A stretch of 41,272 nt of DNA from positions 1 through 41,272 of IMG/VR virus record IMGVR_UViG_3300021356_000046, one strand, 5' to 3'. A program made the translations under genes and the position numbers. The DNA comes from a virus. Positions within the stretch are counted from its first letter, which is position 1; each line of letters begins with the position of its first letter. This document shows, in pieces, positions 1 through 41,272 of the stretch. A model generated the notes under the pieces. The model had not been told where the DNA came from and searched no databases. It worked only from the letters and a program-made list of their open reading frames with translations.

Positions 1-1155
1 AGCATACACCATCTGAAAATTGTTGTTGTAATCTTGATCTGTATTATCTACAATTTTCCAAGAATCATTTCCTGCAGAAGCAACGACAATAATTCCGTCA
101 TCAATTGCGTCTTGTATATCAGCCTGACGTGAAGTAAAGTAATAAGGAATATCCATTTTTCCGCCACTCGCGGGATCAGAAGGACAATAAAAACCTCGTG
201 CTTGTAATTCAGCTTGAGTTAAATCACGACCAGGATTATAATCAACTCCGCGATAGGTTACTCGAGTAGGAACGCCCGAATCATAACCATCTTGCGCGCT
301 TACGGCGTTTGAAATAATGCTTGATCCATAACTATTATTTGTAATTGTTGGATTACGTCTACCAGTTTCTGGATTAACAGATTTAGTGTTATGCCACTCT
401 CTTATATAATCCCACATAAGCGAGGTTGATAAACTATTAGGATTCGTACTATAAGGACTAATATTATAAATGTTAGCGTCTCGAGCCCAACCTTGAGTAT
501 TGCCTGCTACTGTTCCAGCAACGTGACAACCATGATTGTTGTCAGTTACATCAGCAGAATTCGTATATGAGCCAGATCTATCGTAAACATAAGTTCCATT
601 TGATCCACCTGAGACTGCGTTCGTTAAAGAAAACCAATTAAATTGTACTACACGACTTCCGCCACTTCCGTCTGGATTTACAGCAAATTCAGGATGTGCT
701 GGATCAATATGACCATCAACAATGACTACATCAACATTTTTTCCAGAAGCAGTTACTGTTAAATCATCAGTAACAAGAGATGTTCCATTCGCACCCCAGT
801 TATTTCGATTTGTTGCTTCAGAAGATCTTAATAATCCCCAGTTTAAATCGCTGGCGTCTGCAGCCCAAGATTTGTCAAACTCTCCATTTGTAACTGACCA
901 TCCGTGAGGCCGAATTGAGAGATCAACAATTTCTCTAAGATCTACATCCCACACTCGAGGATCTTTTTTGATTTCCATTGCTTCTTCATAAGTAAGCATG
1001 TAATGTGTATTACGAGAAATGTTTCTACGTTCACGACATTGCACTCTTCGCTCGGGAATAGTAATACTACCACCTGGCGTTTCCATGTCTTCGTAAAAAC
1101 TTTCAAGATCGTTTTTATCGTGAAGAGTAACGATCCATTCTCGTAATGCCGACAT
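1..1155 (-). CDS. Subtilisin-like serine peptidase (S8 family), C-terminus beyond window
   Basis: Translated from ATG at 1155 the frame stays open for 385 residues to the window edge, so the C-terminus is missing. An N-terminal region of about 140 residues precedes an S8 peptidase core. The catalytic Asp147 lies in VVIVDGHID, the catalytic His211 in HGCHVAGTVAG, a substrate-site motif NNSYG near 273, and the oxyanion Asn363 in VVASAGND. The catalytic Ser should follow beyond position 1. The gene starts one base after the stop of the fibre-type gene and shares its direction, so I infer a late, virion-associated protease that could process or degrade proteins at the cell surface or mature tail proteins. 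Family assignment is firm; the phage role is inferred from position only. Confidence 0.85.
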   Translation of the reverse strand, partial: MSALREWIVTLHDKNDLESFYEDMETPGGSITIPERRVQCRERRNISRNTHYMLTYEEAMEIKKDPRVWDVDLREIVDLSIRPHGWSVTNGEFDKSWAADASDLNWGLLRSSEATNRNNWGANGTSLVTDDLTVTASGKNVDVVIVDGHIDPAHPEFAVNPDGSGGSRVVQFNWFSLTNAVSGGSNGTYVYDRSGSYTNSADVTDNNHGCHVAGTVAGNTQGWARDANIYNISPYSTNPNSLSTSLMWDYIREWHNTKSVNPETGRRNPTITNNSYGSSIISNAVSAQDGYDSGVPTRVTYRGVDYNPGRDLTQAELQARGFYCPSDPASGGKMDIPYYFTSRQADIQDAIDDGIIVVASAGNDSWKIVDNTDQDYNNNFQMVYA

Positions 1156-1156
1156 A

Positions 1157-1972
1157 TTAACCCTCTAGTTGTAAAGCTGTTAGAGTAACTGCAACAGTAG
1201 ATGTAGAACCAGATAGATTTGTTACTCTGCAAGGAATAGTGGTGTTAGGAGTTGCTTCAAAACTATATCCAAAAGCGCCAGGTGAAATTTGAATAATCTC
1301 TGCTCCTCCTGTGATTACTTCAGCAATCACACCTGATCCTGGAGTCGGGTCTGTTGTTTGTGTTCTTGAAGCATCAGCTGATCTTGCTGATCCGTGAGAA
1401 TAAACTCTTACCCAAGCAGCGCGATCGGTTTGAATAGCCATTAAAGCATAACCTTTATATCCTGTGATATCGAGATCACCAGATGCGTTGTTTGCGAGAG
1501 AAGAAGTCGTTCCAGATAAACTACCTCTTGCTACAAGACCCTGAACAGAACCAAAAGTAAATGTTCCACTTCCGTTCGTAGTTAAAACTTGTCCACTACT
1601 TCCATCTGAGATACCTAAATCAGTTAACACTGTAGGAACATCAGCGTCATTCGCAAGTTCTACCCATTGACCACCGTGAGCAAAGTATGCTTTACCCGTT
1701 GCGTGAACGTGAGCAAACATACCATGATATGTGCTTGCGTTTGGAAGATCAGTTAGTGCTTCAAAATAAAATCTTAATTTGTGTGCTCCGACGCTAGGAC
1801 TATCTAATACGCCAGTAACGATACCACCACTCAGTGCACCCGAGTTGGAGGTGTTTGCGTTGTAATCATACAGTTCCGTAAAGTTCGCATTTACTTTTAC
1901 GAACGCGTTACGGAGGTTATCACCCGTACCGTCGTCAGGAACCGTACCTGTATTAATTACTTGTTTTGCCAT
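1157..1972 (-). CDS. Tail fibre or neck-type structural protein
   Basis: 271 residues. The N-terminus carries INTGTVPDDGTGDNLR followed by AFVKVNANFTELY, a motif often found at the start of phage tail fibre and appendage proteins, where it is thought to sit near the attachment point. The rest is rich in Gly, Ser, Thr and Asn with short beta-prone stretches, such as GSGTFTFGSVQG near the middle, as expected for a fibrous trimer. No enzyme motif is visible. It lies downstream of the gp7-like wedge gene in the late block. A GGAG ribosome site sits 8 bases before the ATG. It is probably a fibre attached to the baseplate or a whisker-like protein; which T4 gene it replaces cannot be told. Confidence 0.7.
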   Translation of the reverse strand: MAKQVINTGTVPDDGTGDNLRNAFVKVNANFTELYDYNANTSNSGALSGGIVTGVLDSPSVGAHKLRFYFEALTDLPNASTYHGMFAHVHATGKAYFAHGGQWVELANDADVPTVLTDLGISDGSSGQVLTTNGSGTFTFGSVQGLVARGSLSGTTSSLANNASGDLDITGYKGYALMAIQTDRAAWVRVYSHGSARSADASRTQTTDPTPGSGVIAEVITGGAEIIQISPGAFGYSFEATPNTTIPCRVTNLSGSTSTVAVTLTALQLEG

Positions 1973-1995
1973 GTCTGCTCCTATATATTTTTAAC

Positions 1996-2003
1996 TATTT
2001 ATT
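1996..2003 (-). promoter_or_regulatory. Late-promoter-like box AATAAATA
   Basis: On the minus strand this reads AATAAATA, one base from the T4 late consensus TATAAATA. It lies 23 bases before the ATG of the fibre-type gene, and the GGAG ribosome site falls in the leader it would give. It is the only long gap in this part of the late block. A match of seven in eight in AT-rich DNA is weak evidence. Confidence 0.35.
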
Positions 2004-2004
2004 C

Positions 2005-4338
2005 CTATGGCTTTTGTGTAGCATCAGCAGAAATTACAGTCACATCAGCAGTGTATGCACTTGTGTCAACACTGAGAGATGCACCATCGCCCGGAATCAC
2101 CTGACCCGGTCCGACAATTGGATCTCCACCTTCTTCACTATCGATTTTAATGTTCTGTATAAACTTATGACTTATTCCAGCTTCAAGAGGTCCAAACGAC
2201 ATCTTTCTTTTGTGAAGGAAATCACCAAAGAGCTTTGTACCCGCGAGGTGAACAGTTCTACGCAAAGGTTCTTCATATACGTTTTTAGACACTGTGCCTT
2301 TAATTTCATAAGAATATTCTTGATAGTAATCACTATCTTGAATTTTCATGTTTCCATCAAAATATTCGAACTTTCCAGTTTCTTCATTCGTCCAGTAACC
2401 ATTGAGTTGCGAGTTATAACTTGCCCAATAACCTGAACCCACACCTTGAGCCTGTGCTTTAAGTGTAGCTTTTGCTGCGATAACACCATTTTCGTCTCGA
2501 AGAAATACTTCTTCTCCATCTACATAACCTAATCCCGATTCATAAATATCTGCAGATCGTATACGTCCAGTAGCAAAAGTTGTACGAGATTCGATATCAG
2601 CACTTTCACCAAGAATATCTGCGTTGTAATCACGAGCAGCATATACCACTGCATAATTGTTTCCTTTATGAACAAGAGGTCCAGCGTTTGATTCAAATCC
2701 ATAGTAACTATAAGGACGTGCTTTAATAAATCCTTCTGATGCATTTACGTCAGTGATCACACCAGTAACAGTTGTATTCGAGTAAATTCCTGTATTTGCT
2801 TGTGAAATACTATCTCCTACAGACATCGCTGCACTCACTTCTTCGAGAACAACAACTTGCTCGTATCGATCAAATGCTGACATCGTCTCGTCTCGTGCAA
2901 TCGTAAATACGTCGTTAATATATTCGTCACCAGGATTGATGTTAATTAATTCGTTAATTGTACCAATTCTAAAAGGTGTTAAATCAAATGCTTCATCTAA
3001 AGGAGTTGAGATTGTAATAGGATCTGTATTACCTGACATTGGTTGAAGCGCAGGAGGAACTGTGTTATAGTTAGAAGAATTCAGAGGTACGTTGAGAAAA
3101 TCACCAATGATATCAGTGATCAAAGAAACTTGTTCGATGTTAGTAATTCCAACTCTAACATCTCCTGTGTTAGCCGTGTCAGCATACATTGGTCCTGGCG
3201 AGCTATCATTTTTATCTGATATCAATTGAATTGCGCCAGTGTTTGCGGTCACTGCTGTAATTAAAGGTGAACCGGCTCTGTCAGTTGCTGAAATTGGTCG
3301 AGCTACATCAAATTCATGTGCTGTGTTTGCAAACCAAACACCTACAGCAAAAGCATTTTGACCCGTGACTACACCGACATTTCCTCCGGTGTCAGTAAAC
3401 GTTTCTTCAATTTCAAAAGCAATATCAGGATTAGGCAACACAATCACTTGACTTGATACTTTTAATCTTGTTGATTCTTCTGTATAACCAAAGCCACCGT
3501 CTCGAATTGTGTATACAATTTGTCCTGTAAACTCGTCTTCGAGATCTGTAACAATCGCTTTACCACCTTCTCCATTAGGTGAATCGATATCTAAAATATC
3601 ACCGATGTTATTTCCTGTAGTTCCGCCGTAATCTAAATCAATTGTTAAAGCTTGTGCAGAACCATTTAATCTTCCGAATGAAACTTCGTTTCCGTTAATC
3701 GTTGTGAGAAGATCGTCGTATTTAATAAAGTCGTCTTTTACATCTGAGATATAAACAACAGGAGTAAGAGTATTGTTAATTAAAATAAAGTTAATTTTAT
3801 CAACAGCCGCTCGAGCTTCTGAAATACTTCCTCTAATATTTTTACCAATTAAATCTTTGTATGTAAATACATTTCCGTCGATATCTGTGAATCGATTGTC
3901 GTTAGGAAAGAGTTGAAGATAAACACCTTTGCGCCAATCTGAATCAGAAGGCTTGAACATTTGTGAAGAAGGATATTTAATTTCAACATCTTCTTGATAA
4001 AACAAACGAAAGAATAAAAGAATACCACCCGGCGTACCTTTACGACGATAGAGATCCATGATATTTTTAACAACAAATCGTACATCTGAGTCTGACATCA
4101 AAGGCAGATCAGCCATAAACATCTTATGGAATTGTAAAATAAGCGTAGAAGCCGTTGTTGATATATCTCGATTTTCAAATAATCGGCGGTTATTATAAAC
4201 CGATTGATTTGTTGTTTCTTCTAAAAATCGAAAATATTCTTCAACGAATTCAACGAGATCAGGACCAAACTCTTTATAGAGAGCTGGAAACTGATCGCGT
4301 ATCTTAAACGCTATCTGTTTTTCTATCGGTTGGACCAT
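2005..4338 (-). CDS. Large baseplate wedge protein, gp7-like
   Basis: 777 residues. The first 130 residues, with FVEEYFRFLEE, DLYRRKGTPGGILLFFRLFY and EDVEIKYPS, match in order and spacing what I recall of the C-terminal part of T4 gp7 (an YIQYLSDGYG-like stretch, then a STKGIEASYKFLFKVLYNEEVEIE-like stretch). T4 gp7 is about 1030 residues, so this protein lacks the N-terminal half and has a different, beta-rich C-terminal region with repeated Gly/Thr/Val segments. gp7 joins the inner wedge ring to the outer baseplate. The start overlaps the gp6 stop as TAATG, so the two are translationally coupled, matching the T4 order 6-7. Virion structural is near certain; gp7 identity is inferred. Confidence 0.65.
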   Translation of the reverse strand: MVQPIEKQIAFKIRDQFPALYKEFGPDLVEFVEEYFRFLEETTNQSVYNNRRLFENRDISTTASTLILQFHKMFMADLPLMSDSDVRFVVKNIMDLYRRKGTPGGILLFFRLFYQEDVEIKYPSSQMFKPSDSDWRKGVYLQLFPNDNRFTDIDGNVFTYKDLIGKNIRGSISEARAAVDKINFILINNTLTPVVYISDVKDDFIKYDDLLTTINGNEVSFGRLNGSAQALTIDLDYGGTTGNNIGDILDIDSPNGEGGKAIVTDLEDEFTGQIVYTIRDGGFGYTEESTRLKVSSQVIVLPNPDIAFEIEETFTDTGGNVGVVTGQNAFAVGVWFANTAHEFDVARPISATDRAGSPLITAVTANTGAIQLISDKNDSSPGPMYADTANTGDVRVGITNIEQVSLITDIIGDFLNVPLNSSNYNTVPPALQPMSGNTDPITISTPLDEAFDLTPFRIGTINELININPGDEYINDVFTIARDETMSAFDRYEQVVVLEEVSAAMSVGDSISQANTGIYSNTTVTGVITDVNASEGFIKARPYSYYGFESNAGPLVHKGNNYAVVYAARDYNADILGESADIESRTTFATGRIRSADIYESGLGYVDGEEVFLRDENGVIAAKATLKAQAQGVGSGYWASYNSQLNGYWTNEETGKFEYFDGNMKIQDSDYYQEYSYEIKGTVSKNVYEEPLRRTVHLAGTKLFGDFLHKRKMSFGPLEAGISHKFIQNIKIDSEEGGDPIVGPGQVIPGDGASLSVDTSAYTADVTVISADATQKP

Positions 4339-6131
4339 TATTTCGTCTCAATTAAGTTGATCGTTACGTCGTCGTCTCTGATAAAGAAGATTCTTCCTTG
4401 GGGTGATTTAATATCATCTACTGCAGTTTGAGCAATGATTTTGATTTCTCGTCCAGTATATCCATCTGTTTCGAAGTCTGTAAGTTTTACAACACCTGTT
4501 TGATAATCTACAGTTCCTACTTTTGGTTTTACAATCTGTGGATTTGCTACATCACTCGTGACTTGCATAATATTACCAACACCATCGTCTTGTAAAAATA
4601 CATCTACTGCGTTAGAAGAGAATACTGTACTTTTAATTGCGGGTTTAAAGTCTGTAAATCCATTTAAGTTTCTAAACGGATAAGGTTTATGTAATTTTGC
4701 TTCAAATTTAAATGTAGGATTCTGTTTAACATTTGTAGGTGGTGAATAAGGAATATACGGGAAAGCACATGTACTATTTGATTGAATTGCTACATCTTCT
4801 GCGTCAATCAAACCCGATAAACGAGAGATACGTAAAACTTTATTAAAGTCGTCAAGATTCTCTGTTGAATATTTTTGAATCACACCTCGAATAATTGTTT
4901 CTAATTGACCAACACTTTTTGTTGATGTTGTTGCACTATAATAAGCATCTACTTCTAAGTTTGCGTAATAAAATTCTGATTCAACAAAAATAGGTTCAAC
5001 CGCAAGAGGACTACGCTCTTGTAAGTAATTAATATAAGTTGTAGCGAGAGTACTTGAGAGAATCTGTGTCTCTTGTCCTAGATAAACTGATATCGCAACT
5101 TTACCGTATTGAGGCGGATCAAGTTGATCACCTGAATAAGCAGATACAGCTACGATTTCTGGGAATTGTTGTTTTAAAATGTTTTCATAATCAGAAGAAG
5201 TTACAGCACGCTCTTGAATCTGAAGAGACTTAGGAGCAGCAAATCGAATACTCTCTACAGATTCTTCGTCTGCACCACCTGTTGCAGCAGCAAGTGTCGT
5301 GACTGTTGTTTGTCCAGTTTCTGAAAGCTGAACAGAAAATTTATTAATTCCGTTTGCTTCTGCACCAGAAGTAATACGATATTTTACACGTACGTCTTCT
5401 ACTTCTGTCGGTTGCAAACCAAAAATATTTTTACCAAAATAAACTGTATAACGACCATCGAAATAAGGTTCAACATAGAAGACTTTATCTGTAGGTCCTA
5501 CACCAAAGATATCATTTTTACGAACAAACACGTTACGATCTTCTGTTGCTTCAGCATCTACAAACACTTCAATACTATCTGTATCTGCGTTTTCGTTTGT
5601 TAAAATCACGCGAAGAATTCCGTCATCATCAACAAAGAAACCTTCACGTTCAAAACTTGTGAGCATTGTACCTTCATACAATGTGATATTATCTGACTCA
5701 AACACACCCGGCGCTGTTTTACGTAATACATATGATTTATTCGTTACGAAAGTAAAACTTTCACCTTGGAATTGCGCACTAAATTCTGCGTATTGAGGAA
5801 TCGTAATTGTTTGACCTTGAATAGTAGTATCGTTAACTCTTACTCGAACAATTGCACGAGCAGATCTTTTCGAGCGAGGAAGATAATTAAGTTCTTTTGC
5901 GTGAGAAATAACAGAGTTACGAAGAATAGCTGAGTCGAGGAACATCTCATTGATTGCCATATTCGTATAGAAGTTATTTTGAAATGTATTATAAGCGAGA
6001 ACATCTAGCAAAACACTCATGTTAGACCCGTCATAGTCGTAATCTTTAAACTTTGTTTGTGTTCGCATATAATTTTTGAGTTGATCTTTGATGTTCTCAA
6101 AGTCTAACTCTGTAATATTAAGTTTAGCCAT
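4338..6131 (-). CDS. gp6: Baseplate wedge subunit gp6
   Basis: 597 residues against about 660 in T4. The N-terminal stretch around DYDGSNMSVLLDVLAYNTF, then NNFYTNMAINEMFLDSA and ELNYLPRS, is the typical signature of T4 gp6 and gpJ-type baseplate proteins. gp6 dimers form the continuous ring that holds the baseplate wedges around the hub and is the core of the sheath-contraction trigger. The gene directly follows gp25 (the gp25 stop abuts this ATG) and overlaps the gp7-like gene. gp6, gp7 and gp25 interact in the wedge, so the order reflects the assembly partnership. Late gene, no visible defects. Confidence 0.93.
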   Translation of the reverse strand: MAKLNITELDFENIKDQLKNYMRTQTKFKDYDYDGSNMSVLLDVLAYNTFQNNFYTNMAINEMFLDSAILRNSVISHAKELNYLPRSKRSARAIVRVRVNDTTIQGQTITIPQYAEFSAQFQGESFTFVTNKSYVLRKTAPGVFESDNITLYEGTMLTSFEREGFFVDDDGILRVILTNENADTDSIEVFVDAEATEDRNVFVRKNDIFGVGPTDKVFYVEPYFDGRYTVYFGKNIFGLQPTEVEDVRVKYRITSGAEANGINKFSVQLSETGQTTVTTLAAATGGADEESVESIRFAAPKSLQIQERAVTSSDYENILKQQFPEIVAVSAYSGDQLDPPQYGKVAISVYLGQETQILSSTLATTYINYLQERSPLAVEPIFVESEFYYANLEVDAYYSATTSTKSVGQLETIIRGVIQKYSTENLDDFNKVLRISRLSGLIDAEDVAIQSNSTCAFPYIPYSPPTNVKQNPTFKFEAKLHKPYPFRNLNGFTDFKPAIKSTVFSSNAVDVFLQDDGVGNIMQVTSDVANPQIVKPKVGTVDYQTGVVKLTDFETDGYTGREIKIIAQTAVDDIKSPQGRIFFIRDDDVTINLIETK

Positions 6132-6548
6132 TTATCTTGTCCTCTCTAAGAATACACTTAATTCTAGCGGCTGTTCTTGGTTTGTAATAAAAAATTTAAC
6201 AGTCACTTTTACAACATTATCATCTAAGTTTCCTGTTACAATTACGTCTCTCAAAGTTGCACGAGGTTCATAAATCTCAATTGTCGATCGAACTGTTTCT
6301 TCAAGAAATTTTAACGAAGCAGGGGTCATGTTTTCAAATAACATCGCTCGGACATTACCACCTAAATTGGGTTGCATCAAACGTTCGCCTCGATCAGTTA
6401 AAATTAAGTTTCTCAAACTCTCTTTAACTGCGTCTTCGTCTTTGATCAAAGCTAGGTCATCAGACAAAGGACTAATACTTAAGTCCTTTTTAAAATCTGA
6501 ATATATTGAGATCTTTTTAGATCTCGCTGTGACTAAATTAATCGTCAT
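6132..6548 (-). CDS. gp25: Baseplate wedge subunit gp25
   Basis: 138 residues, near the T4 length of 132. The hallmark of the gp25/gpW family is present: LILTDRGERLMQPNLGGNV with the conserved RGER and P-x-x-G followed by a short helix and LFE. gp25 sits at the junction of inner wedge, hub and first sheath ring, and its family is conserved from T4 to type VI secretion (TssE). Its ATG overlaps the stop of the M15 structural gene (ATGA), and its own stop abuts the gp6 ATG. Confidence 0.95.
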   Translation of the reverse strand: MTINLVTARSKKISIYSDFKKDLSISPLSDDLALIKDEDAVKESLRNLILTDRGERLMQPNLGGNVRAMLFENMTPASLKFLEETVRSTIEIYEPRATLRDVIVTGNLDDNVVKVTVKFFITNQEQPLELSVFLERTR

Positions 6549-8191
6549 CTTCTATCCCAGCTCCTTTGTGGTCCTTCATCGCAGTGAATAAAACTACTAT
6601 AATATCCAATGCCTACTAAACCATTTCTTCTTGCAATCGCAGCAAATTCATACATTTCTTCAGTATTAAATCCTGGCCATGTAATATCAAGTGCAGTGCC
6701 TTGCATATGCTTTGAGTTTCTTGCAGCACCTACACCTGCGTCTCTTAACGCTTGGTTATATGCTGGGCTACGATATGCACTGTTGATCTGCAAGCGTTTA
6801 CCAAACTCTTCTTGACATCTTAAAAGACGAGTTCTTGTAGAAACAGTTACTCTATTCCACCCTTCACTTCCCATTCTATCAGGACCTAATCCCTGTCCAA
6901 AACTTAATCTTGAGCTGCGCCCATTCCAAATATCTTCCCAAGAAGGAATTCCATCAACTTCTTCTGCCGACGGAGCCATCGAGTTTCCTGCTGGAGGATC
7001 TATATCTACTTCCCCGGCCGGAATCTGAGATTCCCTTTCAGCAGCAGCATTTCGCGAAGCTTCTTGGCACCTTTGTCTAAAGCTATTTATTCCTTCTACA
7101 CGTACTTCATCAGAATAACGAATAGCTCCTCCTTCTTGAACAGCGTTAGCAGTCGCTTGTGCGGAATTTGATTCAATCACTCGACCTGTCTCTTCATAAT
7201 CATCTGCAAATCTTTGAAGAGGCTCTTTTACTTTATTCACAATCTCTTCAATAGTACCAGCAAAACCACAGATTCTAAAAACAAGTGTAAGAATCTGTTC
7301 AACGGATGGATTTGATATCTGAGCAACTGAAAAGTCAATAATTCCTTCTACTTTATCACAAATCTTTTTCTCGTTTTCTTCTTTCAGTGTTTCTGTTGCG
7401 TTTTCTTTAAGTCTTTGTCCATTTTCAAGAACACGAGCGTTTGTTTTAACTGGTTTTTCTTCTTCGTTTTGAAAAATAGAATCAAGTTTAAAGGCTGAGA
7501 TCGCGTCACGAACAGTTTGAATCACCGCACAAACCGCTGCCATAATTTTTTCTTTAATTGCTTCAATTAAAGCTTTGACTTTAATTGCTTCAAAAAGAGC
7601 TTTTATAGGATCTTCTGCGTTACGAATTTTTTTAACAATCGCAGCAATCGCGCTTACGATTGCCTGTACTTTTTCGATAAGAGCAAAGACAGCAGCTGCA
7701 GCAGCAAATACATTGCCTAAAATACTACAAAATCCACCCATGATACTTGTGATCCAACTACCATTATAATAAGAATTTAATTGTTTTAATACTTTATTAG
7801 GATCTTGTTGATATGCTTGTTCAATACTTGTGGGATTATACAAATTGTCTTGATAAAACTCTGTAGCTTCTAAAGCAGTAATGGGTTGATCTAAATTTAA
7901 ACGCTCTTGTAATAAAGGATATTGACTTACATCTGAAGCCTTTAAGAATCGATTCAAGCCCTTTACAGAATCAAAAACAACGCTCTCACCATAATTTTTA
8001 ATATAACGAGCAAGTGCTGTGTTTGACACATCTGCTAAAATATTATCTTTAAACTGTTTCTCGAGAACAGCTACTTGATCAAGAGAAATCGATCCATCGG
8101 GATTTACATAAACAGGATTACGATTTACACGTTCGATGTTTGTCTCTAAAGGACCGCGGATATTAATCGTTTTAGGTTTACAAAGCGCCAT
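6545..8191 (-). CDS. Structural protein with C-terminal peptidase M15 domain
   Basis: 548 residues in two parts. The N-terminal 400 residues look structural, with a hydrophobic, Ala-rich stretch around 150-190 and a long charged helical region to about 270. The last 120 residues form an M15-type zinc peptidase domain: NSAYRSPAYNQALRDAGVG, then SKHMQGTALDI supplying zinc-binding His and Asp, and FIHCDEGPQ with the third His. M15 enzymes such as D,D- and L,D-carboxypeptidases and phage endolysins cut the peptides of peptidoglycan. Placed between gp5 and gp25, it probably lets the tail pierce the cell wall and so may replace the lysozyme domain missing from this phage's gp5. Domain call firm; role inferred. 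Confidence 0.85.
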   Translation of the reverse strand: MALCKPKTINIRGPLETNIERVNRNPVYVNPDGSISLDQVAVLEKQFKDNILADVSNTALARYIKNYGESVVFDSVKGLNRFLKASDVSQYPLLQERLNLDQPITALEATEFYQDNLYNPTSIEQAYQQDPNKVLKQLNSYYNGSWITSIMGGFCSILGNVFAAAAAVFALIEKVQAIVSAIAAIVKKIRNAEDPIKALFEAIKVKALIEAIKEKIMAAVCAVIQTVRDAISAFKLDSIFQNEEEKPVKTNARVLENGQRLKENATETLKEENEKKICDKVEGIIDFSVAQISNPSVEQILTLVFRICGFAGTIEEIVNKVKEPLQRFADDYEETGRVIESNSAQATANAVQEGGAIRYSDEVRVEGINSFRQRCQEASRNAAAERESQIPAGEVDIDPPAGNSMAPSAEEVDGIPSWEDIWNGRSSRLSFGQGLGPDRMGSEGWNRVTVSTRTRLLRCQEEFGKRLQINSAYRSPAYNQALRDAGVGAARNSKHMQGTALDITWPGFNTEEMYEFAAIARRNGLVGIGYYSSFIHCDEGPQRSWDRR

Positions 8192-8193
8192 GT

Positions 8194-9738
8194 TTATTCT
8201 CCTTGATCATCTTGAGATGAAATGCCTGAAGAAGTGATTGAAGAAGGATCTGCACCTTGCGGAACAATACTTGTACTACTTGCCGCAGGCTCAGGAAGAG
8301 AAGATATGTCTGCTCCTACATTCACAGTCGGTGTTGGAATCGCGATCACGGCAGGGAAAGAATCTTCTGCGGCACCGTTTGCCATACTTACGAAGTCGTC
8401 GATGTTTACAGTAGTTCCTTTAATATGTACAACACCTGATCCTCCTAATCGAGAAATTGCTCCATTTAAATCAAGAGTCGCAGTGCCTTCTAATCGAGTT
8501 GAAGGACTCTTCATGTCAAGTGTGCCTAATGCATCAATACCAAATACACCTAATGTTCTAAATTGAGTATTGACTGTTGATTCAATAAACAATCCGCCTT
8601 CACGAGGTGGTATACCAACTTCCCAAGGAATACCGTCAATTCCTAATACGCTTAAAGCTTTTTCTAAAGGACTTAAAGGTTTAACTTCCATCACTTGACA
8701 TTTCGTTGCACGAGACATCATTACTGGTGCTTTCTGAGAATATCCTCGGCCAGCTTCGATTTGAACTTCATCACCGCCTTTAATTGATACTGTACCTGAC
8801 ATGCCAGCTAATCTTGCATCAATACCACCTCTTGCGTGAAAAATTTGACCAGTATTTAATTCCATATCTAAACCAGATTCAACAGTATATCTTCCACGGA
8901 CAACAGTTGTATAATCACCTGTGATTTCTTCTACTTTATTTCCATTTACTCGTACATAACTATTTCCATTAATCGTAACAGTACTCATACCAGCACCGGG
9001 TTGATTACCAATCACTACATGTTGAGCTGCGTCATTGACTTCATATTTGTCTCCTGCAGATTTATGTGTAGTCGTACCTCGATGATCAATTTGAATATAA
9101 GATCCCGAGTTGTGATGAATCATAATACGTTCAGCACCAGGCGTATCATCTACTTCAATACTATGTTTCGCTGTTTCAATTGTGTAGTTATAAGGATATT
9201 GTGCGTTATAAGCTGCGGGAGGTTCTGACCAAGTAGGTGCTTGAATCTGACCGTTCTCGTATCTCGCTCCTTCAACGTCTCTTACTCGTCCGGCTTCTAA
9301 TGAGTCTACGTACGTCTCTCGAATATGCTCTCCTCGATGAAGTCGAGATTGGCCGGGTTGACCAAAGTTTTCTGCAGCATTACGACCAAGTTGAAGTTCA
9401 CAATTTTCTGAAGGAATAGTACCATAACCATCTGCTTCTGGATTAGGTACTTCTGTCATCTGTGTCGGAATAAGACCTAGAACCATTGGTTGTTGAGCTT
9501 CTCGTCCATCGAGAAAAACTCCAAAGACCCAGTCATTGAGATTTAAACGTTTATTAGGATTATAGTCTCCGTGCACTACAAGTGCCCACGGTAAACTTTC
9601 TGTCGGGATTTGACTATTATATCCATGTACGCCAAAAGCACGTACTTTTACTCGTCCTTCTTGACGAGGATCAAGAATATCTTCAATCACTCCTACAAAA
9701 AAGAGAGGATTTTTAATACCTACACCTGTGTCAAACAT
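8194..9738 (-). CDS. gp5: Baseplate hub and tail spike gp5, without lysozyme domain
   Basis: 514 residues. Residues about 10-110 form the OB-fold typical of gp5/VgrG proteins (LFFVGVIEDILDP, then GRVKVRAFGVHG and LPWALVVHGDY). From about 190 to 340 there are short repeated beta strands of the gp5C needle type (HSIEVDDTPGAERIMIHHNSG, YIQIDHRGTTTHK, VRVNGNKVEEITGDYT). In T4 a glycoside hydrolase domain lies between these parts; here no such domain or its catalytic motif is seen, and only a linker region remains. The trimer would form the membrane-piercing spike on the gp27-like hub. Its start shares one base with the upstream gene's stop. The C-terminal tail is Ser/Pro/Ala-rich. Confidence 0.85.
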   Translation of the reverse strand: MFDTGVGIKNPLFFVGVIEDILDPRQEGRVKVRAFGVHGYNSQIPTESLPWALVVHGDYNPNKRLNLNDWVFGVFLDGREAQQPMVLGLIPTQMTEVPNPEADGYGTIPSENCELQLGRNAAENFGQPGQSRLHRGEHIRETYVDSLEAGRVRDVEGARYENGQIQAPTWSEPPAAYNAQYPYNYTIETAKHSIEVDDTPGAERIMIHHNSGSYIQIDHRGTTTHKSAGDKYEVNDAAQHVVIGNQPGAGMSTVTINGNSYVRVNGNKVEEITGDYTTVVRGRYTVESGLDMELNTGQIFHARGGIDARLAGMSGTVSIKGGDEVQIEAGRGYSQKAPVMMSRATKCQVMEVKPLSPLEKALSVLGIDGIPWEVGIPPREGGLFIESTVNTQFRTLGVFGIDALGTLDMKSPSTRLEGTATLDLNGAISRLGGSGVVHIKGTTVNIDDFVSMANGAAEDSFPAVIAIPTPTVNVGADISSLPEPAASSTSIVPQGADPSSITSSGISSQDDQGE

Positions 9739-11150
9739 TATCCTTCACTCCCTGAACTACGCAAGCCCGTTCCACTCCAATCAAACTTCTTCACTGTAAG
9801 TGTAGTGTCAAGCTTTCCATGTACAAATGCATGCGCAGAATTTACAATTAAGTATTTACCTGATAATTGTTCGTTCATACTTGCCTCACGATCAACATTT
9901 ACTTTCTGAATAGAGAGGTGAATCACCTTTCCTGGAATTAAATCTACGCGACCTTTCATAGTAAGAGAAAGTGTTACAGCTCCAAGGTGATGTTGATATG
10001 CGATTCGATTACTCGCGATCTGAGGAAAGAAAGCTTCACCTCGAAGACTCCCTCCTCCATTCATATCACCAATGCTCGCGTAATCTTTAAAGACAATCAT
10101 GTCTTTTCCATTTTCTCGAGTAAAAGTTTCTTCCATAAACGCTGGACTATGAGGCATATTTTCTACTCGAACTTTTTCGCCATTCATATCTACAAATTCA
10201 GCGTCCGTTGCGTAATTAAAATAATGATCTGTAACTGTTCTGCGTACTAGATCTAACTCCATTACTCGATTCGAATAACCGCCTGAGAAAATATCTGAAG
10301 CAGTATCTGTTCCTCTTGAGATAACAGTCAATGAATCAACACGTTTAACTTGAGCTTCTGGGTCTCCACCAGTATTCTCTACGTCAGGTGCATAAAAGAG
10401 ATTAAAGTTTTGATCTGTTTCTTTTCCTGCACTTACTAAAAACTCGTCAGTTACATAATAATATCCATTCCAATTCTCAAAGAATCGATATGTATTTGAA
10501 GGAGTATCAGGATTATAAGATCTTGAACCTAGAAAAAGCATCGCTTCTGTAGGGAGATAATTTGGAATAATACAATCAACAATACCTTCGGTTGGTTGAA
10601 TCCATAAACTTTTTCTTGCTTCGGCGCTTGTACTTGAACCAATCAGTGAATATCTTACTGTATCAAAAGGAAGACCTTCTGAATCTTGAGGTTGACTTAA
10701 TGGATGGAAATATTTTCTAAATACTTCTCGTGCAGTATCACTTAACTTTAAATTATATGCTTCAATAATACGTCTTTTACTTGCAGCAAAAGTACTTTTT
10801 GAAACAACTTGAAGTGTGTACTGAGCACCTGTTAAACTCTCATCAAACTTAATATCTGTTACAGAATAAACTGCGAGATCAAGTATAATTTTTTCTTGAG
10901 TATCTTGTGCTTGAATCTCAAGCTTTAAAGTTTCTTCACCTCGTATTGGATTCTCACCTTCAAGCATATTTGCGGCATCAAGAAGTGTTACTGTTCCTTG
11001 ATAAGCAACAGCGTCTATACTTTGAACAAATTGAACAGAATTAATAATTTCTGAGATGTCAACGCCGCTTTGTTCGTCTCCTCCATAAAAGACGAGTTTT
11101 GCTTTAAGTATTTCATACGCGGATGGACTATATCCGATTTCACTGGTCAT
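9738..11150 (-). CDS. Baseplate hub protein, gp27-like
   Basis: 470 residues; T4 gp27 has 391. The gene directly precedes gp5 and shares a base with it, the position expected of the hub torus that binds the gp5 OB-fold. Visible features fit the gp27/gpD type with its two tube-like domains: an early beta-rich segment (KAKLVFYGGDEQSGVDISEII, then AYQGTVTLLDAANML), a middle insertion rich in aromatic residues (FFENWNGYYYVTDEF), and a late strand set ending in KGRVDLIPGKVIHL and GKYLIVNSAHAFVHG, which is typical of hub proteins that end a beta barrel. Sequence identity to T4 gp27 cannot be judged by eye, so the name rests on position and pattern. Confidence 0.7.
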   Translation of the reverse strand: MTSEIGYSPSAYEILKAKLVFYGGDEQSGVDISEIINSVQFVQSIDAVAYQGTVTLLDAANMLEGENPIRGEETLKLEIQAQDTQEKIILDLAVYSVTDIKFDESLTGAQYTLQVVSKSTFAASKRRIIEAYNLKLSDTAREVFRKYFHPLSQPQDSEGLPFDTVRYSLIGSSTSAEARKSLWIQPTEGIVDCIIPNYLPTEAMLFLGSRSYNPDTPSNTYRFFENWNGYYYVTDEFLVSAGKETDQNFNLFYAPDVENTGGDPEAQVKRVDSLTVISRGTDTASDIFSGGYSNRVMELDLVRRTVTDHYFNYATDAEFVDMNGEKVRVENMPHSPAFMEETFTRENGKDMIVFKDYASIGDMNGGGSLRGEAFFPQIASNRIAYQHHLGAVTLSLTMKGRVDLIPGKVIHLSIQKVNVDREASMNEQLSGKYLIVNSAHAFVHGKLDTTLTVKKFDWSGTGLRSSGSEG

Positions 11151-11406
11151 TTGAATTTCTTATCTTACTTTTAAATTCTTCAACAACAAGAGGCAAGAAT
11201 CGTTTATCGATTAAGAAAATATCTTTTTTATTATCGTTTTTCGCTTCTTCATCTTGATAGATACGCCATGCCTGCCATTCGTCAGGAATGATACGTTTAA
11301 TAATAATTTTATTACCTGTTTCTGTACGGAGGATAACACGGTCTTCAGCACGAAGATAGATCGTACGGAATGATTCGGGCGCTAGTCTAATTAAGTCAAC
11401 AGCCAT
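11140..11406 (-). CDS. Small conserved late protein of unknown function
   Basis: 88 residues, not recognised. The first half is beta-prone and charged (FRTIYLRAEDRVILRTETG, then IIIKRIIPDEWQAWRIYQDEE); the second half is a lysine-rich helix. It sits between gp53 and the gp27-like hub gene, overlapping the hub gene start by 11 bases and the gp53 stop by one base, so it is cotranslated with baseplate proteins. A small baseplate or assembly factor is possible, but no motif supports any given role. Confidence 0.7.
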   Translation of the reverse strand: MAVDLIRLAPESFRTIYLRAEDRVILRTETGNKIIIKRIIPDEWQAWRIYQDEEAKNDNKKDIFLIDKRFLPLVVEEFKSKIRNSNDQ

Positions 11407-11915
11407 TAGTAAATAATTCCTCCAGTAGTACCAGAAGATCCATCATCAGAAGTATCTGTAACTTCTGTGCTTAAATCAACAGAAACATTTGAGTTGGCCG
11501 ATGCGTCAACACTTACTACGTTGTTTGCAAAGACACCACCTACTTCACGATAATAGTAAACGATGTTTTCATCATTATCTTCTCTTGTCCAATCGAGAAT
11601 ATCGTTTCCTATCTTACCGCTTACTTCACGATATTTATCGATTAAGTAGTTATTAAATTCTTCTGTGCTCTTTGGCCATTGATGATAAGGATCAATAATA
11701 TTATTTGACATGTAAACAAGCCACGTGTAATCTGTAGAACCATAATACCAATTTGCGATATCCTCTGGTCTTTCACCTTCTTCCACCGTATAAGTTAAAA
11801 AAGCAAGAGGATTTGTTGATACACTTTTTAAGAAAACATTTCGACGAGTGATATCTCGTACTCTCGCACCGTCATACTCTACGATTGGAAAATTTTCAAA
11901 ATACTTAGTTGCCAT
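11406..11915 (-). CDS. gp53: Baseplate wedge subunit gp53
   Basis: 169 residues; T4 gp53 has 196. The N-terminal region YFENFPIVEYDG, the central segment ERPEDIANWYYGSTDYTWLV and NNIIDPYHQWPKS are the family signature; the fold includes a LysM-like part. gp53 joins adjacent wedges and closes the baseplate around the hub. Its C-terminus is a short Ser/Thr/Asp-rich tail. It follows gp48 with a 3-base gap and is part of the late minus-strand operon that starts at the 13 kb promoter. Confidence 0.93.
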   Translation of the reverse strand: MATKYFENFPIVEYDGARVRDITRRNVFLKSVSTNPLAFLTYTVEEGERPEDIANWYYGSTDYTWLVYMSNNIIDPYHQWPKSTEEFNNYLIDKYREVSGKIGNDILDWTREDNDENIVYYYREVGGVFANNVVSVDASANSNVSVDLSTEVTDTSDDGSSGTTGGIIY

Positions 11916-11918
11916 GAT

Positions 11919-12980
11919 TTACTCCTGTGGTAATTGATCTACGGAAGCAGCAGTCGGGCCTCCTACACCGTGATCATTAGCTGATTCAATTTCAAGTTCT
12001 GTAAAGTTCATGCTTAATGTAACAGCAGCAGGTTTACCACCCTTAATAATAGAGACGATACCTCCTTCACCATAATTTACACTAAAAGACGTCACCATCG
12101 ATGTTTTAAACTTCATCCAGTGATCGTCGTTAATACCAAGTAGATACATATCAACTGTACTTGGATAATTCAATACTGCTCTTTTAATACCGATGAGATC
12201 TGAGACTTCGGGTAAAGAGTTTCTTTTAATAATACGTACAATCTCGCGAATAATATTTGAATCTTCTTGATTGCTAGGAAAAAGTTGCCAACTAAATGAA
12301 TGTGTTTTCAAATCAACACCTTCAAAAGCGAGAGTCTCACGAGGGTTAATGACTTGGCCTAATACGTTATCAACACTTTTACCAATATCACCAGGTAGTT
12401 TTGATCTTAAGAGATACGCGGCTGCAGATGCGACGTTTGATGTCTCGATTCCACCCACTGTTCTAGCTAGATCTAAGATTTGTTGTTGTACATCACCACC
12501 AGAAGGTATACCACCTTCAATCATTTGTTGTGCAAATGCTCCTGCACTTCGAGCCGCACCGAGCGTTGCGCCACCAATACGATTTAATGTATCGGCAACA
12601 GTGTTTCCATCACCAGCACCTAATAAAAAATCTCGAGATGTAGCAGCGAGTCCTTCTATCGCGGTGTTACGTTCAAATCCATTAATACGAAGACCATTAG
12701 AATCTGTTAAGCTTACGGGAAAGGGAAGTTGAATCGCAACACTTCCCGCGAGATCTGCGTTTCGTGAATTTGTTCTACCATTATTACGACTTGTTCCAGG
12801 AATTGATGTTAACTTTCCTCTACCTTCCGTAAAAGGCTTGTAGTCATATTTTTTAAAAATCATCATAATCCCGTGAGGAGACTGCTTTGCTGGAAAAGTA
12901 GTCAACGTCTCATTGAATCTCGATTGAGATTGTTGTTTTGTTCCTGCTACGGAATTAGGATTGATCGCGTCGTCTGGCAT
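11919..12980 (-). CDS. gp48: Baseplate tail-tube cap gp48
   Basis: 353 residues, close to T4 gp48 (364). The C-terminal half has the tail-tube-like fold signature: NPRETLAFEGVDLKTHSF then SWQLFPSNQED, with NIIREIVRIIKRNSLPE, and late strands YPSTVDMYLLG and VTLSMNFTELE. A low-complexity Ala/Gly/Asn helical insertion occupies about 95-195. gp48 sits on the hub and starts tail-tube polymerisation with gp54 and gp29. It is the first gene of the minus-strand late block and begins 37 bases after a TATAAATA late promoter. Confidence 0.88.
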   Translation of the reverse strand: MPDDAINPNSVAGTKQQSQSRFNETLTTFPAKQSPHGIMMIFKKYDYKPFTEGRGKLTSIPGTSRNNGRTNSRNADLAGSVAIQLPFPVSLTDSNGLRINGFERNTAIEGLAATSRDFLLGAGDGNTVADTLNRIGGATLGAARSAGAFAQQMIEGGIPSGGDVQQQILDLARTVGGIETSNVASAAAYLLRSKLPGDIGKSVDNVLGQVINPRETLAFEGVDLKTHSFSWQLFPSNQEDSNIIREIVRIIKRNSLPEVSDLIGIKRAVLNYPSTVDMYLLGINDDHWMKFKTSMVTSFSVNYGEGGIVSIIKGGKPAAVTLSMNFTELEIESANDHGVGGPTAASVDQLPQE

Positions 12981-12996
12981 GAATTCCTGCTCTCTT

Positions 12997-13004
12997 TATA
13001 AATA
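12997..13004 (+). promoter_or_regulatory. T4-type late promoter TATAAATA (rightward)
   Basis: An exact TATAAATA octamer on the plus strand, 39 bases before the gp4 start. In T4 this is the sole -10-like element read by sigma factor gp55 with gp33 and the gp45 clamp. It would drive gp4 through gp29. It faces a second octamer on the other strand 12 bases away. Confidence 0.75.
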
Positions 13005-13016
13005 TCTATACTTGTA

Positions 13017-13024
13017 TATTTATA
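13017..13024 (-). promoter_or_regulatory. T4-type late promoter TATAAATA (leftward)
   Basis: The minus strand reads an exact TATAAATA here, 36 bases before the gp48 ATG. It would drive the minus-strand baseplate block. Because it lies to the right of the rightward octamer, the two start sites would nearly coincide around 13010 and the transcripts would cross the opposing box. Confidence 0.75.
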
Positions 13025-13043
13025 CTGAACTATGGAGTGAGTT

Positions 13044-13499
13044 TTGGCTTATAATGGACGTTTTAGACCTAAAAATCCAAGCAAATACAAAGGTGACCCC
13101 ACTAGGATTATTTATCGGTCTTTGTGGGAGTTTAAAGTTTTTAGGCAGATGGATATACATCCCGATGTATTGTGGTGGCAATCCGAAGAGGTGGTAGTTC
13201 CTTATCTCTCACCTATTGACGGAAGGCGACATCGATATTTTCCAGATGTAATTGCGCATGTAAAAAAGCCAGATGGAGAACGCAAGACAATTATGATTGA
13301 AATTAAACCTAAGTCTCAGACTCGACCGCCTGATATTCGAAATAAAAACACCGCAAAAGGAAGACTCTCAAGAAGATATCTTAACGAAGTGAAAAATTGG
13401 GGTGTTAATGAGGCTAAATGGAAAGCAGCAAGAAATTATTGTGCTGATCGAAAATGGGAATTCCAAATTTGGACCGAAGATCAGATAGGAGTTAAATAG
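13044..13499 (+). CDS. gp4: Head completion protein gp4
   Basis: 151 residues, the size of T4 gp4 (150). The family pattern is clear: RIIYRSLWEFKVFRQMD, then WWQSEEVVVPYLSPIDG, HRYFPDV and IMIEIKPKSQ. This resembles a TnsA-type nuclease core with E29-like, D and E-x-K residues, which is known for this family. gp4 acts late in head filling so that tails can join. The start is TTG: a GGAG site at 13034-13037 lies six bases before it, and the reading MAYNGRFRP fits family N-termini. The next gene starts directly after the stop. Confidence 0.92.
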   Translation: MAYNGRFRPKNPSKYKGDPTRIIYRSLWEFKVFRQMDIHPDVLWWQSEEVVVPYLSPIDGRRHRYFPDVIAHVKKPDGERKTIMIEIKPKSQTRPPDIRNKNTAKGRLSRRYLNEVKNWGVNEAKWKAARNYCADRKWEFQIWTEDQIGVK

Positions 13500-14105
13500 G
13501 TGGCGGCAAAAGTATTTGATGATCTTTTATTAAAAGGAATTCGTGCTGGTGAAATACCAGGACGAACTGAAGCGTCACGTGATTGGTATCGAAAACGAGC
13601 TGCAGCTGTGAGCCGAGGGCGAGTAACCGAGAATCGACTAATGGCTCAATCAAAAGATCGAACAACCGGTAGTTTCACGATCGGTGAGATGTATATGTTT
13701 GGATATGATCCGAAACATAAAGCAACTCTTCCTTATTATGATAAATTTCCTCTTGTTTTTCCAATAAATACTGCAGCGGGTGGATTTTTAGGAATCAATA
13801 TGCACTACTTGCCTCCAATGTTACGAGCAAGTTTGATGGATGCGCTTTATGATACTGTGACAAATAAAAAACTTGATAGCTCTACTAAGCTACGTATTTC
13901 ATATGATGTTTTGAAAGGTGCTTCAAAATTTAGAGGTTTTAAACCAACCGTTAAACATTACTTAATGAAACATGTTCGAACACGTTTTATTTATGTAGAA
14001 CCGACAGAATGGGATATTGCTTTATTCTTACCAACAGCACAATTTATTGGTGCGGGTAAACAAAAAGTATATGCCGATTCTCGTAGAATTATTAGAGGAA
14101 AATAA
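13500..14105 (+). CDS. T4-like late protein, candidate DNA end protector (gp2-like)
   Basis: 201 residues. Starts with GTG directly after the gp4 stop, with AGGAG eight bases upstream. The sequence is basic and has conserved-looking stretches (GEMYMFGYDPKHKATLPYYD, then FPLVFPI, INMHYLPPMLRASLMDALYD, HYLMKHVRTRFIYVEPTEWD). I recognise the pattern as a protein conserved in marine T4-like phages next to gp4. In T4, gene 2 (DNA end protector) neighbours gene 4, which is the reason for this suggestion; I cannot confirm it from sequence. A virion or head-tail joining role is likely. Confidence 0.5.
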   Translation: MAAKVFDDLLLKGIRAGEIPGRTEASRDWYRKRAAAVSRGRVTENRLMAQSKDRTTGSFTIGEMYMFGYDPKHKATLPYYDKFPLVFPINTAAGGFLGINMHYLPPMLRASLMDALYDTVTNKKLDSSTKLRISYDVLKGASKFRGFKPTVKHYLMKHVRTRFIYVEPTEWDIALFLPTAQFIGAGKQKVYADSRRIIRGK

Positions 14106-14108
14106 ACT

Positions 14109-14930
14109 GTGGCTTTTAATGTAAATCAGTTTAAATCAAGTTTACATCGGTTTGGAGGACCTGCACACAATGGTCTTTTCCAAGTAATTTTTACAAACAC
14201 TCCTTCACTTCCAGGAACGAGTGCTCGATCTCGTGATCTGAGTTTCTTTTGTAAATCTGTAGCGATTCCTTCAATCAATCTTCAAACATCAGAGTATCAA
14301 GCTGTAGCAGCAAGACCGAAGCAATTTCCAACAGGAATTACTTCAGAACAAGTCAGCGCTATTTTTATGCTTGATTCAAATCACCAGATTCTTTCTTTTT
14401 TACACGGATGGATGCAAAAAGTTTTAAACTATAGTACATCCGGAGGAGCGATGTCAGAAGTTGACGGGATGCTTCCTCACGAAGTTGGATATAAAGACGA
14501 ATACTCTTGCCGTATGATTATTCGTTACTATTCAACATATAATAACGTTACCGGTTTTGGTAACACATTTAATACGGTTTTAAACGTACTTGATTTTTTA
14601 TCAGGAGGAAATTATTATGAAGTTGTTCTTGACAATGCTTTTCCTATAGCTGTAGGAGATGTTGATTTATCTTGGGATAATCAAAACTCTTTTGCTACTG
14701 TTGGTGTAGGATTTTCTTATGATGAAATTAAATACGATGGTGAACGTTCTGGTTCACCTACTGCGAGACTCGGTCGAGGAAATGGATTACTCGATTTACT
14801 TACGACTGTAGGTGTTGTGAGTCAAATGGTGGGTGGTGATTTTAGACCAACCGGCGTTCAAGACGCAATAAATAAACTTACTCGTATTGATAATGCCGCC
14901 ACACAATTGAATGGATTGTTTGGCAACTAA
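14109..14930 (+). CDS. Tail-tube-like protein, candidate baseplate-tube initiator gp54
   Basis: 273 residues, GTG start. The N-terminal AFNVNQFKSSLHRFGGPAHN followed by GLFQVIFTNTPSLPG, then VAIPSINLQTSEY and a C-terminal strand set ending GVGFSYDEIKYDGE, give the general pattern of gp19-type tube proteins, which gp54 and gp48 share. It is larger than a tube protein (T4 gp19 is 163) and nearer gp54 (320). Position next to gp26, gp51 and gp29 also fits a tube initiator. The alternative is a divergent tail tube; the major tube gene is expected next to the sheath gene, which is not in this window. Confidence 0.55.
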   Translation: MAFNVNQFKSSLHRFGGPAHNGLFQVIFTNTPSLPGTSARSRDLSFFCKSVAIPSINLQTSEYQAVAARPKQFPTGITSEQVSAIFMLDSNHQILSFLHGWMQKVLNYSTSGGAMSEVDGMLPHEVGYKDEYSCRMIIRYYSTYNNVTGFGNTFNTVLNVLDFLSGGNYYEVVLDNAFPIAVGDVDLSWDNQNSFATVGVGFSYDEIKYDGERSGSPTARLGRGNGLLDLLTTVGVVSQMVGGDFRPTGVQDAINKLTRIDNAATQLNGLFGN

Positions 14931-14944
14931 TGGAGAAATAAATT

Positions 14945-15646
14945 ATGGCTTTACCTAAAATTGATTTGCCGATTTTTGAGCTTGAACTTCCTTCTACTAA
15001 GAAAAAAGTAAAGTATCGGCCTTTCACTGTCAAAGAAGAAAAAGTTTTACTCGTAGCTCAAGAAGCTGGAGACGCAGAACAAGAGTTGCTTGCATCACGT
15101 CAGGTCGTTAATAATTGTTTGATTGACGTTAATGTAGATGAACTCGCGATGTTTGATCTCGAGTATATACTTCTTGTTTTAAGATCTCGTTCAGTAGATA
15201 ACTCGGTAGCTTTTTCAGTAAAAGATCCCGACACAGACGAAGTCGTGAATCTTGAACTTGATTTAGAAACTGTTACAATCACAAAAAATAAAGATCATAC
15301 AAATCAAATTCGTGTAAATGATGATTATGTTTTATTTTTAAAATATCCCACAATCAATGAATTTGCACAAATTGTAAAGATGGATCCTAAAGATCCTCTT
15401 GTGAATTACTTTATTATGGTTTCGTGTTTAGATAAAATTGCTTCAAATGATGAAGTACATCACTTTAAAGATTACGAACAAGCTGATATCGACGCTTTCA
15501 TGGATAACATGACAGGTGACGTGATTTCTCAAGTTCAAAAATTCTTTACAACGATGCCTAAACTACGACATGATATAAAATATAAAAATAAGAATGGTGA
15601 CGAGAAAACATTTGTAATTGAGGGTATGCGAAGTTTTTTTCTCTAG
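14945..15646 (+). CDS. gp26: Baseplate hub assembly protein gp26 (T4_baseplate family)
   Basis: 233 residues; T4 gp26 has 208. The N-terminus LPKIDLPIFELELPSTKKKV then YRPFTVKEEKVLLVAQEA is the hallmark of this family. In T4 gp26 is needed for hub assembly, and its place two genes before the tape measure is that of gpG-type tail chaperones. A GGAGA site precedes the ATG by 8 bases. The last codons contain a run of seven T (15634-15640) in the register T-TTT-TTT just before CTC and the TAG stop, with a stem-loop downstream; I infer that some ribosomes slip -1 into gp51 (see the signal entry). Confidence 0.88.
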   Translation: MALPKIDLPIFELELPSTKKKVKYRPFTVKEEKVLLVAQEAGDAEQELLASRQVVNNCLIDVNVDELAMFDLEYILLVLRSRSVDNSVAFSVKDPDTDEVVNLELDLETVTITKNKDHTNQIRVNDDYVLFLKYPTINEFAQIVKMDPKDPLVNYFIMVSCLDKIASNDEVHHFKDYEQADIDAFMDNMTGDVISQVQKFFTTMPKLRHDIKYKNKNGDEKTFVIEGMRSFFL

Positions 15647-15703
15647 CGCTGTGCCATACAAATTTGAGTAATTGGTACCAAATGACCTTCGCGTTGGTAC
15701 AGC
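15634..15703 (+). promoter_or_regulatory. Putative -1 programmed frameshift signal joining gp26 and gp51
   Basis: Seven T at 15634-15640 are read as T-TTT-TTT in the gp26 frame, a standard -1 slippery heptamer. Seven bases later a 9-bp stem can form: 15648-15656 (GCTGTGCCA) with 15695-15703 (TGGTACAGC), with one G-U pair. The 3' arm can instead pair with GTACCAA at 15675-15681 to make a smaller hairpin. The -1 frame is open from the slip site through the gp51 stop at 15826-15828. The ATG of gp51 at 15682 has no clear ribosome site. The predicted fusion has 294 residues. Geometry seen in the sequence; frameshifting itself is inferred. Confidence 0.6.
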
Positions 15704-15828
15704 ACCATAAATATAGTATACATGATATAAATGAATTATTGCCTTATGAACGTGACTTATACTTTAATATGTTAATTGATTTTATTGAAAAACAAAAAGC
15801 AGAACAAAACAAAAAGGCGGGAAAGTAA
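15682..15828 (+). CDS. gp51: Baseplate hub assembly catalyst gp51, maybe made as gp26-gp51 fusion
   Basis: 48 residues from the only ATG in frame; the open frame extends upstream to the gp26 slip site, adding 14 residues (SLALCHTNLSNWYQ). The core HKYSIHDINELLPYERDLYF followed by NMLIDFIEKQKAE resembles the short gp51 proteins of marine T4-like phages (a helix with INELLPYER-type pattern). In T4 gp51 is a catalytic, non-structural factor for hub assembly. There is no Shine-Dalgarno before the ATG, so either gp26 translation is coupled to it or it is made by -1 frameshift. Nine bases separate its stop from the gp29 start region. Confidence 0.7.
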   Translation: MTFALVQHHKYSIHDINELLPYERDLYFNMLIDFIEKQKAEQNKKAGK

Positions 15829-15836
15829 AGTAACAA

Positions 15837-17762
15837 ATGGCAGAACTATCAGCAGACACGCTCGCTATTTTAGATGAGCTTGATCGACAGGGTAAACTCT
15901 TACGCTCTGACGGCCGTGCGCATTCAATTAAATCTGTTAAAATTGAAATGAAGAAGTTTCAAGGTGTCTTCGAAGACATCGCAGTAAACATTCAAGCTCA
16001 AACCGATATGATGAGAAAAACTCTGAATATCGAAGAAAGTAGATTAGCTACTCAAAAAAAGCAAGAAGAACTTGCTGAAATTCAAAGAAAAAAAGCTGAA
16101 GAAGAATCTAAGCCTGAAGCTGCAGAAACTGCTAATGATCGAAGACCCGATGGACCCGGTTTATTTAAAATACTCGGTAATGCTTTAGGAAGCATCGGTG
16201 GTCTAGCGATTAAAGGTGCAATTGGAGTGGGAGCGGCTGCTTTAATGTGGCAGTTCGCAAAAGGATTTATTGATGAGCGTGAAGGTGCCGGAACAGCAGA
16301 CGGATATATGGATTCAGTAGTCACTTTCATAGGTGATATGACAGATAAACTCGCTACTGCTCCTACTGTTTTTGAGAATTTAATTACCGCTGCTGAAAAT
16401 GTTGCAACAGAAGCTGGTGAAATTGTTACTGCTTTTGAAGGCGTCAACTGGACAAGTTTAGGTAATGCATTTAAAACTGCCGGCGAAAAGATGGAACCAG
16501 CTGTTGATAGCATTATTGATTTCTTTCAAAATCCTTTAACATATATTCTACCTTCCATTGCATCTGGTGTGATGACTGCGATGATTGGTCGAAACGTAGG
16601 TGCTGCTGCAATGGGTAGAAGTGTACAAGGAGCGCCGATTAGTCCAGGACGAGCTCTTGTTACAGGTGTTACAGGCGCAGTTGCTCTTGGTTTAAGTCTT
16701 TATGGGGATCGTGTAAAAGAATGGATGCAGAATCAAACTTGGTCTGACAATGAAATTGCTGGATATAGATTAGGTGATGCTGCTTCTGAAGCGGTGGGTG
16801 TTGCTACTACGACAGCTCAATTTGCTACAATTGGTGCTATGTTCGGACCGACTGGTATTATTGCAGGTGCATTAATTGGTTTAACAGTAAGTCTTGGAAG
16901 TATTCTCGGAAGATGGATTCAGAGTCGAAAAGATGCAGCAACAGCAGATTTTAATGAAGATGTAAACAAACTTAATCAAATTTTAGAAGAAGTCGAAGAT
17001 GGTAACTTTACTGATGATCAACTTGCCGAGATTGGAAGAATTCGTCAGGAAGCAATCAGAAGAACACAACTTGGAATAGCAGACACGCTCGTAGAACAAG
17101 CACAAGCAACTGCTGATGCAGCTGATGAAGCAATAGGATCTGTAAGAATGGATCCTTCACAAGGTGTAAATGCTTTACAAATACAAGAAACGATTGATAA
17201 AATTTTAGCTGGTGATCAAGCTGCAGTTGAAGAATTAGTGAATTTTGCAGAAGGTCGTGAACGAGAAACAGCAGATAATTTACTTCGATTCTCAAGTAAA
17301 GAAGATTTTATTCGAGACATGATTTTAAATTTTGGTAATCGTATTATGTCTCGTGATGGCGATATGCAAGGTAATGTTGATGATTATACTCGATGGATGG
17401 ATGAAATCGCGCCTGGTATTTTACAACAATATGGATATCGTTTTGGTACACCCGGATTTGTTAATTTTGGAAGAGGAACAAGAGCAACACTTCATGGTAT
17501 GGAAGCAGTTGTTCCAAGAAATACACTCGCAGGTCGTATGTTAGATGCTAACTTTGATGATAACTTTAATCGACTTGAGAGAGTTGCAAACGCAGGAGCT
17601 GGAGGTGCTGGTCACCTTATCATCAATGCTCCTACTACACTCGCACCTAACGTAAATAACGTCGGTGGTCACACAAGTTTATCTACTCACAACGTTGTAG
17701 GTGGAGGCGGTGGCGGGGGAGGCCGAGGCAACCCATACGGACTGCCATCGGCAATTAATTAA
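15837..17762 (+). CDS. gp29: Tape measure / hub protein gp29-like
   Basis: 641 residues; T4 gp29 has 590. It follows gp51 directly and has the make-up of a tape measure: an N-terminal charged coiled coil (about 45-100, rich in Lys, Glu and Gln), hydrophobic helices near 110-140 (GLAIKGAIGVGAAALMWQFA) and around 225-355 with Ala/Gly-rich stretches, another helical part, and a C-terminal GTPGFVNFGRGTRATLHGME, a segment typical of tape measure tails. The C-terminus has a run of eight Gly. gp29 fixes tail length and fills the tube before DNA ejection. Its stop overlaps the end of the opposite-strand gene by four bases. Confidence 0.8.
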   Translation: MAELSADTLAILDELDRQGKLLRSDGRAHSIKSVKIEMKKFQGVFEDIAVNIQAQTDMMRKTLNIEESRLATQKKQEELAEIQRKKAEEESKPEAAETANDRRPDGPGLFKILGNALGSIGGLAIKGAIGVGAAALMWQFAKGFIDEREGAGTADGYMDSVVTFIGDMTDKLATAPTVFENLITAAENVATEAGEIVTAFEGVNWTSLGNAFKTAGEKMEPAVDSIIDFFQNPLTYILPSIASGVMTAMIGRNVGAAAMGRSVQGAPISPGRALVTGVTGAVALGLSLYGDRVKEWMQNQTWSDNEIAGYRLGDAASEAVGVATTTAQFATIGAMFGPTGIIAGALIGLTVSLGSILGRWIQSRKDAATADFNEDVNKLNQILEEVEDGNFTDDQLAEIGRIRQEAIRRTQLGIADTLVEQAQATADAADEAIGSVRMDPSQGVNALQIQETIDKILAGDQAAVEELVNFAEGRERETADNLLRFSSKEDFIRDMILNFGNRIMSRDGDMQGNVDDYTRWMDEIAPGILQQYGYRFGTPGFVNFGRGTRATLHGMEAVVPRNTLAGRMLDANFDDNFNRLERVANAGAGGAGHLIINAPTTLAPNVNNVGGHTSLSTHNVVGGGGGGGGRGNPYGLPSAIN

Positions 17763-17962
17763 CCACTCACATAAATTTCATCTTTAGGACGATACCAATT
17801 TTTTTGATTGTGTATCTTTCCTAGTAGTTGAGTGATCTGCTTCTTTTCAGTATGAAGTATTTCAGGATCACGACCGTAAGTGTTATTCATTTTAGTTCTT
17901 AATGCATCTTCAATAAGACGCACATCTTTTACGGTCAATTCAAATTGAGTATTTGGTTTCAT
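17759..17962 (-). CDS. Small protein of unknown function
   Basis: 67 residues, not recognised. It is mostly helical and basic (LTVKDVRLIEDALRTKMNN, then EKKQITQLLGKIHNQKNWYRP). Its stop overlaps the gp29 stop tail to tail. It ends the minus-strand run that starts with Hsp20 and the next small gene. No motif suggests a role. Confidence 0.65.
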   Translation of the reverse strand: MKPNTQFELTVKDVRLIEDALRTKMNNTYGRDPEILHTEKKQITQLLGKIHNQKNWYRPKDEIYVSG

Positions 17963-17967
17963 TGATC

Positions 17968-18195
17968 TTATTTGTCGCCTTTGTCTGAAACAAAAGTATA
18001 CATTTCTTTCGCTTTAGCCATCAATTCTTCAACAGAATAAAGCTGATAAGATTTTTGCATTTCTTCTAGGGAAGTTTTTCCTGCTTCAAACATTTTCTCA
18101 GCAAACTCTTTGTTCATGGCGTATTGCTGGTCCATATAATCTTTAGCGAGTTGAAGCATCTCCGAACGAATTTCGAAGGGATTTTTATTAGACAT
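17968..18195 (-). CDS. Small helical protein conserved in marine T4-like phages
   Basis: 75 residues, helical throughout, with an N-terminal NPFEIRSEMLQLAKDYMDQQ that I recognise as a pattern present in many marine T4-like phages. No function is known to me. A GGAG-type site (aaggagaaaatc on the coding strand) lies just before the ATG. It follows hsp20 after a strong hairpin, so its expression may be lowered by termination or begin at a nearby late-type box (GATAAATA, 18273-18280). Confidence 0.7.
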   Translation of the reverse strand: MSNKNPFEIRSEMLQLAKDYMDQQYAMNKEFAEKMFEAGKTSLEEMQKSYQLYSVEELMAKAKEMYTFVSDKGDK

Positions 18196-18227
18196 GATTT
18201 TCTCCTTGTGTCTGTGTTTGTGTTAAA

Positions 18228-18269
18228 TTAGGAGCGGCCTGGCCGTAACCATAAATTAGCCGCTCCTAA
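18228..18269 (-). terminator. Perfect 11-bp inverted repeat after hsp20
   Basis: TTAGGAGCGGC at 18228-18238 and GCCGCTCCTAA at 18259-18269 pair over 11 bases with a 20-base loop, directly after the hsp20 stop. On the minus strand the stem is followed by TTTAACAC, a short T run, so it may end transcription partly or protect the hsp20 mRNA end. Confidence 0.6.
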
Positions 18270-18275
18270 AATTAT

Positions 18276-18722
18276 TTATCCTTTAAGAAAACCCTTTTTA
18301 TCGCCGATCGCGATTTTACGAGGTTTCTTTTCTTCAGGAATTACATTCTCAAGATTAATCACAAGAATGCCGTCATGATAGTCAGCACCTTTGACTACGA
18401 TTGTATCTGAGAGTGTGAAGGAACGACGGAAATGACGAGCAGAGATACCTTTGTGTAGGTATTGTGTCTTTTCGTCTTGTTCGCCTTTCTTACCTTCAAT
18501 ATAGAGAACACCTTCTTTCAGTTCAACGTCCAATTCGTCTTGTTTGAAACCAGCTACTGCTAGCTCAATTACGTAATTGTCTTCGTCAACTTTTACGATG
18601 TTATAGGGAGGATAATTACCCTGTCCTGGTGTAGCTTCATGCATTCTATCAAGAATACGATCGAAACCAATGAAGAAAGGGTCGTTAAGTAAGTCCGCTG
18701 TAAAGCGAGTTGTATTAGTCAT
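18276..18722 (-). CDS. Small heat shock protein, Hsp20 family
   Basis: 148 residues. It has the alpha-crystallin domain of IbpA-type Hsp20: PPYNIVKVDEDNYVIELAV, AGFKQDELDVELKEGVLYIEG and RHFRRSFTLSDTI, closing with GILVINLENVIPEEKKPRKI, which holds the I-x-I/V-like C-terminal motif region. Hsp20 holds unfolding proteins for refolding; many marine T4-like phages carry one, where it is thought to help capsid or scaffold folding or to shield proteins during infection. It has its own perfect sigma70-type promoter and an AAGGAG site before the ATG, so it is likely made early and strongly. A hairpin follows the stop. Confidence 0.93.
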   Translation of the reverse strand: MTNTTRFTADLLNDPFFIGFDRILDRMHEATPGQGNYPPYNIVKVDEDNYVIELAVAGFKQDELDVELKEGVLYIEGKKGEQDEKTQYLHKGISARHFRRSFTLSDTIVVKGADYHDGILVINLENVIPEEKKPRKIAIGDKKGFLKG

Positions 18723-18793
18723 ATGCTATCTCCTTTTTTAAGCAAGATTTATTTCGGATCCCATAAGGCGATCCTACAGTTAGTATTGTTATT

Positions 18794-18822
18794 ATTATAA
18801 CACAAGAAAGGGTTTATGTCAA
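18794..18822 (-). promoter_or_regulatory. Consensus sigma70-type promoter for hsp20
   Basis: On the minus strand TTGACA (18817-18822) and TATAAT (18794-18799) are both exact and 17 bases apart. The -35 box falls in the loop of a hairpin at 18804-18832 that may end the dUTPase transcript. The leader before the hsp20 ATG is about 65 bases. Confidence 0.85.
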
Positions 18823-18832
18823 CCCCTTTCTT
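18804..18832 (-). terminator. Hairpin after the dUTPase gene, overlapping the hsp20 promoter
   Basis: AAGAAAGGG (18804-18812) and CCCTTTCTT (18824-18832) pair over 9 bases, extended by a GGTT/AACC part with one bulge, 8 bases after the dUTPase stop. A weak T-rich stretch (GTGTTAT) follows on the minus strand. It may act as a terminator while the same DNA serves as promoter. Confidence 0.45.
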
Positions 18833-18840
18833 AATGTTAT

Positions 18841-19350
18841 TTATACGCCAGTGCTTCCAAATCCACCCTCACGGTCGGATTTTTTTGCTGGAGCCTTGGC
18901 TGCTTCGCCGAGTTGATGTTGTTTGACAGGCTCAAGAATACATTGAGCTAGGCGTTCACCGTGCTCGATTGTAACTAAGCTGTCAGTGATATTCGATATC
19001 ATAATGTATGATTCGTCTACATAATCAGAATCAATAATACCGACTCCATTCGACATCACGAGACCTTTTTTCAAAGCAACGCTAGAACGGATAAACATCT
19101 TCATCACGTGACCTTCAGGTATATCAAAGATAAGACCAGTAGGTACTAAACAGCGAATTCCAGGAGGCAGCTGGAATGCATCTCTCGATGATCCAACACC
19201 CTTCACAAGAATCTTTTGTTCTTTATTCCAATTGTTATATGATTTTAAATATTGACCATTTTCAATACATACTTTAACATCAAAGCAAGCAGAGCCTGCT
19301 GTAGCGTAGGCTGGAATGTCAGCCTTCTCATTCACCTTATATATTTTCAT
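18841..19350 (-). CDS. dut: dUTPase (trimeric type)
   Basis: 169 residues from the ATG at 19350. All five motifs are present: AYATAGSACFDV (1), RSSVALKKG (2), NGVGIIDSDYVDE with the catalytic Asp region (3), GERLAQ (4) and DREGGFGSTG (5). An insertion of about 20 residues (around 35-60) separates motif 1 from the next strand. The enzyme hydrolyses dUTP to dUMP and pyrophosphate, keeping uracil out of DNA and feeding pyrimidine synthesis. T4 uses the unrelated gp56 dCTPase/dUTPase, so in this phage dCTP removal needs another enzyme. It follows regA closely (2 bases between stop and start). Confidence 0.93.
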   Translation of the reverse strand: MKIYKVNEKADIPAYATAGSACFDVKVCIENGQYLKSYNNWNKEQKILVKGVGSSRDAFQLPPGIRCLVPTGLIFDIPEGHVMKMFIRSSVALKKGLVMSNGVGIIDSDYVDESYIMISNITDSLVTIEHGERLAQCILEPVKQHQLGEAAKAPAKKSDREGGFGSTGV

Positions 19351-19352
19351 AA

Positions 19353-19757
19353 TCACTTTTTCCCAATATTATATTTAGCTTCAAGTATCCAGTTATCTTT
19401 TTCTTTATGAGAAAGAATTTTAATTTGATTAAGTGGAGCTACTGGATCTTGAGATTGTTTTGCATCCACGACTTGAATCAATTCCCATTCTTCGAGAAGA
19501 TTCACGATCGTGTTACGTCGAGCACGATCTTCGTCATTAAATGTGTTATCTTTTCCATCAAGAATAAACAATTCTTTAAAATGAAGAATTGAATAGCGTC
19601 CTTGTTTATGGAGAATATGACAAGATTGATAGAGTTTCTTTTCTTTTCGAGAAGAGATACCAATTCTTGTCAGTGTTTCTTTGATTTTAAGAAAACTGTC
19701 AGGTGAAGGAAGCTTAATTTCGATCCCTACTCCTCTAAAAATATCTTCAGTTTGCAT
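19353..19757 (-). CDS. regA: Translational repressor RegA
   Basis: 134 residues; T4 RegA has 122. The match to T4 RegA is easy to see: FLKIKETLTRIGI, then LYQSCHILHKQGRYSILHFK, DEDRARRNTIVNLLEEWELI and KYNIG near the end. RegA binds the start regions of early mRNAs, among them clamp and clamp loader genes in T4, and blocks their translation. As in T4 it follows gp62. The N-terminus has about 8 extra residues (MQTEDIFRG). An AGGTG ribosome site lies 8 bases before the ATG, in an 87-base leader where T4 RegA would also regulate itself. Confidence 0.95.
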   Translation of the reverse strand: MQTEDIFRGVGIEIKLPSPDSFLKIKETLTRIGISSRKEKKLYQSCHILHKQGRYSILHFKELFILDGKDNTFNDEDRARRNTIVNLLEEWELIQVVDAKQSQDPVAPLNQIKILSHKEKDNWILEAKYNIGKK

Positions 19758-19844
19758 AACTTACAGCACCTTTATTTTTTGTTGTTATATTTCTCATGCT
19801 GAAATTCACCATGACCACATGAAATATTTATTAAAAATAAATTT

Positions 19845-20240
19845 TCAACCACCGGTCACGAGCTTGTTATGTACCTGTTTCATGTCCTCTGGTGTCAAGG
19901 CCTTGTGGTACATTTTGGCAACTGTACGATTACATTGATACACTTGTTGAATTGCGTCAAGATCTTTACTTTTATCTGCTTTTGGCCACTTACTAAAACG
20001 TTTACGTTTACGAAGAGATCCACGATAATAATCAAATTGTGCACGAGGAAAAAGATGTGCACGTCGATTCATTTCATTTGCATGCAGAATCGTATCTTCA
20101 AAATTAGCAAAACCGCGATTAACAATATAAGGAACATATTCTTTTTCTGTCATATCGGGATTATCACTGTCACCGATCAAATCTTGCTTGGTCAGCGACA
20201 CCGCATTCATAAAATCAAACGGACTATATTCTTTAGCCAT
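19845..20240 (-). CDS. gp62: Clamp loader small subunit gp62
   Basis: 131 residues; T4 gp62 has 187, while marine T4-like versions are shorter. SPFDFMNAVSLTKQDLIGDS, NRGFANFEDTILHANEMN and RKRFSKWPKADKSKDLD, then the C-terminal KLVTGG, are the family pattern. With four gp44 subunits it loads the gp45 clamp. It lies between the zinc-finger protein gene (8-base overlap) and regA, and so keeps the T4 order 45-44-62-regA with two insertions. Confidence 0.85.
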   Translation of the reverse strand: MAKEYSPFDFMNAVSLTKQDLIGDSDNPDMTEKEYVPYIVNRGFANFEDTILHANEMNRRAHLFPRAQFDYYRGSLRKRKRFSKWPKADKSKDLDAIQQVYQCNRTVAKMYHKALTPEDMKQVHNKLVTGG

Positions 20241-20424
20241 TATGTACCTCTTGAATTTGTTTTAACACTTGATCAAATTCCATTGCGCATTTTTCACAAG
20301 AACTCACTTTGTGAGGACCTTCTAATGTATCCATATTAATTGTATATATTTCTTTTTTATCGAGTTTCTTTTCACAAAAATGACAGGTATGTTTGTTAAT
20401 TAATTTTCCCATCCATTTGCTCAT
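20233..20424 (-). CDS. Small zinc-ribbon protein
   Basis: 63 residues. Two Cys pairs, CHFC at 14-17 and CEKC near 43-46, are spaced as in a zinc ribbon. The rest is charged and ends in a helix (EFDQVLKQIQEVHNG). It is inserted between gp44 and gp62 and overlaps gp62. A nucleic acid or protein-binding helper is possible; no specific role can be given. Confidence 0.7.
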   Translation of the reverse strand: MSKWMGKLINKHTCHFCEKKLDKKEIYTINMDTLEGPHKVSSCEKCAMEFDQVLKQIQEVHNG

Positions 20425-20425
20425 A

Positions 20426-21139
20426 TTAGAACACCTCGAATATTTTAAGTAATACGTTAATCAACGCAAATATACTTAAACCAATACCTATAATGTTAAG
20501 CGTTTTGAGTTGCTTTACTTCTTGAAAGATCTTTTGATCTGTTGCCATGCGATCAAGAATGCTTACTTGATGTAATGAAGGAATGCCAATACCTTGTTTC
20601 TTCTCTTGATATATAAAGCCTACATTTTCAAATTCAAATGTACTTAAAACCTTATTACCTACGTCTTCTGCCTTTTCAATAATACATTGATAACCTTGCG
20701 GTAATCTATGAGCGATTGATAGATCAATAAGCATTGGAATCTTTGTGTCTGTTACAACTACGACATGTGTAGTAACTTTTTCGTGGCTATTTTGATGAAA
20801 AGAAGTTTCATGTCCAATCATTCTTGTTTCGTTAGTCAATTGATCTACAATACTGAGTTGCACTTCCATCAAGTGGCATTTAATTTTATTCTGACTTAGA
20901 ATATTGTAGACAATATCACTGACACTAATACAATAACCTTCTCCCATCTTTCCGAGACCAGTTGAAATAAGATTTTCAATAACACCACATACTACTTCGT
21001 ATTCTTCTAAATTCTTAAGTTCTTCACTAACAGTTATAATTGAGCTTTGTGCTTTACCATTCGATGAGTATCTTTTATTAAAGCCAAATTGGACCGGTCT
21101 ATTCCATCCAGTCTTAATGTATGGTTGTTCTTTTGCCAT
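20426..21139 (-). CDS. Putative membrane-anchored Cys-His-Asp (transglutaminase/NAT-like) protein
   Basis: 237 residues, unknown. Three residues could form a catalytic triad of the papain/transglutaminase type: Cys70 in GEGYCISVSDIVYNIL, His125 in VTTHVVVVTD and Asp139 in PMLIDLSIAHRLP. This order and local pattern recall arylamine N-acetyltransferases and transglutaminase-like peptidases. The C-terminus has one hydrophobic segment (about 212-235, NIIGIGLSIFALINVLLKIF), likely a membrane anchor. It lies between gp44 (TAATG junction) and the zinc-ribbon gene, an odd place for such a protein. Fold by eye only. Confidence 0.6.
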   Translation of the reverse strand: MAKEQPYIKTGWNRPVQFGFNKRYSSNGKAQSSIITVSEELKNLEEYEVVCGVIENLISTGLGKMGEGYCISVSDIVYNILSQNKIKCHLMEVQLSIVDQLTNETRMIGHETSFHQNSHEKVTTHVVVVTDTKIPMLIDLSIAHRLPQGYQCIIEKAEDVGNKVLSTFEFENVGFIYQEKKQGIGIPSLHQVSILDRMATDQKIFQEVKQLKTLNIIGIGLSIFALINVLLKIFEVF

Positions 21140-22089
21140 TATTTAAAACTCGCTTCCATCATTACTTCGGTAAGGAACGCAACCATGTTGACTTCGAGAT
21201 CAGCAACAAAGTTTGACTTGTATTGATAATCTGCGAGAGTTACAACAAATCCCGGTTGAGATCTAAGTTCGACTTTTTCTGTCGACATGTCATAGATACG
21301 ACGAAACATCTCGTTCATATCTTGATCGCTGTTTTTAGCAACCCATTTGCGCATATTAGTGAAGTTCTTTTCTTTAAGTAGTTTAAAGAGTTCTTCAAGA
21401 GATTCTTGTTTAAGATTAACAAAGATACCTTCGTCAATACGACCTGAAGCTGCATATGATTGTAGTTCAGTTAAAACACGCCTGAAATCTGGAAAATGTT
21501 TCTCAATTACTTTAGCGACAACTTTAGGATCATGATCTACATTTTCTTGCTCAAGAATTTGTAGAACACGTTTATAGAATTGTGCTGCCATCTTAGGACG
21601 ATCTTGAGTCTCGATCGTAAAGTCGATCTCAGATAAACGAGAACGAAGAGGAGAAATTATGCGATTTTTAAAGTTACAAGTAAAGATGAACCCACAATTT
21701 GCTGAATATTCTTCAATAAAGTTACGGAGTGCGGGTTGTACATTTGCTGCGTTGAGATAATCCGCCTCGTCAAAGATGACGTATTTTCGACCACCTGCCA
21801 AGGATACCGCGCTGGCATACGTGGAGATGTCATATCGAAGTGTGTCGATGTTGACATTAAGTGAGCCATTTTTAACAATATAATCGCAGCCAAGTTCATC
21901 GAGCATAGCTTTTGCGATAGTAGTTTTTCCAACACCGGGTCCACCAGTTAAAAGTAAGTTGGGAATAGAGTTATCGCTTACAAATTTTTTGAAAGCGGTT
22001 TTAGTTTTTTCGGGAAGTATTGTATCATTTATTGTCTGTGGACGATACTTCTCGACCCACAGCACTTCGTTTGATTTAGCATCAACCAT
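21139..22089 (-). CDS. gp44: Clamp loader large subunit gp44
   Basis: 316 residues, like T4 gp44 (319). AAA+ ATPase motifs: WVEKYRPQTINDTILP, Walker A GGPGVGKTT (49-57), Walker B YVIFDEADYLN (around 103-113), sensor 1 in FIFTCNF and the arginine finger in SRLSEIDF. It hydrolyses ATP to open and place the gp45 clamp at primer ends. No strong ribosome site is visible, so translation may depend on weak GGTGATG or on coupling, in line with control by RegA. Confidence 0.95.
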   Translation of the reverse strand: MVDAKSNEVLWVEKYRPQTINDTILPEKTKTAFKKFVSDNSIPNLLLTGGPGVGKTTIAKAMLDELGCDYIVKNGSLNVNIDTLRYDISTYASAVSLAGGRKYVIFDEADYLNAANVQPALRNFIEEYSANCGFIFTCNFKNRIISPLRSRLSEIDFTIETQDRPKMAAQFYKRVLQILEQENVDHDPKVVAKVIEKHFPDFRRVLTELQSYAASGRIDEGIFVNLKQESLEELFKLLKEKNFTNMRKWVAKNSDQDMNEMFRRIYDMSTEKVELRSQPGFVVTLADYQYKSNFVADLEVNMVAFLTEVMMEASFK

Positions 22090-22109
22090 TGTGTCATCAC
22101 CATGTTCAT

Positions 22110-22151
22110 ATTATAATAAAAGTGCGGGTTTGTTTTGTAACGATTGCCCGC
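22110..22151 (-). promoter_or_regulatory. Hairpin and -10-like box between the Gln-rich gene and gp44
   Basis: The 75-base gap before gp44 holds a short stem (GCGGG 22124-22128 with CCCGC 22147-22151) followed on the minus strand by ACTTTTATTATAAT. This could be a weak terminator, and the TATAAT at 22110-22115 may be a -10 box, but no -35 is seen at the right distance. Confidence 0.3.
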
Positions 22152-22164
22152 GTCGTTCTCAGAC

Positions 22165-22452
22165 TTATTTTTTGACTTTTTCGTCAACCTTGTCAGCCAT
22201 CGGTGCATCACTTGGAACATCAGCTGGTGCCATCTGTCCTTGAGGCTGTTGGCCTTGGGCAGCTGCTTGCTGTTGCAAGAATACTTCTACTTTATTACGT
22301 AGAGTACCTACACCTTGAAGTTCACGGCCTTCGAAAGCACCGCGACGGGAGGCGATATCTACAACTTGTACAAAAGTTGCGATATCATTTAGAGTCAGTT
22401 GAACTGGCTCTTGCTGTTGCTGCTCTTGTGCAGCTTGTTCTTGATCATTCAT
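22165..22452 (-). CDS. Small Gln/Ala-rich protein conserved between gp45 and gp44
   Basis: 95 residues. A folded core, LTLNDIATFVQVVDIASRRG then AFEGRELQGVGTLRNKVEVF, is flanked by Gln/Ala/Pro-rich, probably disordered ends. I recognise the core as common in marine T4-like phages at this very place between clamp and clamp loader. Its job is unknown to me. The context suggests a replication accessory function or a late-transcription link through gp45. Confidence 0.75.
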   Translation of the reverse strand: MNDQEQAAQEQQQQEPVQLTLNDIATFVQVVDIASRRGAFEGRELQGVGTLRNKVEVFLQQQAAAQGQQPQGQMAPADVPSDAPMADKVDEKVKK

Positions 22453-22458
22453 GAATAA

Positions 22459-23121
22459 TCATCCTTTCTTATAAGTCGACTTTGTATCAATAGCAACGAA
22501 GTATTTCGCGCTATCACCTTTAAACTCAGAGATACCCTTTGCGCAAAGAGTAACCTGATAATCCTGCGGAAGAAGTTTCAAGTTGTCTGTTTTAATGACA
22601 ATTGAAAACTCGTCTGCAGTTTCACCTATCTCAATTCCATAATCATCAGCATTTGCTGTGGATGTATCAACGGCTTTGAGAAAGACCTTGCCTTCTTGAC
22701 CAACAAAAGCAATCTCGGTAAATTGAAGAACACCTGCTGCTTTCACAACTGATTGCAAATCATCCCAAGATACAGACACCTGCACATCCGCAGAAGGAAT
22801 CGTAATCTCCTTTTCCGGTGGTGTATGAATCATTGAGACATCGGCAAAAGCGTACTTCGTACGACGTTTACCTTCGTTGATCACGAAATATTTATCTTGG
22901 AAATCTACGTCAGGATCTTTGTGAAGTGATAAAATTGACAAAAATCTTGACAAATCATAGACACACGCTTCAGCTGGAATTTGATCCGGAATTGTAGCCT
23001 GAGCAACCAGCGTTTTCTCAGGTGTAATTGTTTTCAAAACATTACCCGGCGTGAATTTAATTGACTTATTGATAGTGCTAAAGCTTTTCAATATAGTCAA
23101 TGTTTGATCAGAAAATTTCAT
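22459..23121 (-). CDS. gp45: DNA polymerase sliding clamp gp45
   Basis: 220 residues; T4 gp45 has 228. Patterns such as MKFSDQTLTILKSFSTINKS, CVYDLSRFLSILSLHKDPDV, and SFPEIT-like strands with DNLKLLPQDYQVTLCAKGI and YFVAIDTKST follow T4 gp45 along its length. The homotrimeric ring tethers the polymerase and, in T4, also activates late transcription at TATAAATA promoters, which ties it to the octamers near 13.0 kb. It is the first gene of the 45-44-62-regA group. GGAG lies 11 bases before the ATG. Confidence 0.93.
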   Translation of the reverse strand: MKFSDQTLTILKSFSTINKSIKFTPGNVLKTITPEKTLVAQATIPDQIPAEACVYDLSRFLSILSLHKDPDVDFQDKYFVINEGKRRTKYAFADVSMIHTPPEKEITIPSADVQVSVSWDDLQSVVKAAGVLQFTEIAFVGQEGKVFLKAVDTSTANADDYGIEIGETADEFSIVIKTDNLKLLPQDYQVTLCAKGISEFKGDSAKYFVAIDTKSTYKKG

Positions 23122-23144
23122 AATATAAAGACTCCTTCATTTAT

Positions 23145-24071
23145 CTATTTAGATACTCTACCACGTTTTTTCTTTTTTGTCAACGGTTTTTTACTGCCGT
23201 ATGTCTTTTGATTACTCGAGGAGTCTGCGGTAGGTGAGACGCCAAGTGAACCAATTGCTCCAAGCGAACCTTGGAAGATGTGAGATCCCACATGCATGAG
23301 TTTCATCCAAGGGCACATCCAAACTTTAATTCCAATCTCACGAGCTTTCTTACAGAAAAAGTAGTCTTCTGATAGATAACGTTTCGTGACTGGATCGATC
23401 ACACAATCAAAGAACGCTGTGATTTCATTTGTTCCATCAAAATGTTCTGTACGAATGTGATCTGGTTTATAACGAAACTCGGGATAAGCTGCTGCATATC
23501 TTACGAGTGTATCCCGATGAATAAGCATAAATCCTGTTCCACCTTCTCCAATCTCAAGAGGTTGACCAATATTAAATGCTTTTAAGCCACCCACGGGATT
23601 GAATACATAATCTGCTGAGTAGTCAGCGAGTTCAAAAGGATTCTGATCACCTTTACCCGCCTTTACAGCTTTATGAACTTTTTCCCATGCAATTGTTTTC
23701 TTAGGATATGGGCCTGTAAAGATGTGATTACCAGGATCTTCTTGAGTAATATTTAAAGCAAGTAAAGAGAGAACATCTCGAGCATTAAAACCAATATCAG
23801 AATCAATAAACATGAGGTGTGTACAATTTGATCTGAGGAACTCGTCTACTACATAGTTACGAGCTCGTTGGACGAGACTCTCATTAAAGAGATAATAAAA
23901 TTTAAGTGTGATTCCATTGGCTGCACATAACATAGCGAGATCTGTACAGGACTTGGTAAAAGTACCCGCACAATTTCCACCATACATCGGCGTGCCAACA
24001 AAGATAGAGTGTTCTCGAATCTTTTCGATAGGCACTTCTGTTGTTTGTTTGACTTTTTGTTCTTCTGTCAT
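23145..24071 (-). CDS. Glycosyltransferase, GT-A fold (GT2-like)
   Basis: 308 residues. Typical phage GT-A signs: SIFVGTPMYGGNCAG at the start of the domain, YLFNESLVQRARNYVVDEFL, and the metal-binding D-x-D in HLMFIDSDIGF (about residue 92). GEGGTGFMLIHRDTL and SEDYFFCKKAREIGIKVW resemble the acceptor loop and the later ED motif of GT2 enzymes. The C-terminus is lysine-rich (KKPLTKKKKRGR). Many phages carry this family; targets may be DNA bases, capsid protein or host glycans. The start overlaps the dexA stop by four bases, and the gene belongs to the modification block. Confidence 0.75.
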   Translation of the reverse strand: MTEEQKVKQTTEVPIEKIREHSIFVGTPMYGGNCAGTFTKSCTDLAMLCAANGITLKFYYLFNESLVQRARNYVVDEFLRSNCTHLMFIDSDIGFNARDVLSLLALNITQEDPGNHIFTGPYPKKTIAWEKVHKAVKAGKGDQNPFELADYSADYVFNPVGGLKAFNIGQPLEIGEGGTGFMLIHRDTLVRYAAAYPEFRYKPDHIRTEHFDGTNEITAFFDCVIDPVTKRYLSEDYFFCKKAREIGIKVWMCPWMKLMHVGSHIFQGSLGAIGSLGVSPTADSSSNQKTYGSKKPLTKKKKRGRVSK

Positions 24072-24706
24072 TTTTCTACTTGCTCCATATCATTTTCAGC
24101 ACGATGAATTGCTTGAAGACGAAGAATATCTGCAGCAACGTCGTGTGCACTGTCGTGTGCTTTAAAATTATTGTTCCAATATTCTTCATCGGAAATCGGA
24201 ACGAAACCGTTTTTCTTTGGAAAGTTAAACTTAGCGTCAATCCATGTTCGAGTGTCACGAACAGCCCAGTACTTTAAGTACTCATCAAGTGCAAAGTTCT
24301 TTCCTACTTTCCAAGCGAGGCGATCAAGAATTACAGGGTCAAATGTATTAGCACGACTCCACCAATGAGATATCTCGCCTTGTCGTTGAAGGTAATTAAT
24401 CAAATCTGTAAAGAAGACTTCAAGTGTTAAGTCATTCTGTGTTGGCTTGATATTTGATCGAACTTCTTTAGGTTGCTCCATCCACCACTGGAGATCAGAT
24501 TCTTTATATGTGCAACCGTGAGTCTTTACTTGATCTTCAATTGAAAGTTTTCTTTTCACTACGATTTGATTAACCAGTTCATGAAAAGAATAAGGTTGAT
24601 TACAAAAACGATCCCAATCAAATGTAGCGTATGATACATCAATCGCCGGCAGTTGGTGAATGTTTTGACCAATTGTCTCAAAGTCTAATATAAAGTCTTT
24701 TTTCAT
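24068..24706 (-). CDS. dexA: 3'-5' exonuclease DexA-like
   Basis: 212 residues; T4 DexA has 227. DnaQ-type DEDD motifs are visible: D8 and E10 in FILDFET, a middle FDPVILDRLAW with Asp, and HDSAHDVAADILRLQAIH giving the His and last Asp. It is a single-strand exonuclease that in T4 helps degrade host DNA or trim ends, dispensable but conserved. The frame meets its neighbours at ATGA overlaps on both sides, placing it in one operon with the methyltransferase and glycosyltransferases. Confidence 0.85.
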   Translation of the reverse strand: MKKDFILDFETIGQNIHQLPAIDVSYATFDWDRFCNQPYSFHELVNQIVVKRKLSIEDQVKTHGCTYKESDLQWWMEQPKEVRSNIKPTQNDLTLEVFFTDLINYLQRQGEISHWWSRANTFDPVILDRLAWKVGKNFALDEYLKYWAVRDTRTWIDAKFNFPKKNGFVPISDEEYWNNNFKAHDSAHDVAADILRLQAIHRAENDMEQVEK

Positions 24707-25896
24707 ATAAACGCCTCTAACGTCGCTTTTGTTTCTTGCATTTCAACCTTCTGACTATGATTATACTGCAAAATGTAGTCTGTGTCAACCAGTGGAAGCT
24801 CATTATTCAAATATTTTTTTACTTCAGTTGCCATATCAGTAGCTGTTTGCACAGGAACGTTTTGACAGATGTGATTAGCACTCTTCTTAGGATTGAGTAG
24901 CTCAAAGTCTGTAGGAAGACCCATAATCGACATTGCTTCACGATAGTTGATATATCGATCATGTACTGGGTGTGTTAACATTGTAGGATAATGACCAACA
25001 AAAGCACCGATTTGTCCTTTTGGAATAATCGTGCCGCGTCTCATAATGTTACCACCAGCTTTAAGTTTATCGTATCGATACTTACATTTCTCGACTTCTT
25101 TGTCGTATCCTTTCTTCTCCATCCATTCGCCAACTTGCATATAGTCATATCCCATACGTTCTATATATGAGAATACATCGGCGTTTCGAACTTTTTGAGG
25201 CTCGCAGATTTTTGCAAACTCAGCATGAGTAATACCGCCATGAATATGTTCTAAAATAAATTTATAATAAAGATCGTCTTGAGAAGGAATCTTTTTATTA
25301 ATTACTTCTGATTGAAAGTTTGACTTTGAAGCTTCGAGTATTACGTCTTCAATCTGCGGAGCTTCTCGATTATACCAATTCATGATCGGTGTTTTATCAC
25401 CTTTCCAAAAGAAGTAAAAAGAACGCTCACGAATTTGAGGACCACCATGAAGTGCAGTCTTTGTTCTATAGACTGACATAGTGTATCCATTGTCTTTACC
25501 AATTTGTCTGATTTGATTACGAACTGTATCACCAATTTTTCCAGCAAAGCCAGGCGCATTTTCTCCCCAGAAAACTGCAGGCTTTAATTCACCTAATACA
25601 TAATTTGCTGTCTCGGTCATCCATCGGTTGTTTTGATTGTCATCACCAAAACCGTGAGAAAGTTGAGATAGACCTGCGCAAGGACATACAGTATGTACTA
25701 CATCTACCTTTTTAGAAGGCTTAGAACCTTCGTCAAGAAGGTGAAAAGGTACATCCGGCATATAATTACGGATGTGGCTATCATTGGCTTCAAAGTCTTT
25801 ATAAGATAAGAAATAATCAGGTTTCTGGCCAAACGCTGCAGTGGCACCTAATGTTTCGCCACCAATAAGTGGTACGATCGAAGCATGGCTAATCAT
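24703..25896 (-). CDS. DNA cytosine-C5 methyltransferase
   Basis: 397 residues. Motifs in order: an altered motif I (SIVPLIGGETLGATAAFG), motif IV TVCPCAGLS with catalytic Cys73, motif VI GENAPGF (112-118), motif VIII PQIRERSFYFFW (RER 156-158), a target-recognition region, and motifs IX-X in YINYREAMSIMGLPTDF and CQNVPVQTATDMA. All catalytic parts are present. It transfers methyl from SAM to C5 of cytosine in DNA and may protect against host nucleases. It overlaps the alpha-glucosyltransferase gene by four bases. Its presence with a dCMP hydroxymethylase is odd, because hydroxymethylated cytosine cannot be C5-methylated. Confidence 0.88.
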   Translation of the reverse strand: MISHASIVPLIGGETLGATAAFGQKPDYFLSYKDFEANDSHIRNYMPDVPFHLLDEGSKPSKKVDVVHTVCPCAGLSQLSHGFGDDNQNNRWMTETANYVLGELKPAVFWGENAPGFAGKIGDTVRNQIRQIGKDNGYTMSVYRTKTALHGGPQIRERSFYFFWKGDKTPIMNWYNREAPQIEDVILEASKSNFQSEVINKKIPSQDDLYYKFILEHIHGGITHAEFAKICEPQKVRNADVFSYIERMGYDYMQVGEWMEKKGYDKEVEKCKYRYDKLKAGGNIMRRGTIIPKGQIGAFVGHYPTMLTHPVHDRYINYREAMSIMGLPTDFELLNPKKSANHICQNVPVQTATDMATEVKKYLNNELPLVDTDYILQYNHSQKVEMQETKATLEAFI

Positions 25897-27128
25897 AGGT
25901 TCTCCTTTATAGTATTCATGAGATCCTGGAATGTAGCGTCAGCGTCTTGATGATCTTTGTAAAATTCATAAGCCATTTCACGATATTCATTACGCATAAC
26001 TGGATCATTTGCCAGTTTTCTCATTTGTTCAAGTGTTTCGTCGTTGCCAGTGCCGTCAGCATGCAACCACAATGTACCATTATTTATGCATTCTGTAAGA
26101 GGCTTTCCTTGTGTACGGTGCACACACACTTCACCGTATTCACGACGAAAGACTGGAACAGCACCAGCAGCGACGATTTCTTGATGAGTATACTCAATGG
26201 AGCGTTCAATATATTTGGGCTTAAGGATACTTAACTGATAACCAAAAGCAACACGTGACATACGATGCATCAAATCATCATTAATAAAGGTGCTGAACAC
26301 GGTTGCTTTATCACCATATCGGTTACTCATATCAAGTAGACCAGCATCTTGATCTAGCTCATCATAAAAATCGCTAAGTTCCTTAAACCCGAGCCAGGCA
26401 GGTGATTTCTCTATACCTTCGAATGTAGTCAACCATCCTTCTTTAGGATTGTTGGCGTTGTGCCATTCGAACATAAGCTTGTATCCTTTCCACGAAGTTG
26501 TTCGACCAATCCACTTGTGATGGAAAGAGTCTTGTTCTTCAATAGGTTTCCAGTATTGAGCTCGAATTCCATCGAAGTCAATACCTGGTTGGAAAGGGAA
26601 AATCTTTTTTACTTCATCATCTAAGAAAGAAGCAAGCCCACCCGATCCAGTGTGTTTACGAACTTCTTCTGAGAAGTCATTACTGGTCGAGTGAGCGAAG
26701 ATGATGTCTGCTGCATCAATCGCTTCTCCTAACGCGCCATTTCGACGGATAGAATAGACGGTGTGATCGTGTTGAATAAGTACAACAGGTTTGTTGAATT
26801 CTGATAAGGCTCTAATCCAGTTCTCAACTGCTTGAGCACCTGAGCCTTTACCACGACCAGTGTCTTTAGATGGAAGGGAATTCACAATGATTGCGTCTGA
26901 TTGATTACACTCGGTAATCATCTTATCAATTAACGCCGAGTCAGAGAACTTGAACCAATCAAATTCACCGAGATCATGTGCATTTTTACGAGAGTAATTT
27001 TTATCTTTTGCTGCGTAAACTTTTACGTTATATCCATTTTTACGAAGCCATTTTACTTGCTCGACTGTGTATTTGGTTACTCCACAACCTTCAACACCTC
27101 GAGCCATAATCACTGAGATATTATTCAT
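25893..27128 (-). CDS. agt: DNA alpha-glucosyltransferase, T4 AGT-like
   Basis: 411 residues; T4 alpha-GT has 400. The likeness to T4 AGT runs the full length: SVIMARGVEGCGVTKYT at the start (T4 has IFMARGLEGCGVTKFS), IQHDHTVYSIRRNGALGE, FPFQPGIDFD, KWIGRTTSWKGYKLMF, FEGIEKSPAWLGFKE, SRVAFGYQLSILKPKYIERS, EYTHQEIVAAGAVPVFR and AYEFYKDHQD near the end. AGT moves glucose from UDP-glucose to 5-hydroxymethylcytosine in DNA and so shields it from restriction. With the dCMP hydroxymethylase at 28322 this gives a complete minimal route. It overlaps the UDG-like gene by 8 bases. Confidence 0.9.
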   Translation of the reverse strand: MNNISVIMARGVEGCGVTKYTVEQVKWLRKNGYNVKVYAAKDKNYSRKNAHDLGEFDWFKFSDSALIDKMITECNQSDAIIVNSLPSKDTGRGKGSGAQAVENWIRALSEFNKPVVLIQHDHTVYSIRRNGALGEAIDAADIIFAHSTSNDFSEEVRKHTGSGGLASFLDDEVKKIFPFQPGIDFDGIRAQYWKPIEEQDSFHHKWIGRTTSWKGYKLMFEWHNANNPKEGWLTTFEGIEKSPAWLGFKELSDFYDELDQDAGLLDMSNRYGDKATVFSTFINDDLMHRMSRVAFGYQLSILKPKYIERSIEYTHQEIVAAGAVPVFRREYGEVCVHRTQGKPLTECINNGTLWLHADGTGNDETLEQMRKLANDPVMRNEYREMAYEFYKDHQDADATFQDLMNTIKENL

Positions 27129-27483
27129 TTATATAATCCTTGCATTCACCTAGCGTTTGAGTTACGTATTCTTTGTCATTCATCAACCGATTCCTTGGAG
27201 AAGGATGCGGTAATTTAAAATGCGATATATTTATGCGATCAAGACAAGAGCTTGCGAAAGAACCTAATGCAATCACTTTATCATGACTTCGTGCAGTTTC
27301 TTCGAGAACATTCCATTCAACATCTCGAAAAGAGACATTTCCTCTTTCTTGAACACAATTCATGAAAGAAAAGTTTTTAATTCCTAATTCATCACACCAC
27401 TTATGCAAGCGATCAATCGTATGATTTTTATAGTGAAAGGCTTTAGGATTGTTGCCTGGATTTTGTCCTACAATGAGTATCAT
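27121..27483 (-). CDS. Uracil-DNA glycosylase superfamily protein
   Basis: 120 residues, short for the family. Two motifs of the UDG superfamily are clear: GQNPGNNP at 6-13 (motif 1) and LPHPSPRNR at 91-99 (motif 2, with His93). FSFMNCVQERG and KVIALGSFAS fit the central strands. Motif 1 has Asn in place of the acidic residue of some families, so activity on uracil is uncertain. It could remove modified or deaminated bases from DNA. A strong promoter ends 8 bases before the ATG, and no ribosome site is present, which suggests a leaderless message. Followed directly by agt. Confidence 0.8.
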   Translation of the reverse strand: MILIVGQNPGNNPKAFHYKNHTIDRLHKWCDELGIKNFSFMNCVQERGNVSFRDVEWNVLEETARSHDKVIALGSFASSCLDRINISHFKLPHPSPRNRLMNDKEYVTQTLGECKDYINE

Positions 27484-27491
27484 AATATATC

Positions 27492-27520
27492 AATATAACT
27501 TATTTATGTGATTATGTCAA
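27492..27520 (-). promoter_or_regulatory. Sigma70-type promoter before the UDG-like gene
   Basis: TTGACA (27515-27520) and TATATT (27492-27497), 17 bases apart on the minus strand. The TGA in the -35 box is the stop codon of the dCMP deaminase gene. The -10 box ends 8 bases before the ATG, so the start site is nearly at the ATG. Confidence 0.75.
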
Positions 27521-28032
27521 TCTAAATATGTAATTTCTACGCCTGCTTCTTCAAACATTGGAACAGATTGTTCAATCCATACTTCTTTCCACTTAAGTGA
27601 TGCGTCTGAAGGATATTCGACAACAACACGTCTGACACCAGCTTGGATCACACACTTTGCACACGCGGGGCATACTGGTAGTCCGTAAACATAAAGAGTG
27701 CAACCTTTTACAGAAACACCATTATATAAAGCATTCATTAATACATTCATCTCAGCATGAATGATTCGTGGATACTTTTCATCACGGTTCGTCAGACGTG
27801 CTTCGCTGTCATCGATCCCGCGTGGAAACCCGTTATAACCTGTAGCAAGAATACGTCTTTCATCATTGACAATGACTGCACCAATTTTACTTGATGGATC
27901 CTTACTCCAAGTTGCTACCATCTTTGCTACATCAAAGAATCTCTTATCCCATTTAGATCTTCCTTTATTCAAATCTTTTTGATCTTCTTCTTTCATTCTT
28001 CTCAGCATGTAGTCATGGTAGCGTTCTTGCAT
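27517..28032 (-). CDS. cd: Deoxycytidylate (dCMP) deaminase
   Basis: 171 residues, T4 CD has 193. The zinc site is clear: HAEMNVLMNA (His92 and Glu94) and LPVCPACAKC (Cys121 and Cys124). WSKDPSSKIGAVIVND and LATGYNGFPRG bind the nucleotide. It converts dCMP to dUMP for dTMP synthesis and is usually regulated by dCTP and dTTP. It lies between a small SH3-like gene (TAATG junction) and the UDG-like gene. Together with dUTPase and dCMP hydroxymethylase it competes for or balances the dCMP pool. Confidence 0.95.
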   Translation of the reverse strand: MQERYHDYMLRRMKEEDQKDLNKGRSKWDKRFFDVAKMVATWSKDPSSKIGAVIVNDERRILATGYNGFPRGIDDSEARLTNRDEKYPRIIHAEMNVLMNALYNGVSVKGCTLYVYGLPVCPACAKCVIQAGVRRVVVEYPSDASLKWKEVWIEQSVPMFEEAGVEITYLD

Positions 28033-28310
28033 TAATCATTTCTCCATTCGATCACGGAGTCCCAACGGAAAGAACGCCATCCGTCCTTTTCTACGTCATA
28101 GACAACCTGAACTTCAGGATTTACTTTTCGTACCTTCTTTTGAGAAAGAGGGTCTTCTTTTGTAGCGGGAGGAGTGAGATCTCCGCATGTCGTACAAAGC
28201 ATTGTACGCTCATCACCGCTTACTTTTTTAAACTTAACTTTCACTACACCTTGCGCAAGTGCTTCTTGCATCAATTCTTTATTGGGTTCTTTAATTGGTG
28301 GTAAGATCAT
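28032..28310 (-). CDS. Small SH3-like (DUF2693-type) protein
   Basis: 92 residues. VVKVKFKKVSGDERTMLCTT then a variable insertion with LTPPATKEDP, and VQVVYDVEKDGWRSFRWDSV at the end. This strand-turn-strand form with a final WRSFRWDSV is a pattern I associate with small SH3-like barrel proteins of T4-like phages. One Cys pair, CTTC, may bind metal. The role is unknown; small barrels of this sort often bind nucleic acid or protein. AAGGA lies 8 bases before the ATG, so the gene has its own start signal at the head of the dCMP deaminase pair. Confidence 0.65.
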   Translation of the reverse strand: MILPPIKEPNKELMQEALAQGVVKVKFKKVSGDERTMLCTTCGDLTPPATKEDPLSQKKVRKVNPEVQVVYDVEKDGWRSFRWDSVIEWRND

Positions 28311-28321
28311 AATATCATTCC

Positions 28322-29014
28322 TTAGTAAACAAGATTAAAGTGACGTTCGTAAACGTGTAAATTCTGGACTTGCCAGATCATTTGGCCAACATCAATGAGA
28401 GGTCTGTTCACAAGGTTCAGCTCGTCGTTGATGTCAGCAACAAGATTTTCCATTACATATTTTTGCCATGCGTAATCATTGCGATAACCAAAGACTACGT
28501 CATTGCTACGCATTTGTACCACAGCATGAAGCAGGCCGTCACGAATATAGTAAGTGACAGCATTGGTGCAAATGAAATCGTTTTTGCCATTATCTTCAAA
28601 ATCAGTCCAAATACTAGGACGATTGTAAATACAACTAGCGCGTCTGCCATCAGGATTCTCCAATAGTTCTGTTAGTACGCGTTCATATTGTGAACCATAC
28701 TTTTCTGAGTAGATGAGATAACCATAGTTTGAATTGATCTCGCCGTACTCGTTTGCTGAATACTTCCAAGCTTCAGGTGATTTACCATAAATTTCTTTCA
28801 GTGTGTTGATGTTCGTAGATTGAGATTCGTACCACTCAATCTCAGCATCAATATAGTCTTGATTAGGTTCACCAAAGATTGCGTTTTCATCAGCGATAAA
28901 ACTAGCACCAAGTAACTCAATTGTTTTTGCACCAGTTTTATCGATTGTAAATGCTTCATCAGCGAGTTCACCAATGAAGAAGTTACGAATATCATTTACA
29001 GAATTGAGTTTCAT
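28322..29014 (-). CDS. gp42: dCMP hydroxymethylase, T4 gp42-like
   Basis: 230 residues; T4 gp42 has 246. This is a thymidylate synthase fold, but it follows T4 gp42 closely: FTIDKTGAKTIELLGASFIA, GEINSNYGYLIYSE, NPDGRRASCIYNRPS, DFICTNAVTYYIRD (nucleophile Cys149; T4 Cys148) and MRSNDVVFGYRNDYAWQKYV. Asp180 in RNDYAW matches T4 Asp179, the residue that selects cytosine instead of the Asn177 of thymidylate synthase. It should convert dCMP to 5-hydroxymethyl-dCMP using methylene-tetrahydrofolate. The C-terminus is 15-20 residues shorter. It overlaps the DUF1599-like gene as ATGA. dCMP methylase is the alternative. Confidence 0.88.
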   Translation of the reverse strand: MKLNSVNDIRNFFIGELADEAFTIDKTGAKTIELLGASFIADENAIFGEPNQDYIDAEIEWYESQSTNINTLKEIYGKSPEAWKYSANEYGEINSNYGYLIYSEKYGSQYERVLTELLENPDGRRASCIYNRPSIWTDFEDNGKNDFICTNAVTYYIRDGLLHAVVQMRSNDVVFGYRNDYAWQKYVMENLVADINDELNLVNRPLIDVGQMIWQVQNLHVYERHFNLVY

Positions 29015-29469
29015 TTTTCATCTCCCATTTCTTCAAGCATATCTTTGAGCGTATCAGTATCGAGTCCTTTCGCTGTATCAACCTGATTGTTGATCAATGA
29101 AGTGTCAACATTAGTTTCAGTATCATTACCTGAGTTTCTACGATTGAAACAATCATTACCAACGATTTGACCATTGATACCGCCACGAAGATAAGACACA
29201 AAAAATGAAGTATAATTAATTAAATCTTTAGCACTGTCTTCGAGACTTTCAAAATTAGGAGAATAATCATCACTTTGCATAGCTTCCATTACTGATTTCA
29301 TGCGAAGCATTTTAGCATGCATGATATCATGAATAGTTGTAATACCGTTAGGATAGTAGTCAGCTTGACTTACTGTACTATTAGGATTTTGATAATCACG
29401 AGATTTTTTGAGTTGTAGCTCAGCACACTCGTGTAAAACTTTTACGGATTCGGGTGTATTACGTGACAT
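29011..29469 (-). CDS. DUF1599/Nmad1-like nucleotide-modification associated protein
   Basis: 152 residues. A first helical part (SVKVLHECAELQLKKSRDYQ, then NPNSTVSQADYYPNGITTIHDIMHAKMLRM) and ESLEDSAKDLINYTSFFVSY resemble the DUF1599 domain, which has been called nucleotide modification associated domain 1. Similar proteins occur near base-modification genes in phages. The C-terminal 50 residues look disordered. It directly precedes and overlaps the dCMP hydroxymethylase, which fits a link to hmC metabolism. Assignment made by eye from the DYQ-x-K and SAKDLINY patterns. Confidence 0.6.
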   Translation of the reverse strand: MSRNTPESVKVLHECAELQLKKSRDYQNPNSTVSQADYYPNGITTIHDIMHAKMLRMKSVMEAMQSDDYSPNFESLEDSAKDLINYTSFFVSYLRGGINGQIVGNDCFNRRNSGNDTETNVDTSLINNQVDTAKGLDTDTLKDMLEEMGDEK

Positions 29470-29499
29470 TAGAGAACCTCCACATTGAATTCATAATTT

Positions 29500-29527
29500 A
29501 TAATATCATATTTATGAAATTTGTAAA
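29500..29527 (-). promoter_or_regulatory. Likely sigma70-type promoter before the DUF1599-like gene
   Basis: TTTACA (29522-29527) and TATTAT (29500-29505), 16 bases apart on the minus strand, in the 61-base gap between two genes. Each box is one base off consensus. It would drive the DUF1599-like, hydroxymethylase and deaminase genes. Confidence 0.55.
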
Positions 29528-29530
29528 CCA

Positions 29531-30067
29531 TTAATTTAAATAATACTCACAATTAGGATCTTGTCGATGAGCGTAGTACATCTGACCTTCGTTGTACATC
29601 GACTTCTTGATATAATTTTGAAAGTTGTTATTCACTTTCGTTTTAAACATCCATTCGACTTTGAACTTCCAATCTGAGACTCGAAGATAATCACCTACGA
29701 TGAATTGTTCTACGATATCTGTATTTTTTAAGAACGTTTTTACGTTGTTTTGATTATACCAAGAATAGAACTTTGTATCTGAGTTGTTCATAAATCTCAT
29801 TCTTTTGACTTCTGTACGTAGGCCATCAAAAAGAACATCCCAACAATAAGAGTCTCGATCACCTACATTAAAAGGCTTAGGATTTAAGATACCACCTTGA
29901 TCTTCAAGAGCGTATTCGAGAATTTTTCCTGAGAGTGTAGCGGCGTGTACTTGTTCGTAACTGCGACCTCTTCGTCTCACAGGACAATTGAACATCTCAG
30001 TAGCCATTTCTTCAATAGCGACTTGACGTTCTTGAGTAATTTCAACTTCACAATTTTGTATATTCAT
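29531..30067 (-). CDS. Putative PD-(D/E)XK-type nuclease-like protein
   Basis: 178 residues from the ATG at 30067, which shares a base with the upstream stop (TAATG). A longer frame exists upstream but would overlap that gene. Basic protein, not recognised as a known family. Residues 77-88 (D77, then E86-V87-K88 in LRTEVKRMRF) have the D-x(8)-E-x-K spacing of the PD-(D/E)XK nuclease core, after a helix LSGKILEYALEDQ carrying an acidic residue. The tail (QNYIKKSMYNEGQMYY) is helical and polar. A nuclease role is only a suggestion from this motif. Confidence 0.6.
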   Translation of the reverse strand: MNIQNCEVEITQERQVAIEEMATEMFNCPVRRRGRSYEQVHAATLSGKILEYALEDQGGILNPKPFNVGDRDSYCWDVLFDGLRTEVKRMRFMNNSDTKFYSWYNQNNVKTFLKNTDIVEQFIVGDYLRVSDWKFKVEWMFKTKVNNNFQNYIKKSMYNEGQMYYAHRQDPNCEYYLN

Positions 30068-30306
30068 TAGATTGATCCGTAGCGTTGTTTCCAGGCTGAT
30101 CCAACTGTGCCGAGACCAGTTCCTGATAGATATACTTGCCACATAATTCTCGAGACTTCTTTCGAGCTAGGTGCGACAGAGATGTCGTATTCTAATCGAT
30201 TTTGAACAATCTTTTTTGTTTTCTTGGGATCAATAAGACTAACTGCTACCTCACGAGATTTTTGTAGAGGGAGTTTGTCGAGTGATTGGAGTGCGTCCAT
30301 ATCCAT
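30067..30306 (-). CDS. Small early protein of unknown function
   Basis: 79 residues, basic and helical, not recognised. It begins 28 bases after a perfect promoter; GAAAGG lies 9 bases before its ATG in a CACACACAC leader. The stop overlaps the start of the nuclease-like gene. WQVYLSGTGLGTVGSAWKQ at the end is a conserved-looking stretch. Likely an early, host-directed or regulatory small protein. Confidence 0.7.
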   Translation of the reverse strand: MDMDALQSLDKLPLQKSREVAVSLIDPKKTKKIVQNRLEYDISVAPSSKEVSRIMWQVYLSGTGLGTVGSAWKQRYGSI

Positions 30307-30340
30307 GTGTGTGTGCCTTTCTTTTTAATTTGATAAGTAT

Positions 30341-30369
30341 ATTATATACTATAACGAATCAAATGTCAA
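30341..30369 (-). promoter_or_regulatory. Consensus sigma70-type early promoter
   Basis: Exact TTGACA (30364-30369) and TATAAT (30341-30346) with a 17-base spacer on the minus strand. AAAACGGTTGACAT is shared with three more promoters at 31.4, 32.5 and 34.5 kb. The -35 TGA is the stop codon of the upstream 81-residue gene. Confidence 0.88.
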
Positions 30370-30611
30370 CCGTTTTTTGTGATCCATTCTTTAAATTGAC
30401 CACTAAAATATTCTGCGTCTTGGCGATATTCGAAGTAATAAGTATCTTCGTAATTATCTGTATATTCAACTACTTTCCATTGTTGAGGAAACATCTGAAT
30501 TTTACATAAGCCTTTTGCTCGAGAACGCATGTCAGAGTGGACAGAAACTGGATGGTTGTTTCCAGTCTTCATCCACTTATTTCGATATTCGAAGATTTCT
30601 TGAGGTGTCAT
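30366..30611 (-). CDS. Small conserved protein of unknown function
   Basis: 81 residues from the ATG at 30611, which overlaps the stop of the preceding 49-residue gene as ATGA. The start was chosen from that junction; an earlier in-frame Met would run into the other gene. MTPQEIFEYRNKWMKTG, VHSDMRSRAKGLCK and QWKVVEYTDNYEDTYYF are patterns seen in proteins of marine T4-like phages, without a known role. Its last codon and stop overlap the -35 box of the next promoter. Confidence 0.65.
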   Translation of the reverse strand: MTPQEIFEYRNKWMKTGNNHPVSVHSDMRSRAKGLCKIQMFPQQWKVVEYTDNYEDTYYFEYRQDAEYFSGQFKEWITKNG

Positions 30612-30757
30612 AAAGCTGCTCGTGATTTTTGCTTTATTTGATCTTTTACCATTTGTGATACAGTCGCTAAACACTTCGGAGGAAGTTTTTTCAAGAGATC
30701 TTGTATCTTCAACATGGTGTCTAAGTTAGTCAGATCAGGTACATTAGATTTTTTCAT
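30608..30757 (-). CDS. Very small protein (49 residues)
   Basis: 49 residues, from ATG at 30757 to TGA at 30608-30610. An AAGGAAG ribosome site lies 2-8 bases before the ATG, and the stop overlaps the next start as ATGA, so it is a real coding unit. It is helical and basic (LDTMLKIQDLLKKLPPKCL, then SQMVKDQIKQKSRAAL). Nothing tells its function. Confidence 0.65.
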   Translation of the reverse strand: MKKSNVPDLTNLDTMLKIQDLLKKLPPKCLATVSQMVKDQIKQKSRAAL

Positions 30758-30774
30758 AGCTTCCTTTCTGGCGA

Positions 30775-31125
30775 CTATGCAGCCGCCTTGGTACTCAAGT
30801 AAGGCTTCCTTGCCTTACCAGTGTTAGGAGAAACACGCACCGCGTATTCCTTCTTAAACTCAGCGTACTCAGGATCGTCCTGAGCAAGAGAGTCCAACCA
30901 CTCGTCTTCGGTTTCCCAATGACAAGGGAACTCTTTCCAAGAAAGATTGTTCTCAGAAAAACCGGCCATTACGAAAGCCACCGCGTCTTGAACACGATCA
31001 AGACCTTCGACGATGTAGGTGTCTCCACCTTTCATCTTCCAATAAGCCATGTTATCAGAGAACTTACCGCTCTCTGAGTGAGCACCGTAATTCTCAAGTG
31101 TTTGTGTGTGTACAACAAAGTTCAT
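30775..31125 (-). CDS. Conserved early protein of unknown function
   Basis: 116 residues. FVVHTQTLENYGAHSESGKF, KGGDTYIVEGLDRVQDAVAF, and a C-terminal lysine-rich tail ending in KPYLSTKAAA. I have seen this sort of N-terminus in many marine T4-like phages, where no function is assigned. It follows the 88-residue gene with a 2-base gap, and GGAGC lies 7 bases before its ATG. It belongs to the operon of the 31.4 kb promoter. Confidence 0.75.
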   Translation of the reverse strand: MNFVVHTQTLENYGAHSESGKFSDNMAYWKMKGGDTYIVEGLDRVQDAVAFVMAGFSENNLSWKEFPCHWETEDEWLDSLAQDDPEYAEFKKEYAVRVSPNTGKARKPYLSTKAAA

Positions 31126-31127
31126 AA

Positions 31128-31394
31128 TTAAGCTCCTTTCGCTTCTTTTAGAAATTCTTCAGCTTCAGCCAGTTCAACACCAGAAACTTTTAAAAGTTCC
31201 TCAACGTTAGCTGGACCGAATACAGTACCAATGCGTGTTAAAGCTTCACCAAAAGAAGCCATACGATTAGTACGACCGATTTGTTCATCAGTCAAACCTT
31301 TCATTGGCATGGTCTCAGAGATCGTCATAAGTTTACGACCAAGAGAAGCCAGTTTAAGTTGTTTAGGAGTTGGGTCATAGTAACTTGTATGCAT
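31128..31394 (-). CDS. Small early protein of unknown function
   Basis: 88 residues. The start at 31394 follows GAAAGGAACACACAC, the same leader as at 30306; a longer reading would start inside the leader. It is helical (LKLASLGRKLMTISETMPMK, VEELLKVSGVELAEAEEFLK) and not recognised. First gene after the 31.4 kb promoter. Confidence 0.7.
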   Translation of the reverse strand: MHTSYYDPTPKQLKLASLGRKLMTISETMPMKGLTDEQIGRTNRMASFGEALTRIGTVFGPANVEELLKVSGVELAEAEEFLKEAKGA

Positions 31395-31429
31395 GTGTGT
31401 GTTCCTTTCAATTACCATTTGATATATCT

Positions 31430-31458
31430 AATATAATCCTTTTCGTAACAAATGTCAA
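31430..31458 (-). promoter_or_regulatory. Sigma70-type early promoter with phased A-tracts
   Basis: TTGACA (31453-31458), 17-base spacer, TATATT (31430-31435) on the minus strand. Upstream lie A-tracts of 7, 8 and 5 bases spaced about one helical turn, as in a UP element or bent DNA. Shares AAAACGGTTGACAT with its sister promoters. Confidence 0.82.
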
Positions 31459-31548
31459 CCGTTTTTGCAGTTTTTTTTCAATTTTTTTGCAGCCAGAAAC
31501 CCTTGAAAAATAAGGGTTTTCTGAAAATGCTGCATTTTTTTTGAAAAA
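31459..31548. other. Non-coding spacer: A/T-tracts and a plus-strand terminator-like hairpin
   Basis: GCAGC (31489-31493) with GCTGC (31529-31533) encloses CAGAAACCCTT (31494-31504) with AAGGGTTTTCTG (31512-31523). Eight T follow at 31535-31542, so on the plus strand it is a textbook intrinsic terminator, although both flanking genes run on the minus strand. On the minus strand the flanks are A-tracts leading to the promoter. I see no gene here. Confidence 0.6.
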
Positions 31549-32067
31549 TTAACCGACAAAAACACCTTTTCCTTCCAATTCAGCCACTTTTTTCATCATC
31601 GCGTGATGATCTTTTGCAGCTTTATAGTGAAGAAGTTCGAAACCTTTGTGCATCTTAAAGGCGTTATTCTCAACGTAGTGCCAGCTACAACCTACGCCTG
31701 GATCAAAAGCTGGAGGAGATTTGAAGAAGTAGATATACTCTTCTCCAGCATCACATCCATTGATCAGAAGATCATACTCGTCTTTAAAATAAAGTGGATG
31801 AGATAAAGGCTCACCTCTGTCTCTACCATAATAAAGGTTCATATCTGAGTATTTTTCATCACGAGAATCAAAATCATGTTTCTCACCGATTACACTACCC
31901 CAAGTAGAGGCATCACCTAATTTAATCGCCTCATGTAACACCTGATGATTACTCCAGTTTTTGATTAGGTTATACCCTAGTCCTGCAGGATAACCGTCAT
32001 AGTGTACATAAGAAGAAAGTATTTTACCGTTAGTTAACTCGATTGCGACTCTTGCTCTAGTACCCAT
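31549..32067 (-). CDS. Conserved phage protein of unknown function
   Basis: 172 residues. MGTRARVAIELTNGKILSSY followed by VHYDGYPAGLGYNLIKNW is a very recognisable start of a family common in T4-like and other phages, with no function known to me. Later YGRDRGEPLSHPLYF and CSWHYVENNAFKMHKG. The start overlaps the upstream stop as TAATG. Expressed from the 32.5 kb promoter. Confidence 0.8.
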   Translation of the reverse strand: MGTRARVAIELTNGKILSSYVHYDGYPAGLGYNLIKNWSNHQVLHEAIKLGDASTWGSVIGEKHDFDSRDEKYSDMNLYYGRDRGEPLSHPLYFKDEYDLLINGCDAGEEYIYFFKSPPAFDPGVGCSWHYVENNAFKMHKGFELLHYKAAKDHHAMMKKVAELEGKGVFVG

Positions 32068-32429
32068 TAGTCAGCCCTACTTTCTACAGTAATACCAGAC
32101 ATACCGTTAGCAATTAAATGTTTAGCGAAAGCTTCACAAGCGATCTCTTTAAGATCCATAGACTGTGTGAAAGAATATTGATGATCGTCCATGATATCAT
32201 AATATGAAACAGAATAACCACCGTTCCAACCGGCCATACCAACGCCGCATTTCTTTAAGAGGCTCACAAATTTACCTCTAGCAGGTTTGATTTTAACGTT
32301 AGCAAAACCACAGTACAAAGGCTCACCGTAATTTTGTACATAATCTTCAACTGCTTTTTTAGCAGCGATACAAGCTTCGGTCCAAAGAACTGAAGGTTGT
32401 TTCATATCTTTAAGTTTTGATTTGTTCAT
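32067..32429 (-). CDS. Early protein of unknown function
   Basis: 120 residues. CGFANVKIKPARGKFVSLLK and GVGMAGWNGGYSVSYYDIMD stand out; the latter glycine- and aromatic-rich loop may be a binding site. Not recognised. GAAAGGAAA lies before its ATG in a leader ending TACACACACATG, the same form as two other early genes. First gene after the 32.5 kb promoter. Confidence 0.75.
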   Translation of the reverse strand: MNKSKLKDMKQPSVLWTEACIAAKKAVEDYVQNYGEPLYCGFANVKIKPARGKFVSLLKKCGVGMAGWNGGYSVSYYDIMDDHQYSFTQSMDLKEIACEAFAKHLIANGMSGITVESRAD

Positions 32430-32459
32430 GTGTGTGTATTTCCTTTCGATTATGATTAT

Positions 32460-32488
32460 ATCTTACACCATTTCGAAACGAATGTCAA
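32460..32488 (-). promoter_or_regulatory. Sigma70-type early promoter with phased A-tracts
   Basis: TTGACA (32483-32488), 17-base spacer, TAAGAT (32460-32465) on the minus strand. Two A8 tracts and one A5 tract lie upstream at 11-12 base steps. Same AAAACGGTTGACAT core and the same CACACACATG leader as its sisters. Confidence 0.78.
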
Positions 32489-32560
32489 CCGTTTTTACGG
32501 TTTTTTTTCAGTTTTTTTTCGCCCGGAAACCGTTGAGAAATAAGGGTTTTCAAAAAAACT
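32489..32560. other. Spacer after fabB: A-tracts and an imperfect hairpin
   Basis: Similar to the 31.5 kb spacer: GGAAACCGTT, a loop with GAGAAAT, then AAGGGTTTTC, flanked by T-tracts on the plus strand. The pairing is less perfect than at 31.5 kb. The two spacers look like copies of one element. No gene seen. Confidence 0.5.
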
Positions 32561-33781
32561 TTAATTTTTTTCAATTTTTTTCAGAATAATTGACCCATTT
32601 GTACCGCCAAATCCGAAAGAATTTGACATAATTACGTCTACAGGAAAGTCGCATCTCTCCATCACGATAGGATATCCTTCTGCTTCTGGATCGAGTTCGT
32701 CAATATTAGCTGAAGCCGCGATAAAATTATGGTTCATCATGAGAATAGAGAAAATTGCTTCATGTACACCAGCTGCTCCTACGCCGTGGCCAGAGAGAGA
32801 CTTAGTAGAACTAATCATCGGCATATCATCACCAAACACGGCTCGAATTGCTCGAAGCTCTACGATATCACCTTTAGGTGTAGCAGTGCCGTGAGTATTA
32901 ATATAATCGATCTTATGATTATCTGCATTCGCGAGTTGCATACATCTCATAGCACCTTCACCAGAAGGAGCACTGATATCGAACCCATCAGATGTAGCAC
33001 CATAGCCTACGATTTCTGCATAGATCTTAGCACCTCTCTTCAGTGCGTGACTATATTCTTCAAGAACTAACGCGCCTGCTCCGCTTCCAATTACGAATCC
33101 ATCACGATTTTTATCATAAGGTCGAGATGCTCGTTCGGGTGTGTCATTATATCGAGAAGAAAGTGCTCGAGCTGCGTCTAACATGCCCGCAAGAGTCCAA
33201 TGTTCTGCTTCACTTCCTCCTGCAAAAATAATGTCTTGTTTACCAGCTTGAATTTTTTCATAAGCTTCACCAATACAATGTAGACTCGTAGTACAAGCCG
33301 AAGCGATTGTAAAACTTAATCCTTGAATTTTAAAAGCAGTAGCGAGGTTTGCAGACACCGTCGAGTTCATTGTTTTAAAAACTCGATAAGGACCTACTTT
33401 AGGAACACCACGGTCACGAATAGTGTCTGCTGCTTCATGTTGTTGTTGAGATGAACTACTACTTGATCCCATGATGAGACCAGTTCGAGGATTTGATACA
33501 AGGCCTGGTGTTAATCTAGCGTCCTCGATCGCTTGTTTTAAAGACAAATAAGCGAGTCCAGCAGAAGGACCCATAAATCGATAGATGTTGTGAGGAATAT
33601 GTTCTTCGGGATTTAATCCACAATTACCTGAGATTGTACTTCTCATATTTACCACTTCAAAGGGCTCATTATGAGTAATACCTGACTTACCTTCGTAAAG
33701 GCTTGTCTTCACAGTTTCTAAGTCATTGCCAAGACACGAGTTTATACCCATGCCAGTTACAACTACTCTTTTCATCCGCAT
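32561..33781 (-). CDS. fabB: 3-oxoacyl-ACP synthase I (FabB)
   Basis: 406 residues, the same length as E. coli FabB, to which it can be aligned from end to end without gaps of note. Catalytic residues are all in place: Cys163 in [11 protein letters not shown], His297 in [11 protein letters not shown], Lys327 and His332 in [47 protein letters not shown] and [10 protein letters not shown] match the family. FabB extends acyl-ACP and is the key step for unsaturated fatty acids in the FabA/FabB route of proteobacteria. It is last in an early operon and starts at a TAATG junction; a second ATG lies two codons on. Likely taken from a host; alternative: FabF. Confidence 0.95.
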
Positions 33782-33975
33782 TATCTTACTTTTTGAATCA
33801 TGTTTTGAGCTACGACTTCTGTCGGAATAATACGCATCTTTTGAACTTTAGGATCAAGACTTCGAATCAAGTAACGAAATCCACGAGGTTCAACAACTTC
33901 GTATTCACCTTCTTCACCTTTTTCACGATATTGTTGCTTAATCACAACAACATCACCTGCTTTAAATTTTGCCAT
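33781..33975 (-). CDS. Small KOW/SH3-like protein
   Basis: 64 residues from the ATG at 33975. [39 protein letters not shown] and [15 protein letters not shown] form a small beta barrel pattern like KOW or SH3 domains that bind RNA or protein. It overlaps the preceding gene by 14 bases; AAGGAAAGG lies upstream. Directly coupled to fabB, whose start overlaps its stop. Confidence 0.65.
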
Positions 33976-34102
33976 CAATCACACCTTTCCTTATCACGAT
34001 TATGCTACCGGGCTCGGTTTTTTGATAACTCTCCGCAAGTTGTTTAGAATTACAGAGAGCGATTCGTTTACCATCTTTACTTACTACTTCGTATCTAGTC
34101 AT
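33962..34102 (-). CDS. Very small protein (46 residues)
   Basis: From ATG at 34102, one base inside the stop of the upstream gene (TAATG), to TAA at 33962-33964. The sequence MTRYEVVSKDGKRIALCNS then ESYQKTEPGSIIVIRKG is a plausible small strand-helix-strand domain. Junctions on both sides support it as real. Function unknown. Confidence 0.65.
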   Translation of the reverse strand: MTRYEVVSKDGKRIALCNSKQLAESYQKTEPGSIIVIRKGVIDGKI

Positions 34103-34422
34103 TAGAAGGTTTCACCTGTAATGATGTTAGTAATCGGTACGTCACCTAGTGCTGCACGTGCCATTGCTTGCTCTTCAGCAATTTGTTCAGGTGAACGAGC
34201 TGCTTGAGCACGAACATATTCTTGAAGAGACTTCTCAACATATATATCACGTGCGTTACGAGTAATATCTACAGTTTCCTGTGATACAAGATCTGCGTCT
34301 AGCAATTCTGCCATCGCATCATCCATCAATGGGCGAAATTCACCAGAATCGAACAACCAACCGGCTGCGCCATCTTGGAATTTTACTTCACCTTCATTAA
34401 AACGGTCAATGATGTAGCTCAT
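34102..34422 (-). CDS. Early protein of unknown function
   Basis: 106 residues from the ATG at 34422, with AAGGA 7 bases before it; the upstream TTG lies before this site. MSYIIDRFNEGEVKFQDG and AAGWLFDSGEFRPLMDDAM, followed by Ala-rich helices (EQIAEEQAMARAALGD). Not recognised. It opens the operon that leads to fabB. Confidence 0.7.
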   Translation of the reverse strand: MSYIIDRFNEGEVKFQDGAAGWLFDSGEFRPLMDDAMAELLDADLVSQETVDITRNARDIYVEKSLQEYVRAQAARSPEQIAEEQAMARAALGDVPITNIITGETF

Positions 34423-34451
34423 GATGTATCCTTTCAATTATCTACATATCT

Positions 34452-34480
34452 ATACTAATCTATCCTGAAGAAGATGTCAA
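34452..34480 (-). promoter_or_regulatory. Sigma70-type early promoter of the fabB operon
   Basis: TTGACA (34475-34480), 17-base spacer, TAGTAT (34452-34457) on the minus strand. It shares AAAACGGTTGACAT with the promoters at 30.4, 31.5 and 32.5 kb; an A7 tract and other A-runs lie upstream. Confidence 0.75.
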
Positions 34481-34516
34481 CCGTTTTTTTGCAATTATTT
34501 TGAATTATTTTTTGTT

Positions 34517-34524
34517 GATAAATA
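34517..34524 (+). promoter_or_regulatory. Late-promoter-like box GATAAATA
   Basis: One base off TATAAATA, 22 bases before the plus-strand SDR gene, with AGGAGG (34533-34538) inside the expected leader. Spacing is like that at the fibre-type gene. It is the only promoter candidate for this lone plus-strand gene. Confidence 0.4.
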
Positions 34525-34546
34525 AGGGTTATAGGAGGTATATATC

Positions 34547-34975
34547 ATGAAATACTTTATTACTGGAGCTCGAAGAGGTCTAGGTGCTGCTTTAGCAGAT
34601 TATTATGGCAACTGCGGAGATCTACACGAGTGTGACGTCTTTATTAATTGTAAACATAATGGTTTCGAACAAGTTGAACTTCTCTATCACGCGGCGAGAC
34701 TCAAGAAGAAAATTATCAACATCGGATCAAATAGTCCTGATCAAGACAAATCGCTACCGCATCCTTATCAAGTCGAAAAAGCAGCTTTAGACAAAGCAAA
34801 CGAGCAGCTGTTTTATCAAGGTGTTGATACGACAATTGTTCGCTTTGGATATTTTGATTCTCCTCGAGTAGCAGAGGTTGATGCTCCTAAGATGTCAATT
34901 GATTATTGCTGCTCGGTAATTCATTGGATTATTAATCAACCTCACCGAGTAAAAGAAATTACTATCGTACCTTAA
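34547..34975 (+). CDS. Miniature short-chain dehydrogenase/reductase-like protein
   Basis: 142 residues, against about 250 for classical SDRs. The nucleotide-binding TGARRGLG (6-13) starts the Rossmann fold, INCKHNG (34-40) takes the place of NNAG, and Ser61/Ser63, Tyr74 and Lys78 (GSNS, YQVEK) keep the Ser-Tyr-x3-Lys pattern. Around 80-100 residues between the glycine motif and the active site are missing. It likely binds NAD(P). It is the only plus-strand gene for 17 kb, lies next to the fabB operon (divergent), and its strong AGGAGG site implies good translation. Substrate unknown; a ketoacyl or sugar substrate is possible. Confidence 0.75.
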   Translation: MKYFITGARRGLGAALADYYGNCGDLHECDVFINCKHNGFEQVELLYHAARLKKKIINIGSNSPDQDKSLPHPYQVEKAALDKANEQLFYQGVDTTIVRFGYFDSPRVAEVDAPKMSIDYCCSVIHWIINQPHRVKEITIVP

Positions 34976-35672
34976 TCCAAGGGAATCCTACTCGAACACC
35001 GCTGTCTTCACCGGGACGATATCTTCCCCACTTGTTCATGCTCGATTGTTTCCATTCATGGTCAAACGTAGCGTGATCAACTACATTAAAGATATAAAGT
35101 TGAGGATGCATCGTCCAAGGTTTAAATTTATCTAAAAAGATATAGTCACCACCGTATTCACCACCGTGAGCGAGTTCGGCGTATCCTGTTCCTTGTTCCC
35201 AGAATAGCACTTTTGTGCAGATGTATGTGTTAAAAGCGCATTTATATGCACTTTGTTTATCTACATCGTCTTGAAGCCAAGTATAATTTGAGATCTGACC
35301 GGGTTCTGTTGCAATTTTTGTATGAGGAAGTGAAGAAAAATGATACATCTTTGTAGGATCCAGATCATGATTCTTCAAAAACTGTAGAGACTGAGGAGCA
35401 ACAACTCGATCTAAATCAATATTTAAATTCCATTCTGTCTGAGTTTCTTTCATTAATAAATTACGAGCGCCATTGCAATTCCAACCTACATCTTCTGTCA
35501 CTCGATAAAAAGACCAATCACTTGGTACTTCTTCGTCAGGAAGAGGAACTTCTTGAGATCCATCATCTATAATTGTAAAATGAAAACCTTTTGTATCTAA
35601 AGCAAGATAATAATCTCGAGTCCATCTAAAAAGATCTAAATTATTATAATAGTTATAATTAATCGTGATCAT
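34962..35672 (-). CDS. Glycosyltransferase family 2-like
   Basis: 236 residues from the ATG at 35672, which has GAGG six bases before it. GT-A signs: HFTIIDDGSQEVPLP with the first Asp pair, VTEDVGWNCNGARNLLMKE, and the metal-binding D-x-D in LNIDLDRVV. HGGEYGGDYIFLD resembles the later acidic motif. It overlaps the upstream gene by 14 bases and the plus-strand SDR end by 14. Part of the oxygenase/radical SAM cluster; the acceptor may be a sugar or protein modified there. Confidence 0.75.
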   Translation of the reverse strand: MITINYNYYNNLDLFRWTRDYYLALDTKGFHFTIIDDGSQEVPLPDEEVPSDWSFYRVTEDVGWNCNGARNLLMKETQTEWNLNIDLDRVVAPQSLQFLKNHDLDPTKMYHFSSLPHTKIATEPGQISNYTWLQDDVDKQSAYKCAFNTYICTKVLFWEQGTGYAELAHGGEYGGDYIFLDKFKPWTMHPQLYIFNVVDHATFDHEWKQSSMNKWGRYRPGEDSGVRVGFPWIKVR

Positions 35673-36195
35673 AAATAACCTCATCTAAATAAGAGATATC
35701 ACCAGTGTAAAAGATACTTTGAAAATTTTCTTTATACATTAACTCGACTTGTTGATCATGTACATGCCAGTTCTCAAACAAATCAGGTCTTCCTTTTTTC
35801 AAGCGTTTAAAAAATCCTGCGTTTTTATCTCGAGACCAAATCACAAGAGGAAATCGGTCAAGTGTAGAAAGTGTGAATTGAAGTTCTTGGAAATCATCTG
35901 TTTTATCTAAAGGTTTTTTACTATCTGTTCGATATTCTTTAAATACATAATAACGACTAAAGACTCTCACAACGTTATCAGAACAAATTTCTGTTCCTGA
36001 GACTTGCACTGGCTCGTCTCCGTCCATCACGAAATTAAAATTATACATTCGTCCTAAGTTTAATTTATGAAGTCGATAATTCACTGCTAGGCGATCTCCA
36101 ATACTATCAAGTTGAAGTTGTCGAAACAACTCTGTGTAGTCGCCCGGTTGTTTAATACCTTTCAAAATGTAGGGTTTTATTTTTAACTTTTTCAT
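35659..36195 (-). CDS. Unknown protein of the modification cluster
   Basis: 178 residues if it starts at ATG 36195 (MKKLKIKPYILKG). A longer frame with a hydrophobic N-terminus overlaps the radical SAM gene by over 260 bases and is unlikely. Beta-rich in the middle (YNFNFVMDGDEPVQVSG, VVRVFSRYYVFKEYRT, TLSTLDRFPLVIWSRD). Its start overlaps the radical SAM gene by 44 bases in another frame. Not recognised; may act on the same substrate as its neighbours. Confidence 0.6.
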   Translation of the reverse strand: MKKLKIKPYILKGIKQPGDYTELFRQLQLDSIGDRLAVNYRLHKLNLGRMYNFNFVMDGDEPVQVSGTEICSDNVVRVFSRYYVFKEYRTDSKKPLDKTDDFQELQFTLSTLDRFPLVIWSRDKNAGFFKRLKKGRPDLFENWHVHDQQVELMYKENFQSIFYTGDISYLDEVIYDHD

Positions 36196-37252
36196 ACATA
36201 TCCAGCCATTTAAGTAAAGTGTTCCATTCGGCTTCATCCCAAGGTTGAAGCAATAAATTATATATGGGTTGAGTATCAATTGGACTTTCTTGAATATCGT
36301 CAAGAACTTGATAAGCTTGATCTTTTGCTCGAGGATGCATATTTCGAATACATAAATGCTTAGGCTCGTAAACAAATTGATAATTAAAATGATCAAAAAC
36401 TTGAGAGTATTCAAGAATTTCTTTAAGTTGTAAGATGTTTAGAGATTGGAGAGCAAGCAATCCATTAATTTGAATCTTTTTTGATTTCATCCATTCGATG
36501 TTTCTTTGATACATATCCCACTTTGATTCTGTTCGAATGAGCTCGTGTACATCACCTAAGCCATCAAAAGATAGATTATAAATGATGTTAGGATTCCACT
36601 CGTAAAACTTTTCATAGAGTCTTGTGTCTACACTTCCGTTTGTGCTCACAGCAATCTCTACATCCCAATTCACTCGTTGAATCAGGTCTTGCATCTTTTT
36701 AGTTAATAAGACTTCACCACCCGATAATTGTAAGAAGTCAACTTCTTCATTAATAAAATCAATTAACGAATTAAACTTTTCTTCATCTGTAAGAGGAAAC
36801 TCAAGATTTGATTTATCTGCGTATCGATCAGAAGCAACAAGATCTCCATACTCTGTTTCTTCTCTGAGTTTCTTCGCGAAATGAGACCACTTAGAACTCA
36901 AGTGAGAAGAACAGTGATTACACATTAAATTACATTTATTACCAAAACCTGATATCTGTAACGAAAATGAATTTCTAAGCATGTCATTTGAAAACATTCG
37001 AAGTCTTCGAGAGTTTCCTGCTTCTTTTTCACTTCGAATACATCGTTGGCATTGATGAAGAATATCGGGATTTGAATAAGGATCTCCATCCTTCATATCT
37101 GCACGAATCTTTTTCATTTTTTCCGAGTTCCATATCTCACGAGGTGTTGTTGTGAGATATGTCTCCGGCATCTGCATTGCTTCACAACATAATCGATAAT
37201 GCCCTTCTAAATCAAGAGACATTGAAGAGAATGGATGAAGACACCAAACCAT
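36152..37252 (-). CDS. Radical SAM protein with extra N-terminal cysteines
   Basis: 366 residues. The cluster motif C-x3-C-x2-C is Cys107, Cys111, Cys114 in KCNLMCNHCSS; LQLSGGEVLL is the SAM-binding GGE motif, and AVSTNGSVDT the following strand. The first 75 residues hold five more Cys (4, 22, 23, 68, 71) in SLDLEGHYRLCCEA and CQRC, like the SPASM/twitch auxiliary cluster regions but placed at the N-terminus. Such proteins modify peptides or sugars by radical chemistry. GGGAG lies before the ATG. It overlaps the next oxygenase-like gene by 41 bases. Substrate unknown. Confidence 0.85.
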   Translation of the reverse strand: MVWCLHPFSSMSLDLEGHYRLCCEAMQMPETYLTTTPREIWNSEKMKKIRADMKDGDPYSNPDILHQCQRCIRSEKEAGNSRRLRMFSNDMLRNSFSLQISGFGNKCNLMCNHCSSHLSSKWSHFAKKLREETEYGDLVASDRYADKSNLEFPLTDEEKFNSLIDFINEEVDFLQLSGGEVLLTKKMQDLIQRVNWDVEIAVSTNGSVDTRLYEKFYEWNPNIIYNLSFDGLGDVHELIRTESKWDMYQRNIEWMKSKKIQINGLLALQSLNILQLKEILEYSQVFDHFNYQFVYEPKHLCIRNMHPRAKDQAYQVLDDIQESPIDTQPIYNLLLQPWDEAEWNTLLKWLDMYEKVKNKTLHFERY

Positions 37253-37727
37253 TTAATTTCTCCCAAGTGTAATCTTTTATATGTAAAGATATCTGTAAAA
37301 AATATCTTTCAATCCCTTTATCTTTTACGCAGTGTGGAATTTTTGCATGAGGAATACTCGGACAACGATATGTATGTGAATAAAGTATTGAATCTTCATT
37401 TTCCATATTACTCAAAAAGTGAATTGTATGTGAAGGTGGATCAATCGGAAAAAGTAATACAGCATCTCGTGTTTGATCTGTATGTGGAGAAATCCAAGCA
37501 TCTGCTGCTTTATGAGTTAACCAATAAGTCGGAGGTTTACTCCACTCTTTATGCTCATGAAATTGATCCATGAAATCTCTTATTTCTTTTTGGTCGTATG
37601 TAACTTCGAAACAGCTAACACCTCGCCAAGGATCATTTGTTCCTTGATCGTAAGGATAGTTTTCTTTTAATCCTTTTAAATCTATAGTATTCTCAAGCCA
37701 AGGAAGCTCAATAACCCATTTAGACAT
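37212..37727 (-). CDS. 2OG-Fe(II) oxygenase-like protein (paralogue A)
   Basis: 171 residues from ATG 37727. H82-x-D84 in ISPHTDQTR, distal His132 in HAKIPHCVK and Arg141 in ERYFLQISL give the Fe(II)/2-oxoglutarate set on a double-stranded beta-helix. The C-terminal half is clearly similar to the next gene (YRCP, H-x-PH-x-V, DYTW), so the two are a tandem duplication. They probably hydroxylate a shared or related substrate, maybe an amino acid, sugar or peptide. Overlaps both neighbours. Confidence 0.7.
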   Translation of the reverse strand: MSKWVIELPWLENTIDLKGLKENYPYDQGTNDPWRGVSCFEVTYDQKEIRDFMDQFHEHKEWSKPPTYWLTHKAADAWISPHTDQTRDAVLLFPIDPPSHTIHFLSNMENEDSILYSHTYRCPSIPHAKIPHCVKDKGIERYFLQISLHIKDYTWEKLNGLVSSSILFNVS

Positions 37728-38325
37728 GAAACATTTTACCTGATTTATAGTGTTCAACTACATCATTAAAATTCCAAGTAATATCTCCAAAGTTTACACG
37801 AAAAGAAAGCATACGTCTCTCACGTCTTTCTTCTACTGCGTGTGGGTGTTTTGTGTTTAAAAAAGTCGGGCAACGATATTGGTGCCGAAACACTTCTTTA
37901 TATTCAAAAGGAACATCATCTTCATAAGGGCGATGATAAAAATCTGTGTCTTGTCTTTCCATTCCTTCTTCACATTTATCTACATATACGATATCATAGT
38001 CTAAAGGAAGTATTGGATAAATGAGAACAACATTGCGGCCGGGAGCGTTGTCGATATGAGGTCGCATCCATTTACCTTCTTCTTTTACAGTAAGATAAGG
38101 TGTTATGTCTGTACCCTCGTCTACATACTTTCGATCAATACGATCAATTGCGGCTTGAATACGAGGATCTCCATTTGTACGCCACCATTTCTGACCATCC
38201 CAATTTCTTTGATCGTCAGATAAAAGCTCGCCTCTTAGATCCCACAATTCTTCTCGAGGAGGAAGCCAATCTATAAATTCTGGAGCTTCTATAATATATT
38301 CATTTGCTATAGGATTTTCAATCAT
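37720..38325 (-). CDS. 2OG-Fe(II) oxygenase-like protein (paralogue B)
   Basis: 201 residues. H90-x-D92 in RPHIDNAPG, His162 in HPHAVEE and Arg171 in RRMLSFRV fit the iron and 2OG sites. It shares YRCP, HPHAVE and DITW with paralogue A and is 30 residues longer, with an N-terminal part containing LWDLRGELLS. Both kept their active-site residues. ORF abuts the 262-residue oxygenase with a 6-base gap. Confidence 0.7.
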   Translation of the reverse strand: MIENPIANEYIIEAPEFIDWLPPREELWDLRGELLSDDQRNWDGQKWWRTNGDPRIQAAIDRIDRKYVDEGTDITPYLTVKEEGKWMRPHIDNAPGRNVVLIYPILPLDYDIVYVDKCEEGMERQDTDFYHRPYEDDVPFEYKEVFRHQYRCPTFLNTKHPHAVEERRERRMLSFRVNFGDITWNFNDVVEHYKSGKMFHV

Positions 38326-38331
38326 GTTTTG

Positions 38332-39120
38332 CTACTTTCCTTGTAATGCTGTAAATAAATCGTCGTATAATACATAATCTTTATACTTCTCAATCGACCG
38401 ATCTAGAAGCTCGTGATGTTTCTCAAGGTCTAAAATTCCAGATATAATAATCTGACAACGATCAGCCATTGGAAATCCACGATCAGCTCCATGTTCATAA
38501 ACACTTCCATCATACACAAAAGTATCTGTATCTCTTGGAAGTACTGGATAAACCTTTGTAGCTTCACTATCTCGAGACAAATAGAATACTTCTTCTTCGG
38601 GTTCTGTTACATCACTCCATCGTATTCGATAACAAGACGGAGACTGCATACGTAAATAAGGTGTTGCGTTAAGAGGCTCGTCGTAGTGTGCTACAGTCGC
38701 AGCAGGAGGAGCGACAAAACTTAATTGTCGAATACTTTTATAAGGAAGTGCTTCAACAAACTCACGAACATGAGGCATCTCTTTATCTACCCAACCAAAC
38801 CACTCACCATCCATCTCAGGTTCGTTAAAGTGATTTGCTTTAAGAAAAAGTACTTCACCAGCACCATGTTCACAACCAAATGTCGTACCCGGATATTGTT
38901 TTAAGAGTGCTTCACTTGTTCTTAAATCATATACTTGTTGTTTATCTACTTCAAGCTTGGGAAGATCAATCGGCGTATAGACAATACCTTTGTAACCCAT
39001 ATAAGGATCATTGATTTGAAGCTTATCATAAGTTGGTCGATCACCGGGTGGATCTAAATTTGAATACTTGCGCTGACTTACATCAACAATTCTTTTTTCT
39101 ATTCTATATCGTAACGTCAA
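38332..39120 (-). CDS. 2OG-Fe(II) oxygenase/cupin-like protein
   Basis: 262 residues. Starts with TTG: AAGGAG (39129-39134) lies eight bases before it and no ATG follows for 40 codons. H145-x-D147 in VAHYDEP, His210 in YEHGADRG and Arg221 in DRCQIIISG suggest the Fe(II)/2OG site; the order fits but the family is less sure than for its neighbours. KANHFNEPEMDGEWFGWVD is an aromatic-rich stretch that may contact substrate. Overlaps the methyltransferase gene by 17 bases. Confidence 0.65.
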   Translation of the reverse strand: MTLRYRIEKRIVDVSQRKYSNLDPPGDRPTYDKLQINDPYMGYKGIVYTPIDLPKLEVDKQQVYDLRTSEALLKQYPGTTFGCEHGAGEVLFLKANHFNEPEMDGEWFGWVDKEMPHVREFVEALPYKSIRQLSFVAPPAATVAHYDEPLNATPYLRMQSPSCYRIRWSDVTEPEEEVFYLSRDSEATKVYPVLPRDTDTFVYDGSVYEHGADRGFPMADRCQIIISGILDLEKHHELLDRSIEKYKDYVLYDDLFTALQGK

Positions 39121-39733
39121 GAATCAATCTCCTTCCAGCAAAAATATCACAATCGATGAGTTTATCTGTTACTGTATAATTAGAATAATATTTATCGAGA
39201 TCTTGAGTGATAGTGTTCAGAATAAGCTTGTCGTCCCAGTGCTTTTGTTCGTGCCAAGGTTCTTGAATAATTGCGTGTTTTGCTTTATAGAAATTAATGA
39301 CCCATTCAAAAAATTCAAAGTGTTTTTCTAAATATAGAAGCACACCACTAAAGATCACGGTGTCGACAGGAAAATCTACAAGAAACGTTTCTCGATCATT
39401 CCAACTCTCACAACGAAACTCAATGTTATCATAATTTGCCCACTCATTTTGAGCGATTTGAATAGGCTCTACCGATGTATCAAATCCCATGTATCGAAAG
39501 TCGTGGTGATTATCCATAAATTGTAAAATAGGTCCGTGACGACAACCAACATCTACAATTCCTTTTGAATTCCAATGTTTACAAAGTTCTGCTTGATATG
39601 AAAAAATCGGTGCGGCTTCTTTTGTGTCAAGATACCACATATCTTTCATAGCGTAGTCTTCTTTGAGAGGAACTCGACGAGCTCCTTCTTCGTTCTCCGC
39701 TGTTCGAATATCAGGCCAAGGTACTTCTACCAT
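39104..39733 (-). CDS. SAM-dependent class I methyltransferase
   Basis: 209 residues from ATG 39733. Motif I is GIVDVGCRHGPIL, motif II acidic end is in YMGFDTSVEP, and VDTVIFSGVLLYL is the motif IV/post region. The last part (KLILNTITQDLDKYYSNYT) covers the fold. Substrate unknown: not a DNA base methyltransferase by motif (no NPPY or PCQ), so a small molecule, sugar or protein. It lies between two oxygenases and overlaps both, and could act in the same pathway. Confidence 0.8.
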   Translation of the reverse strand: MVEVPWPDIRTAENEEGARRVPLKEDYAMKDMWYLDTKEAAPIFSYQAELCKHWNSKGIVDVGCRHGPILQFMDNHHDFRYMGFDTSVEPIQIAQNEWANYDNIEFRCESWNDRETFLVDFPVDTVIFSGVLLYLEKHFEFFEWVINFYKAKHAIIQEPWHEQKHWDDKLILNTITQDLDKYYSNYTVTDKLIDCDIFAGRRLILDVTI

Positions 39734-40305
39734 ACCCACACCACGAAAGAATAACGAGTTCCTCGCGTGACTTCATTGACTTTATGAGGATATAAAAAAT
39801 TAGCTGGAAAAATCATTGCTTCTCCTGCGTTTGGATAAAAAGTTTTATCTTCCCAAAACGTAATTCCTCCACCTTCGTAGTCGTCATTCAATGCAACTAA
39901 AAGAGTAAGAATAGGAATACCTCTACGTGTTCCATCAAACTGATTACGAACGTGATCGCAGTGTGTATCCATTCCTGTTCCAGTAGGATACTTAATGTAA
40001 TGAACTTTACTGTTTCCAGTCCAATAAGAGAACCACGGAATGTCTTTTAAATAGTTTTGAATATAACCATCAATCACTTCTCCGACTCTCTTTTGAATCA
40101 TTTGCTCAACCTCATGTTCTGGCCAGAGGCGACAGTCATAATAAGGAATTTCGGGATTTTCTGCAACGCAGATGTTATCCTTAGGACTAGTGTAAGGATA
40201 CTCACGCCACTTATCGGCGTTATTCAATTCTGTAATTACCATTTCACAAGTTTCTCGATCAAAGAATTTTGTGCGCTGAAAATATGATTCTAAATTTAAT
40301 TCCAT
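39727..40305 (-). CDS. 2OG-Fe(II) oxygenase, prolyl-4-hydroxylase-like
   Basis: 192 residues. Complete P4H-type site: H115-x-D117 in DTHCDHVRN, His174 in YPHKVNEV and Arg184 in GTRYSFVVW, with GGGITFW and AGEAMIFPANF between, as usual for this family. Marine T4-like phages often carry such enzymes, with unknown targets. It overlaps the gene upstream by 10 bases and the methyltransferase by 7. Confidence 0.88.
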   Translation of the reverse strand: MELNLESYFQRTKFFDRETCEMVITELNNADKWREYPYTSPKDNICVAENPEIPYYDCRLWPEHEVEQMIQKRVGEVIDGYIQNYLKDIPWFSYWTGNSKVHYIKYPTGTGMDTHCDHVRNQFDGTRRGIPILTLLVALNDDYEGGGITFWEDKTFYPNAGEAMIFPANFLYPHKVNEVTRGTRYSFVVWVW

Positions 40306-41096
40306 AGCCTTTTATAATCGCAAGCGATTCTCCATAATAATCTTGGACCCATTACAGGTGTACGTCTATGTAAAGAAGTAAATTGATCCATTAATAATAG
40401 ATCACCTTCTTGAAATATATGATGAGTTTGATATCTGCTCTTAAATATTTTTGGAATGAGTTCCTTGATTAAAGGTTCATGATCAATCTTCTTCTTTCCT
40501 TCCCAAGCACCACAAATAAAATGATAAGGGAAATAAAAATATTTTTGACCAGTGTGAGGATGATCGCCAATAAGAGGACGGATGCTTCCTCTGTTCTTGC
40601 TCATAAATTCGAGTTCTGGATCACCTTCCTCAAGTTTATACATTGTATTATTTTTAAATTTAATTTTAATTCGAATGCTTTCATAATACTCGCGTTCTTT
40701 GAGCGTCATATCATAATAAGGTTGACTTGTGTTACAGATACTTAAAGTCGTGTTAGGATCACCTTTTACACAATAAAGAGCGATCAAAATTTTATCAATT
40801 AAGTGCCGACTATTACCATTTGAATGCCAGCCTAATTCACCATCACCGAACATCCCAATCTTATTTCCTTTAGGATCTCGTTCACCACTTACAATAAAGA
40901 CTTCAGGATATTCTTTGTCGTTCATAAACAATCCGGGTGTTTCACACTCGCCGATTCGTTTAAAAAGTGTTGTAATCTTTTCTTTAGTGAGATCTTGTTC
41001 GTTAAAGATCTGAAGGCCTTCAGTCTGTACTCGTGAAAGCGTTTCTCTTAACTTCGAGTCGTCAAAATCATAAACTTGCGATATCATCTGTACCAT
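40296..41096 (-). CDS. TauD/TfdA-like dioxygenase with H-x-N in place of H-x-D
   Basis: 266 residues. TauD pattern: GELGWHSNGNSR (His91, Asn93), KILIALYCVKGDPNTTL, then DLLLMDQFTSLHRRTPVMGP with His243 and RLLWRIACDY with Arg256. The usual iron-binding Asp (W-H-x-D) is Asn here, so iron binding may differ or the enzyme may be inactive or use another residue. Two Met starts exist (41096 and 41087) without a clear ribosome site. Overlaps both neighbours. Confidence 0.75.
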   Translation of the reverse strand: MVQMISQVYDFDDSKLRETLSRVQTEGLQIFNEQDLTKEKITTLFKRIGECETPGLFMNDKEYPEVFIVSGERDPKGNKIGMFGDGELGWHSNGNSRHLIDKILIALYCVKGDPNTTLSICNTSQPYYDMTLKEREYYESIRIKIKFKNNTMYKLEEGDPELEFMSKNRGSIRPLIGDHPHTGQKYFYFPYHFICGAWEGKKKIDHEPLIKELIPKIFKSRYQTHHIFQEGDLLLMDQFTSLHRRTPVMGPRLLWRIACDYKRLWN

Positions 41097-41272
41097 CCAA
41101 ACTAAACATTAATGCAATACGAGGTTGATCACTCATATTCACCACAGCATGAGGATAACCAATATTTAAGAAGTATGCATTTCCATCTTCTAAATTATAT
41201 GCTTCAAATTTACCATCACGCTTAAATAAGTTAATAACATTTTTTCCACCGTAAATAGGCACAATGCAACGT
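41068..41272 (-). CDS. Partial dioxygenase-like protein (Asp/Asn hydroxylase type), N-terminus beyond window
   Basis: The last 67 residues of a gene whose start lies beyond the window. The frame is open to the edge, and a GTG at 41262 is probably internal. The end, NAYFLNIGYPHAVVNMSDQPRIAL, is typical of the aspartyl/asparaginyl beta-hydroxylase or 2OG-type fold: the distal His (PHAVVN) and the Arg that binds 2OG (PRIAL). The stop overlaps the start of the TauD-like gene by 29 bases. Complete assignment needs the missing part. Confidence 0.6.
   Translation of the reverse strand, partial: RCIVPIYGGKNVINLFKRDGKFEAYNLEDGNAYFLNIGYPHAVVNMSDQPRIALMFSLDGTDDIASL

Follow-up and report, generated by a model that had tools for sequence, protein, structure and literature searches.

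A conserved slippery sequence and a putative programmed -1 frameshift joining gp26 and gp51 in T4-type phages

The adjoining reading frames gp26 and gp51 of the window (the whole stretch analysed, 41,272 nucleotides of the IMG/VR virus record IMGVR_UViG_3300021356_000046) are, with high probability, a single gene, in which a programmed -1 ribosomal frameshift would be the sole or main route to gp51. This reading is inferred from sequence, with no expression data behind it. The features of the locus are presented in Table 1.

A conserved slip site and the -1 frame at the gp26 end

Within the window, gp26 has a good ribosome site and matches the family PF12322 (T4_baseplate) with 173.9 bits, far above the curated cut-off of 24.5, and no other Pfam family was found for it. 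The gene ends in AGT TTT TTT CTC TAG, and the -1 frame then runs without a stop to the end of gp51, which gives 294 residues when the slip follows the second Phe codon. The preliminary description had claimed a terminal T-TTT-TTT in gp26, a 7-base spacer, a 9-bp stem and a 294-residue fusion in an open -1 frame, and all of these held. This layout fits the usual form of a -1 frameshift element, an X XXY YYZ heptamer in the 0-frame phase with a stem or pseudoknot 5-9 nt 3' of it. Since runs of six or more T number about 50 in this AT-rich window, the T run taken alone could be chance, and it is the comparison with relatives that decides.

Table 1. Features of the gp26-gp51 locus in the window
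Feature	Position	Strand	Basis or remark
Tail-tube family gene, directly upstream of gp26	14109..14930	+	phrog_45
Shine-Dalgarno GGAGA of gp26	14932..14936	+	sequence 5' of ATG 14945
gp26, short form, 233 aa, 0 frame, stop TAG 15644-15646	14945..15646	+	PF12322 E=5e-51; phrog_150 E=1.9e-57
Predicted gp26-gp51 long form, 294 aa	14945..15828	+	232 aa in frame 0 plus 62 aa in frame -1; contiguous on phrog_150
gp51 open -1 frame, stop TAA 15826-15828	15622..15828	+	no stop from 15622 to this TAA; phrog_634 E=3.8e-22; phrog_150 positions 228-276
Slippery heptamer T TTT TTT, in gp26 frame	15634..15640	+	
gp51 part translated after the slip (predicted)	begins at 15640	+	
Spacer, 7 nt, includes the 0-frame stop	15641..15647	+	
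Stem 5' arm GCTGTGCCA, putative stimulator	15648..15656	+	pairing and covariation in relatives
Stem 3' arm TGGTACAGC, putative stimulator	15695..15703	+	pairing and covariation in relatives
Predicted junction peptide of the fusion			window SFFSLALCHTNLSNWYQMTFALVQHHK; P-SSM4 LEGLASFFR, expected in the fusion only, the P-SSM4 short form having SFFA as its end
641-aa ORF at tape-measure position	15837..17762	+	position only; no family match in PHROG or Pfam

Elsewhere in the window, two AT-rich segments (31471-31542 and 32501-32581), about 1.03 kb apart, show the same spacing of T7-T8 runs and may be a duplicated intergenic element. A gene for a T4-type alpha-glucosyltransferase lies at 25893-27128 on the minus strand (phrog_2888, E=2e-86); judging from the sequence alone, the phage DNA could be glucosylated.

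A tblastn search with the fusion as query matched 569 phage records, and in the subset of rows inspected the two pieces usually abut in a -1 relation. We read 183 gp26/gp51 junctions, taken from the window, 79 close IMG/VR contigs, further cyanophage-type, pelagiphage and vibriophage contigs, and 12 phage records; scans seeded with HTVC008M and D491s yielded 12 and 2 contigs, respectively. An in-frame T TTT TT[T/C/G] lies in the last codons, directly 5' of the gp26 stop, at 178 of the 183 junctions, whereas of the 41,313 other in-frame codon positions in gp26 only 7 carry this heptamer. Conservation of this kind could not be chance. The gp51 frame is in the -1 relation at 181 junctions; of the two exceptions, L107 is a gene fused in frame by nature and L179 is interrupted by a premature stop. 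Homologues without the heptamer, named in the preliminary description as a possible refutation, are few: five of the 183 junctions (L036 with G TTT TTT, Cygsa01, Ds16CZ, L107 and L179) and also Vibrio phage K469.

The IMG/VR contigs are not all independent, and the codon counts were therefore redone on a set in which sequences differ by more than 8%. The first Phe codon is TTT in 54 of 54 heptamer-bearing non-redundant sequences of the core group (background 78%) and in 66 of 66 of the cyanophage type (background 75%). The Ser, Thr or Ala codon before it always ends in T in the 54 core sequences, where about 43% would be expected per sequence. At the protein column before FF, the ratio of identical codons reaches 2.9, while the gene averages 1.08 (sd 0.26), in a count that includes L036, which lacks the T.

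The frameshift arrangement extends more widely than originally proposed. The slip site was found in cyanophages, a pelagiphage, vibriophages, and Aeromonas, rhizobial, Stenotrophomonas, Acidovorax, Variovorax, Xanthomonas and Ochrobactrum phages. Carriers include the Straboviridae nt-1, QD01, TCU-VP04, AS-zj, 65 and PX29, members of the Kyanoviridae, RHph_Y68 (Pootjesviridae), phiM12, YB07, ACP17, V45v66, X1 and ORM_20. The site is a homopolymeric T7 in the core group and T6 followed by C in cyanophage, vibrio and Aeromonas phages. The slip site, its conservation and the -1-frame coding across the junction are shown by sequence.

Two rival explanations concern the T run itself. One attributes the arrangement to faulty sequencing or assembly of the window contig, or to gene decay. 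Homopolymers are error-prone in general, but over 160 contigs and no fewer than 21 records of phage isolates share the arrangement and the -1 frame is kept at the protein level, so that decay is as good as ruled out and sequencing error is excluded by conservation. The other holds that transcriptional slippage on the T run makes the fusion, for which the T7 of the core group would speak. We regard this as highly improbable: the cyanophage, vibrio and Aeromonas sites have only T6 then C, and RNA stems 3' of a slip site that is strictly kept in phase are typical marks of a ribosomal -1 shift. A run of T6 is shorter than the homopolymers that transcriptional slippage usually needs.

One contig, L107 (IMGVR_UViG_3300049043_000112, 1001-1891), carries gp26 and gp51 fused in frame. 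Compared with neighbours such as L142, its slip site is shorter by two bases (TC), so that it can give rise to the long form alone. The loss may be a real mutation or a consensus error.

Coding before the stop and the absence of gp51 starts

Between the slip site and the gp26 stop, 45 of 46 cyanophage-type sequences have CGN (Arg) as their -1 codon, with all four N in use and V, I or L following, while the 0-frame gp26 residue of the same 46 drifts among A, G, V, E and S. The -1 frame is therefore translated upstream of any gp51 start, and this, an inference from sequence alone, argues against stop-restart as the only route.

The principal rival is translational coupling only, in which a separate small gp51 would be made by termination-reinitiation at an ATG or GTG on the gp26 stop, with no fusion. 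In its favour, 31 of the 44 close relatives in the alignment (about 70%) have TAATG, TAGTG or TGATG; such a start also occurs in vibriophages, YB07, phiM12 and RHph_Y68, and in the heptamer-less Ds16CZ, Cygsa01 and K469. In addition, gp51 was called separately by the annotators of several records. Against it, the window reads TAGCG at the gp26 stop, with GCG in place of a start, and its first candidates in the -1 frame (TTG 15664, ATG 15682 and TTG 15694) all lie 3' of the LxH residues that are conserved in every aligned relative. None of the three has a convincing ribosome site; the earlier statement that the only ATG of gp51 lacks one held in part, the two TTG codons also being present. No ATG, GTG or TTG was found in the -1 frame of L019, L056 and L066 up to the YYQ motif, of ACG-2014i and MbCM1 for about 50 nt past the stop, or of Aeromonas phage 65 within 60 nt of the stop; the record of phage 65 has only an 81-nt ORF annotated at the place of gp51. 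Coupling also leaves unexplained the constraint on the T run, the covarying stems and the coding before the stop. The third feature that discriminates frameshift from restart is the existence of a full-length fused homologue, T4 gp51. A separate gp51 gene is thus argued against by the missing starts and the -1-frame coding, and we consider coupling alone very improbable.

A milder version combines both routes, the frameshift making the long form and some free gp51 arising where an ATG overlaps the stop. This refines the frameshift model and does not exclude it. The heptamer and TAATG do occur together in vibriophages and in about half of the window's relatives; however, the start codon is not conserved, the residue at the stop-overlapping codon being M in 21, V in 10, A in 7 and T in 6 of the 44, as expected of an internal residue. 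We doubt that both routes operate, while some separate gp51 by stop-restart remains conceivable in close relatives with ATG or GTG at the stop.

In Ds16CZ (L093, Ackermannviridae), Cygsa01 (L092) and Vibrio K469 (L209), gp51 lies in the -1 frame with TAATG and no heptamer, and a switch to stop-restart is a possibility there. The records of ACG-2014i, S-CAM1, MbCM1, ORM_20 and AS-zj (L201, L202, L205, L208 and L095) have no gp51 annotated, yet the conserved -1 frame is present.

Downstream RNA structure and the proposed mechanism

The stem of the window comprises 8 Watson-Crick pairs and one G-U, and it is the minimum free energy structure of 15641-15715 (-17 kcal/mol), with a z of -1.6 that is modest for one sequence. 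Over the 75 nt 3' of the heptamer, the mean folding z is about -3.8 in the core group and -2.1 in the cyanophage type, rough values as they rest on mononucleotide shuffles. Across 43 distinct sequences of the window's group, 95.3% of the stem positions are paired, compared with 25-49% when the stem is slid by 1-3 columns, and its covariation score of 0.237, against 0.146 when shuffled, was reached by 0 of 500 shuffles. The core stem pair 30-77 appears as UA, UG, AU, GC and CG; its 3' letter falls on a third codon base of gp51 where the changes are synonymous.

The cyanophage-type hairpin is built differently, beginning 5 nt after T TTT TTC with 11 bp and a 9-nt loop. In it an Ala third base covaries (UA/GC/AU), 94.3% of positions are paired, and 0 of 500 shuffles reached the covariation score. 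The 46 cyanophage-type sequences were chosen for showing the hairpin, which biases the pairing upwards and the covariation less so. The expectation that relatives would keep slip site and stem was therefore met, the stem within the window's group and a different hairpin in cyanophages. No strong downstream hairpin was found by folding the post-heptamer region of the P-SSM4 group, HTVC008M and AS-zj, where it is absent or weak.

Four contigs omitted from the core stem alignment (L060, L067, L069 and L071) carry, in place of the long-range stem, a compact hairpin that directly follows the stop, which folding supports for L060 and L067 and less clearly for L069; a swap of stimulator type is possible. 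The preliminary description had also suggested a switch or pseudoknot through 15675-15681. This segment can pair with the 3' arm in the window, but the pairing is not conserved in the sequences of relatives and the proposal is unsupported.

In the mechanism we propose, most ribosomes would read gp26 to its stop, two codons past the second slippery Phe codon, and yield the 233-aa short form. A fraction would be held at T TTT TTT by the stem starting 7 nt 3' and slip back one base, both tRNA-Phe re-pairing perfectly; reading on past the stop in the shifted frame, these ribosomes would produce the long form, 294 aa in length and ending in a helical C-terminal tail. Ribosomal slippage as the cause and its rate, as well as the fusion protein and its partners, are inferred, without reporter or proteomics data. 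Against the model speak the missing heptamer and the TAATG of Ds16CZ, Cygsa01 and K469, the starts on the gp26 stop in many close relatives, the lineages without a strong hairpin, the low z of the window stem and the lack of a significant fold match to a solved tail-assembly chaperone.

T4 genes 26 and 51 and the marine gp51

Both T4 proteins match PF12322 (gp26 with 215.6 bits, gp51 with 177.5 bits) and are paralogues, encoded on opposite strands. On phrog_150, T4 gp51 covers positions 13-280, while gp26 and gp51 of the window cover 5-232 and 228-276; the C-terminus of T4 gp51 also matches phrog_634. The last residues of T4 gp26, GLKEFFELL, fall at the place that corresponds to the slip site, and the end of gene 26 (TTC TTT GAG) has no slippery sequence. 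Across the junction, T4 gp51 reads VFKLLVNPDEIFTFYQ and the P-SSM4 fusion FFRIALMHADLRGYY at the same place. An HMM of the gp51 tail only matched T4 gp51 at no better than E=0.001 and 18.7 bits (best shuffled decoy 12.1); the link to T4 therefore rests mainly on phrog_150 and phrog_634, the contiguous HMM alignment and the published Fig. S3 of PMC3037559. A T4-style gp51 lies near a minus-strand gp26-like ORF in Aeromonas phage Aes508 and in nearly all of ten T4-like contigs.

T4 thus shares with the window homologous proteins, a short form (gp26) that stops where the slip would occur and a long form (gp51), and differs in having two genes and no slip site. As inferred from sequence, T4 does not frameshift here, and T4 and its close relatives supply the short (26) and long (51) forms from two genes. 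Given that the slip site is widespread in other Straboviridae and beyond, parsimony, without a tree, points to the frameshift as the ancestral state and to two genes as the derived one. On this bolder reading, which we favour with less confidence, an ancestral T4-type phage made both chaperones by -1 slippage, which most relatives sampled would have retained, and in the T4/Aes508 lineage a duplication giving genes 26 and 51 took its place.

Sullivan et al. 2010 (PMC3037559) described the gp51 of cyanophages and vibriophages as lacking the first ~200 aa, with a C-terminus resembling T4 gp51, and Aeh1 as lacking gp51. These are the same ORFs as here; the main text of that paper offers no frameshift explanation (the word "frameshift" is absent). 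The marine "truncated" gp51 is in all probability the frameshift tail of a short/long pair, with gp26 supplying the missing ~200 aa. Of the large Aeromonas phages, AS-zj, 65 and PX29 were covered; Aeh1 was not among them.

T4 gp26 and gp51 are listed as hub assembly chaperones, gp51 being absent from the particle (PMC3004832). By analogy, the short and long forms probably act as a tail or hub assembly chaperone pair like lambda gpG/gpGT, as inferred from the gene arrangement, T4 genetics and the short/long design; no binding or short-form-excess data support it. The -1 frameshift of gpG/gpGT was described by Xu, Hendrix and Duda 2004 and reviewed in PMC5009743. The likeness, which extends to HK97-like phages, lies in a short form and a low-level -1 fusion with a common N-terminus, in a tail-region gene before or near the tape measure, and in products reportedly absent from virions (lambda, PMC5009743; T4 gp51, PMC3004832). 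However, the sequences are unrelated (PF12322 here), no PDB fold match is significant, the slip site here is of T/C type, and the T4 pair is two genes implicated in baseplate-hub and not tail-tube assembly. P2 (gpE/E+E') and Mu are likewise contractile-tail phages with a tail-region frameshift, but no sequence relation was shown and the Mu shift is -2 (PMC5009743). The slip site of P2 is T TTT TTG, the same as that found here in RHph_Y68. A common origin with the known tail-assembly chaperones is not demonstrated.

The claim that the two genes lie right before the tape measure, as gpG/gpGT do, rests on position only, the 641-aa ORF 3' of the pair having no family match; a tail-tube family gene lies just 5'. 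In HTVC008M, gp51 is followed by a further ORF and next by a gene with matches to tape-measure PHROGs. The AlphaFold2 model of the L107 fusion (mean pLDDT 91.9, pTM 0.84) shows a gp26 domain, a junction in or next to helix 233-241 and more helices. In its alignment the short gp51 pieces are misplaced relative to full proteins, and the pLDDT is presumably driven by full-length rows. Against the PDB the fold had no match at E<=0.001, only a weak, non-significant 3fgx_A; named matches in BFVD were mostly gp26/gp51-type proteins.

As the preliminary description had supposed, we found no earlier report of a gp26/gp51 frameshift in the open-access, open-licence literature searched, although one elsewhere is not excluded; T4 itself is without it here. 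If the reading is true, the tail-assembly frameshift extends to T4-type phages, for which the standard review calls the G-T shift conserved "except T4" (PMC5009743). The apparent truncation or absence of marine gp51 would have its explanation, and gene models would be corrected in what are probably hundreds of genomes of cyanophages and vibriophages, in which gp51 often goes unannotated for want of a start. T4 gp26 and gp51, long "hub chaperones" of unknown action, would be equivalents of G and GT and gain a testable mechanism, a short/long pair whose ratio matters, and the family would offer a natural experiment in which gene duplication replaced a frameshift.
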